Under the pieces are notes generated by a model, which was not told the DNA's origin, ran no database searches, and saw only the letters and a program-made list of their open reading frames with translations. This document shows, in pieces, positions 1 through 43,052 of a DNA stretch of 43,052 nucleotides. A program made the position numbers and the translations under genes. The DNA is from Desulfobacca acetoxidans (GTDB lineage Bacteria; Desulfobacterota; Desulfobaccia; Desulfobaccales; 0-14-0-80-60-11). Each line of letters begins with the position of its first letter. Position 1 is the stretch's first letter. Location of the stretch: NCBI GenBank assembly GCA_020722205.1, contig DYLF01000002.1:56141-99192 (forward strand). Reading direction: 5' to 3'.

Positions 1-1
1 C

Positions 2-1681
2 CTTTGGGATAAGGTGAGCATTAAAGCCAGTTACCAATCCCGTTATAGCAGCGGCTATGCCAGCAATCGGGTGACTCGATCGGCCAGAGCCGGCGCGGCA
101 GCGGTGCAGACTGTCGGCTGGCAGCCAACCAATACCACCACCGGTCAACCCACTTCCATCATCGGCGATCCCGGTGACCAATCATGGTATAACGCCTCTT
201 TCAGCGGCAAGCTGAGGTGGGATATCGCCCCGGGGCACAAAGTCAATTTCTACGTGCAACTGGCATGGAATGAGTACGGTTATAACACCTGGCACACTTA
301 TCTGCGGAATGTGGCTACCGGTGACCCTGTCTTTGCCGGTAATGCCGGCCTGTTCGGCACCGGCTTGCGGTTCACTGGGCTGCGTGAGGCTACCTTCCTC
401 TCTGGTAGTAACGATAGTCGGGTCCACACGGCCATCTATAATTTCAGCAGCGAACATAAAATAACTGACTCCACTAACCTCAAGTGCCGAGTCGGTTTGA
501 TTAATCAGCCTCACAACTGGTACACCACCCCCAGCTCCATTAACCCCAAAACTACTATTTCCGGCGGTCCTGGCTCCCTGAGCACTTCCCCCAGTAAGGT
601 GTGGAATTTTGAGCTTCAGATGGAACAGGCCTGGGGCAGCAAACAATGCTGGACCGCCGGGTTGGCTTACAAGACCGGCGCCGCCTGGTCTAAAGAGTAC
701 AACTTGCTCCACTGGCGCGACCCTGACTCCAAACTTGATCTGACAAGGTTTTCCCAGGGACGCGATCGGAACCTCGGGTTTTATCTGCAGGATGAAATCA
801 ACTGGCACCCAAAGTTCTCCACCATCATCGGGGCCCGCCTCGACTGGTGGCAGACTTATGGGGGCGTTTACCGAGCTTCCGTTAACGACCCTACCATTTC
901 CTTGCCCGCCCGTAGCCAAGCCTCATTCAATCCCAAAATTGCCTTTCTTTACCGCCCATGGGACTGTTGGTCTTGGCGGGCGTCGGTGGGCACCGCCTTC
1001 CGGCCCCCCAACATCTATGAGCTTTACCGCACTTGGCGCAGCTCTAATGGTACGCTTTACCAGGGCAATCCCAACCTCAAACCGGAACGGGTGTTGGCCT
1101 GGGAAGTGGGCACCACCCTTAAGCCCTGGTCCGGCATGGTCCTCACCGCCACCTTCTTTGACAACTATTTCGATGACCTGATTTATTCCGTCAATGACCC
1201 CGCCGACCCCACAGGAAGGAGCAAAATCCGCACTAATGCCGCCAAGGCCCGGATTATGGGGGTGGAACTGGAAGCCAACCAAAAACTCAACTCTTGGCTG
1301 GATGTCTTTGTCAATACCACCCTGCTCGATCCGCGGATCAAAGAAAACCCCCTCAATCCGGCTTCCGAAGGGAAAAACCTCACTTTCGTGCCGCGACAGC
1401 AGTTTAATTTCGGCCTCAATGCCAACTATTGGATATTCAATGCTAACCTGGCTGGCCGCTATTTCAGCCGCCTCTATGCCAAAGACGACAACTCCGACAT
1501 TTACAAAGGGGTTTACGGCTCCTATGACCCCTTCTTCACTTTGGACGGCAAGATCACTGCCACCCCGGTGAAGTATCTGCGCCTCTCCTTTGCCGTGGAT
1601 AACATGCTGAATCGTCAATACTATTTCTACGGCCTCACTCCTGGCCGCACCTTCTGGTTGGAGGCCGCCCTGAAGTACTAA
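2..1681 (+). CDS. TonB-dependent outer-membrane receptor, C-terminal part (5' truncated by window)
   Basis: The frame is open from the first bases through the GTG at 14, so the gene starts upstream and only about 559 C-terminal residues are visible. The product is a run of alternating hydrophobic and polar strands rich in aromatic residues. It contains receptor hallmarks such as a RPPNIYELY segment near residue 340, LKPERVLAWEVG just after it, and a last strand ending in an aromatic residue (ALKY), as expected for BAM-assembled barrels. The plug domain and TonB box are outside the window. The family imports iron-siderophore, haem, cobalamin and similar ligands across the outer membrane using proton-motive force. 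The downstream ExbB-like, ExbD-like and CobN-like genes suggest a metallo-tetrapyrrole ligand (haem or corrinoid), but the barrel alone does not show which. Confidence 0.9.
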   Translation, partial: LWDKVSIKASYQSRYSSGYASNRVTRSARAGAAAVQTVGWQPTNTTTGQPTSIIGDPGDQSWYNASFSGKLRWDIAPGHKVNFYVQLAWNEYGYNTWHTYLRNVATGDPVFAGNAGLFGTGLRFTGLREATFLSGSNDSRVHTAIYNFSSEHKITDSTNLKCRVGLINQPHNWYTTPSSINPKTTISGGPGSLSTSPSKVWNFELQMEQAWGSKQCWTAGLAYKTGAAWSKEYNLLHWRDPDSKLDLTRFSQGRDRNLGFYLQDEINWHPKFSTIIGARLDWWQTYGGVYRASVNDPTISLPARSQASFNPKIAFLYRPWDCWSWRASVGTAFRPPNIYELYRTWRSSNGTLYQGNPNLKPERVLAWEVGTTLKPWSGMVLTATFFDNYFDDLIYSVNDPADPTGRSKIRTNAAKARIMGVELEANQKLNSWLDVFVNTTLLDPRIKENPLNPASEGKNLTFVPRQQFNFGLNANYWIFNANLAGRYFSRLYAKDDNSDIYKGVYGSYDPFFTLDGKITATPVKYLRLSFAVDNMLNRQYYFYGLTPGRTFWLEAALKY

Positions 1682-1697
1682 AGACGAACTCAAACTT

Positions 1698-1715
1698 CCG
1701 GCCGTGTTCGGCCGG
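1698..1715 (+). other. Intercistronic hairpin between receptor and DUF2162 gene
   Basis: A perfect 6-bp inverted repeat, CCGGCC with GGCCGG, encloses a 6-nt loop. It lies 16 bp after the receptor stop codon and ends 10 nt before the GGAGG ribosome-binding site of the next gene. No T-run follows, so it is not a classical terminator. It may stabilise the receptor mRNA end or reduce expression of the inner-membrane genes relative to the receptor. Confidence 0.5.
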
Positions 1716-1736
1716 TGCAACCGATGGAGGCAACCA

Positions 1737-2504
1737 ATGGATCTGACTCTGATGCTCTGGCTTGGGGGTATGTTTTTCAGTCTGGCCGTATTTGTCGTCA
1801 AGGTCGGCTGCGGCCTGGGCTGGGGACAACTGCGGTGGCCCCTGATAGTGCTGACTCTCTCCCTTTACTCAGGACTCTTTATCCTGGCCGCGATCTTTAG
1901 CCGAAGTCTATTAAAGGTCCTGCAGCCGGTACTGCAGCACGGACCATGGCTGCACTCCTTCATGGCTGTGGGGATGATGGCTTGGGGGATTTACCTCCTG
2001 CTCCGGTCGCCGGCTAGCTCCTGCTGCGGCCTCCCCGGGCAGAAGGCGGGGAACTCCACCCCAAACCACTGTTCCCCTCCGGTAAATAGCGCATTGTTCC
2101 TCTTACTCCTGCCCTGCCCGGTCTGCCTGACAGCTATTATCTTCTCCACCTGGGCCGCCTTGCAGGTCTTTAAATGGCCAAGCTGGCTCGTGGGCGTGGG
2201 CCTGGGGCTGACTTTCGCAGCTTTGACGCTCGTGGCCTGCCTTATCCTTCGCCTCTCCAGCCGGCGGGCTACTAAATTGGCCCAAAACAACGTCCTGGCC
2301 CTCAGTCTCTTGGGCATCGGGGCTTATTTCTTGGCTTCGCTGTTTATCCCTGGCCGCATTGAAGCTGCCCGGAGCATTTACCACTCCTTTATTTCTGACC
2401 ACACTGGCCCGGGGCTCAGCGATCAATTGGGGATTTTGACCATCCTGGCGATTGCCCTGCTCGTGGGCTTCGTCACGAAGCAAAACCATAAGGTGCTGAA
2501 ATGA
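1737..2504 (+). CDS. DUF2162-like polytopic inner-membrane protein (putative transporter)
   Basis: This 255-residue protein is very hydrophobic, with about six predicted membrane helices (roughly residues 3-20, 27-50, 65-85, 118-140, 148-172, 185-205, and one near the C-terminus). I chose the ATG at 1737 because GGAGG lies at 1726-1730; the frame also opens further upstream at 1704 without such a site. A PCPVC motif (Cys127 and Cys130) sits at the start of a central membrane helix, and a Cys-Cys pair (96-97) lies in the preceding loop. The layout matches the DUF2162 predicted transporters that I recall beside ExbB-like, DUF2149 and CobN-like genes in methanogens and other anaerobes. Its stop overlaps the next start (ATGA). 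A role in moving metal or tetrapyrrole across the inner membrane, or in redox work through the CPVC cysteines, is inference. Confidence 0.72.
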   Translation: MDLTLMLWLGGMFFSLAVFVVKVGCGLGWGQLRWPLIVLTLSLYSGLFILAAIFSRSLLKVLQPVLQHGPWLHSFMAVGMMAWGIYLLLRSPASSCCGLPGQKAGNSTPNHCSPPVNSALFLLLLPCPVCLTAIIFSTWAALQVFKWPSWLVGVGLGLTFAALTLVACLILRLSSRRATKLAQNNVLALSLLGIGAYFLASLFIPGRIEAARSIYHSFISDHTGPGLSDQLGILTILAIALLVGFVTKQNHKVLK

Positions 2505-3112
2505 ATATCCTGGCCGGCCTGGAGACCTTCTTGTATGTCATTGCCTCCTCTCTATTTTATCCGGTGATTATCGCCTTGTTACTTCTCACTTTCTGGATTG
2601 TCATCTGTGCCGGCGGCCTGCTGCGGGAGTATCTGGACCGCTACCAAGGACAATTCATGTGGGTGAAATACTATCAGGAACACCTTGGTAATCTGGCGTC
2701 TTCCGACACCACGGACCTAAAACTATCTCGCCATCTGCAGAAAATTGAACTGGAGATGGTCAAGAGCCTCAATAAAGTCAGGTTTGTCATCCGGGTCGGC
2801 CCCGCTCTTGGGCTGATGGGCACTTTAATCCCCATGGGAATTGCCTTGGCCGCCTTGGCCCAAGGTGACATGCCCAAAATGGCCGGCAGCATGGTGACGG
2901 CCTTTACCACCACCGTCGTCGGGCTGGCCTGCGGCGTGGCGGCTTATCTCATGGCTTTGGTCAAAGAGAAGTGGGTACGGGCCGATATGGCAGAATTGGA
3001 ATATCTGACCGAACTCCGACTGCGTCAACTGGGTGCTCCCCCCTCACCGGGGCTGGCCTCAAAGGTGGAAGCCGATGACAATGAGATGGCGGCAGAGAAG
3101 ACAGCGTTTTGA
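2501..3112 (+). CDS. MotA/TolQ/ExbB-family proton channel subunit
   Basis: This 203-residue protein has an N-terminal membrane helix (about 13-38), a cytoplasmic stretch, then the family signature GLMGTLIPMGIA near residue 105. The last helix is rich in Thr and Gly (VTAFTTTVVGLACGVAAYL). ExbB/TolQ proteins form a pentameric pore that, with an ExbD/TolR dimer, converts proton flow into mechanical work. The ATG overlaps the upstream stop by 4 bp and the downstream gene begins inside this one, so translation is probably coupled. No tonB gene is visible next to it. The channel probably energises the dedicated receptor or the CobN-like protein of this operon rather than serving as the general TonB motor, though that is inferred from position. 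Confidence 0.88.
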   Translation: MNILAGLETFLYVIASSLFYPVIIALLLLTFWIVICAGGLLREYLDRYQGQFMWVKYYQEHLGNLASSDTTDLKLSRHLQKIELEMVKSLNKVRFVIRVGPALGLMGTLIPMGIALAALAQGDMPKMAGSMVTAFTTTVVGLACGVAAYLMALVKEKWVRADMAELEYLTELRLRQLGAPPSPGLASKVEADDNEMAAEKTAF

Positions 3113-3419
3113 AAGTTATGATTCACCCTTGGAGGACCCCATCTCCGGGGTGGCAAATCTTTTCGATGCCAGTGTGGCTTTTATTGTCAGTATGATGATC
3201 GCCCTTTTCATGGCCTACAACCTCCTGGACTTGGTCGACCCCAAGTCCGAGGTCACTATCACCAAGAAAAGTGCCGATGGCCAGTTGGAAATCATCACCA
3301 AAACCGGCAAGGAAGTTAAGGTCCAGAAGGTGACCGATAAAAGACTGAGCGGGGAGGGCGTCCGCCTGGGCACCGCTTATCAGCTCAAAGATGGGCGGGT
3401 GATTTATGTGCCCGATTAA
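3075..3419 (+). CDS. DUF2149-like small membrane protein, ExbD-like topology
   Basis: This 114-residue protein has a short basic N-terminus, one membrane helix at about residues 29-50, and a C-terminal extracytoplasmic domain of about 65 residues ending DGRVIYVPD. I chose ATG 3075 because AAGGTGG lies 6 nt upstream; ATG 3081 is a close alternative, and the GTG at 3033 lies deep inside the ExbB-like gene. Asp31 stands at the start of the membrane helix (NLFDASVAF), the position of the essential proton-carrying Asp in ExbD/TolR. Size, topology and place after an ExbB-like gene all suggest the ExbD/TolR partner role. The domain resembles DUF2149, which has no established function. It overlaps both neighbours (38 bp upstream, 14 bp downstream). 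Confidence 0.75.
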   Translation: MTMRWRQRRQRFESYDSPLEDPISGVANLFDASVAFIVSMMIALFMAYNLLDLVDPKSEVTITKKSADGQLEIITKTGKEVKVQKVTDKRLSGEGVRLGTAYQLKDGRVIYVPD

Positions 3420-6400
3420 ACAAATTAATCATTTCCACCTCCTTCGGCCCTTTTGCCTGGGATGGACTCTCTTTTGGTGGGTTCTGCTGGCTCCCGCCCC
3501 CGGCGCTGCCGACAAATTGCATGTCAGCCTCCTGCTGGGTGATCTGCCCACCAAAGCTGCCTTGGAAGCCGTCCAGGATATTTACCGGGCTTATCCCCGG
3601 CTCAGGCATCGCCTAGCCTTCCATGTCTTCCCTCACCTGCAGCCTCACCGCCGCCCGGCCGATTTGCCCTCCCTTAAAAATTCACGGCTGGCCTTCATCA
3701 TGATTATGGGGCGCGATATGGTTGAAGCCGCCAAACCCGAACTCAGGGAGGCCATCCAAAAAGGCGGTGTGGTTTATTACGTTATGGGAGGCTCTTACAA
3801 CGACGAGGATAAGGCCCTGGGTATCAAGTCAGACCCTCAATTGCAGGAATATTTCAGCGAAGGCGGAAAGGAAAATATCAAAAACGGCTTACTGTTGGCC
3901 ATCAAGCGCGACCTCGCGCTGCCCGTCACCTACAAGCCGGTGGCCAAGATTCCTGAGGCCGGCATCTATGAGCATCGCACTAAAAAGGTTTATCCTGATT
4001 TTGCCGCCTTCCTAAAAGGTTACTCCGCCTACCGTCCCGGGGCGCCGTGGATCGGCGTAATCTTTTATAAATCAAACCTGGTCAACGGCCAGACGAAACC
4101 TTTGGAGGCGGTGATTCAGAGCCTGGAAGAGGCCGGTTTCAACGTCCTGCCTGCCTATGCTCCCCTCGGCTATGATCTCCGTAAATTCTTTTTAGAAGAA
4201 GGGGGGCCCTCAGACTCAGAAAACCGCCCGGAAGCAAAGCAGTCTGTTTCACCTCCAACCAGCCGCAGCCGGGTGCGGGTCGTGGTGGCTTTGGGACTCA
4301 AAATCGGCATTATCCCGGAACAACTGGATCCCCAACTCCAAGCTTTGCATGTCCCCATCATCGACGCCATTTCGCTATACAGTCATTCCCGGGAGGAGTG
4401 GGAAAAGTCTCCCGTCGGCCTTGACTTGTTTGAACGCTCCTTCCAGATTGCCAACCCGGAAATGGCCGGCATCATCCAGCCGACGGTCATCGCTTCACGC
4501 GAAAAGAAGGCTGATCCAGCCACTGGCTTGACTTATATCGAAAGCCTGCCCCTGCCTGAGCGGGTGCAGCGCCTGGTGGCGCGGATCAAGGCCTGGGTCA
4601 GACTGCAAGACAAACCCCACCGGGAAAAAAAGATTGCCCTGATTTATTATAACTATCCGCCCGGCAAGAATAATATCGGCGCCTCCTACCTTAATGTGCT
4701 GCCCGAAAGTCTGTGGGAAATCTTCCTCCACCTGGAAGCCCAGGGCTATGAGACCGGCCGCCGGCAAGCCCGTGACCGGGGGATCACTCTCAGCAAGCAG
4801 CAACTATTTGACGATATCGTGCAATTCGGCCGCAACCTCGGCAATTGGGCGCCGGGAGAATTGGCTGAGCTGGTGCGCCGCGGTGACAAAGTTTTTTCCC
4901 CTGGCTTGCCTGCCCCGGGCTACAACCGTGGTCCGATACTTATTCCGGTGGAAACTTACAAGAAGTGGTTCAATAAGTTGCCGCCGGCCTTTAAAAGAGC
5001 CGTCCTGAAAAGCTGGGGGCCGGTGGAACAAAGCAACATCATGATCTGGTCGGCGAAGGACGGAAAAAAATACCTTGTTCTCCCTGCTGTCCGTTACGGC
5101 AATCTTCTCTTCACCCCCCAGCCCACCCGCGGCTGGGATCAGGATATAAAAAAAGCCTATCATGATGTCACGCTTGCCCCGCATCACCAATATGTTGCCT
5201 TTTATTTGTGGCTGAAATATGGTTTTCAGGCCGATGCCCTTGTCCATGTCGGCACCCACGGTACTCATGAATGGCTCCCTGGCAAAGAAGTCGGTTTTAC
5301 CGCCGCCGACCCACCGGAAATCCTTATTCAGGATTTACCCAATATTTATCCTTATATTGTTGATGACGTCGGGGAAGGTTTGCAGGCCAAAAGACGAGGC
5401 ATGGGAATCATCATTGATTACCTGACCCCGCCTTTGGCACCGGCCGGATTAAATAAAGAGCTGCAGGATTTAAAAAGTTTGCTGGATGAATACACTGTCG
5501 CCAAGGAAAAAAGCGGGCCGTTAGCGGCCGGCAAGCTGGAGGAGATTAATGAACTGGCCACCAAGCTCGGCGTTCTGACAGACCTTGGTAAGAGTGAACT
5601 GAAAACTGAAGATGAAGTGGAAGAACTGGAACATCATCTCAAAGAGATCGGGGAAAAACAAGCCCCCTACGGCCTCCACACCTTTGGTTGTTCTCCTACC
5701 GAGGATCTCCGGCGCAGCACCGCGGCTGCCGTTGTGGATATCGAAAAGGACCTGACGCCGGAGGAGCGGGCCCGACGGCTGGCGGACCTGGAAAATCGTC
5801 TGCAACGCTCCGGACCTCGGGAGTTGGCCAATTTCGCCGCCGCCTTGGCCGGTCGCTACATTCCGGCCGGCCAGGGCAACGACCCTCTCCGCAACCCGGA
5901 TTCCCTACCCACTGGCAAGAACTTCTACGCCTTCGATCCTACTCGCATTCCCTCTCCCAAAACTTATCAACTCGGGGTCAAGCTCGCCCAGGAGCTGCTC
6001 GCCGCCTATCAGGCCAAGCACGGCACTCTGCCGGATAAACTGGCCTTCAATCTCTGGGCCGTGGAGACTATCCGCCATGAAGGCGTCATGGAAAGTCAGA
6101 TTATGCATCTTCTCGGCATCCGACCACGCTGGAACCACCGGGGCCGGGTGATGGGAGTGGAAGCCATTCCCCGCAAAGAACTCACTCACCCCCGTCTGGA
6201 TGTCATCCTCACCCCCTCCGGGCTCTATCGGGACCTCTTCCCCAATCTTCTGAACCTCCTGGATCAAGCCGTCACTCTGGCCAAACAACAGCAGGAGGCT
6301 GACAACATCTTGCGCGCCAACATCCTGCGCACCAAACAACAGCTCCTGGAAAGGGGAGTGCATGTGGAGCTGGCCGAGAGGTTGGCCACGGTGCGTCTTT

Positions 6401-7536
6401 TTACCACCCCCCCAGGCGCCTATGGCCCCAATCTGGATAATGTCATCAACCAATCCCACACCTGGGAAAAGGAACAGCAGGTGGGGGAGGTCTATCTCAA
6501 GCGTCTCGGCCACCTTTATGGGCAAGGTTTTTGGGGCGACAAGGCAACCTTTCCCACCAAAAATAATCCTCAGGGCGAAGACCTGAGCCTGATGCTGTTT
6601 AAAAATGCCCTCTCCGGCAGCAAAATGGCCCTGCACAGTCTCTCCTCCAACATCTTCGCTACCCTTGATAACGACGATTTCTTCCAGGACCTGGGCGGCC
6701 TGGCCATGGCCATTCGCCTCCTGGACGGCAAGACTCCCGAGGTTTATGTGACCAACCTAGCCAATCCTAAGGCCCCCCGGCAAGAAACTCTGGCCCGGGT
6801 CATGGGGCAGGAATTGCGCGCCCGCTATCTCAATCCGACCTGGATCAAGGCCATGCTTAAAGAAGGTTATGCCGGTGCCCGCTTTATGGACAAGGTGGTG
6901 GAACACCTTTGGGGGTGGCAGGTCACCGTGCCCGAAGTTGTCGATGCCGCCAAATGGCAGCAGATGTACGAAACCTTGGTGGTGGACAAATACGGTTTGG
7001 ACATCAAAAAGTTGTTCCAGCAGGCGCAGAATCTCTGGGCCTACCAATCCCTGATAGCTCGGATGTTGGAGACCATCCGCAAAGGCTATTGGCAACCCGA
7101 CCAAACGGTAATCGAAAACCTGGCCCGGGAATTCGCCGACAATGCGCAAGAGGTCGGTATGGCCTGCTGCGACCACACCTGTAACAATCCGTTGTTGCTC
7201 GATTTTACTCGCGCCGTGCTGTTGTCCGTCCCCGGCTTGGCCCCCCAGGCCGAAGCCTTGCAGCAGGCCATCGAGGCGGTAAAAAATCCGGCCGCCGCAG
7301 CCAAAAAAGCTGCTGTCGCCCTCGGGCAGCTCAAACCGCCTCCCACCGCCGCTCCGTCCGATCAACCCCAGCCCACCAAGGTCGAAAAGCAGGTGGAAGG
7401 CTACGAAATGCAAGAAGTCAACCGCTCCGGCTTGACCAGCGCACCCATCCCATACCTGTTTATCTTGGGTTTTTTGGGTATCCTGTTACTATTGCGTCTC
7501 GGCTGGCGTCAAGTCGGGACCATCAGAAAAAAATAA
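3406..7536 (+). CDS. CobN/HmuS-like chelatase with signal sequence and C-terminal membrane anchor
   Basis: This 1376-residue member of the CobN/BchH chelatase large-subunit family is recognised by the signature HVGTHGTHEWLPGKEVG (His614 onward), the usual length, and many CobN segments such as HRGRVMGVEAIPRKELTHPR. Unlike cytosolic CobN, it begins with a basic stretch, a hydrophobic core (FCLGWTLFWWVLLAPAPGA) and a likely signal-peptidase site near Ala-Ala-Asp. It ends with a Pro/Lys-rich linker, a single membrane helix at about 1345-1364 and a basic tail. The bulk should therefore face the periplasm. A CCDHTC motif lies at 1254-1259. The ATG overlaps the upstream gene by 14 bp and has only a weak ribosome-binding site, so translational coupling is likely. 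No CobS, CobT, ChlI or ChlD subunit is encoded nearby. HmuS of Bacteroidetes haem-uptake loci is the best-known comparable protein. Substrate and direction (metal insertion or removal) cannot be read from sequence. Confidence 0.88.
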   Translation: MCPIKQINHFHLLRPFCLGWTLFWWVLLAPAPGAADKLHVSLLLGDLPTKAALEAVQDIYRAYPRLRHRLAFHVFPHLQPHRRPADLPSLKNSRLAFIMIMGRDMVEAAKPELREAIQKGGVVYYVMGGSYNDEDKALGIKSDPQLQEYFSEGGKENIKNGLLLAIKRDLALPVTYKPVAKIPEAGIYEHRTKKVYPDFAAFLKGYSAYRPGAPWIGVIFYKSNLVNGQTKPLEAVIQSLEEAGFNVLPAYAPLGYDLRKFFLEEGGPSDSENRPEAKQSVSPPTSRSRVRVVVALGLKIGIIPEQLDPQLQALHVPIIDAISLYSHSREEWEKSPVGLDLFERSFQIANPEMAGIIQPTVIASREKKADPATGLTYIESLPLPERVQRLVARIKAWVRLQDKPHREKKIALIYYNYPPGKNNIGASYLNVLPESLWEIFLHLEAQGYETGRRQARDRGITLSKQQLFDDIVQFGRNLGNWAPGELAELVRRGDKVFSPGLPAPGYNRGPILIPVETYKKWFNKLPPAFKRAVLKSWGPVEQSNIMIWSAKDGKKYLVLPAVRYGNLLFTPQPTRGWDQDIKKAYHDVTLAPHHQYVAFYLWLKYGFQADALVHVGTHGTHEWLPGKEVGFTAADPPEILIQDLPNIYPYIVDDVGEGLQAKRRGMGIIIDYLTPPLAPAGLNKELQDLKSLLDEYTVAKEKSGPLAAGKLEEINELATKLGVLTDLGKSELKTEDEVEELEHHLKEIGEKQAPYGLHTFGCSPTEDLRRSTAAAVVDIEKDLTPEERARRLADLENRLQRSGPRELANFAAALAGRYIPAGQGNDPLRNPDSLPTGKNFYAFDPTRIPSPKTYQLGVKLAQELLAAYQAKHGTLPDKLAFNLWAVETIRHEGVMESQIMHLLGIRPRWNHRGRVMGVEAIPRKELTHPRLDVILTPSGLYRDLFPNLLNLLDQAVTLAKQQQEADNILRANILRTKQQLLERGVHVELAERLATVRLFTTPPGAYGPNLDNVINQSHTWEKEQQVGEVYLKRLGHLYGQGFWGDKATFPTKNNPQGEDLSLMLFKNALSGSKMALHSLSSNIFATLDNDDFFQDLGGLAMAIRLLDGKTPEVYVTNLANPKAPRQETLARVMGQELRARYLNPTWIKAMLKEGYAGARFMDKVVEHLWGWQVTVPEVVDAAKWQQMYETLVVDKYGLDIKKLFQQAQNLWAYQSLIARMLETIRKGYWQPDQTVIENLAREFADNAQEVGMACCDHTCNNPLLLDFTRAVLLSVPGLAPQAEALQQAIEAVKNPAAAAKKAAVALGQLKPPPTAAPSDQPQPTKVEKQVEGYEMQEVNRSGLTSAPIPYLFILGFLGILLLLRLGWRQVGTIRKK

Positions 7537-7556
7537 CCCGGTGTTTCAACTTCGCA

Positions 7557-8093
7557 TTAATACTCGATGCCAGCTCGCGCCCGCACCCCAGCCTGTAAAT
7601 AATGCTTCACCGGCCGCATTTCCGTGACCAAATCCGCCAGCTCCAAAAGTTCAGGTGGGGCTTTGCGGCCGGTAAGTACTACCTCCACGTGCAACGGGCG
7701 CTCTCGGAGAACCTCCAGCACCTCGGCCAAGGGGAGCAGTCCAGAGGCCAAGACCAGATTAATTTCATCTAAAATGACCAGATCGTGTTTACCCGCCGTG
7801 ATGACCCGGCGGCCCAGATTCCAGGCTTCCTTGACAAACTGAAGGGTTTCCGGCGACGGGGAGCGCAGCTTTCCCACTCCCGGCCGCCCGAAGGAGAGCA
7901 GACTGAACTCCGGGGACAACCGAGTCGCGGCCTGACTTTCCCCGGTTTTCCGCCCCTTGAGGAACTGGATGACATAAACTTTCAGACCCTGCCCCACGGC
8001 CCGCAACCCCAATCCTAGCGCACAGGTGGTCTTCCCCTTGCCCTCCCCGGTATAAACTTGAATCTGACCCTGGAAAGTCCGCTCGCTTTTCAT
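7557..8093 (-). CDS. btuR: Corrinoid adenosyltransferase (BtuR/CobO/CobA family)
   Basis: This 178-residue enzyme transfers the 5'-deoxyadenosyl group of ATP to reduced corrinoids, giving adenosylcobalamin-type cofactors in the cytosol. The P-loop GEGKGKTT at residues 16-23 directly follows the QVY strand, as in CobA. VIQFLKG, LVILDEIN and VVLTGR follow in the family order, and the C-terminus ends near RAGIEY. I chose ATG 8093 because GAGG lies about 7 nt upstream and family members start about here; the frame runs open to 8207 without homology-like sequence. The gene converges on the CobN-like gene with a 20-bp gap and has its own promoter, so it is not in the same operon. Its closeness still raises a corrinoid reading of that locus. 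Confidence 0.93.
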   Translation of the reverse strand: MKSERTFQGQIQVYTGEGKGKTTCALGLGLRAVGQGLKVYVIQFLKGRKTGESQAATRLSPEFSLLSFGRPGVGKLRSPSPETLQFVKEAWNLGRRVITAGKHDLVILDEINLVLASGLLPLAEVLEVLRERPLHVEVVLTGRKAPPELLELADLVTEMRPVKHYLQAGVRARAGIEY

Positions 8094-8175
8094 ATCCCAA
8101 CCTCGGATTCTTGGCCGTCCCGATATATTGACTTTAGTATGGATTTTTTTACAATTCACTACAGAATCTAATAAA

Positions 8176-8204
8176 ATTATAAGCCTTCCCAAAGCTGAGA
8201 CCAA
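8176..8204 (-). promoter_or_regulatory. Sigma-70 type promoter for btuR
   Basis: Read on the minus strand, TTGGTC (8204-8199) is separated by 17 nt from a perfect TATAAT (8181-8176). The expected transcript start is near 8169, giving a leader of about 75 nt before the ATG at 8093. I looked for a cobalamin-riboswitch B12 box in this leader and saw none. Confidence 0.6.
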
Positions 8205-8294
8205 CACGCTCCCTGATTATTTCCAAGCCTGCCAATCTTTCGTTTGCCACCCCCAATTTTAATAAGTTAAAATGGCATCCGATATTAATTAATC

Positions 8295-9260
8295 ATGAAG
8301 CATGCACTCCATAGACTCCAGCAGTTGTTTTCCCATGAAGATCGCCTCCTGATCCTCATCGACGCCGATCCCGACTCCATTGCCAGCGCCCTTGCCTTAA
8401 AGCGTTTGGTCTGGCACCGTCTCGCCACCTGCGTCATTTCCTACATCCGCCCCATCACCAGGCCTCAGAACGAGAGGATGGTCCGCCTGTTGGGAATACC
8501 TGCGGTCCCTTTATCCGAGGTCGATCCCGGCTCCTTTGATCACAAAGCCTTGGTTGATTCCCAACCGGCCCACCATGAATTGTTCGCCAAACATATATAC
8601 GATCTGATCATCGACCATCACCCACGGCATCCGGACACCAAGGCCCGGTTTGTGGATATCCGTCCCGAATATGGCGCCACCGCCACGATAATGACGGAAT
8701 ATTTGCGTGCCGGACGCATCAAACCATCTCTGAAATTGGCCACCGCCCTGTATTTTGGCATCAAAACGGACACCGCCAATTTCGAGCGGCCTGCCATCGA
8801 AGCTGACGTGCGGGCCTTCCACTATCTCTTCGGCTTTACCCGCCGGGCCTTGGTGCGCCGACTGGAATACGCCGAGCTTACCATTCCCATGATCAAGTAT
8901 TTTCAACAAGCCTTCCGGCGCTACCACCGGCGCGGCAATCGCATTTTTGTTTTTTTGGGGACAGTACCAAGCCCAGACATCCTGGTAATCTTGGCTGATT
9001 TTTTCCTGCGCCTCGAAGAGGTGGCCTGGACCATCGTGGGTGGCTTATTTCAGGATAAACTCATCGTTATCTTCCGTAACGACGGCCTGCGGAAAAATGC
9101 CGGCCGCTTGGCCGTCCGGGCCTTCGGCAAGCTGGGCTCCGCCGGCGGCCATATCGCCAGCGCCAGGGCAGAAGTCCCTTTAAATAACTGTAAAATCGCC
9201 CTCCCCAAAGACGACTGGCAACAATGGCAAAATTTTATCATTGCCCGGGTGGAGAGTTAA
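8295..9260 (+). CDS. DHH-family phosphoesterase (NrnA/RecJ-like)
   Basis: This 321-residue protein has an N-terminal DHH domain and a C-terminal DHHA1 domain. Motif I reads DADPDSIASALAL (residues 23-35), motif II is the Asp of LVDSQPAHHE, motif III is IDHHPRH, and the DHHA1 signature is GGHIASARAEVP near the end. Such two-domain proteins are usually manganese-dependent nanoRNases or phosphatases acting on short oligonucleotides, pAp or cyclic dinucleotides. The His that opens motif I in many relatives (HDNPDPDS) appears replaced by Leu21, while Asp25 and Asp27 are kept. No good ribosome-binding site precedes the ATG. It is divergent from btuR and separate from the rpsU operon; the exact substrate is unknown. 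Confidence 0.85.
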   Translation: MKHALHRLQQLFSHEDRLLILIDADPDSIASALALKRLVWHRLATCVISYIRPITRPQNERMVRLLGIPAVPLSEVDPGSFDHKALVDSQPAHHELFAKHIYDLIIDHHPRHPDTKARFVDIRPEYGATATIMTEYLRAGRIKPSLKLATALYFGIKTDTANFERPAIEADVRAFHYLFGFTRRALVRRLEYAELTIPMIKYFQQAFRRYHRRGNRIFVFLGTVPSPDILVILADFFLRLEEVAWTIVGGLFQDKLIVIFRNDGLRKNAGRLAVRAFGKLGSAGGHIASARAEVPLNNCKIALPKDDWQQWQNFIIARVES

Positions 9261-9455
9261 ACACTGGTCGGTAAAAGCTGAGAGTTGAGCGCTTGCCACT
9301 CGCTGACCATTAATCTCTTACCGCAAAACCCTTGACATCTCAAAAAAAGATGATAAAAAAACTTAGGTTAAGGCTTTTATAATGCCCTGAGCTGACCAAA
9401 AGCTCATGAATTCAAGCTCTAAGCTGTATTTGGCCAAGGGGAGGGGGGAAAATGG
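9261..9455 (+). promoter_or_regulatory. Promoter region of the rpsU-rpoD operon
   Basis: This 195-bp gap contains a consensus -35 box TTGACA at 9332-9337 with an A-rich candidate -10 (TAAAAA, 9354-9359, 16-nt spacer). A separate perfect TATAAT lies at 9378-9383 but lacks a good -35 at the right distance. Either could serve the operon. A strong purine-rich ribosome-binding site (GGGGAGGGGGG, from 9439) ends just before rpsU. Confidence 0.45.
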
Positions 9456-9656
9456 ATGCCAGGCGTCAGGGTCAAACCCAACGAACCATTCGAGGTCGCC
9501 CTTAAACGCTTTAAAAAGCAATGCGAGAAGGCTGGGATTCTCTCGGAGATCCGGAAAAGGGAGCACTACGAAAAACCCAGCATCAAGCGCAAGAAGAAAG
9601 TGTTGGCGGCCAAAAAAAGGGCGGTAAAAAAGCTGCGTAAACTAGAAAGTTCATGA
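9456..9656 (+). CDS. rpsU: 30S ribosomal protein bS21
   Basis: This 66-residue basic protein matches bS21 along its whole length: [26 protein letters not shown] would be the N-terminal half (key pieces [13 protein letters not shown] and CEKAG), followed by a Lys/Arg-rich tail. bS21 binds near the 3' end of 16S rRNA on the small subunit and helps initiation. The start follows a strong purine-rich ribosome-binding site. It is the first gene of the rpsU-yqeY-mutS2-dnaG-rpoD operon, and its stop overlaps the next start (ATGA). The classical macromolecular-synthesis operon likewise opens with rpsU, linking ribosome, primase and sigma-factor supply. Confidence 0.95.
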
Positions 9657-10102
9657 ATTCTTTAATCAAGCGGCTGGACCAGGCCTTTAAGGAAGCCTTA
9701 AAAGGCCGGCAGGAGCTAGTGGTCTCAACCTTGCGGCTGCTGCGCACGGCCATCCGGCACCGAGAGGTTGAGCTCAAACGCCCGCTCACGGAAGGTGAAC
9801 TATTAGCCGTCATCAGTACACAGGCCAAACAACGCCGGGAGGCCAGCGCCGAATATACTAAGGCGGGACGCTCGGACTTGGCCCAAAAAGAAGAGGAGGA
9901 GCTAAAGGTCCTCCTCTCTTTTTTGCCTACTCAGCTCAGTTCGGATGAAGCTGAGAGAGAAGTGGTGCAAATCATTGCTGAGGTCGGAGCCAGCGGCCCG
10001 AAAGACTTGGGCAAGGTGATGAAGACCGCCATGGCCCGGCTGGCGGGACGAGTTAACGGGAAGATGGTGCAGGAGATAGCGCGGCGGCGATTAGGCTCTT
10101 GA
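9653..10102 (+). CDS. yqeY: GatB/YqeY-domain protein
   Basis: This 149-residue protein belongs to the YqeY family, which resembles the C-terminal domain of GatB. Visible family segments are [19 protein letters not shown], the [20 protein letters not shown] helix, FLPTQLS, and the C-terminal [16 protein letters not shown]. The GatB tail contacts tRNA in the amidotransferase, so a tRNA-linked role is often supposed, but none is established for free-standing YqeY. In many bacteria the gene sits between rpsU and dnaG as it does here. It overlaps rpsU by 4 bp. Confidence 0.92.
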
Positions 10103-10134
10103 CCTTTTTCCCCTGCCTGAAGACAAGGAGCGGC

Positions 10135-12483
10135 ATGACCGACAAAACCATGACCGCCTTGGAGTTCCCAGGGCTTCTTTGTCTTTTGCAGGAATATGCC
10201 TTCTCCAGCCTGGGAAAAACCTTTCTTGCTGGCTTAACCCCACTGGCCGATCTTTCCCTGATTCAGGGTAAATTTCAAGAACTCAAAGAACTGCAAGACT
10301 GGCAAAATCGGGAAGGTCCGCCCCCCCTCAGGGACTTCCCCGCTCTTTCCCTCTGGTTGGCAAAAGCCACCGTTCCCGGCAGCTTGTTGCCGCCGCTGGC
10401 CTTCAATGAAATCCTCTCTGTCCTGCGCCTTAGCCATCAATTGCGGCTTTATCTGCTCCCGGCCGGCCCGGCCCGCCCCTGCCTGGCCGGATTGGCAGCG
10501 CGCCTCACCGACTTGCCGAACCTCCGGGAAGCCATTGTCAGGAGCATCAGCCCCCACAATTTCATCTTGGACCAGGCCAGTCCCGCTTTAGCCCGAGTAC
10601 GTCAGGAATTGGCCTCCACTCGGGAATTGATCAACCGGCAGATCAAACAGGCTTTTTTCACCCCCAGCTATCAAGATATCATTCAGACTCCTACCATTTC
10701 CCAACGGCACGGCCGTTATGTCATTCCCCTCAAGGCCGATCACAAAGGCGCCATTCCGGGGATAATTCATGATCAGTCACAAACCAGGGCCACCCTGTAT
10801 TTGGAGCCGCTGGCCATCGTTGAGCAGAACAATGCCCTTAACCTCTTGAGCAATCAGGAAAAGCGGGAGGAGGAGGCAGTTCTGCGCCGATTGACTGATT
10901 TAGTGCGAGAGGTCCTGCCGGCTTTGCACGCTAATCTGGCGACCCTTGCCGAACTGGATGCCATTCAGGCTAAAGTACGATTCAGCCGGGATTATCAAGC
11001 CCGGGAACCCGAGTTCCGTTCCTCGGGAGGCCTGGATTTCCGTCAGGCCCGCCACCCCTTGTTGCTTAAACGGGCCAAGGAGCAAGCCCAGGCCTTCCAG
11101 GTGGTCCCTGTTGACCTGGAATTGACTCCGACCGCGCCCTTCCTGGTGATTTCGGGAGCCAATGCCGGCGGCAAAACGGTGGCCCTGAAAACCCTGGGCC
11201 TTTTGACCATCATGATTCAGAGCGGCATTCCGGTGCCGGTGGCCGAAGGCAGCGCCTTTTCCCCTTTTGACCAGATATTTGCCGACATCGGCGATCTTCA
11301 AAATCTTCAACAGGATCTCAGCACTTTTTCTGCTCACCTGAAGCAGGCTCTGGATATGCTGTCAGCTTTATCCGGCCGGGCTTTGATTCTTTTGGATGAG
11401 CTGGGTACCGCCACCGACCCCGTGGAAGGGGGCGCCCTCGCTCTCTCCCTACTCAAAGCTTTCTACCAACGGGGGGCGTACGGAGCGGTTACCACCCATC
11501 TCCCCTTGCTTAAGTCTTTTGCCCAGCAGGAGCCTGGTTTCCGTAATGCCGCAGTGATCTTTGATGAAGAAACTCACAAGCCCACCTATCGCTTGGCCTA
11601 CGGACTGCCGGGGGCTTCCAACGCCCTGAAAATCGCCCGACAGCTTGGGCTAGACCACGAAATCTTAACTGTGGCAGAGAGTTATCTGAACCGTGAAGAG
11701 CTCCAGGCTTACCGGCTCCTGCACCAGGTTGAAGCGGCTCAGCAGACCTTGGCTCTGAAAGAAGCCGAGCTGGCGAAGACTCGAACTGAATTGGCGGCCC
11801 AGCTCCAGGAACTAGCAAACCTACGCCAAACCCTGGCTCTGGAGCGCCGTACCATGCAGCAGGACCTGGAAAAACGCGCCCGAGAACTCATCCACCAAGC
11901 CGAAGGGGAGTTCAGGACCATTTTGCGGCGGCTACAGCGGCAGGAAGCCCCTTGGGGGGCCTTGCGTCAGGAGTTGTCGGCGCGCGCCCAAAGACTTCTT
12001 AATGAGCTGTCCCCTGCCGCCGGGCAAGGGGAACCGCCCACTCTGCTTTGCACACCAGGAATGCAAGTGTTTCTACCGGCTCTCAACCTCACCGGGGAGG
12101 TGATTTCTGGACCGGACCGAGACGGACGCCTGTTAGTGCGGGTCAGAAAAGTTAGGCTGAGAGTCAGGCCCGAAGAAGTCACTTGTGCCACAGCCGTTCC
12201 TTCTTCGGCAGAGACCTGGACGGTGCCGAGTTATCAAGCCTCATCAGCCAGCTCACCCAGCCTGAACCTCGTCGGCCTGCGGGTGGAGGAGGCCCTCCCG
12301 CTGGTGGACCGCCTCCTGGACCAGGCTGTCTTGCATGGCCAAGAGAGAGTGGATATAATTCACGGCATGGGCACCGGCCGCCTGAAGCAGGCGGTCTGGC
12401 AGCATCTGAAGCAGCATACCATGGTGAGAGCTATCCGCGGGGATGTCAACCCCGGGATTACCGTGGTGGACCTCAAAGATTGA
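10135..12483 (+). CDS. mutS2: Endonuclease MutS2
   Basis: This 782-residue MutS-family ATPase has the MutS2 layout: core/lever helices, an ATPase domain with Walker A GANAGGKT (residues 341-348) and Walker B LILLDELGTATDP (Asp421, Glu422), a long Gln/Glu-rich coiled coil (about 525-610), and a C-terminal Smr nuclease domain with HGMGTGRL (His743). MutS2 lacks the mismatch-reading domain; it is linked to suppression of recombination and to rescue of collided ribosomes. I chose ATG 10135, preceded by AGGAG, over the TTG at 10099 that overlaps yqeY; the N-terminus from 10135 fits the family. It lies between yqeY and dnaG in the operon. Confidence 0.93.
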   Translation: MTDKTMTALEFPGLLCLLQEYAFSSLGKTFLAGLTPLADLSLIQGKFQELKELQDWQNREGPPPLRDFPALSLWLAKATVPGSLLPPLAFNEILSVLRLSHQLRLYLLPAGPARPCLAGLAARLTDLPNLREAIVRSISPHNFILDQASPALARVRQELASTRELINRQIKQAFFTPSYQDIIQTPTISQRHGRYVIPLKADHKGAIPGIIHDQSQTRATLYLEPLAIVEQNNALNLLSNQEKREEEAVLRRLTDLVREVLPALHANLATLAELDAIQAKVRFSRDYQAREPEFRSSGGLDFRQARHPLLLKRAKEQAQAFQVVPVDLELTPTAPFLVISGANAGGKTVALKTLGLLTIMIQSGIPVPVAEGSAFSPFDQIFADIGDLQNLQQDLSTFSAHLKQALDMLSALSGRALILLDELGTATDPVEGGALALSLLKAFYQRGAYGAVTTHLPLLKSFAQQEPGFRNAAVIFDEETHKPTYRLAYGLPGASNALKIARQLGLDHEILTVAESYLNREELQAYRLLHQVEAAQQTLALKEAELAKTRTELAAQLQELANLRQTLALERRTMQQDLEKRARELIHQAEGEFRTILRRLQRQEAPWGALRQELSARAQRLLNELSPAAGQGEPPTLLCTPGMQVFLPALNLTGEVISGPDRDGRLLVRVRKVRLRVRPEEVTCATAVPSSAETWTVPSYQASSASSPSLNLVGLRVEEALPLVDRLLDQAVLHGQERVDIIHGMGTGRLKQAVWQHLKQHTMVRAIRGDVNPGITVVDLKD

Positions 12484-12525
12484 TCCGGTCCAGATCTCGG
12501 GTCCACCGGGAGTAACTGGTTAGCG

Positions 12526-12554
12526 GTGAGCAGTTGGAAAAAACCACTGCTCAC
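12526..12554 (+). other. Hairpin just upstream of the dnaG ribosome-binding site
   Basis: A perfect 9-bp inverted repeat (GTGAGCAGT at 12526-12534 and ACTGCTCAC at 12546-12554) encloses an 11-nt A-rich loop with a further GG/CC pair. It ends 13 nt before the GAGGAG of dnaG. It may set the dnaG level within the operon by mRNA processing or attenuation. Its sequence also resembles the degenerate GAGCAGT words found in other gaps of this window. Confidence 0.55.
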
Positions 12555-12576
12555 GGCTCACTGCGTTGAGGAGATT

Positions 12577-14364
12577 GTGACTCCTTACATCCCGGAAGAC
12601 AAGATCCTGGAGATCCAAGAGGCCGCGTCCTTGGCCGAAGTGGTGGGACAGTATGTGAAACTGCAAAGCCGGGGGCGCAACCTGGTAGGTCTCTGCCCAT
12701 TTCACCCCGACACCACACCCTCGTTCACGGTGTCGCCGGAGCGCCAAATCTATTATTGTTTCGGCTGCGGCGCGGGCGGCACCGTTTTTTCTTTCCTGAT
12801 GCAATATCACCGCCTGACTTTCCCGGAAGCCGTGGAGGAACTGGCCAAGCGCTACGGCATCCCCCTGACTTATAAGGACCTGGGAGCGGAAGGGGCCCGC
12901 CAGACCCGGAAACGTCAGTTATTCTATGAACTCCAGACCATAGCCAAAGACTTCTACCGCGCTGTTCTGACTGCTTCCAGCGGCATAATAGGCCGGGACT
13001 ATCTGGATAAACGGGGTCTCACCAAGGAGGTCATTGAGAATTTCCAATTGGGTTATGCACCGCCGGCCTGGGATGCCTTAAGAGACCATCTGCAAAAAAG
13101 AGGAGCATCCCTAGAATTGGCCCAGGAAGCGGGTCTATTGGCGCCGCGCTCCCAGGGCGGCTGGTACGACCGCTTCCGAGGTCGCATCATGTTTCCTATC
13201 CTGGACCGAGCCGGCCGGGTTATCGCCTTCGGGGGGCGAATCGTAGGTGAGGGAGAACCTAAGTATTTGAATTCCCCGGAGAGCCCTCTATATTCCAAGG
13301 GGCGTCACCTCTATGGCCTGCCTCAGGCCAGTGCGGCCTGCCGCCGGCAGGATTTGGTTCTCGTGGTGGAAGGGTATCTGGATTTACTGTCTTTGCGCGT
13401 CCACGGTATTGAACCAGTGGTAGCTGTTTTGGGCACCGCCCTCACCCGAGAGCAGGTGCGACTTTTAAAGAGCCTGGCCTCTCGGGTTGTCTTGGTCTTC
13501 GATGGCGATGCCGCCGGGGGGCAGGCCACCTGCCGGGCCTTCCCCCTGTTTGCCCAAGAAGGCTTGGCAGTCAGGGTATTGCCGCTCCCGGCTGGCCAGG
13601 ATCCGGATAGCTACGTCAGAAGCCAAGGGGCAGACCTTTTCCGTTCTCCCTGGGAGGCGGCGCAATCGTGGTTCGCTTTCTTGCTGGCGCGCCTTATTGC
13701 CGCTCACGGCCTGGACATCGAAGGGCGGGTCCGCATCACTGCCGCACTCAGGCCATATCTCACGGCGGTCCGCGATCCGGTGGAACAAGGCTTATGGTTG
13801 AGGCTGGCGGCAGAGCGCCTGGGTCTGGAAGAAACCTCACTGCGTCGCAGTCTGAACAATCAGGCCGAAGTTGTTTCTGCCAGACTTCAGACTGCCGACC
13901 AACTGGCCATAAACCTGGAACAGGGGATGCTCCGCTGTCTCTTACACTACCCCACTTCCTTCACCTTGGCTGAGCTGGAAGATTGGGCCCAGGATTTTGA
14001 GGATCGGGAGTATCAAGAAATATTGGCTTTCATCTTGGAAAGTTTTCGCCAGCACGGCAGTCTTGATCTAACCCTTTTGGTGCACCAGGTGGAAAACGAG
14101 CGCTTGCGGCAGAGAATTTGCGCTTTAACTTTGGATGACCAGGAATTTGCCCACCTGCCGGCAGATCACTTGGCGACGGAGTGGCGCCGGGCCTTTCGTA
14201 TGCGTCGACTGAAGAAAGCTCAAAAGGCTATTAAAGACAAATTGGCGGAGGCCGCCAACCGAGGCAATGAGGAGCTTCTTGGCCTGCTGGCCCAGAGGCA
14301 GGAAATCGACCGGCAACTAGAAGCCTTAAAAGTCCAGTCACTCATAAAAGGAGAAAATGGATGA
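12577..14364 (+). CDS. dnaG: DNA primase DnaG
   Basis: This 595-residue primase lays RNA primers for lagging-strand synthesis at the replication fork. The N-terminal CHC2 zinc domain has Cys40, His43, Cys61 and Cys64 (CPFH and CFGC). The TOPRIM core has [12 protein letters not shown] and [12 protein letters not shown], and the C-terminal helical region (after about 430) binds the DnaB helicase. I chose GTG 12577, with GAGGAG 3 nt upstream and a normal primase beginning ([11 protein letters not shown]). The frame also opens at GTG 12526, but that lies inside a hairpin with no ribosome-binding site. Its stop overlaps rpoD. Confidence 0.95.
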
Positions 14365-16094
14365 ACACGGGCAGGGGTATAGAGGGCTTTCCGGAAATTA
14401 TCCCGTTATCCGATTCCGATGATGATAACATGATAATAATGGACGACCTGGAAGAATCCCTCTCTTCTGACTGTTTCCTGAATGAGCCGCCTAAAGACCT
14501 CATAAACTTTAATGACTTGGATATAGCCAACCCTGAAATCACCCCCGGCCTACTTTTGGCCACCCCCCTGGAGCTGGAGGAGGGTGAGGCGGGGTTGCCT
14601 TTGGAGGTTAATGTCACTGCCAAGCTCGACGACCCGGTGCGTCTCTATTTACGTGAAATGGGGATGGTGTCGCTGCTCACCCGGGAAGGAGAGGTGGAGA
14701 TCGCCAAGCGGATTGAAGAGGGCGAGAAAGAAGTGCTTCATGCGCTGGTCGGAATCCCTTGGGCCTTTCGGGAGCTCCTTTCTCTGGTGAACCTTCTGGA
14801 AAAAGAAAAATGGTCGGCGGACAATGGCCTGGAAAATCTGGAGGAGGATGAACTGGACCGGGATTACCCCATTCAGAAGTCACGGGTGCTCAAGGCGGTC
14901 CAGAAATTGCGGGGTCTTGCTGAAAGTCTCTGGCAAGCCCGAAAAGAGTTGGCCGCGACCAAGTCTGATAAGGAGCAGCGTGGCCAATTGGAAAACCGCT
15001 TGCTGGCCGTGCACCGGCAACTGGTGGACTGCCTGAAAAGTCTACGCCTGGAACGCCACCAACTGGAAAAAATCCTTCGCCAGGTTCTGCAATTTCACAA
15101 ACGTATCAAAGAGAGTCAAAAGAGACTATCCGACCGTCTATCCACGATGGGGCTGTCTGCCACCAGGTTCCGCAGTCTTCTGCGGGAGCGCCGCAAAGGT
15201 ATCCTGGAAACTACACCGGCCCACCTTACTTCGGAACAACTGGACAGCCTCGAAAAACTCTGGACTGAGGAGCAAAAGTGCCTCCGAAAAATCGAGCAAG
15301 AGACAGGGATTACTTGTTACCGCTTCCTTCAAAGCGTTAACTGCCTCCTGCGCGGGCAATACAAAGCTGAAAAAGCCAAGCGTGAATTGGTGGAAGCCAA
15401 TTTGCGGCTGGTGGTGAGCATAGCCAAGAAATATTCCAACCGGGGTCTGCAATTCTTGGACCTCATCCAGGAAGGCAATATCGGTCTGATGAAAGCAGTG
15501 GAAAAATTCGAATATGAACGCGGCTACAAGTTCAGCACCTATGCCACCTGGTGGATTCGTCAGGCCATTACCCGGGCCATCGCCGACCAAGCCCGCACCA
15601 TCCGCATCCCGGTCCACATGATTGAAACCATCAACAAGTTAATCCGCACCTCCCGTTATCTGGTGCAGGAAATAGGCCGGGAGCCCACCCCGGAGGAAAT
15701 TGCCGAAAAAATGGAGTTTCCTCTGGAAAAAGTCCGCAAGGTTCTCAAGATCGCCAAAGAACCACTGTCGCTGGAGACCCCCATCGGCGATGAGGAAGAC
15801 AGTCATCTGGGCGACTTCATTGAAGATAAAAAGATTTTCACCCCGATGGAGGCGGTGGTGAATCTCAATCTCGCCGAACAAACCAGCAAAATGTTGGCCA
15901 CCCTCACACACCGGGAAGAGAAGGTTTTGCGCAAACGCTTCGGCATCGGTGAAAAAACCGACCATACCCTGGAGGAAGTCGGTCGGGATTTCGAGGTCAC
16001 CCGGGAGCGCATCCGCCAGATCGAGGCCAAGGCTTTACGCAAGCTCCGACACCCTTCCCGTAGTGTCCGGCTGAAGAGCTTCATGGAATCCTAA
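14361..16094 (+). CDS. rpoD: Primary sigma factor RpoD (sigma-70)
   Basis: This 577-residue sigma factor directs RNA polymerase to housekeeping promoters. Region 1.2 is seen at [18 protein letters not shown]. Region 2 contains [17 protein letters not shown] and [16 protein letters not shown], region 3 follows [12 protein letters not shown], and region 4 has the helix-turn-helix [19 protein letters not shown] long non-conserved insert lies between regions 1.2 and 2.1. The first 80 or so residues are acidic and do not resemble the usual region 1.1. The ATG overlaps the dnaG stop and follows AAAGGAG. The gene ends the rpsU operon. Confidence 0.96.
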
Positions 16095-16153
16095 GTGTCG
16101 ATGCGGTTTTGGCACCCCATCAACTTCGAAACGAGTTTTGAGACAACCAATAC

Positions 16154-16181
16154 TTGCGTTAGGATGAATATTTATTAAAAT
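16154..16181 (+). promoter_or_regulatory. Promoter of the CAU tRNA gene
   Basis: TTGCGT (16154-16159) and TAAAAT (16176-16181) are separated by 16 nt in an AT-rich patch between rpoD and the tRNA. Transcription would start near 16188, about 12 nt before the mature tRNA 5' end. Confidence 0.5.
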
Positions 16182-16199
16182 ATACAGTAACCTCTTTCC

Positions 16200-16272
16200 G
16201 GGCCCATAGCTCAGTGGTCAGAGCAACCGGCTCATAACCGGACGGTCCCTGGTTCGAATCCAGGTGGGCCCA
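16200..16272 (+). tRNA. tRNA with CAU anticodon (elongator Met or Ile2)
   Basis: The 73-nt sequence folds as a cloverleaf with a 7-bp acceptor stem GGGCCCA/TGGGCCC, discriminator A, D-arm GCTC/GAGC, T-arm loop TTCGAAT, and an anticodon loop CTCATAA with CAT at 16233-16235. The 27-43 pair of the anticodon stem is an A-A mismatch. CCA is not encoded. The short D-loop and overall body look closer to the Ile2 isoacceptor (which TilS would convert to lysidine at C34) than to elongator Met, but I cannot settle this by eye; it is not an initiator type. Confidence 0.93.
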
Positions 16273-16342
16273 TTGACGGTCGGGAGCAAGGAAGATTTTT
16301 CAGGAACGATACCAATCGCGATTCGCTGACCAGTTCTGCCCA

Positions 16343-16368
16343 GGGGTGCTCTATGTGCACCCCTTTTT
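16343..16368 (+). terminator. Intrinsic terminator downstream of the CAU tRNA
   Basis: A 7-bp stem GGGGTGC/GCACCCC (16343-16349 and 16357-16363) with a 7-nt loop is followed by TTTTT. It lies 71 bp beyond the tRNA 3' end and fits termination of the tRNA transcript. Confidence 0.8.
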
Positions 16369-16602
16369 CTTGTCCGGACCCTTGACCATGTCCGCCGCTA
16401 GCCACTCAACATGGGGGAAAAAATATACCAAGCACATTGCTGGTGTTAGCTACTCTGCACGTTGCTTCAAGGTCTTTTGGTGGTGCCCAAGTTCAGCCGA
16501 TTACCCCGGGAAAGGCCGGGCACCACGGTTTAGGGCTCAGCTGTAGGCCTATGAACAATTATTTTATGCAAACAACCACCACCAACCAGCACCGGTGTAA
16601 GT
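16369..16602. other. Non-coding gap with a long inverted repeat before the nif3-like gene
   Basis: No convincing gene is present. An 8-bp inverted repeat, TGGTGCCC at 16481-16488 and GGGCACCA at 16518-16525, encloses 29 nt that contain CCCCGGG and could fold further. The start of the nif3-like gene lacks a strong ribosome-binding site, and no clear sigma-70 promoter was found. Confidence 0.4.
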
Positions 16603-17721
16603 ATGGCTGCCTTGCTACGTGACATACTGGCTGGTTTGGATGCCCGCTACCCTTTTTCGTATGCCTTGCCGGAGGATCGGGTGGGTCTCCAGGTGGGGCG
16701 TCCCGAAGACTCGGTGGAGACCATACTGGTGGCCCTGGAGGTCAACGACGCAGTTCTGGCCGAAGCCCAGCACCTGGGGGCTCAACTGCTGCTGACGCAT
16801 CACCCCCTTCTCTATCAACCGGTGTCAGCACTGCGTCTGGACCAGCCCCACGCCCGCTGGCTGGTCGCCATCGTAAAGGCTGACCTGGCCCTGGTGACCT
16901 GCCATACCAATCTCGACTTGGCACCCGGAGGCCTGAATGATTATCTGGCCCAGTTACTCGAACTGGAAGATATTGAAACCTTTCCGTCCAACACCCGCGA
17001 GCCATGGTTCAAACTCATTACTTTTGTCCCCGTGGGTTATGAAGAAAAGGTGCGTCAGGCCCTGTTTGACGACCGCACCGGGGTGATCGGCGCCTATTCT
17101 CACTGTTCTTTTGCCTGCCGGGGCCAAGGTACTTTTCTTCCCCACCAGGGAGCCAGACCTTTCCGGGGTGAGCTGGCGAAGGTTTCCCGGGTTGAGGAAA
17201 GTCGGCTGGAAATACAGGTCCCCGCCAGCCGCCTGAATATTGCCGTGGCCCGCCTAAAGGCTGCCCACCCCTATGAGGAAGCAGTCTATGACCTTTATCC
17301 CTTACACAATGCCGCTAACGTTTTAGGGTTCGCCCGGGTCGGCCGCTGGTCCACCCCCAGGCCTTTTCCCCGGATAATTTCCCAGGTGAAAAAACTTTTT
17401 GGCTTGCCCCTGGTAAAGGTTTGGGGCCGCCCACCTGAGGAGGTTTCCCGGGCGGCGGTGGCCGGTGGTAGCGCCGGTGACCTGGTCATGGCGGCCCAAA
17501 ACCAAGGAGCCCAGATTCTTCTCACCGGGGAAGTTCGGCATCACCAAGTGAATATCGCTGACTTCAACAACTTTGCCGTCTTGGAAATCGGTCATTTTCA
17601 AAGTGAGGTGGTTTTTATGCCTGAATGGGCTAAGCAACTGGAGAAGCTTTTCCAGAACCTGCATCTCCGGGTGCAAATACGGCTCTCAGAGGTCCAGGGG
17701 GTGCCAGTGACCTATTGGTAA
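16603..17721 (+). CDS. Nif3-like dinuclear metal centre protein
   Basis: This 372-residue protein belongs to the Nif3/YbgI family (often labelled GTP cyclohydrolase 1 type 2-like). The N-terminal half carries LLLTHHPLLY and TCHTNLD, whose His and Asp residues bind a dinuclear metal site. The C-terminal half supplies GEVRHHQ and the final EIGHFQSE. Between them (about 130-230) lies the CutA-like insert typical of the longer family members (FVPVGYEEKVRQALF, HPYEEAVYDLYPL). The proteins form hexameric toroids; the true reaction is unknown. It precedes the zinc-ribbon gene and rnpB. Confidence 0.9.
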   Translation: MAALLRDILAGLDARYPFSYALPEDRVGLQVGRPEDSVETILVALEVNDAVLAEAQHLGAQLLLTHHPLLYQPVSALRLDQPHARWLVAIVKADLALVTCHTNLDLAPGGLNDYLAQLLELEDIETFPSNTREPWFKLITFVPVGYEEKVRQALFDDRTGVIGAYSHCSFACRGQGTFLPHQGARPFRGELAKVSRVEESRLEIQVPASRLNIAVARLKAAHPYEEAVYDLYPLHNAANVLGFARVGRWSTPRPFPRIISQVKKLFGLPLVKVWGRPPEEVSRAAVAGGSAGDLVMAAQNQGAQILLTGEVRHHQVNIADFNNFAVLEIGHFQSEVVFMPEWAKQLEKLFQNLHLRVQIRLSEVQGVPVTYW

Positions 17722-17737
17722 AATATTACTTAATTTG

Positions 17738-17753
17738 CCTGTCGGCAGACAGG
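17738..17753. repeat. Perfect small palindrome between nif3-like and zinc-ribbon genes
   Basis: CCTGTC and GACAGG flank a GGCA loop, giving a perfect 6-bp hairpin in the 66-bp gap. No T-run follows, so it is more likely a dispersed repeat unit or mRNA-stability hairpin than a terminator. Confidence 0.45.
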
Positions 17754-17787
17754 ATCATCGATCACAGCTTTCAATGGAGGATTTGTT

Positions 17788-18546
17788 TTGTTACCGGAGT
17801 TACGTCGGCTCATCGATCTGCAGGAAATTGACAAGAAAATCTTGGAAATTACCCAGGAATTGGAAAGGTTGCCCAGGGAACTGGAGGAGGCGCAACAAAG
17901 TCTGGAGGAATTGAGGACTGATCACACCAGGCAGGTTCAAGAGCAGGAGTCCTTGCAGCAACAACGGCGCGCAATGGAAGGAGAGATCGCCGATCTCGAA
18001 AACGGCATCAAGATCAGCCGCCAGCGGCTCATGGAAATCAAAAGCAATCTGGAATACCGTGCCATGCTTAAAGAAATCGGCTTCAAAGAAGACCAGCGGG
18101 ACCAAAAAGAGACCCGGGTGCTGGAACTTATGGAGCAGATAGAAGCCCGCCACCAGGCCATTGCTCTCCATGAGCAACGCTTGCAGGAGACTGCTCAGGC
18201 GTTATTGCGCCGCCGGCAAGAGGCTGCAGCAGAGATGGCAACCTTAAGAGAGACGCTGACGGCATTGGAACAACAGCGCCTTCTCTTGCGGCAGGATGTG
18301 CCGCCGTTATTATTACAGCGCTATGAGTTCATCCGACAACGGCACAACAGCAGCACGGTGGCCGAAGTCCGCCAGGGCGTCTGTCTGGGCTGCCACATGA
18401 ACATTCTGCCCCAACAGTACATAGACTTGCAGAAAGGTCTTGAAATTCTGCAGTGCCCTCATTGCCAGCGGATTCTGTTTTGGTTGGGAGATGAAGAGGA
18501 AGAAGAGGCTGAGCCCCAGAAGAAAACCTCCCGTCGGGGTCCCTGA
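17788..18546 (+). CDS. Coiled-coil protein with C-terminal C4 zinc ribbon (DUF164 family)
   Basis: This 252-residue protein is almost entirely heptad-rich coiled coil up to about residue 190 (Glu/Gln/Arg-rich), followed by a zinc ribbon with CLGC and CPHC pairs about 30 residues apart and an acidic tail. The start is a TTG, chosen because GGAGG lies 7 nt upstream and the product begins LPELRRLIDLQEIDKKI as in the family. The family includes Campylobacterota FlgZ (HP0958); in other bacteria its role is unclear, with nucleic-acid or protein scaffolding suggested. In Deltaproteobacteria it is commonly found beside nif3 and rnpB, as here. Confidence 0.88.
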   Translation: MLPELRRLIDLQEIDKKILEITQELERLPRELEEAQQSLEELRTDHTRQVQEQESLQQQRRAMEGEIADLENGIKISRQRLMEIKSNLEYRAMLKEIGFKEDQRDQKETRVLELMEQIEARHQAIALHEQRLQETAQALLRRRQEAAAEMATLRETLTALEQQRLLLRQDVPPLLLQRYEFIRQRHNSSTVAEVRQGVCLGCHMNILPQQYIDLQKGLEILQCPHCQRILFWLGDEEEEEAEPQKKTSRRGP

Positions 18547-18590
18547 CCGGCAGGTGCCTGGCCGACATAAGGGCCTTGCCAGCCGAGCCA

Positions 18591-18619
18591 TTGACTTATA
18601 ATCCTTGCTGGGGTAACAT
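18591..18619 (+). promoter_or_regulatory. Probable promoter of rnpB
   Basis: TTGACT (18591-18596) and TAACAT (18614-18619) are separated by 17 nt. The predicted start near 18626 gives an RNase P precursor with an 85-nt 5' leader that contains a nested hairpin. Confidence 0.6.
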
Positions 18620-18649
18620 AAAATTAAGAGATTAAGGGTGCAGGCCATG

Positions 18650-18690
18650 GATTACCCGTGCAGGACTATAGCCAGGTCCTGATGGTAATC
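18650..18690 (+). other. Nested hairpin in the rnpB leader
   Basis: An outer stem GATTACC/GGTAATC (7 bp) surrounds an inner stem CAGGAC/GTCCTG (6 bp) with a 9-nt loop. It lies between the predicted promoter and the mature RNase P RNA. It may guide 5' processing or be a short RNA in its own right. Confidence 0.5.
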
Positions 18691-18710
18691 ACCTCAAAAT
18701 TCTTTGCAGG

Positions 18711-19075
18711 GCGGCGTCGGTCAGATGATCGCCGGTCGGTATCCAGACCGGCCGGAGGAAAGTCCGGGCTCCACAGGGCAGGGTGCTGGGTAATACCCAG
18801 TGGGGGCGACCCCAAGGAAAGTGCCACAGAAACCAGACCGCCGTGGTTCGCCCACGGTAAGGGTGAAAGGGTGAGGTAAGAGCTCACCAGTGTCGGTGGC
18901 GACGCCGGCAGCTTGGAAAACCCCACCTGGAGCAAGACCAAATAGAGGAGCGCCTGAGAGTGGCCCGCTCGAGCTCCCGGGTAGGTCGCTTGAGCCCGCG
19001 GGAAACCGAGGGCCCAGAGGAATGATCATCACCGGAGATATCCGGCACAGAACCCGGCTTATGGCCGGCGCCGTT
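18711..19075 (+). ncRNA. rnpB: RNase P RNA, bacterial type A
   Basis: The catalytic RNA that matures tRNA 5' ends is recognised by the conserved core GAGGAAAGTCCGGGCTCC near the 5' side, CCACAGAAA, GGTAAGGGTGAAA, GAGCAAGACCAAATAG, AGAGGAATGATCATC and ACAGAACCCGGCTTA, in the proper order and spacing. The ends were set by P1: GGCGTCGGTC (18713-18722) pairs along its full length, with two G-U pairs, to GGCCGGCGCC (19063-19072). Seven Ts follow immediately, so P1 plus this run may also terminate the transcript. The gene lies between the zinc-ribbon gene and surE on the same strand. Confidence 0.97.
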
Positions 19076-19115
19076 TTTTTAGCACCGCTGACACACCAAA
19101 AGGTGTCGCTTTCTT
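19074..19115 (+). terminator. T-run after RNase P P1 and a following weak hairpin
   Basis: TTTTTTT at 19074-19080 directly follows the 3' strand of P1. A second element, ACACC-AAAA-GGTGT (19093-19106) followed by TTTCTTTTT, lies just beyond and may act as a back-up terminator. Confidence 0.6.
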
Positions 19116-19161
19116 TTTGCCCGACTCACGGCCTGCAGCTTAAGCCTCACGTCTAACAAAC

Positions 19162-19920
19162 ATGTTTATTCTGATCACCAATGATGACGGCATCCATGCC
19201 CCGGGATTGACTGCTCTTTTTCACGAGCTTAAGCAGCGGGGGGAGGTGGCGGTGGTCGCGCCGGAAAGTGAGCAGAGCGCCGTGGGCCATGCCATCAGCC
19301 TGAGCCATCCCTTAAGGGTCAAGGAAGTTGATCTAAAAGGCGGCGGCCGCGGCTGGGCCGTGAACGGCACTCCGGCGGATTGCGTCAAGATCGGGGTGGC
19401 TGAAATACTCCCCAGATTGCCGGATTTGGTGATCTCGGGCATCAACCTGGGCCCCAACGTGGGGATCAATGTGCTCTACTCCGGTACCGTCTCCGCCGCC
19501 ACCGAAGCTGCCATCCTCGGCGTGAAGGCCGCCGCCGTCTCCCTGCATACTTACCAAGATGCCGATTTCCTTGAGGCGGCCCGGGTTTTCGCCGGGCTTT
19601 TGCCACGGCTGCAACAATGGCCCGGTTGGGGCAATGGAATCTGCCTCAATGTCAATCTTCCGGCAGTGCCCGGAGATAAGATTCGCGGGGTCAGAGTTGT
19701 TCGCCAGGAGATCTGTCCTCTGGTGGAGCGTTTTGAACGCCGCGTGGATCCCAGGGCGCAAATCTACTATTGGTTGGCCGGCATCAACGACCATCGGCCA
19801 CAGGAGTTCGATACTGACTACGGCTCACTGCAGGCCGGCTATATCACCATTACTCCCATTCACCACGATCTCACCCATTACCCCAGCCTGAGAGCCCTAA
19901 AAGGGCTCATTGAAATTTGA
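19162..19920 (+). CDS. surE: 5'/3'-nucleotidase SurE
   Basis: This 252-residue metal-dependent phosphatase removes phosphate from nucleoside 5'- and 3'-monophosphates. The start ILITNDDGIHAPG carries the metal-binding Asp-Asp pair, followed by VVAPESEQSAVGHAISL, NGTPADCVKIG and SGINLGPNVG with its metal-binding Asn, all in family order. Length is normal. No clear ribosome-binding site precedes the ATG. A GAGCCC/GGGCTC hairpin (19892-19908) overlaps the last codons and may serve weakly as a terminator. The gene converges on the M16 peptidase gene. Confidence 0.95.
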   Translation: MFILITNDDGIHAPGLTALFHELKQRGEVAVVAPESEQSAVGHAISLSHPLRVKEVDLKGGGRGWAVNGTPADCVKIGVAEILPRLPDLVISGINLGPNVGINVLYSGTVSAATEAAILGVKAAAVSLHTYQDADFLEAARVFAGLLPRLQQWPGWGNGICLNVNLPAVPGDKIRGVRVVRQEICPLVERFERRVDPRAQIYYWLAGINDHRPQEFDTDYGSLQAGYITITPIHHDLTHYPSLRALKGLIEI

Positions 19921-19967
19921 CCTGCTTTCCTCTTGTTAGCACTTATATTGGTGGCATTATTAGAGGA

Positions 19968-21215
19968 TTAAAAATCCAGTTGAGGCAGGGGTTCAGCTAC
20001 TGGCCCCAACAGGGCAAAGCCCCACTTCTCAGGGGCGAAAAACGTCTGGGCCAGCTCATGGACATCCTCGACGGTGACTTTCATGAGGCCGGCAACTAAT
20101 TCCGGCAAAGATAGATAGTCCTGTAAAAGGATTTCGTTTTTGGCCAGACGCATCATGCGCTGGTCGCAGTCCTCGGCGTGCAGGTAAATGGAAGCCTTGA
20201 AATATTCCTGGGCCGCAGCCAGTTCTGCGGCCGGCACCGGCTCCTTTTTCAGACGGTGCAATTCCTGATTGAGCGCAGTCACCAAGGGATGCAAGTTCTT
20301 CGGACTAACCCCCGCGCAGATGCCCAATAGGCCGTGGTCGCTGAAAAAACTCATGAAAGAATAAATTGTGTAGGCCAAGCCCAAATGTTCCCGTATCACC
20401 TGGAAAAGTCGGGAACTCATGTTGCCCCCCAGAATAAGTTGCAGCAGAGTGGCACCGTAGCGCCGCGGGTCGGCTGCAGCCAGACCCGGCGTCCCCAAAC
20501 AGAGGTGGACTTGTTCCAAATCCCTGGCGAACAAATATGTCCCAGGATTGGTGGTCACCGCCTCCCGGGAGCGGGGCCGGGCACCGTTGCTAAAGTGTTC
20601 AAAAAGCGGTCCCACCAAATCCACCAGTTCTTCATGGCACAGGCGCCCTGCCGCCGCCACCACCATCTGCTCCGGACGGTACGTGGCTTGGCGATAGCGC
20701 ACCAGATGATCACGACAAAAACCGGCCACGGTTTTCACCTCGCCCAGGATGGACCTCCCAAAAGCGCAGTCTTTCCAAAGATTACGGGCAAATTCCACCT
20801 GTATTAACTCTTCCGCCTCATCCTCCTGGGAATAGATTTCCTCCAAAATTATCTGTCTCTCCAGCTCCAGCTCCTTTTCCTGGTAAACCGGGTTCAACAC
20901 CAGATCACTTAAAAGTTCGATAGCCCGGGGCAGATGCTCCTTAAGAACCCGGGCATGGAAACAGGTGGCCTCTTTCGTGGTGAAGGCATTGCAGGCTCCC
21001 CCCATCTGGTCAATTTCTCTGGCAATGTCCGCGGCCGTCCGGCGGACCGTTCCTTTAAAGGCCATGTGTTCCAGGAAATGCGTCAGGCCGTTCTCTGCCA
21101 GGGTCTCATCCCGAGAGCCCACCATCAGCCAGAGTCCCACCGCCACTGAATGGAAATGCGGCAGTTCCTCGCTGACTATCCTGAGGCCGTTAGGAAGAAG
21201 GCTTTTTCGGTACAC
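19968..21215 (-). CDS. M16-family zinc metallopeptidase
   Basis: This 415-residue pitrilysin-family peptidase has the inverted zinc motif HFLEH (His46, Glu49, His50), with the distal glutamate region IILEEIYSQEDE about 75 residues later, and the family's GGACNAFTTKEATCF segment. The C-terminal half contains the inactive-repeat arginine/tyrosine region (GLAYTIYSF). Family members include the processing-peptidase-like proteins often encoded after pnp in Proteobacteria and Firmicutes. Its start lies within the last 26 bp of pnp, so it is the final gene of the rpsO-pnp end of the cluster. Substrate unknown. Confidence 0.92.
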   Translation of the reverse strand: MYRKSLLPNGLRIVSEELPHFHSVAVGLWLMVGSRDETLAENGLTHFLEHMAFKGTVRRTAADIAREIDQMGGACNAFTTKEATCFHARVLKEHLPRAIELLSDLVLNPVYQEKELELERQIILEEIYSQEDEAEELIQVEFARNLWKDCAFGRSILGEVKTVAGFCRDHLVRYRQATYRPEQMVVAAAGRLCHEELVDLVGPLFEHFSNGARPRSREAVTTNPGTYLFARDLEQVHLCLGTPGLAAADPRRYGATLLQLILGGNMSSRLFQVIREHLGLAYTIYSFMSFFSDHGLLGICAGVSPKNLHPLVTALNQELHRLKKEPVPAAELAAAQEYFKASIYLHAEDCDQRMMRLAKNEILLQDYLSLPELVAGLMKVTVEDVHELAQTFFAPEKWGFALLGPVAEPLPQLDF

Positions 21216-23334
21216 GCGGCGATCTCTTACGCGGCTCTAAAGGTTGATCTACCGGCAGCTCCAAAAGAGCCTTGCGGGACAGTCGAATTTTCCCCTGCTT
21301 GTCTACTTCCAGCACCTTAACCGTCACCTCGTCCCCCTCCTTTAAAATATCGGTCACGGCTTTCACCCGGTGATGGGCCAGTTCCGAAATATGAATCAGA
21401 CCATCGGTATTGGGCAGAATTTCCACAAAGGCGCCGAAGTCCATGATCTTTTTGACCTTACCGCGATAAATCTGCCCTACCTCCGCCTCCGCCGTAATTT
21501 CTCTGATTATTTTAATGGCTTCGTCGGCGGCCTTTTGCGTGGGGGCCGATATATGCACCCGACCATCATCATCGATGTCGATCTTCACGCCGGTGGCGGC
21601 GACAATCTGTTTCACCATCTTGCCGCCCGGGCCGATGACATCCCTAATCTTATCCGGATTAATGGTAATCACGATGATCTTCGGGGCGTGTTCCTTTAGG
21701 GTGGGGTTGGGCTGCTCAATGACTTCGTTCATTTTCCCCAAGATGTGCAGCCGGGCCTCTTTGGCTTGGCGCAGCGCCTGGGACATAATCTGTGGAGTAA
21801 GGCCCGGCATCTTGATGTCCATTTGCAGAGCGGTGATCCCTTCAGCCGTGCCGGCCACCTTGAAGTCCATGTCCCCCAACTGATCCTCATCCCCCAGGAT
21901 GTCAGAGAGCACGGCCACTTCCTCGCCTTCTTTGATAAGCCCCATGGCCACTCCGGCTACGGCCTCCTTCACAGGCACCCCCGCATCCATGAGGGCTAAA
22001 GAAGCACCGCAGACCGTGGCCATCGAGGAGGAGCCGTTGGAGGACAGAATCTCTGAGACTACCCGAATAGTGTAAGGAAATTCTTCCGTGCTCGGCAGGA
22101 CCGGAGAAATCGCTCTCTCGGCCAAAGCCCCGTGGCCGATCTCGCGGCGCCCAGGACCGCGCAGCATGCGGGTTTCACCCACCGAGTAGGGCGGAAAATT
22201 GTAGTGCAGCATAAAAGACTTGAAAGTCTCTCCGAACAAACTCTCAATCCGCTGTTCGTCGGACGGCGTTCCCAAGGTGGTTACTGCCAGGGCCTGGGTT
22301 TCTCCCCGGGTGAAAATCGCCGACCCATGGGTGCGGCTGAGCAGCCCAATCTGGCAACTGATTGGCCGGATATCCGCAAAGCCGCGACCATCCAAACGCT
22401 TTTTCTCCTTCAAAACATAGGCCCGCACTAGGCGTTTCTTCAAATCCTGGAGCAGGGCGGCTACTTCTTTTTCTTTACCCAGAGCTTCTTCCCCTAAAGC
22501 CGCCAGCACCTCCTGCCGCAGCTGAGCAAAATAAAGCTGCCGGGCTTTCTTCTCCGGCTTGGTTGCGGCGGCGATGATCTTTTCCTCGGCCAAGGCCGCC
22601 ACCTTCTCCGGCAGGTCGCCATAATCCACCGCTGCCGGTGGCGGCAGCTTGGGTCGCCCCAAATCGGCGCGCATCTCACTGATTAGCTTCAGAATTGGCT
22701 GCAACTGTTCCTGACCGAAAAACAGGGCCTCCTGAACCTCGTCCTCCTGAGCCATGCGCGCCCCAGCTTCCACCATGACCAGCCCCTGGGGGGTGCCGGC
22801 CACGATAAGATTCAGGCGGCTGTCCTTCGTTTGGCTGATGGTGGGATTGATGATTAGTTGGCCGTTGACTTTCCCTACCCGCACCGCAGCTACCGGTCCG
22901 GCAAAGGGGATATCGGAAATTTCCAAAGCCGCGGCCGCACCGTTCAAGGCAGGAATGTCAGAGTCCGTTTCCAGGTCCCCAGAGAGCACCGTGGCGATCA
23001 CCTGAACCTCATTGAATAAGCCCTTGGGAAAGAGAGGCCGCAGGGGCCGATCAATAAGGCGGGAGGTTAGAGTCTCTTTTTCGCTGGGGCGGCCGATCTC
23101 CCGCCGGAAGAACCCACCGGGAATCCGCCCGGCAGCATAGGCCATCTCCAGATAGTCCACAGTGAGCGGCATAAAATCGATGCCCTCCCGGGGAACCTCT
23201 GAGATCACGGCGGTGACCAGCACGGCGCATTCCCCATAGCGCACCAGCACCGCTCCGTTGGCCTGTAAGGCCAAATCGCCGATTTCGAAGGTCAGGTCTC
23301 GCCCGCCTACCTCGACTGAATAAACTTTTCCCAT
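21190..23334 (-). CDS. pnp: Polyribonucleotide nucleotidyltransferase (PNPase)
   Basis: This 714-residue phosphorolytic 3'-5' exoribonuclease forms a trimeric ring and works in RNA decay. Two RNase PH-like domains are visible (FMPLTVDYLEMAYAAGRIPGG would be the first core; the second has RTHGSAIFTRGETQALAV with key pieces RTHGSA and RGETQ, and DILGDEDQLGDMDFKVAGT). A KH domain (DVIGPGGKMVKQI) and an S1 domain (KVKKIMDFGAFVEI) follow, then a short basic tail. An AGGAGG lies 13 nt before the ATG, rather far. It follows rpsO by 17 bp, the usual order, and overlaps the M16 gene. Confidence 0.97.
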   Translation of the reverse strand: MGKVYSVEVGGRDLTFEIGDLALQANGAVLVRYGECAVLVTAVISEVPREGIDFMPLTVDYLEMAYAAGRIPGGFFRREIGRPSEKETLTSRLIDRPLRPLFPKGLFNEVQVIATVLSGDLETDSDIPALNGAAAALEISDIPFAGPVAAVRVGKVNGQLIINPTISQTKDSRLNLIVAGTPQGLVMVEAGARMAQEDEVQEALFFGQEQLQPILKLISEMRADLGRPKLPPPAAVDYGDLPEKVAALAEEKIIAAATKPEKKARQLYFAQLRQEVLAALGEEALGKEKEVAALLQDLKKRLVRAYVLKEKKRLDGRGFADIRPISCQIGLLSRTHGSAIFTRGETQALAVTTLGTPSDEQRIESLFGETFKSFMLHYNFPPYSVGETRMLRGPGRREIGHGALAERAISPVLPSTEEFPYTIRVVSEILSSNGSSSMATVCGASLALMDAGVPVKEAVAGVAMGLIKEGEEVAVLSDILGDEDQLGDMDFKVAGTAEGITALQMDIKMPGLTPQIMSQALRQAKEARLHILGKMNEVIEQPNPTLKEHAPKIIVITINPDKIRDVIGPGGKMVKQIVAATGVKIDIDDDGRVHISAPTQKAADEAIKIIREITAEAEVGQIYRGKVKKIMDFGAFVEILPNTDGLIHISELAHHRVKAVTDILKEGDEVTVKVLEVDKQGKIRLSRKALLELPVDQPLEPRKRSPRVPKKPSS

Positions 23335-23351
23335 AAAATTAAGGACGCCTC

Positions 23352-23621
23352 CTATCGTCTCAGACCCAACTGCTCAATCAGGGTCCGATAACGTTCGATA
23401 TCTTTGTTCTTTAAATAGTTGAGCAGGCGCCGGCGTTGCCCCACCAGTTTGATCAGACCTCGCCGGGAATGATGGTCCTTGGCATGGGTTTTGAAGTGGT
23501 CCGTCAAATAGGAAATGCGTTTGCTCAGAATAGCCACCTGCACCTCCGTGGAGCCGGTATCCAATTCATGCAGACGAAATTCATCAATGATATTCCGCTT
23601 CTGTTCCGTTGTTAAGGCCAC
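23352..23621 (-). CDS. rpsO: 30S ribosomal protein uS15
   Basis: This 89-residue protein matches uS15 throughout: [38 protein letters not shown] and a final [13 protein letters not shown]. It binds the 16S rRNA central domain early in assembly. The start codon is GTG, with AAAGGAGG at ideal spacing. In many bacteria S15 represses its own mRNA through a leader fold; the 58-bp leader here holds a small GGGTG/CACCC hairpin, but I cannot show that it is the target. The gene lies between truB and pnp. Confidence 0.97.
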
Positions 23622-23679
23622 TTGTTCCTCCTTTCTAATAGTTTCGGGTTTGACTCTTTCGGGTGGCCATCACCCATCT

Positions 23680-24579
23680 TTAAGTGCCGCAAAAAACCCG
23701 CACCGGCACCAGCACTTTTTGGTTCCGGCCCTGGCGCACCTCCGCCAACGCAGCCAGGCCATCATCAACCACCACCCTGACAAGTTCCCTCTCTTCAAAA
23801 CCGTTGGGTGGTGCTGGCACCACCTGACCCTGCCGCAGGCGCCGAAGGTCGCCGGCACCTACGCGCACGGCTTTTGCCTCCGGCAGACATTGGGCCAGTG
23901 GGATAATTCCCCCCCAAAGAAGCGGGAGATTCTCGGGGTTGTCCAGAACGCACATCGGCAGAGCCTCCTCCACCCGAAAGGCACCTACGGCCAAGCGTCG
24001 GAGTCCGACAAGATGTGCCCCGCACCCCAAAACTTTGCCCAGGTCCGCCGCCAGCGCCCGCACGTAGGTTCCCGGGGATGAGACCACGCGGATGGTCACC
24101 CACGGGAGCGCCACGGCCTCTATCTCCAAACAATGGATCACCACCCGGCGTGGGGGCACCTCCACTGCTTCCCCTCGTCGGGCCATTCGGTAAAGCCTCT
24201 CCCCCCGATAATGGACAGCAGAGTAAAGCGGTGGTGTCTGTTCAATCTCTCCTAAAAATAGAGCCGCCGCTTGGTAAATATCCTGCACCGCCGGCAACTT
24301 CTCGCTTTTGGCTACCACCTTGCCGGTGCTATCCAACGTGTCGGTTTCTTCCCCCAGCTTCAGGTGGGCCAGATAGGTCTTGTCCGCTCCCCCTAGATAA
24401 GGGACGAGCTTGGTGGCCTCTCCCACACACACGGGCAAAAGACCAGTGGCGAAGGGGTCCAGGGTTCCCAAATGACCCACCTTCCTTACCCCGCAGAGCC
24501 GCCGCACCCGCTGCACTACGTCAAAAGAAGTGGGGCCTGCTCCTTTGTCTAGCAGCAATATGCCACTGGTGGTCTTCAA
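23680..24579 (-). CDS. truB: tRNA pseudouridine-55 synthase TruB
   Basis: This 299-residue enzyme converts U55 in the T-loop of tRNAs to pseudouridine. GHLGTLDPFATGLL holds the catalytic Asp41; KTYLAHLKLGEETDTLDSTG and VSSPGTYVRALAADLG follow as in the family, with a PUA-like C-terminal domain. The start is a TTG (LKTTSGILLLDKGAGPTSFD would be the mature beginning; family proteins start just here). It sits between rbfA (60-bp gap) and rpsO, the conserved nusA-infB-rbfA-truB-rpsO order. Confidence 0.96.
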   Translation of the reverse strand: MKTTSGILLLDKGAGPTSFDVVQRVRRLCGVRKVGHLGTLDPFATGLLPVCVGEATKLVPYLGGADKTYLAHLKLGEETDTLDSTGKVVAKSEKLPAVQDIYQAAALFLGEIEQTPPLYSAVHYRGERLYRMARRGEAVEVPPRRVVIHCLEIEAVALPWVTIRVVSSPGTYVRALAADLGKVLGCGAHLVGLRRLAVGAFRVEEALPMCVLDNPENLPLLWGGIIPLAQCLPEAKAVRVGAGDLRRLRQGQVVPAPPNGFEERELVRVVVDDGLAALAEVRQGRNQKVLVPVRVFCGT

Positions 24580-24639
24580 GCCGTTTCCATAATTGGCCGC
24601 TCGGGCCTTCGGGTCTTTGCCTCCTGAGGCGATAATCCG

Positions 24640-24993
24640 TTACTCCTTCACGCGGTGGAATAATTCCTCCAATCGTGCGCTCCGGTCCAAGGTGTCATCC
24701 ACCAGAAAATGCAACTCCGGCATGAATCGCAAGATCCTCTCCCGTGCCAGTTCCTGCCGGATAAATCCCAGGGCCTTATCCAGTGCCGCCAGCACCTGGT
24801 CCTGATCCGCCCCCTGACGCAGGGCGTAAAAGACCCGCGCTTGTTTTAAATCCGCAGTCATTTCCACTTCGGTAACGGTGAGGTCGTGTAGTCGGGGATC
24901 GGCGCACCTGGTTAGTAAAATGGTGGCCAGGCTTTCTCGCAGAAGCTCCGCTACGCGGGTGGAACGTTTGCCAGGAGCGCTCCTGAATCGCAT
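24640..24993 (-). CDS. rbfA: 30S ribosome-binding factor RbfA
   Basis: This 117-residue assembly factor binds the immature 30S subunit and helps mature the 16S rRNA 5' end. Conserved features are the N-terminal RSTRVAELLRESLATIL helix, DPRLHDLTVTEVEMTADLKQA (key parts VTEVEMT and DLKQARVF), the Ala-rich helix with GFIRQELA, and PELHFLVDDTLDRS near the end. It starts 6 bp after the DUF503 gene, so coupling is likely. Confidence 0.95.
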   Translation of the reverse strand: MRFRSAPGKRSTRVAELLRESLATILLTRCADPRLHDLTVTEVEMTADLKQARVFYALRQGADQDQVLAALDKALGFIRQELARERILRFMPELHFLVDDTLDRSARLEELFHRVKE

Positions 24994-24999
24994 GGGAGG

Positions 25000-25296
25000 T
25001 CAGTTTTCTAAGTAACAGAGTTCTACCTGGGAGTCGATGATTTCTGCCAAGTGTTGATTTTCCATAAAATGCATTATCTGATCCAGACGGCTTCTGAGCA
25101 GCTGGGAATTATTGCCCACCAAGGCCACTCCTACCTTGGCCCTTTGCCACAAATCGTGATCTTCCACCTCCGCAATGGCCGCTGCAAAACGATGCCGCAC
25201 CCTTTCCACCAGGGAGCGCACCACCTGACGTTTGCCTTTAAGGGAGTGATTGTCCGGTATCATCAAAGTGATGCGGGCCATGACAACAATCATCAT
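25000..25296 (-). CDS. DUF503 (YlxP-like) protein
   Basis: This 98-residue protein matches the DUF503 family: HSLKGKRQVVRSLVERVR, a central AIAEVEDHDLWQRAKVGVA segment, and a C-terminal helix with a final strand. The fold is ferredoxin-like. Bacterial members sit between infB and rbfA (ylxP of Bacillus) and are thought to help ribosome assembly, though the job is not firmly established. The first of two adjacent ATG codons was taken; GGGAGGG lies upstream. Confidence 0.9.
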   Translation of the reverse strand: MMIVVMARITLMIPDNHSLKGKRQVVRSLVERVRHRFAAAIAEVEDHDLWQRAKVGVALVGNNSQLLRSRLDQIMHFMENQHLAEIIDSQVELCYLEN

Positions 25297-25452
25297 CTTC
25301 CGCCCTCCCCGTCACTCCATCAACCACTCATTGTCGTCGACCCTTGAACTGTAAAGTCCAAACTAAAACCTGAACCGTTGCCCTCTGAACTCTTTCCTGG
25401 CCCTTGGGTTTAGCCGCCGGCTGTTTGCTACTTACATAAGTTGGTTGCCCAT
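25297..25452 (-). other. 156-bp gap inside the translation operon with degenerate word repeats
   Basis: Between infB and the DUF503 gene no ORF is seen. The stretch 25340-25376 carries overlapping variants of a GTTTTAG/GGACTTTA/GTTCAAGG word on the minus strand. These resemble low-complexity words at other gene edges in this window. No promoter or terminator could be assigned. Confidence 0.35.
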
Positions 25453-28335
25453 TTACTCTGCCTTTACCTCCCGGCTTGGCGCCAGAAGATTTGCTTTTAC
25501 TTTTTCCTGCAAGTAGCTTTCTATAATATCTCCGGCCTGAAAATCAGAGAATTTGTCCAGCCCGATGCCACATTCGTATCCTGCCAAGACCTCCTTAACA
25601 TCGTCCTTAAAGCGTTTCAACGACACTATCCGGGCTTCCGCCACCAGCACTTCTCCCTGACGTTTGACTTTGGCCAAGGCATTGCGTTCCATCTTGCCCT
25701 CCAGCACCATGCAGCCGGCAACCGTGCCAATCTTGGAAATTGTAAAGACTTGGCGCACTTCTGCCTGTCCTAAGGTCCGTTCTTCGATAACCGGCTCCAG
25801 CATCCCCTCCATCGCCGCCTGGACATCATGCAGCAGGTGGTAAATGACGTCGTAATAGCGCACATCTACCTGTTCCTGTTCTGCCAGGGTTTGGGCTTTG
25901 GGATTGGCTTTGACATTGAAACCCACCACAATGGCGTCGGAGGCGGAGGCCAGCATGACATCGCTTTCGGTGATATCCCCCAAGCCGGTGTGGATAAGAT
26001 TGACTTTTATTTCTGTGCTGCCTAGTTCTGACAACGCTTTGCTGAGAGCCTCAATCGAGCCGTGCACGTCGGTTTTCAAAATCAGGCGCAGTTCTTTGAC
26101 GGTACCTTCTTTAATCTGCTGGTAAAGTTTCTCCAGGCTTACCCGGCTGAGGCGGGCCAAGGTCGCTTCCCGCTGCTTTTGCTGGCGCATCATGGCAATC
26201 TGCTTGACCTTCCGCTCATCTCCCAACACCAGAAACTCATCGCCGGCCTCCGGCACACCGCTGAACCCTTGCACCTCGGCGGGGAGACCTGGAGTAACAC
26301 TCTCCACCCTTTGACCTCGGTCATCAAAAATGGCCCGCACCCGACCATACTGGGGCCCGCAGACAAAATAATCACCCTGCTTCAGGGTCCCTTTCTGCAC
26401 CAACACGGTCCCCACCGGCCCGCGTCCTTTGTCCAGGCGGGACTCAATTATGCGGCCTTGGGCATAGACCTGACGCGGGGCGGCCAGTTCCAAAATTTCG
26501 GCCTGCAGCAGGATCTTCTCCAGTAAGTCCTGGATGCCCTGGCGTTTCTTGGCTGAAACCTCAGCAAACTGCACATCCCCGCCCCAATCTTCGGCCACTA
26601 CCCCGAGGTTGGCCAACTCTCGTTTGACCCGCTCCGGATTGGCATTGGGTTTGTCAATCTTATTGATGGCCACCACCAAGGGGACATTGGCGGCTCGGGC
26701 ATGGTTGATGGCCTCCTGGGTCTGCTCCATGACGCCGTCGTCGGCTGCCACCACCAACACCACTAGGTCGGTGACCTGCGCGCCCCGGGCCCGCATGGCG
26801 GTAAAAGCTTCATGGCCGGGAGTATCCAAAAAGACTACCTCCCCTTGGGGCAATTCTACGTGGTATGCACCAATGTGCTGGGTAATGCCGCCGGCCTCGC
26901 CCGCCGTCAGATGGCTCTGACGAATGGCGTCCAGCAGGGAGGTCTTGCCATGGTCAACATGGCCCATGATAGTCACCACCGGCGGGCGGGGCAAGGCTTC
27001 CCCTTCTTCCCGTCCGCCCAATTCCAGTAAATCCTCCTCCTGTACACTGGCCCGTTCCACTTCAAAGCCGAATTCACTGGCGACAATCACCGCCGAGTCG
27101 AATTCAATGGGATAATTGATAGTGGCCATCACGCCCAAACCCAACAACTGCTTGATGACATCGCTGGATTTAATGCCCATCCGTTTGGCCAGTTCCCCCA
27201 CCGTAATGGATTCTCCTACCTTGATACGCCGCTTGATGGCCTTGGGCACTGTGAGTTCAGCCCTGCTTACCTTCTTAATGGCCTTCTTGAGACCCTTTTT
27301 CTTGGCCGGCCCCCTGGCCTCCCGCTCGGCAATGCCATACAGGTCAGCCTTCTCCCTTATCTCCCGCTTCCTCACTGGTTTGGCCCGCACCGGCATCTCC
27401 ACCACTTCTATCTTCTTGGCCTTTTTCTTTGGCCGCGCCTCTCCTTTGGCTTCAATTTGCGGCCCGGTAGGCGCTGACCTTGCCCCTGCTTCGCTGGCAC
27501 TTCCCCTTGCCGGTCTCTCCGGCGGCAAGGCCACCGCCTTCCGAGACGGGGGAGAGACCGTCGTGGCCTCTATGCTGGCCGCGTGCTCAGTAGGCAGGCT
27601 GATGATGCGGGCTGGTATCTCCTTCTTTTTCGACTTGGCCTTTTTCGGTTTCGGTGGGGCCGGCGTCGGAGCCGGAGAAACCGACTCGGGGGGCAGGGAC
27701 GCCGTCAGGGCAGCCGCCGCCGGGGGAGCCGCTTCGGCTAACCGCGGGGCCGTTTCCACTTCCAGGGCCTCCACAGGCTGGGGAGTTTGTGCTTTAACCT
27801 TGGCTCTGGGCTTGAGCTTGGGTGCCGGTTTGGGAGCGGCTGCCGGTTTCTCCTGGGTTTCCGGCGGTTTCTTCTCTTCAACCGGCAGAGAAATCAGCCG
27901 TGCCGCCTGTTCTTTGGTCCTTCTAACTTTGCGGCTTCTCACGGCAGATTTGGCTGCCGGGGCTGGGGTAGCTTCTGGCCCGGCCGCCGCCGCAGGAGCT
28001 GCAGCCTCCGGTGATTCTACCACCCCTTTCGACACCGCCGCCTCCTGAGCTGCCAACTGCTCCGCAGACACCGTCGCCATCTCCACCGTTGCCGCCTTCG
28101 CCGCAGCCACTCGCGCCACCCGGCGGCGGCGCTTAATGGTATCGCCGATGCGCTTTTCCTCAATCTGGGGCGCTGCCTCCTGGAAAGACTGACGCACCCG
28201 GGCGGCGGTATCGTCATCCAGAGGATTGAGATAATTCTCTACCTTCAATCCCAACCGCTCCCTCATGTGCTGCATAAGCTCCCGCACATCTACTTTCAAT
28301 TCCTTTGCCAAATTTAGCACCCTGGTTCTACCCAT
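25453..28335 (-). CDS. infB: Translation initiation factor IF-2
   Basis: This GTPase of about 960 residues places initiator tRNA on the 30S subunit and promotes subunit joining. A short N-terminal IF2 domain ([19 protein letters not shown]) is followed by a long Ala/Pro/Lys-rich linker to about residue 330, a second IF2-N domain ([19 protein letters not shown]), and the G domain with [11 protein letters not shown] (from about 455), DTPGHEAF and NKIDKPNA. Domains II-IV end with the tRNA-binding barrel ([18 protein letters not shown]). I chose ATG 28335, which gives the usual IF-2 beginning; ATG 28347 and TTG 28374 are alternatives and none has a strong ribosome-binding site. No ylxR gene lies between nusA and infB. 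Confidence 0.95.
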
Positions 28336-28388
28336 ACGCCTGATCATACCCCCAAACTTGTCTCGCCGCGGCAAAGCAGCCGCAACCT

Positions 28389-29681
28389 TTATCCGAGGCC
28401 GACATCATGACTCCCTTCCGTCCTGATCTCGCCCTCACTCTTTTTCTGGATTATCATCTCCTGCGCCGCGGCAATAAGAGCCGCAGCTTTCCGCTCTGAT
28501 AGCCCCGTGCTCTGCACCAACTCTTCCAAGCTGGACTCCGCCACCTCCCGGGCCGAGGTGAAACCCGCTTCATTGAGAAGATTGGCGGTTATTTCACCTA
28601 CCCCCGGGATGCAGAGCAAGGACAGATAGCCTTCCTTTATCGACTTGGAATACTTGGATTCGGTTTTGACATCAATTTTCCAGTCCAACAACTTGGAGGC
28701 CAACCGCACGTTCTGACCCCGCTTGCCGATGGCCAAAGACAATTGATCATCCGGCACAATGACCTCCATGCTCTGGGCGGCTTTGTTCAAAATGATGCGG
28801 CTGACTTCCGCCGGTGCCAAAGCATTGGTGGCAAACTTGGCCACGTCCGGGTGCCAGGGAATGATATCTATCTTCTCCCCTCGGAGTTCCTGGACGATAT
28901 TCTGCACCCTGGACCCCTTCATCCCGACGCAGGCCCCCACCGGGTCCACATCGGCATCCCGGGAGGCAACAGCGATCTTGACTCGACTGCCCGGCTCCCG
29001 GGCACAGCCAATGATCTGTACAATGCCGTCCGCAATCTCCGGCACCTCGGCCTCAAACAGGGCGATGAGAAATTCCCTGCGCGTCCGGGATAAAATAATT
29101 TGCGGTCCCCGGCTCTGCTTCTTGACGTCCACCACATAGGCCCGAATTCGCTCCCCTTTGTGGTAAATTTCCCGGGGCACCTGCTCCGAGGGCGGCAGCA
29201 AGGCCTCTGTGCGTCCCAGATTGACGATGATGCCTTCCTGATCCAGACGCTGCACAATGCCGTTGATGATCTCACCTTTGCGATCCTTGTAGTCTTCATA
29301 TACCAAGTCCCGCTCCGCATCTTTCATGCGTTGCATGATCACCTGTTTGGCCGACTGGGCGGCGATGCGGCCGAAGGCCGAAGCATCCATCTTGATCCCC
29401 AGGCTGTCGCCCTCTTCAGCTTCGGGATCCAACTTCAGGGCCTCCTCGAGGCTGATCTCCCGGTTGGGATCGCTAACCTCCCGGGTTACCTCTTTGAACT
29501 GAAAGACCTCGATCTCTCCCGTATTCTCGTTGAAATTTACTTCGATCTCTAACTTGGCCCCGAACTTTTTGCGGGCCGCCGACCGGATGGCGTCCTTGAT
29601 GGCCGCCACCAGCAGCTCCCGGTCAATGCCCTTATCACGACTGACCTGATCGATTATCCGTTTTAACTCCAGGTTCATCAT
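28389..29681 (-). CDS. nusA: Transcription elongation/termination factor NusA
   Basis: This 430-residue protein binds RNA polymerase and nascent RNA to modulate pausing, termination and antitermination. The N-terminal polymerase-binding domain is followed by S1 (GIVQRLDQEGIIVNLGRTEA, key pieces), KH1 (DPVGACVGMKGSRVQNI) and KH2 (LAIGKRGQNVRLASKL), then one helix-hairpin-helix-like C-terminal repeat (LCIPGVGEITANLLNEAGF). A perfect AAGGAGG lies 7 nt before the ATG. It starts 2 bp before the rimP stop region and precedes infB. Confidence 0.97.
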   Translation of the reverse strand: MMNLELKRIIDQVSRDKGIDRELLVAAIKDAIRSAARKKFGAKLEIEVNFNENTGEIEVFQFKEVTREVSDPNREISLEEALKLDPEAEEGDSLGIKMDASAFGRIAAQSAKQVIMQRMKDAERDLVYEDYKDRKGEIINGIVQRLDQEGIIVNLGRTEALLPPSEQVPREIYHKGERIRAYVVDVKKQSRGPQIILSRTRREFLIALFEAEVPEIADGIVQIIGCAREPGSRVKIAVASRDADVDPVGACVGMKGSRVQNIVQELRGEKIDIIPWHPDVAKFATNALAPAEVSRIILNKAAQSMEVIVPDDQLSLAIGKRGQNVRLASKLLDWKIDVKTESKYSKSIKEGYLSLLCIPGVGEITANLLNEAGFTSAREVAESSLEELVQSTGLSERKAAALIAAAQEMIIQKKSEGEIRTEGSHDVGLG

Positions 29682-29683
29682 TA

Positions 29684-30172
29684 TCAGGCCTCCTTGCCTA
29701 AATTCTTCATATCAATGTCCAGGCGGGCCTGCGCCACTTCCTGGAAGGGTATCTTGACCATCTGACTATCCTCCTCCACCCACACTTCGTCGGCCTCCAA
29801 CCCCCGCAGGATACCGCGATGCACCTGCCGGCCCATAAACGGGCGATGAGTGGTCAGACGCACCAAGCGCCCTTTGTAACGCTGGTAATCCGTCGGCTTC
29901 TTCAACGCCCGAGTGAGCCCTGGTGAAGATACCTCCAATGTATAGGACACCTGAATAAAATCGCGGACGTCCAAGAGGTTGCCTACAACCCTGCTTATAC
30001 GGGTGATTTCCTCCAGCGTGATGCCACCGGCCCGGTCCACAAAGAGACGTAGTATCGCCCTCCCCTTACGGGGCCGCCGGAATTCCACTTCCACCAAGTC
30101 CACCCCCTGGCTGAGAAACAGGGGCTGGAGCAACTCCGTCACCCTGGCTGCTACTTCTTCTTTCCGCATCAT
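29684..30172 (-). CDS. rimP: Ribosome maturation factor RimP
   Basis: This 162-residue protein is needed for 30S maturation. Family hallmarks are DLVEVEFRRPRKGRAILRLF (key VDLVEVE), VDRAGGITLEEITRISR, YTLEVSSPGLTRALKKP with the SSPG signature, and RYKGRLVRL. I chose the first of two adjacent ATGs at 30172; the frame runs open to 30262 but that extension overlaps the upstream region and has no family match. It is the first gene of the minus-strand rimP-nusA-infB cluster, as in most bacteria. Confidence 0.94.
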   Translation of the reverse strand: MMRKEEVAARVTELLQPLFLSQGVDLVEVEFRRPRKGRAILRLFVDRAGGITLEEITRISRVVGNLLDVRDFIQVSYTLEVSSPGLTRALKKPTDYQRYKGRLVRLTTHRPFMGRQVHRGILRGLEADEVWVEEDSQMVKIPFQEVAQARLDIDMKNLGKEA

Positions 30173-30267
30173 CACCAGTCCAACCTGACCGGCTTCTCTG
30201 CTCCGGCAATTTCTAAGGGCCTCTAATCTCCAGATATCACCACCAAGACACAGCGTCCCCAACTTTC

Positions 30268-30292
30268 AAAAAAAAAGCGGGCCTGTGCCCAC
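30268..30292 (-). terminator. Intrinsic terminator of the tRNA-Gly transcript
   Basis: On the minus strand GTGGGC pairs with GCCCGC (6 bp, one G-U) around a 4-nt loop and is followed by nine Ts. It lies between the tRNA-Gly gene and rimP and would end a transcript started at the tRNA-Gly promoter, 159 bp beyond the tRNA. Confidence 0.85.
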
Positions 30293-30450
30293 TTCCGGGA
30301 AAATCCAAGACTTTTTTAAATCTCGGGGCGTCCCCAGAGTATCTCTCTATCTCCACCCGGCAAAGCAAGCCGGCTCTTTCGCCCCTGACCTCAGGCCGGC
30401 CCCCTCACCAGGGGAAGCGGGTCTCCGGCGGCCGCTGGCCTCCGGGTTGG
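30293..30450 (-). other. Hairpin-rich tail between tRNA-Gly and its terminator
   Basis: This 158-bp G+C-rich stretch contains a succession of small inverted repeats: CTCGGGG/CCCC-GAG (30322-30339), CCGGC/GCCGG (30357-30373), CCTGA/TCAGG (30384-30395), CCCCT/AGGGG (30401-30414) and CCGG-GGCC/GGCC-CCGG (30425-30445). It is bounded by the tRNA-Gly 3' end and a strong intrinsic terminator, so it should be co-transcribed with the tRNA. I do not recognise it as SRP RNA, 6S RNA or tmRNA. Confidence 0.45.
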
Positions 30451-30523
30451 AGCGGGCAACGGGATTCGAACCCGCGACACCAAGCTTGGGAAGCTTGTAC
30501 TCTACCAACTGAGCTATGCCCGC
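30451..30523 (-). tRNA. tRNA-Gly (CCC anticodon)
   Basis: The 73-nt gene folds as a cloverleaf: acceptor stem GCGGGCA/TGCCCGC, D-arm with AGTTGGTAGA, anticodon stem CAAGC/GCTTG around TTCCCAA (CCC at 30490-30488), T-loop TTCGAAT, discriminator T. CCA is not encoded. It has its own promoter and is followed by a structured tail and a terminator. Confidence 0.95.
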
Positions 30524-30532
30524 TTATCTTAA

Positions 30533-30560
30533 ATTTTATGAAAAGCAGCCCAAATGTCAA
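30533..30560 (-). promoter_or_regulatory. Promoter of tRNA-Gly
   Basis: On the minus strand a consensus TTGACA (30560-30555) is followed after 16 nt by TAAAAT (30538-30533). Transcription would start about 3 nt before the mature tRNA 5' end. Confidence 0.75.
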
Positions 30561-30610
30561 TACCTATTTCCTTTTTCTGATTCTCCGGCCTGGTTGCCGA
30601 CTCAGCGGCC

Positions 30611-31210
30611 CTAAAACATGGATAATTCTTCGCCCTTCACCAACCTCTCGAGGTTTTCCCGGTGCCGGAGCAGGATGAGTCCCGAGATGACCCCGGCCAA
30701 CAGAAGATAAGCCTTGGAGTCAGAAAACAAACCCACCGCCAAGGGTAGCAGCCAAGCGCAGAAGAGCGACCCCACAGAAGACACCCGGGTGCGATACACC
30801 GCTAATAGATAGACCACCAGCAGGTTAAGGGCAGCCCACGGCACAACCGCCACCATCACGCCAAAGGAGGTAGCCACCCCCTTGCCCCCTTTAAAACCCA
30901 GATAAACCGGAAAGATATGACCAAGAACCGCTGCCCCCCCCACCATCGCCACCGCCGCCTCCGCCCAAGCCCCCAACGGATGCAGCCAAAAGAGGGCCAA
31001 AAAGGTGGGAACCGCACCCTTGAAAACATCTCCCAGCAAAGTAAGGAACCCCGCCCAGCGCCCTAGCAACCTGAACATATTAGCCGCCCCTATATTGCCG
31101 CTGCCTGCCTGCCGCGGGTCTGCTCCCCCCAGCCGCCGGGCCACCACCAACCCCGTGGGGATGCCGCCCAACAAATATGCCAGCACCACCAGCCCCAAAA
31201 ATGTGTACAT
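30611..31210 (-). CDS. plsY: Acyl-phosphate:glycerol-3-phosphate acyltransferase PlsY
   Basis: This 199-residue membrane enzyme makes lysophosphatidic acid from acyl phosphate and glycerol-3-phosphate, the first step of phospholipid synthesis. The signature segments are LGGIPTGLVVARRLGG, DPRQAGSGNIGAANMFR, LLGDVFKGAVP and GHIFPVYLGFKGGKGVATSFG, among about five to seven membrane helices. I chose ATG 31210, preceded by AGAGGGG; the frame opens 13 codons further upstream. It stands alone on the minus strand upstream of tRNA-Gly. Confidence 0.95.
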   Translation of the reverse strand: MYTFLGLVVLAYLLGGIPTGLVVARRLGGADPRQAGSGNIGAANMFRLLGRWAGFLTLLGDVFKGAVPTFLALFWLHPLGAWAEAAVAMVGGAAVLGHIFPVYLGFKGGKGVATSFGVMVAVVPWAALNLLVVYLLAVYRTRVSSVGSLFCAWLLPLAVGLFSDSKAYLLLAGVISGLILLRHRENLERLVKGEELSMF

Positions 31211-31332
31211 ATCACCCCTCTTTCCCCAAAGTTTAAGCAGAAGCATCAAAAATATACTTATCTTATCATAATCTTTGCTTAATTTGGGCTGATCTGGCCA
31301 GCTTCTGCCGACCGGCCTGATTTTAAAGAATT

Positions 31333-31677
31333 ATGGCTAAACTGCCGATAGTCATTATGCGGGTAATCATAAACCAAGAGAAGCGGAAGCAGGTTGGACG
31401 CATGAAGGTCGATAGCCAGTTAATCGTGCTGAATGGGCAGGCTCCCTCCCCACCCGCCCCCCGGCGGAACCCAAGAAGAGCTGCCCACAACAGCCACTCC
31501 GGGGTCATCCTGTTGATCTCCCAGGAAAACCAGCGGGCCTGGCGCTCAAAACCCAGCTCTCTCGAAGAGGCCAAGCAGGTCCTATCTCGGGTGCAACTTC
31601 AGCTGGCCAAGATGCCGGGCAATTCTTCGGCCGAAGTACATCGCCTGGATGACCAGTGTCTGGTCCGGTTGCCCTGA
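31333..31677 (+). CDS. Hypothetical small protein (orphan)
   Basis: I do not recognise this 114-residue ORF. The middle is Pro/Arg-rich (PSPPAPRRNPRR), and the C-terminal half has a likely amphipathic helix (SSLEEAKQVLSRVQLQLAK) followed by a short strand-like end (AEVHRLDDQCLVRLP). The second half looks protein-like in composition, while the first half is doubtful. There is no good ribosome-binding site before the ATG. It lies alone between divergent plsY and convergent moeA. It could be a real small gene, a remnant of a longer one, or a chance ORF. Confidence 0.4.
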   Translation: MAKLPIVIMRVIINQEKRKQVGRMKVDSQLIVLNGQAPSPPAPRRNPRRAAHNSHSGVILLISQENQRAWRSKPSSLEEAKQVLSRVQLQLAKMPGNSSAEVHRLDDQCLVRLP

Positions 31678-31795
31678 AGATATCCTCTCATCTTTGGGTG
31701 ATACCAAGTTGGGCGGCCTCTGGACTTCTGCCTCCGGTTCGCAGTGCGCGCCAGACCTCGCCAGGTCATTACCAGCCACCACGGGGCCGGAAACT

Positions 31796-33040
31796 TCAAT
31801 AGACAAACAATTCCACCATTACTGCTTCCCCCCTGGTCAAACCTTCCACTCCCAGGGGAACTACCACCAAACCGTCGCTCTTCACTAAAGGGGAAAGAAG
31901 AGCTGAGGGGCCCAGAATCGGATCAGCCCAGACGACGTCCTCTTCCTGCCGCAGGCGCACCCGCACGTAATCCTCCCGACCGCTGGCCCCGGCCAGGTTG
32001 CGGGACAACCGGGCTTGAATGGCGTCTCCCCGGGGGCAAACCTCTTTCCTTAGTCCCATGAGCCGCTCCAACAGAGGCCGCCCCAGCACCTGCATGACAA
32101 TGGCGGCCGAAGCCGGGTGACCAGGCAGGCCCAGTAACGGTGTACCCTGCAGGGATGCCAAGATTGTCGGTTTGCCCGGCCGGATGGCCACACCGTGTAC
32201 CAAAACTTCCGACCCCGACAGCCCTCGGATAGCTGACAGGCTGAGATCCCGGGCACCCACAGAACTGCCGCCGGAAATCAAAATCAAATCGGCCTCTTCC
32301 GAGGCCGCGGCCAAGGCTTCCCGAAGAGGCGAATATTTATCCGGAATGATGCCTTTCAGCACAGGAATACCCCCCATGGCGGTTACCTGAGCCGCCGCCA
32401 GGTAAGCGTTGCTGTCCCGCACCTGGCCGGGTCCCGGTGTCGCCTCCGGCGGGACAATCTCATCCCCGGTGGACAGGATGGCTACCTGAGGGCGTCGGTG
32501 CACGGTGAGACGGGTTACCCCCAAGGCCGCCAACAAACCGATGTCTTGTGGGCGGAGACGTCGGCCGGCGGTTAACAGCACTTCTCCGGACGCCACATCT
32601 TCACCCGGCCGAAGCAGATTCTCTCCCGGCGCCACCGGCTTGCGCACCTCCAAGGTCTGATCCGGATGCTCGCTACAATATTCCACCATCACCAGAGCGT
32701 CAGCCCCTGCCGGCAGCATGCCACCGGTGGGCAGACGCATGGCCCTGCCTGCTGCTATCCTCCCCCGGGGCGCCTCTCCCATGGCCACCTCCCCGATAAT
32801 CTGAAGATACTGGGGCAGCCCCGGACTCGCCCCAAAGGTGTCTTCCGCCTTCACCGCATAGCCGTCCATACTGGCCCGGGCAAACCCCGGCACCGCCTCC
32901 GGGGCCGCTACTGATTCCGCCAGTACCCGCAGGATACCCTCGCCCAAGCCCACCTCCTCCACCCCCACCGGCCCAAAGCGCTGGTACCGGGCCAGGACCT
33001 CTTCCCTGGTCTGTAAACGAAAGAATTCTAAACCAGACAT
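31796..33040 (-). CDS. moeA: Molybdopterin molybdotransferase MoeA
   Basis: This 414-residue enzyme inserts molybdate into adenylylated molybdopterin to form the active cofactor. Recognised segments are FARASMDGYAVKAEDT, RLPTGGMLPAGADALVMVE (key PTGGMLPAGAD), ILSTGDEIV, LILISGGSSVGARDL and GLPGHPASAAI, covering the MoeA N-terminal, MoCF_biosynth-like and C-terminal domains. Length is normal. The leader holds two hairpins and no strong ribosome-binding site (GAGGG about 14 nt upstream). No other molybdenum genes are in view. One paralogue per genome often handles tungsten, which cannot be told here. Confidence 0.93.
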   Translation of the reverse strand: MSGLEFFRLQTREEVLARYQRFGPVGVEEVGLGEGILRVLAESVAAPEAVPGFARASMDGYAVKAEDTFGASPGLPQYLQIIGEVAMGEAPRGRIAAGRAMRLPTGGMLPAGADALVMVEYCSEHPDQTLEVRKPVAPGENLLRPGEDVASGEVLLTAGRRLRPQDIGLLAALGVTRLTVHRRPQVAILSTGDEIVPPEATPGPGQVRDSNAYLAAAQVTAMGGIPVLKGIIPDKYSPLREALAAASEEADLILISGGSSVGARDLSLSAIRGLSGSEVLVHGVAIRPGKPTILASLQGTPLLGLPGHPASAAIVMQVLGRPLLERLMGLRKEVCPRGDAIQARLSRNLAGASGREDYVRVRLRQEEDVVWADPILGPSALLSPLVKSDGLVVVPLGVEGLTRGEAVMVELFVY

Positions 33041-33473
33041 CGTTACTTTTTACCCTCTACGTTCTTCTTGAAAAATACAGGGCCAAAGGGGATTTTCACC
33101 CCTCAAGGGTGAGGCAAGCGCCCCTCAAAAGTGCTCCGTAAGGGATAACTGTCTCTCCTTAATGGTTACTGAGCACTGATTACTGATCACTTGCTAAAGG
33201 AGTGCGGTAAGACAAAAAAAGATGATAATAATTGTGCCCCCGCGCCAGCGGCAGGGGCCGGGAATCCACAGAACCAGGGGCACCACCAGAACGGGTTGCT
33301 TAAGTTATTCGGGATGTAGCGGCAAACCTCCAAAAGTGCCGATATGCAGAACAGAAGCCGTCAGCTTTTTCTCAAGGCCTGCACCGGCGGAGACCGACAA
33401 CACACTGCATGAGATTAATCGGCGAATATGGCGCGTTGCCAGCCTCCCACCGCATTAACTGGTTGCGATTCTT
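33041..33473. other. Long non-coding gap between moeA and the flavoprotein gene
   Basis: No convincing gene lies in this stretch. It holds, on the moeA leader side, an AGGGG/CCCCT hairpin and a repeated TTGAGGGG word (around 33090-33140). A tract of near-repeats of ACTGA(T/G) words lies at 33167-33190, and a 7-bp inverted repeat GTGCCCC/GGGGCAC at 33234-33240 and 33277-33283 encloses 36 nt. I could not match the leader to the molybdenum-cofactor riboswitch by eye. Confidence 0.35.
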
Positions 33474-33502
33474 TGACTTTGCTACTATTTATACATAATA
33501 TC
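33474..33502 (+). promoter_or_regulatory. Sigma-70 type promoter of the flavoprotein gene
   Basis: TTGACT (33474-33479) and TAATAT (33497-33502) are spaced by 17 nt in an AT-rich segment. The expected leader is about 58 nt, ending in GGAGG before the ATG at 33567. Confidence 0.65.
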
Positions 33503-33566
33503 TGAAAATCCACGGAAAGTTAAGCCCTGACATGAACGGATATCTCCACCGCAAGGAGGAAAGACT

Positions 33567-34133
33567 ATGAAAGTTCTGGCTATTTGCGGGTCGCCGCGGC
33601 CTGACGGGAACACCAGTGTGTTGTTGAGAGAAGCCTTGCAGGTGCTGGCAAGAGAGGGGTTGCAGACCGCTTATTTATCATTGCACGATAAGCAAATCGC
33701 TCCCTGTCAGGCCTGTCTGAAGTGCGCCAAGGAAAAAAACCGTTGCGCCCAGGAGGATGATTTCCAGGGTGTTTACGAAGCCATGGCCCAAGCAGATGGG
33801 CTGTTGCTGGGGACGCCGGTGTATTTTGGCTCTGCCACTCCCAATCTGATGGCCCTGTTGGATCGGGCCGGCTATGTGGCCAGACATGGTGATAACATTT
33901 TCCAGCGCAAGGTGGGGTCGCCGGTAGTGGTGGCCCGGCGGGCCGGGGTGAATTTCACTTATGCTCAAGTCCTGTTTTTCTTCATGATTATGGGGATGGT
34001 GGTGCCGGGCTCCACTTATTGGCCCATTGCCTATGGTTTAAAGCCGGGGGAGGTGGCCAACGACGCCGAGGGCATGAAGACGGTGGCCCAGTTGGCGGCC
34101 AATATGGCCTGGCTCTTGCAGAAGCTGGCGTAA
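33567..34133 (+). CDS. Iron-sulfur flavoprotein / NADPH-dependent FMN reductase family
   Basis: This 188-residue flavodoxin-fold protein begins with the FMN phosphate-binding loop GSPRPDGNTS (residues 8-17). A compact cysteine motif C-x2-C-x2-C-x6-C follows at Cys47, Cys50, Cys53 and Cys60, as in archaeal and bacterial iron-sulfur flavoproteins where it holds a 4Fe-4S cluster beside FMN. GTPVYFGSATPNLMALLDRAG is the second flavin-contact region. Such proteins move electrons, often for oxygen or peroxide detoxification in anaerobes; the partner is unknown. GGAGG precedes the ATG. It is a single-gene unit with its own promoter. Confidence 0.85.
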   Translation: MKVLAICGSPRPDGNTSVLLREALQVLAREGLQTAYLSLHDKQIAPCQACLKCAKEKNRCAQEDDFQGVYEAMAQADGLLLGTPVYFGSATPNLMALLDRAGYVARHGDNIFQRKVGSPVVVARRAGVNFTYAQVLFFFMIMGMVVPGSTYWPIAYGLKPGEVANDAEGMKTVAQLAANMAWLLQKLA

Positions 34134-34233
34134 CCGGTTGTTAATTTATTATTTTGGATGGAGGCCGGTAACAAGAGAATATGATGTTGTTATTGCGCTG
34201 AAAAAATGCCGACCCCCATTCGCCGACCAATGT

Positions 34234-35052
34234 TCATTCATACAGCTCGGGGAACTGGTTCTTCCAGCGGCGGTGCAGCCACAGCCATTGGGTGGGGTCG
34301 GCCCGCACCCAGGCTTCAATGATCCGGTTTTGGCGGCTGAGGTGGTCCAGGATGTCGGCTTCCGGGTCGCTGGTTTTGTTGATGGGAATGGGGGGGAAAA
34401 CGGCCAGCAGGTGGCGGCCGTCGGCCAGGCGGCGGGAGAGGGCGGGCAGCACCGGGATATCGCGGTAGCGGGCCAGAAGGGCCGCCACCGGCGTGGTGCG
34501 GGACGGGTGCCCGAAAAAGTCCACCAGCAGGCCTTCCGAGGTGGCGGTATTCTGGTCGATGACGATGCCGACGATGTGGTTTTGCCTGAGATGGGCCAGA
34601 ATGTCCTTAAGGCCCCGTTGTTTGTTGATCATCCAGTTGCCCCCCCGCTGCCTGAGGAGGCAGCCCAGACGTTTGCCCCACGGGTGTGCCAGTTCCCGGG
34701 CCACCACCGCCACGGGCCGGTATTTAAGGCCATAGCCCATGACGGTGTACTCCCAATTGCCGGCATGTGCGGCGATGGCAATGACGCCCCGGCCCTGGGC
34801 CAAGGCCTGATCAAGGAGGTGAGCGTCCTGCACCACTACCTTCTTCCGGATAACCGACAGGGGTGCCAGCAGTAGTTCCAGGATCTCCCAGGCAAAGCGC
34901 ACATAACTCCGAAAAACGCAACGGGCCAGGCGGTCTGCTTCCTGAGGGGAGAGGGCCGCACCATACGCAAAGGTCAGATTGCGGCGGGTGATCTCCCGGT
35001 GGCGCCGGTCCAGGCGGTACCACAGAGAAGCCAATAAAGTTTCGAGTTTCAA
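34234..35052 (-). CDS. LpxL/HtrB-like lysophospholipid acyltransferase
   Basis: This 272-residue protein matches the lipid A acyltransferase family: EITRRNLTFAYG, the catalytic H-x4-E motif in AAHAGNWEYTVMGY, a VGIVIDQNT segment, FFGHPSRTTPVAALLA, and a C-terminal WVRADPTQWLWLHRRWK. These enzymes add secondary acyl chains to lipid A or similar lipids at the inner membrane. The first usable start is a TTG with no ribosome-binding site, and an in-frame TGA lies about 15 codons upstream. The usual N-terminal membrane helix is therefore missing or very short. The first codons fall in a degenerate AAACTCGAAAC-type word tract. It is the last gene of the minus-strand glycan cluster. Confidence 0.85.
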   Translation of the reverse strand: MKLETLLASLWYRLDRRHREITRRNLTFAYGAALSPQEADRLARCVFRSYVRFAWEILELLLAPLSVIRKKVVVQDAHLLDQALAQGRGVIAIAAHAGNWEYTVMGYGLKYRPVAVVARELAHPWGKRLGCLLRQRGGNWMINKQRGLKDILAHLRQNHIVGIVIDQNTATSEGLLVDFFGHPSRTTPVAALLARYRDIPVLPALSRRLADGRHLLAVFPPIPINKTSDPEADILDHLSRQNRIIEAWVRADPTQWLWLHRRWKNQFPELYE

Positions 35053-35105
35053 GGTTCGGGTGTTAAGTCTGGGGAGAAATCTTCTTGCGGCTCACGCTTC
35101 ACCTG

Positions 35106-36098
35106 TTACCAATACTTATCCCGATATTGGCGGTAGTAGTCAATGGTCTTGGCAATCCCGTCCCGCAGGGACGTTTTGGGAACCCAGCCCGTGGCCTGAG
35201 TAAGTCGGCTGATATTGCTGATATAGTCCCCGGTCTCCACAAAATAGCGGTCCGCCGGCCACTCCACCTGCTTGATTACGGTGCCCGGCAGCAGTTCAGC
35301 CACCAATTTCACCATGTCCCTGAAGGGAGTGCCGGTGCCGGAGCCTAAATTATACACCTGACCCTCGGTCCCCTGGGTGAGCGCAGCACAGAGAGCGGCC
35401 TCGGCCACGTCTTCCACGTAGATGTAATCCCGTTTTTGGGCGCCGTCGCCATAGACAGTGAGGGGTTGACCTTCAAGGGCCAGGCGGATAAACCAGTTGA
35501 CGATGCCGTACTTGCTGTGCTTCATCTGCTGGCGGGGACCGTAGGGGTTGGCGATGCGCAGGCTCACGGTGGGCAGACCGTGGGCATCGTGGTAAAAACG
35601 GTAGTATTTTTCCGCGGTCAATTTGTGGATGCCATAAATGCTTAGGCAATTGAAGGGGTGCTTCTCGTCCACCGGGTTGTATTCAATGGTGCCATAGACA
35701 AAGCGCGAACTGGTGAAGACGATTCTGGCTTTCCGATTGATGTGGCTGCAGGCCTGTAAGAGGTTGAGGTGCCCCCGGCAGTTGATGTCCAGATCCAGGA
35801 GAGGCTTGCTATTGCTGTCCACATAACTTACCTGGGCCGCCAGGTTAAAGATGTAATCAGCCCCGTCCACCAACCGCTTCATTAGGTCCAGGTCACGTAT
35901 GTCCCCCTTGACAAAGACGATCTTGTCTTGAATACCTTCGAGGTTGAAGGGATTTCCGCCGTAGAGGGGCAGCATGGCGTCCAATATCGTGACTTCCGCC
36001 CCGTGGGCCACGGCCAATCGGGCGATGGTGCTGCCGATCATGCCGGCCCCGCCGGTGATCAGGATACGAGCATCTCTAAGATAGTGAAGATCAGTAAT
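35106..36098 (-). CDS. NAD-dependent sugar-nucleotide epimerase/dehydratase (probable ATT start)
   Basis: This extended SDR protein acts on nucleotide sugars for surface glycans. The NAD-binding motif TGGAGMIG (residues 15-22 in this model), GDIRDLD, FNLAAQVSY, SSRFVYG, the active-site Tyr-Lys of YGIHK, and RIANPYGPRQ are all present. The first ATG in frame (36041) would cut the NAD motif in half. No ATG, GTG or TTG occurs in frame between it and the AGGAGG at 36110-36105. ATT codons at 36101 and 36098 lie 3 and 6 nt after that site, so an ATT start (36098 chosen) is most likely, giving 330 residues. A sequencing error is the main alternative. It lies between the glycosyltransferases and the acyltransferase. 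Confidence 0.82.
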   Translation of the reverse strand: MTDLHYLRDARILITGGAGMIGSTIARLAVAHGAEVTILDAMLPLYGGNPFNLEGIQDKIVFVKGDIRDLDLMKRLVDGADYIFNLAAQVSYVDSNSKPLLDLDINCRGHLNLLQACSHINRKARIVFTSSRFVYGTIEYNPVDEKHPFNCLSIYGIHKLTAEKYYRFYHDAHGLPTVSLRIANPYGPRQQMKHSKYGIVNWFIRLALEGQPLTVYGDGAQKRDYIYVEDVAEAALCAALTQGTEGQVYNLGSGTGTPFRDMVKLVAELLPGTVIKQVEWPADRYFVETGDYISNISRLTQATGWVPKTSLRDGIAKTIDYYRQYRDKYW

Positions 36099-36283
36099 AA
36101 TGCACCTCCTAAGGAGTAACCGGTAAGCAGTAGGCAGTGGGCGGGGAATAATAGCCGACCGGGTATGAGCTGGGGGCCAAATTGACAGCGGGGAGGGATT
36201 TGTTCACAGTTCCTAGTGTAAAAAAAAATGCCTCGGTTGGCAAGGGCAAGAGGCCGCGCCCAGAAAAGAAGAGGGTAGAAAGG

Positions 36284-37417
36284 TTATGCTTTACAAATTT
36301 TGTCATAAAGGCCTTCCACCGCGCTGGCCATCTTTTCCAGGGAGAAACGCTCGCTCACCAGGCGGCGTCCCTGTCGGCCGAGGCCTTGGGCCAGTTCGCC
36401 ATGGTGCATGATTTCCCGCATAGCCTGGGCCAAGGCCAGAGAATCTCTGGGAGGAGTCAAAAGCCCGGTCCGGCCTGGCATGATCACTTCCGGAATGCCG
36501 CCGATCTGGCTGGCGATGACGGGTTTCTCCATGGCCAGCGCCTGAAGGACGGCCTGGGGCACGCCTTCATGGGCATAAGAGGGGAAGACGAAGGCATCCA
36601 TGAGGGCAAGCCACTGGGCGACATCATCCTGATAGCCCACCAGCCGGACGTAGGGTGTCAGAGCAAGTTTCACCAGGCGCTCTTCGATGACCGCTCGATA
36701 AGGGCCGTCGCCGACCAGCAGGAGAGCGGCTCGGCAGCCTTGGTTCAGTAAAATCTTTAAGGCTTCGAGCAGATAGAGGTGTCCCTTCCAGGAGCGCAGG
36801 ACCGACATGGTCCCGAAGATATAGCTCTGAGGTGGAAAACCCAGACTTTGACGCCGGCTTGGGTCAGGCGGGCGGGGAGCAAAATAGCCGGGGTCAATGC
36901 CGGTGGGGATGGGAAACAAACGACTCCCCGGCACTGCCAGCCGGGCCATGAGCTGCAACCTGATGTCGGCGCTGGTGGTGATGACCGCGGCTGGAGTGTG
37001 ATACAGCCAACGGGTGGGAAGATTAACGCTGACCGGGGTGGAGAGGTGACGGGTGCGCACCAAAAGAGGGCGGTTGGCCAGGGATTTCCAGGCCAGCACC
37101 CCCACCCAGGAGTCCAGGGAGCTGTGAGTGTTGAGCACCTCCACTTTGGCCAGTTGCAGGAGTCGGCGCAGCCTCCAAAAGGCCCTGAGATTCCCCCAGC
37201 CGCCGAAAGGGAGGGGGTGAACCGCCAAGCCGGCCTGGGTAGCCCGGGAATAAAGGTGGCTCCTGGGATGGCAGGCCAAAAGGAGGGTATGCCCGCGGGC
37301 CTGCATGGCCAGCGCTTCGGCCATGATGCGGCGCTCCTGGCCGCCCCACCCCCGGGAGGACTCGGTGTGTAAGACGGTTTTCGGTTTTCTGATTTCGGTT
37401 TTCTGTCTGGGGTTCAT
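36284..37417 (-). CDS. GT-B glycosyltransferase, family 4 type
   Basis: This 377-residue protein has the GT-B fold of retaining glycosyltransferases. It shows the N-terminal HTESSRGWGGQERR acceptor-side loop, TGIDPGYF, a LLLVGDGPYRAVIEE strand, and the donor-binding EGVPQAVLQALAMEKPVIAS region with the E-x7-E pattern (EGVPQAVLQALAME). It should add a sugar to a lipid-linked or core glycan on the cytoplasmic face. The ATG overlaps the stop of the preceding glycosyltransferase by 4 bp (ATGA). The first 13 or so residues (PRQKTEIRKPKT) are encoded by a degenerate CAGAAAACCGAAA word repeat and are not part of the family fold. Confidence 0.9.
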   Translation of the reverse strand: MNPRQKTEIRKPKTVLHTESSRGWGGQERRIMAEALAMQARGHTLLLACHPRSHLYSRATQAGLAVHPLPFGGWGNLRAFWRLRRLLQLAKVEVLNTHSSLDSWVGVLAWKSLANRPLLVRTRHLSTPVSVNLPTRWLYHTPAAVITTSADIRLQLMARLAVPGSRLFPIPTGIDPGYFAPRPPDPSRRQSLGFPPQSYIFGTMSVLRSWKGHLYLLEALKILLNQGCRAALLLVGDGPYRAVIEERLVKLALTPYVRLVGYQDDVAQWLALMDAFVFPSYAHEGVPQAVLQALAMEKPVIASQIGGIPEVIMPGRTGLLTPPRDSLALAQAMREIMHHGELAQGLGRQGRRLVSERFSLEKMASAVEGLYDKICKA

Positions 37418-38538
37418 ATCGGACAGCTTTTTTGATAAAGCTCCAGATATAATTCCTCCAGTTGCTTAAGCATGGCCTCGAGGGAATGGTGTTCTGAAAC
37501 AGTGTTCCTGGCGGCTTGGCCCAGGCGGCGGCGCCTTTCAGAGTCCTGGCCGAGCTCCAAAATGGCGGCGGCCAGGCTCAGGCTGTCCGCAGGAGGAACC
37601 AAGCGGCCGCTTACTCCGTCCTGGACAAGGTGCAAGGAGCCGCTGACCCGGGTGGCCACCACCGCCAAACCCGCCCCCATGGCCTTCAACAGGGCCAAGG
37701 GAAGGCCTTCCCACAAGGAGGGTTGCACATACAGGTCCATGGCCCGATAGAGCCGCGGCAGATCCCGCCGGGTGCCCAGGAACCTGACGTTGTCGGCCAA
37801 TCCCAACTCCCGGCTCAGGTGCTCGAGGCGCTCCCGGCGCCTGCCATCTCCCACCAACAGGGCGGTCAGGTTAGGGTGATAACGAATCACCTCTTGCAGG
37901 GCCTTCAATAAAAATTCGTGCCCTTTCTGCTCCTCCAGCCGCCCCACCACCCCCAGGCAGAAGCCCGGGATGGCCAGCCGGGCTTTAACTTCCTCCCGGG
38001 TTTCCGGGATCTCCAGTTGCTCCAGGCGGATGCCGTAAGGGAAAATCCTCAGTTTGGCCGCCGGCACCCGATCGTAACGGCGCACATCCTGATAGACCTG
38101 GGGGGAGCTCACCAGAAGACAGTCGGTTATCCGCCCAAGGGCAAAATTCCACAGGCAGCGGTGCAGTTTAACCCGGCTATAGGTATTATGGATAGAAGCC
38201 ACCACACCTAAGCGGCCTAATCCCAACGCCGCCAGGCGCCCATAGAGATTGGGGTGATAAAGATGGGTATGCAGGATGTGAGGTCTGATCTCCTGCAGGA
38301 GCCGCCGCACTGCCGACAGCAGGCACCCAAAAGGAGTGGTTTTAATCTTTAAACCGAGGTTGACCACCTTGTGACCGGCGCCGCTCAGCTCCTCGCCGAT
38401 GGCTCCCGGGCTCTCCAGACAGGCAACCTGCACCTCAAACCTGCCCGGAGCGAGGCCGGTGATGATGTCGGCTATCAGGTCTTCGGCACCCCCGATGGGA
38501 AGACTGGTGATAAGGTGCAGGACCTTGATGCGGGGCAT
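37414..38538 (-). CDS. GT-B glycosyltransferase, family 4 type
   Basis: This 374-residue protein has the GT-B pattern: HLITSLPIGGAEDLIADI with the Gly-Gly-Ala loop, LHTHLYHPNLYGRLAA, VVGRLEEQKGHEFLLKAL, LLVGDGRRRERLE, and the donor site EGLPLALLKAMGAGLAVVAT. It is probably the first gene of the minus-strand glycan unit. I chose ATG 38538, giving MPRIKVLHL; the frame opens at TTG 38574, but those codons belong to a TGAGCCGTGAGTAGT-type word repeat. No strong ribosome-binding site is seen. The sugar and acceptor are unknown. Confidence 0.9.
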   Translation of the reverse strand: MPRIKVLHLITSLPIGGAEDLIADIITGLAPGRFEVQVACLESPGAIGEELSGAGHKVVNLGLKIKTTPFGCLLSAVRRLLQEIRPHILHTHLYHPNLYGRLAALGLGRLGVVASIHNTYSRVKLHRCLWNFALGRITDCLLVSSPQVYQDVRRYDRVPAAKLRIFPYGIRLEQLEIPETREEVKARLAIPGFCLGVVGRLEEQKGHEFLLKALQEVIRYHPNLTALLVGDGRRRERLEHLSRELGLADNVRFLGTRRDLPRLYRAMDLYVQPSLWEGLPLALLKAMGAGLAVVATRVSGSLHLVQDGVSGRLVPPADSLSLAAAILELGQDSERRRRLGQAARNTVSEHHSLEAMLKQLEELYLELYQKSCPI

Positions 38539-38616
38539 TGATCTGAGCCGTGAGTAGTCAGCCGTTGCGGGCAAGAGAAATCTGGACGTGGAATCTGAAG
38601 TCAGAACCGCTCCCGG

Positions 38617-38647
38617 TTGGCATATTCCGTTCAGTTTATGGTATCAT
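38617..38647 (+). promoter_or_regulatory. Candidate promoter of the acyl-CoA synthetase gene
   Basis: TTGGCA (38617-38622) and TATCAT (38642-38647) are separated by a longish 19-nt spacer. GGGGAGGA precedes the ATG at 38692. The spacing makes this a weak assignment. Confidence 0.35.
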
Positions 38648-38691
38648 CGCCTTAACGGAGACGCAACTACACTCACCTCAGGGGAGGAATC

Positions 38692-40722
38692 ATGGAGACC
38701 TTAACCAGACTCCAGGCCATCTTCAAACCCCAAAGCGTGGCGGTCATCGGGGCCTCCACCGTCCCCGGCAAATTGGGACATGACATCTTGGCCAATCTCA
38801 AAAACGGCGGTTTTGCCGGGCCTCTCTATCCCATTAATCCCAAGGCCGAGGAAATATTAGGGCTTAAGGTTTATCCGACTGTGGCCGACACCCCCACCCC
38901 ACCGGAGTTGGCGGTGGTAGTGATCCCGGCAAAAATTGTCACCCCCACCCTGGAACAATGTGCTGCGGCCGGTGTGAAAGGGGCCATTGTCATCACCGGC
39001 GGCTTCGCCGAAGCCGGGCCGGAAGGGGAGCGCCTGCAGGACCAAATGGCCCAGGTCATTCGGCGCACCGGCCTGAAAGTGGTGGGGCCCAACTGCCAGG
39101 GGGTGAATATGCCGCACCACCAGATGTGCGCCTCTTGGCCCCTCATCACCACCAGGGGAAGGATTGCCTTTGCCTCCCAGAGCGGTACCGTGGGGGCGGC
39201 TTTCATGGACCTGGCGGCAGCCGAAAAATTGGGCGTGAGCGGCTTCGTCAGCCTCGGCAACCGGGTGGACGTGGACGAGGCCGAAGTGCTGGCCTATTTT
39301 AATCAAGATCCCCATACCCAGGTCATCGCCATGTATCTGGAAGGGGTGAAACGGCCCACCTATTTTCTGGATGCCCTGTCCGGGACGACCAAACCGGTGG
39401 TGATCCTGAAGGCCGGGCGCACCGTGCGGGGGAGCATGGCGGCCACCTCCCACACCAAGTCCCTGGCCGGGGTGGATGCAATATATGACGCCCTGTTCCG
39501 CCGCTACAAGGTCTATCGCGCCGACACCCTGGAAGAATTATTTGACTTCGCCAAGGCTCTGGCCTACCTTACTCCACCGCAGGGGCGGAATCTGATGATT
39601 ACCACCAGTTCCGGGGGGGCGGCGATCTTGGCTATCGACGAGGCGGAAAAAAACGGGCTGGCCACCCCGCCCCCATCTCCTGCTCTCCAGCAGACTCTGC
39701 GACAGATGCTGCCGGCACACTGCGCCGTGGGCAACCCGGTGGACCTGACCGGCGATGTCATAGCGGATGCCACCCTCTATCAGAAGGTCACTGCCGAAGC
39801 CAAACGAGAGTATGATTACCAGGTGATCATCTTCGGCGATCCCATCCCCGGTGCCTCTCAGGTGGTGACCCCCAATGCCACGGAACTGGTGATCTTCTTG
39901 GGCGGGGCCGACGTGGAGCGGGAGGAGCGGGCAAAACTGTATCAGGCGGGTATCCCGGTCTTCCCTGCCCCGGAGCGGGGAATCAAGGCCTTGGCCCAGT
40001 TTTTCCGGTTCGCCCCCCATCTCCCCGAGCCCCCGGCGGCGCCGCTCCCCCCGCCGGCTTCCGGACTACGACTCCTCCCCACCGCGGAAGCCATCGACCT
40101 GATGGTGAAGAGCGGCATCCCCGTGGCCGCCGCCCCCTTGGCTCAAACCGCTGACCAAGCCGTCAGCCTGGCTCAGAAGTTCGGCTACCCCGTGGCGTTG
40201 AAGGTGGCCTCCCCCGACATCCCCCATAAAAGCGAGGTGGGGGGCGTGGCACTCAACCTCATGAACGACGACATGGTGCGCAACGCCTTTCAGGAGATCA
40301 TGGCTTCGGTGCGGCTCAACGCCAGGGAGGCCAAGGTGGAGGGGGTCAGCGTCTCGGTCATGGCCAATCCCGGGGGTCTGGAGGTCATCCTGGGGGTGGT
40401 TACCGATCCTCAGTATGGAGCCACTTTGATGTTCGGTCTGGGGGGGGTCAATACCGAGCTTTACCGGGATGTCGCCTTTTGCCTGTTGCCGGCGGATGAG
40501 GCGGACTTCGACGACCTGATCAGGAGTCTTAAGGCCTATCCCCTGCTCACCGGCTACCGGGGCCAGCCCCCCCGGGACCTGGCGGCGTTGAAGCAGGCCA
40601 TGAGGGCCATGGCGACCATGGCCCAAAAACACCCGGAACTGGACCAGATCGAGATAAACCCATTGTTATTATATCCGCGGGGCTTGTTCGGCGTCGATGT
40701 GCGCATCTGGTCAAGGATTTGA
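38692..40722 (+). CDS. Acyl-CoA synthetase, ADP-forming (alpha-beta fusion)
   Basis: This 676-residue fusion resembles ADP-forming acetyl-CoA synthetase and protein acetyltransferase Pat-like proteins without the GNAT domain. The alpha part has the CoA-binding domain SVAVIGASTVPGKLG, VGPNCQG and FASQSGTVG, then the His254 loop SHTKSLAG. The beta part is an ATP-grasp domain with VALKVASPDIPHKSEVGG (His512). Both histidines that relay phosphate in ACD enzymes are thus present; the residue after SHT is Lys where Gly is usual. Such enzymes make ATP from acyl-CoA in anaerobes or activate acids. It is a single-gene unit divergent from the glycan cluster. Confidence 0.9.
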   Translation: METLTRLQAIFKPQSVAVIGASTVPGKLGHDILANLKNGGFAGPLYPINPKAEEILGLKVYPTVADTPTPPELAVVVIPAKIVTPTLEQCAAAGVKGAIVITGGFAEAGPEGERLQDQMAQVIRRTGLKVVGPNCQGVNMPHHQMCASWPLITTRGRIAFASQSGTVGAAFMDLAAAEKLGVSGFVSLGNRVDVDEAEVLAYFNQDPHTQVIAMYLEGVKRPTYFLDALSGTTKPVVILKAGRTVRGSMAATSHTKSLAGVDAIYDALFRRYKVYRADTLEELFDFAKALAYLTPPQGRNLMITTSSGGAAILAIDEAEKNGLATPPPSPALQQTLRQMLPAHCAVGNPVDLTGDVIADATLYQKVTAEAKREYDYQVIIFGDPIPGASQVVTPNATELVIFLGGADVEREERAKLYQAGIPVFPAPERGIKALAQFFRFAPHLPEPPAAPLPPPASGLRLLPTAEAIDLMVKSGIPVAAAPLAQTADQAVSLAQKFGYPVALKVASPDIPHKSEVGGVALNLMNDDMVRNAFQEIMASVRLNAREAKVEGVSVSVMANPGGLEVILGVVTDPQYGATLMFGLGGVNTELYRDVAFCLLPADEADFDDLIRSLKAYPLLTGYRGQPPRDLAALKQAMRAMATMAQKHPELDQIEINPLLLYPRGLFGVDVRIWSRI

Positions 40723-40834
40723 GGACGCTCCGATCCTCTCTTCCCGGCCTCGGATATTTATTTGCGCTTTGAAGCTGGGCCATATTCCCTGAGTGATATC
40801 GTTATTATCTTTAATCCTTAAGGAGGATGATGTG

Positions 40835-41617
40835 ATGCGGTCGCTAGTGGCGATACTGTTGTGGTTGGCGTGGTTAGCGGCTGGACTGGCGGGGTTGGCG
40901 GGATTAAGCGGCTGCTCGGCTCCGGAACCGCCGGCCCAGACCAAGAAAGAAGAGAAAGCTGAGGCGCCGTTGCCGGCTCAGGCCATGGAACATTTTCGCC
41001 AGGGGCATAAGTTTCTGGCTGAACAGAAAAGCGAGGAGGCTTTCAAGGAATTTCAGGAGACCGTGCGCCTGGCACCTCAAAAACCTTTGGGCTATTTTTG
41101 GCTGGGACAAGTTCACTTCCTGCGCCAAGAAAAGGAGCAGGCCGAGAAAGCCTTCCAGAAAGTGTTGGCCCTGGACCCTGATAACTACCACGCCATGGCC
41201 ATGCTGGGGAAAATTTATTCCCTGGAGCGGGACAAAACAGGGCAAGCCGAAGAATTATTGCAGAAAGCCCTGAAAATCTCCCCGGATTTCCTGGACGCCC
41301 ACTTTGACCTGGGCCGGGTGTTCGCCATGAAGGGTGATCGGGACCGCACCCGGCGGGAATTTGGCTATCTCTTCAGCAAAGAGCGGGATTTTTTTCTGTA
41401 TCATTTCGAAATGGGGCGGATTCTGGAGGCCTGGGGTGACAAGGAGCAGGCACTGAACCATTATAAACGGTCCCAACTCTTAAACCCGCAATTTGACCTG
41501 GCTGCCAAGGCCATACAAAGATTGGAGCAGGAGCAGAAGTCCACTCCGCCTGCGAGTCCCCCCGCCGGCGGCGCGGCCCCGAAGCCCCAAGGCAAGGCCA
41601 AACCCAAAGGCCGCTAG
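40835..41617 (+). CDS. TPR-repeat lipoprotein
   Basis: This 260-residue protein has a lipoprotein signal peptide: a hydrophobic Leu/Ala core ending in a lipobox LSGC (Cys about 25 residues in), then a Pro/Lys-rich linker. Five or so tetratricopeptide repeats follow (for example PLGYFWLGQVHFLRQEKEQA, NYHAMAMLGKIYSLERDK, LDAHFDLGRVFAMKGDRD), and a Pro/Gly-rich basic tail. I chose ATG 40835 with AAGGAGG 8 nt upstream; the frame opens at 40793. TPR lipoproteins scaffold envelope complexes; the partner is unknown. Confidence 0.88.
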   Translation: MRSLVAILLWLAWLAAGLAGLAGLSGCSAPEPPAQTKKEEKAEAPLPAQAMEHFRQGHKFLAEQKSEEAFKEFQETVRLAPQKPLGYFWLGQVHFLRQEKEQAEKAFQKVLALDPDNYHAMAMLGKIYSLERDKTGQAEELLQKALKISPDFLDAHFDLGRVFAMKGDRDRTRREFGYLFSKERDFFLYHFEMGRILEAWGDKEQALNHYKRSQLLNPQFDLAAKAIQRLEQEQKSTPPASPPAGGAAPKPQGKAKPKGR

Positions 41618-41639
41618 CCCTATTGCATTAAGAAATATG

Positions 41640-41692
41640 GAACTTCCTTTAATTCCCCTAATTCCCCCCTTTCTAAATCGGGGGTAGGAGGG
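41640..41692. repeat. Imperfect palindromic repeat, REP/MITE-like
   Basis: A C-rich half (AATTCCCCTAATTCCCCCC) is followed after a short AT spacer by a G-rich half (GGGGGTAGGAGGGATT) that is its imperfect inverse complement. Such elements are commonly dispersed in many copies in bacterial genomes. Copies elsewhere in the genome cannot be checked from this window. Confidence 0.45.
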
Positions 41693-41743
41693 ATTCTTCG
41701 TTGTCGATCGTGTCTGGCCACCTGATTCTGAACTCAAACAGAC

Positions 41744-41772
41744 TTGTGAAAACTTTCTGATTTCTATACAAT
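41744..41772 (+). promoter_or_regulatory. Sigma-70 type promoter of the aminopropyltransferase gene
   Basis: TTGTGA (41744-41749) and TACAAT (41767-41772) are separated by 17 nt. The expected start near 41779 leaves a leader of about 27 nt before ATG 41806. Confidence 0.65.
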
Positions 41773-41805
41773 CTCTCGGCAAGGTCAAGAGAGGTAGCGG
41801 GTATA

Positions 41806-42771
41806 ATGGCAGCGGAAAAAGAGTCCTTGCCTGGGCGGACCAAGTGGCCGTCGGGGGACTGGTACCTGGATTTCAGCAGCCCGGCGGATCTCATCGCCAT
41901 GGAGAGGAAGCGGGTGGTGGTGCGGGGGCGGACGCGCTTCCAGGCCTATGAGATTTTTGAGAACCCTTTATGGGGTCTGGCCCTGATTCTGGATGACCGC
42001 CTGCAGTCGGCACAGATCGATGAGTTTATCTATCACGAGGCCCTGGTGCACCCGGTTATGACGGCTCATCCGGAACCCCGCCGGGTGCTGGTCATGGGCG
42101 GTGGCGAAGGTGCGACCCTAAGGGAGGTTCTGCAGCATAATACGGTGCAGCAGGCCATTATGGTGGACATCGATGAGGAGTTGGTGAATCTGTGCCGGGA
42201 GTGGCTCCCCATGTTTCATGGCGGCGCCTTTGACGATCGCCGCGTCCGATTGGTCTTTGTCGATGGCCGAGCATGGCTGGCGGAAGCCCCGGACGGCTCC
42301 TTTGACGTCATCATCCTGGACCTGCCTGAACCCGTGGCCGGGGGGCCGGCGGTGCAGTTATTCACCCGGGAGATGTACGCTTTGGTGCGCCAAAAATTGG
42401 CCCCCCGAGGTTTGATGGCGGTGCAATCCGGTTCGGCCGGCATGTGGGGGCGGCTGATGCCGGACCTGAATTGCACTCTGTGCACGGTATTCCCCAAGGT
42501 AATCGCCTATGCTGTTTTTGTCCCCAGCTTTATGGACCTCTATGGCTTCCACCTTGCGGGCGGGGAGGATTTCTCCTGGCCCTCGGCCGCGGAGGCGGCG
42601 GCCCGCCTCGCCTCCCGGGGCGTCACCGCCACCCGTTGGTTCAGCCCGGAATATTCCCAGAGCCTCCCCTTCCTGCCCGCTTATCTCAAAGAACGCTTAC
42701 AAGAGCGTGGACGTCTCCTGACCGAAGCGGCGCCCTTTGGCCCCAGGCCCGGAGAACGCCTGTTTTATTAG
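41806..42771 (+). CDS. Polyamine aminopropyltransferase, thermospermine-synthase (ACL5)-like
   Basis: This 321-residue enzyme of the spermidine synthase family transfers an aminopropyl group from decarboxylated S-adenosylmethionine to a polyamine. The cofactor site is GGGEGATLREVL (98-109) and VDIDEELV. Where bacterial SpeE has a D-x-x-DPVGPA loop, this protein reads DLPEPVAGGPAVQLFT (from Asp172), closely like the DLADPVEGGP loop of plant ACL5 thermospermine synthase. Glu175 replaces the usual second Asp of that loop. Spermidine synthase is the safe general call; a tetramine product is inference. No speD or speA gene is nearby. Confidence 0.87.
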   Translation: MAAEKESLPGRTKWPSGDWYLDFSSPADLIAMERKRVVVRGRTRFQAYEIFENPLWGLALILDDRLQSAQIDEFIYHEALVHPVMTAHPEPRRVLVMGGGEGATLREVLQHNTVQQAIMVDIDEELVNLCREWLPMFHGGAFDDRRVRLVFVDGRAWLAEAPDGSFDVIILDLPEPVAGGPAVQLFTREMYALVRQKLAPRGLMAVQSGSAGMWGRLMPDLNCTLCTVFPKVIAYAVFVPSFMDLYGFHLAGGEDFSWPSAAEAAARLASRGVTATRWFSPEYSQSLPFLPAYLKERLQERGRLLTEAAPFGPRPGERLFY

Positions 42772-42788
42772 CAACCTCGGCTTGGTGC

Positions 42789-42818
42789 TTGCGGTTGTCA
42801 GCCAATGGCAGGTAGAAT
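42789..42818 (+). promoter_or_regulatory. Possible promoter upstream of the NYN gene
   Basis: TTGCGG (42789-42794) and TAGAAT (42813-42818) are spaced by 18 nt, about 125 bp before the ATG. The rest of the 173-bp gap holds nothing I recognise. Confidence 0.3.
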
Positions 42819-42944
42819 TGCAAGTGAGCTCGGCGAAACCAGACTGACAAGTTTAATCCCAAGTTCAAAGTAGAAGAAGGGAAGGGGGAAGAAACTGATG
42901 ATTTTAAACTATTTTTTCTTAACAGGGGGTAACAGCTAAAGAGT

Positions 42945-43052
42945 ATGTCCAAAAGAAGAGTAGGAGTTTATGTAGATTCCATGAACATCATGCGCAACGG
43001 CGGCTATGGTATGCGCTACGAGGTAATTCGCCGTTTTGCCGCCCACAACAAC
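42945..43052 (+). CDS. NYN (LabA/DUF88) domain protein, 5' end only
   Basis: Only 36 residues are visible before the window ends. RVGVYVDSMNI followed by RNGGYGMRYEVIRRFA matches the start of NYN/LabA-type proteins, PIN-like domains in which the Asp of YVD and the Asn of MN help bind a metal for ribonuclease-like activity. GGGGGT lies about 14 nt upstream, so the ribosome-binding site is not ideal. The rest of the protein is outside the window. Confidence 0.75.
   Translation, partial: MSKRRVGVYVDSMNIMRNGGYGMRYEVIRRFAAHNN

Follow-up and report, generated by a model that had tools for sequence, protein, structure and literature searches.

A predicted envelope-anchored CobN-like chelatase encoded with an ExbB-DUF2149 pair behind a cobalamin riboswitch in Desulfobacca acetoxidans

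Introduction

One of the closest described counterparts of the locus reported here is the hmuYRSTUV operon of Bacteroidota (PMC12583661, PMC10434189), which combines a TonB receptor, an exported, C-terminally anchored CobN-like enzyme (HmuS), an ExbB (HmuU) and a DUF2149 protein (HmuV), as does the window, i.e., the whole stretch of 43,052 nucleotides of Desulfobacca acetoxidans DNA that was analysed. However, the window has DUF2162 (2e-49) at the HmuT position (HmuT itself, as encoded at L035, gives no match in Pfam), a B12 riboswitch and cobalamin neighbours, and its chelatase carries Asp for His1209 and Ile for His254 of HmuS. A HmuY gene was not seen at the window locus, but a 100-N gap precedes the receptor there; Relatives whose loci contain no gap, L034 and L048 among them, lack HmuY.

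Hmu-like operons bearing a B12 riboswitch and encoding an exported CobN-like protein (BtuS) are also on record for B. fragilis NCTC 9343 (Rodionov 2003 as cited in PMC6460266; PMC10100974), where they are mentioned in passing, for Bacteroides only, and no motor role is proposed. The BtuS operons are probably of the same kind as the window operon, the likeness being drawn from their description. The cluster on pSZ77/pGLOV01 of Trichlorobacter (Geobacter) lovleyi (PMC3403914) has the receptor-DUF2162-ExbB-DUF2149-CobN order of the window, also lies behind riboswitches and encodes a CobN 55% identical to that of the window, but its operon additionally contains its own exbB-exbD-tonB, which the window operon does not. 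The paper on this cobN-exbB-exbD-tonB cluster did not tell ExbB-DUF2149 apart from ExbB-ExbD and left the role of CobN open (PMC3403914).

CobNST and ChlH/BchH-ChlI-ChlD share with the window a homologous large subunit and the conserved His motif, though they are soluble, cytoplasmic and driven by AAA+ ATPases, whereas the window CobN is predicted to be exported and anchored and is linked to ExbB-DUF2149. CobNST inserts cobalt late in the aerobic pathway, while the window operon is set among anaerobic genes with the early CbiK. The TonB-ExbB-ExbD energiser has the ExbB proton-channel domain in common with the window, but no TonB stands beside the ExbB-DUF2149 pair.

Results

All five genes that the initial annotation had placed in one operon were recovered with strong family matches, in the order TonB receptor barrel, DUF2162, ExbB, DUF2149 and CobN-like chelatase (2-7536; Table 1). 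The tight spacing described there was confirmed, as neighbouring genes overlap by 4-32 nt from DUF2162 onward, and co-transcription of these genes is therefore very likely as judged from the sequence. The likely starts of DUF2162 (1737) and DUF2149 (3081) were obtained by comparison with homologues, and the DUF2162 ORF has an additional opening at 1704. In the assembly, 100 Ns directly precede window base 1, and the receptor lacks the plug and signal because its 5′ end is lost in this gap. CobO is a convergent neighbour, which belongs to the cobalamin setting and lies outside the operon. A synteny search revealed the same gene block in many phyla, so the arrangement is not unique to this genome and is far beyond chance. 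Apparent DUF2162-ExbB fusions in four loci (L053, L061, L064 and L066) turned out to be out-of-frame ORF extensions.

Table 1. Genes of the operon and its convergent neighbour, with window coordinates.
Feature	Coordinates	Strand	Evidence
TonB-dependent outer-membrane receptor, barrel only	2..1681	+	PF00593 9.4e-49
DUF2162 predicted inner-membrane transporter, invariant PCPxC motif	1737..2504	+	PF09930 2.2e-49, alignment
ExbB-type proton-channel protein, DUF2149-linked kind	2501..3112	+	PF01618 8.8e-13 (MotA/TolQ/ExbB), alignments
DUF2149, ExbD-shaped	3081..3419	+	PF09919 6.1e-30, alignment
CobN-like class I chelatase, predicted exported, C-terminal TM anchor	3406..7536	+	PF02514 1015 bits
CobO corrinoid adenosyltransferase	7557..8207	-	PF02572 2.5e-58

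A cobalamin riboswitch (RF00174, 117 bits) was detected upstream; 218 nt separate its end from window base 1. The genes 5′ of the riboswitch, also outside the window, form an anaerobic cobalamin operon (cbiK-cbiA-cbiC-cbiL-cbiD-cbiET-cbiF-cbiG-cbiH). Such chelatase operons are preceded by a B12 riboswitch in 20 of the 24 testable loci of the phylum, and in Duganella and Massilia one is located immediately 5′ of ExbB-DUF2149-CobN. The sequence-only riboswitch profile overlooked divergent Duganella riboswitches that were detected by Rfam; its absences were not counted as evidence. BtuF-CbiZ was observed in 29 of the 116 envelope CobN loci and CbiK in several, with CobO, cobT and bzaF as further neighbours. 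Overall, this variant of the envelope chelatase seems linked to the supply of cobalt and vitamin B12 and not to haem.

The window CobN starts with a plausible signal peptide (about residues 1-35) and ends in a TM helix (about residues 1345-1366), predictions in keeping with the membrane-anchored envelope chelatase proposed earlier; the C-terminal helix is present in DUF2149-linked CobN proteins and in none of the soluble controls. The full CobN/Mg-chelatase domain (PF02514) contains the catalytic HxGxHG histidine, His618, which corresponds to His538 of HmuS. The HmuS residues His254, His1209 and Glu1212 are replaced by Ile, Asp and Gln, respectively, in an alignment that is good in the His1209 region and less sure in the head/neck region. 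Asp1091 takes the place of His1209, where the solved CobN also has Asp, while ChlH and HmuS have His. Nearly every member retains the His motif of the chelatase superfamily; three relatives lack the catalytic His, and a branch without it still carries ExbB-DUF2149. Though HmuS was the best PDB match, the tree separated the envelope from the cytoplasmic CobN types and placed the window CobN in a distinct, well-supported clade, with HmuS as a long branch outside.

Alignments of the DUF2149-linked kind of ExbB revealed the conserved motifs GPALGLMGTLIPMG ... AFTTTVVGL. DUF2149 comprises a single TM helix, in which an Asp (NLFD) is invariant, and a small periplasmic beta-rich domain, and hhalign matched it weakly to ExbD (E 0.067) with the two Asp aligned. 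Neither the AlphaFold model of DUF2149 (pTM 0.34) nor that of DUF2162 (pLDDT 82) had a convincing counterpart in the PDB (Foldseek E > 0.5), and the best VIA match of these models, to MFS-like transporters, had a Z of 8.1, which is within the stated noise of the tool.

A total of 92 CobN-family matches were obtained from 297 genomes, with ChlD adjoining 38, DUF2149 adjoining 25 and both adjoining none, whilst 29 had neither nearby. The 116 envelope CobN loci contained no ChlI or ChlD, and no CobS/CobT-type partner was found beside the operon. A ChlD-like gene elsewhere in the genome was rejected as the CobN partner, being on another contig, among unrelated neighbours and in the wrong compartment. 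Exported CobN also adjoins ExbB-DUF2149 in methanogenic archaea, which have no outer membrane, and the D. acetoxidans genome harbors a separate ExbB-ExbD-TonB set; hence, on this comparative evidence, the pair is unlikely to serve the TonB receptor. The window operon has no TonB gene, and the TonB of the genome sits with its own ExbB-ExbD. The initial annotation had proposed that ExbB/DUF2149 energises the chelatase in place of ChlI/ChlD or CobS/CobT; the 38/25/0 exclusion, the lack of ChlI/ChlD in the 116 envelope loci, the archaeal pair and the separate ExbB-ExbD-TonB set support this proposal well, if indirectly, while the physical coupling of ExbB-DUF2149 to CobN is one that we only infer.

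Discussion

Our preferred reading, a tentative one with slightly less than an even chance of being right, is that the operon encodes a B12-repressed, PMF-driven periplasmic chelatase acting on imported cobalt tetrapyrroles, with recovery of their cobalt as the likeliest purpose. When cobalamin is scarce, the riboswitch would permit expression, and the TonB receptor, drawing its energy from the separate ExbB-ExbD-TonB set, would let a cobalt tetrapyrrole, in the likeliest case a corrinoid, enter the periplasm, where the inner-membrane-anchored CobN-like enzyme would bind it. At the ExbB-DUF2149 stator pair, proton flow would drive the conformational work that AAA+ ChlI/ChlD or CobS/CobT do elsewhere with ATP, as the periplasm contains no ATP. 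Cobalt release would be the most probable reaction, and DUF2162 may hand the released cobalt inward to CbiK in the cytoplasm, so that new cobamides can be made.

In line with the preferred reading, relatives respond to metal shortage: HmuS acts in the supply of iron (PMC12583661), and the CobN1 of a methanogen is present only under nickel limitation (PMC12350162). It is possible, though less likely than not, that ExbB-DUF2149 is a proton-driven motor of class I metallochelatases in bacteria and archaea, HmuS included, with the window branch extracting corrinoid cobalt outside the cytoplasm. The demetallation of haem by HmuS in vitro without HmuU/HmuV (PMC12583661) counts against a motor. The weak DUF2149-ExbD kinship, the lack of a convincing fold match for DUF2149, the three His-less relatives and the 29 of 92 CobN proteins with neither partner also speak against the preferred reading. 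In addition, corrin cobalt is very inert, and we know of no enzyme that takes it out of a corrin.

Alternatively, CobN might be a large corrinoid-binding arm, with ExbB-DUF2149 and DUF2162 using the PMF to carry the corrinoid intact through the inner membrane, independently of BtuCD and without chelation. BtuC occurs in 7 of the 116 envelope CobN loci against 8 of the 17 cytoplasmic ones, which would suit such a transfer, as would the BtuF-CbiZ, CobO, cobT and bzaF neighbours that match corrinoid salvage and the His-less branch that retains ExbB-DUF2149. Yet this transfer appears unlikely, given the His motif of nearly all members, the de-chelatase nature of the characterised relative HmuS, and the BtuF-BtuC-BtuD/CbiZ operon that the genome devotes separately to corrinoids downstream of another riboswitch. 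The latter operon also weakens the idea of the window operon as the only corrinoid importer. It likewise counts against the preferred reading, as the receptor may have another cargo.

The assignment published for HmuU/HmuV (PMC12583661, PMC10100974), in which ExbB-DUF2149 powers the outer-membrane receptor and CobN needs no energy input, agrees with the ExbB kinship, the TM Asp and the HmuS turnover in vitro without HmuU/HmuV. It is nevertheless improbable for this locus, as the pair is kept beside exported CobN in archaea and in Duganella operons that have no adjoining receptor, the D. acetoxidans genome and the T. lovleyi operon each contain a separate ExbB-ExbD-TonB, and DUF2149 and ChlD exclude each other.

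Periplasmic insertion of cobalt into metal-free or damaged imported corrinoids, with PMF where CobNST uses ATP, would be consistent with the CobN-like active-site motif, and a similar idea was speculated for Chlorobi loci with a TonB receptor, CobN and BchHID (PMC8620254). However, CbiK already inserts cobalt early, and the presence of DUF2162 and CbiK in the operons suggests inward metal flow. Moreover, metal-free corrinoids are, to our knowledge, no abundant nutrient, leaving insertion a slim prospect.

The Hmu-type haem label of the initial annotation was not upheld. A haem de-chelatase system is very improbable here, as the operon follows a B12 riboswitch among cobalamin genes and has DUF2162 at the HmuT position, its gap-free relatives lack HmuY, neither His254 nor His1209 of HmuS is conserved (the second being Asp) and HmuS is a long branch outside the well-supported window clade, although HmuS is the best PDB match, ExbB and DUF2149 are common to the operon and hmuU-hmuV, and the best NCBIfam match of the receptor, a sub-threshold one from which its cargo is not readable, is to the haemoglobin/transferrin class.

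If the preferred reading is true, ExbB-type stators would drive a metal chelatase besides TonB, Tol and flagella, and there would be an obvious candidate for what powers HmuS, the haem de-chelatase solved recently. The view that HmuU/HmuV-type genes belong with the outer-membrane receptor would then be corrected, and a B12-controlled route of cobalt acquisition, widespread in anaerobes and soil bacteria, would be added.

Structure and cobalamin setting of the operon

The five-gene operon of the initial annotation was recovered at the positions proposed there, with Pfam matches above cut-off to all five families (TonB-dependent barrel, DUF2162, MotA/TolQ/ExbB, DUF2149 and CobN/Mg-chelatase), and from DUF2162 onward neighbouring reading frames share a few bases. 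In the assembly, 100 Ns immediately precede window base 1, which is why the receptor has no plug. Signal peptides and transmembrane (TM) helices were judged from hydropathy in place of dedicated predictors, and on this basis CobN has a signal-peptide-like N-terminal stretch and a C-terminal TM helix (residues 1345-1366). A class A RNase P RNA (327 bits) and two tRNA genes also lie in the window.

Examination of 16 kb of the same contig upstream of the window altered the interpretation of the operon. A cobalamin riboswitch (RF00174, 117 bits) was found there, preceded by cbiK, cbiA, cbiC, cbiL, cbiD, cbiET, cbiF, cbiG and cbiH, themselves behind a second riboswitch. CbiK, the sole match to its family, lacks a signal peptide, from which cobalt insertion is predicted to be early and cytoplasmic, with a late CobNST chelatase superfluous. 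The genome holds five cobalamin riboswitches, one CobN-family gene and one DUF2149 gene; one of these riboswitches lies upstream of a separate corrinoid operon (L205) encoding a receptor (two ORFs), an exported BtuF-CbiZ fusion, BtuF, BtuC and BtuD.

Locations of features in the window, elsewhere in the genome and in compared loci
Feature	Location	Strand
Operon	window 2-7536	
DUF2162, likely start by homologue comparison	window 1737	
DUF2149, likely start by homologue comparison	window 3081	
Cobalamin riboswitch RF00174	218-405 nt ahead of window base 1	
tRNA gene	window 16200-16272	+
RNase P RNA	window 18713-19076	
tRNA gene	window 30451-30523	-
Corrinoid operon L205	contig 43:1654-8667	
Cobalamin riboswitch of L205	contig 43:9356-9542	
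Operon with CobN-like His lost, Chitinophaga	L106:9888	
Operon with CobN-like His lost, Sphingomonas	L133:9467	
Operon with CobN-like His lost, Pusillimonas	L146:9904	
Receptor-CobN-ExbB-DUF2149 locus, gammaproteobacterium MAG	L138:2684-10004	

Distribution

The gene block is not confined to the window genome and recurs across the phylum and in other phyla, with genes in relatives called by single-sequence searches and ORF finding. Of 297 genomes in the phylum, 33 have a DUF2149 match above cut-off, and in their loci the receptor-DUF2162-ExbB-DUF2149-CobN combination recurs repeatedly with varying gene order. Rfam scanning of the 24 phylum loci with a visible operon start detected a cobalamin riboswitch just upstream in 20, and none there in L042, L045, L056 and L058. 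An ExbB-profile search of named genomes gave 79 loci, mostly with ExbB-DUF2149-CobN, from Thermodesulfobacteriota, Myxococcota, Nitrospirota, Verrucomicrobiota, Pseudomonadota, Bacteroidota, Planctomycetota, Deferribacterota, Poribacteria and a methanogen. Outside the phylum, where part of the loci were scanned with Rfam, the riboswitch lies directly 5′ of ExbB-DUF2149-CobN in Duganella and Massilia, with neither receptor nor DUF2162 adjoining. The extra genes of many operons include CbiK and an exported BtuF-CbiZ fusion (29/116 loci, both domains verified in two).

Substrate and direction of the reaction

The HmuS active site has His538 and His1209 on opposite sides, with a second haem bound via Met79/His254 (PMC12583661). 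Of the two active-site histidines the window CobN retains the first (as His618); His1209 is replaced by Asp1091, Glu1212 by Gln and His254 by Ile. The His1209 position is Asp in solved CobN proteins and His in ChlH and HmuS; Asp1091 thus points to a putative corrin-type rather than porphyrin-type pocket, a reading that calls for caution as the HmuS-like His also occurs in some soluble ChlD-linked CobN-like proteins. Four such proteins of the phylum (L174, L175, L177 and L183), with the HmuS-like motif DLDHYYEF, are perhaps ATP-driven porphyrin chelatases or de-chelatases.

Corrinoids or cobalt are suggested by the B12 control, by the cobalamin genes nearby, by CbiZ and CbiK, and by the CobN-like pocket. 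By analogy, cobalt removal is favoured: the envelope CobN would remove cobalt and DUF2162, with an invariant PCPxC in a helix, would carry the metal inward. The grounds are that HmuS, the envelope relative whose activity has been characterised, is a de-chelatase (PMC12583661), and that a methanogen CobN1, which may or may not be of the envelope type, is produced only under nickel limitation (PMC12350162). Transfer of the whole corrinoid by the operon, or cobalt insertion, would be a less likely alternative.

Partner of the ExbB-DUF2149 pair

HmuU/HmuV, the ExbB/DUF2149 counterparts of the hmu operon, have been assigned to the outer-membrane receptor. Four results instead favour the proposal of the initial annotation that the pair would serve the envelope chelatase. 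Within 9 kb of 92 CobN matches of the phylum, ChlD was found in 38, DUF2149 in 25, both in none and neither in 29 (Fisher p 1e-7 for exclusion, a guide only, as related genomes are not independent), and several genomes have one CobN with each partner. A C-terminal TM helix occurs in DUF2149-linked CobN, two contig-truncated rows excepted, and was not found in soluble CobN, BchH or the fetched ChlD-linked CobN. Methanogens of the Methanothrix family have no outer membrane; DUF2149 occurs in 23 of 41 genomes of the family of a Methanothrix genome, and in 7 of 9 fetched archaeal loci a CobN that is hydrophobic near both termini lies beside ExbB-DUF2149, DUF2162 being variably present. Finally, the genome's own ExbB-ExbD-TonB set (contig 169) is separate from ExbB-DUF2149, and Trichlorobacter lovleyi has canonical exbB-exbD-tonB within the operon that holds its ExbB-DUF2149 pair.

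The archaeal envelope CobN frames (L193-L200, Methanothrix family) span 1500-1850 residues, several with an additional N-terminal repeat-like region (FTTFQGDNQRTGNVSG...LLWST) behind a signal-like stretch. DUF2149 has an ExbD-like shape and, as in ExbD, an invariant Asp in the TM helix; its profile match to ExbD is weak (E 0.067), and a fold search with DUF2149 gave no match. The catalytic His is missing from the CobN-like proteins of the receptor-ExbB-DUF2149-CobN-like operons L106, L133 and L146, so not all family members can be chelatases; this branch is probably non-chelating though it retains ExbB-DUF2149.

Comparison with the hmu haem system

The Hmu-type haem label given earlier is not sustained, as the window operon has a B12 riboswitch, the three HmuS substitutions and a CobN inside a clade of envelope CobN (85-86 rows, support 97-99) from which HmuS is excluded as a long branch. 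The true hmu operon of a Bacteroides finegoldii plasmid (L035) comprises HmuY, HmuR, HmuS, HmuT (matching no Pfam family), ExbB and DUF2149 and, unlike the window operon, has no riboswitch. B12-riboswitch hmu-like operons of B. fragilis had already been noticed and judged probably not haem-related (PMC10100974), and PMC6460266 cites Rodionov 2003 for a proposed role of BtuS proteins in metalloporphyrin salvage. The L138 locus has an HmuV-like DUF2149 and the HmuS-type His and Glu (NHHFYEYL), and a search for a riboswitch in it found none; it is a possible haem-type system outside Bacteroidota.

Two proposed designs of CobN system

BtuC adjoins soluble CobN at 8 of 17 fetched phylum loci and envelope CobN at only 7 of 116, suggesting two putative parallel designs, ABC import with cytoplasmic ATP-driven processing versus periplasmic processing of the tetrapyrrole by proton motive force. 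In the joint tree, a branch (support 100) divides the envelope types, including the archaeal proteins and HmuS, from the soluble types, except for one long-branch soluble Marinobacter row at the unresolved base. The simplest reading is that an old envelope chelatase family would have swapped the ATP motor for a proton motor, to which its coupling is putative.
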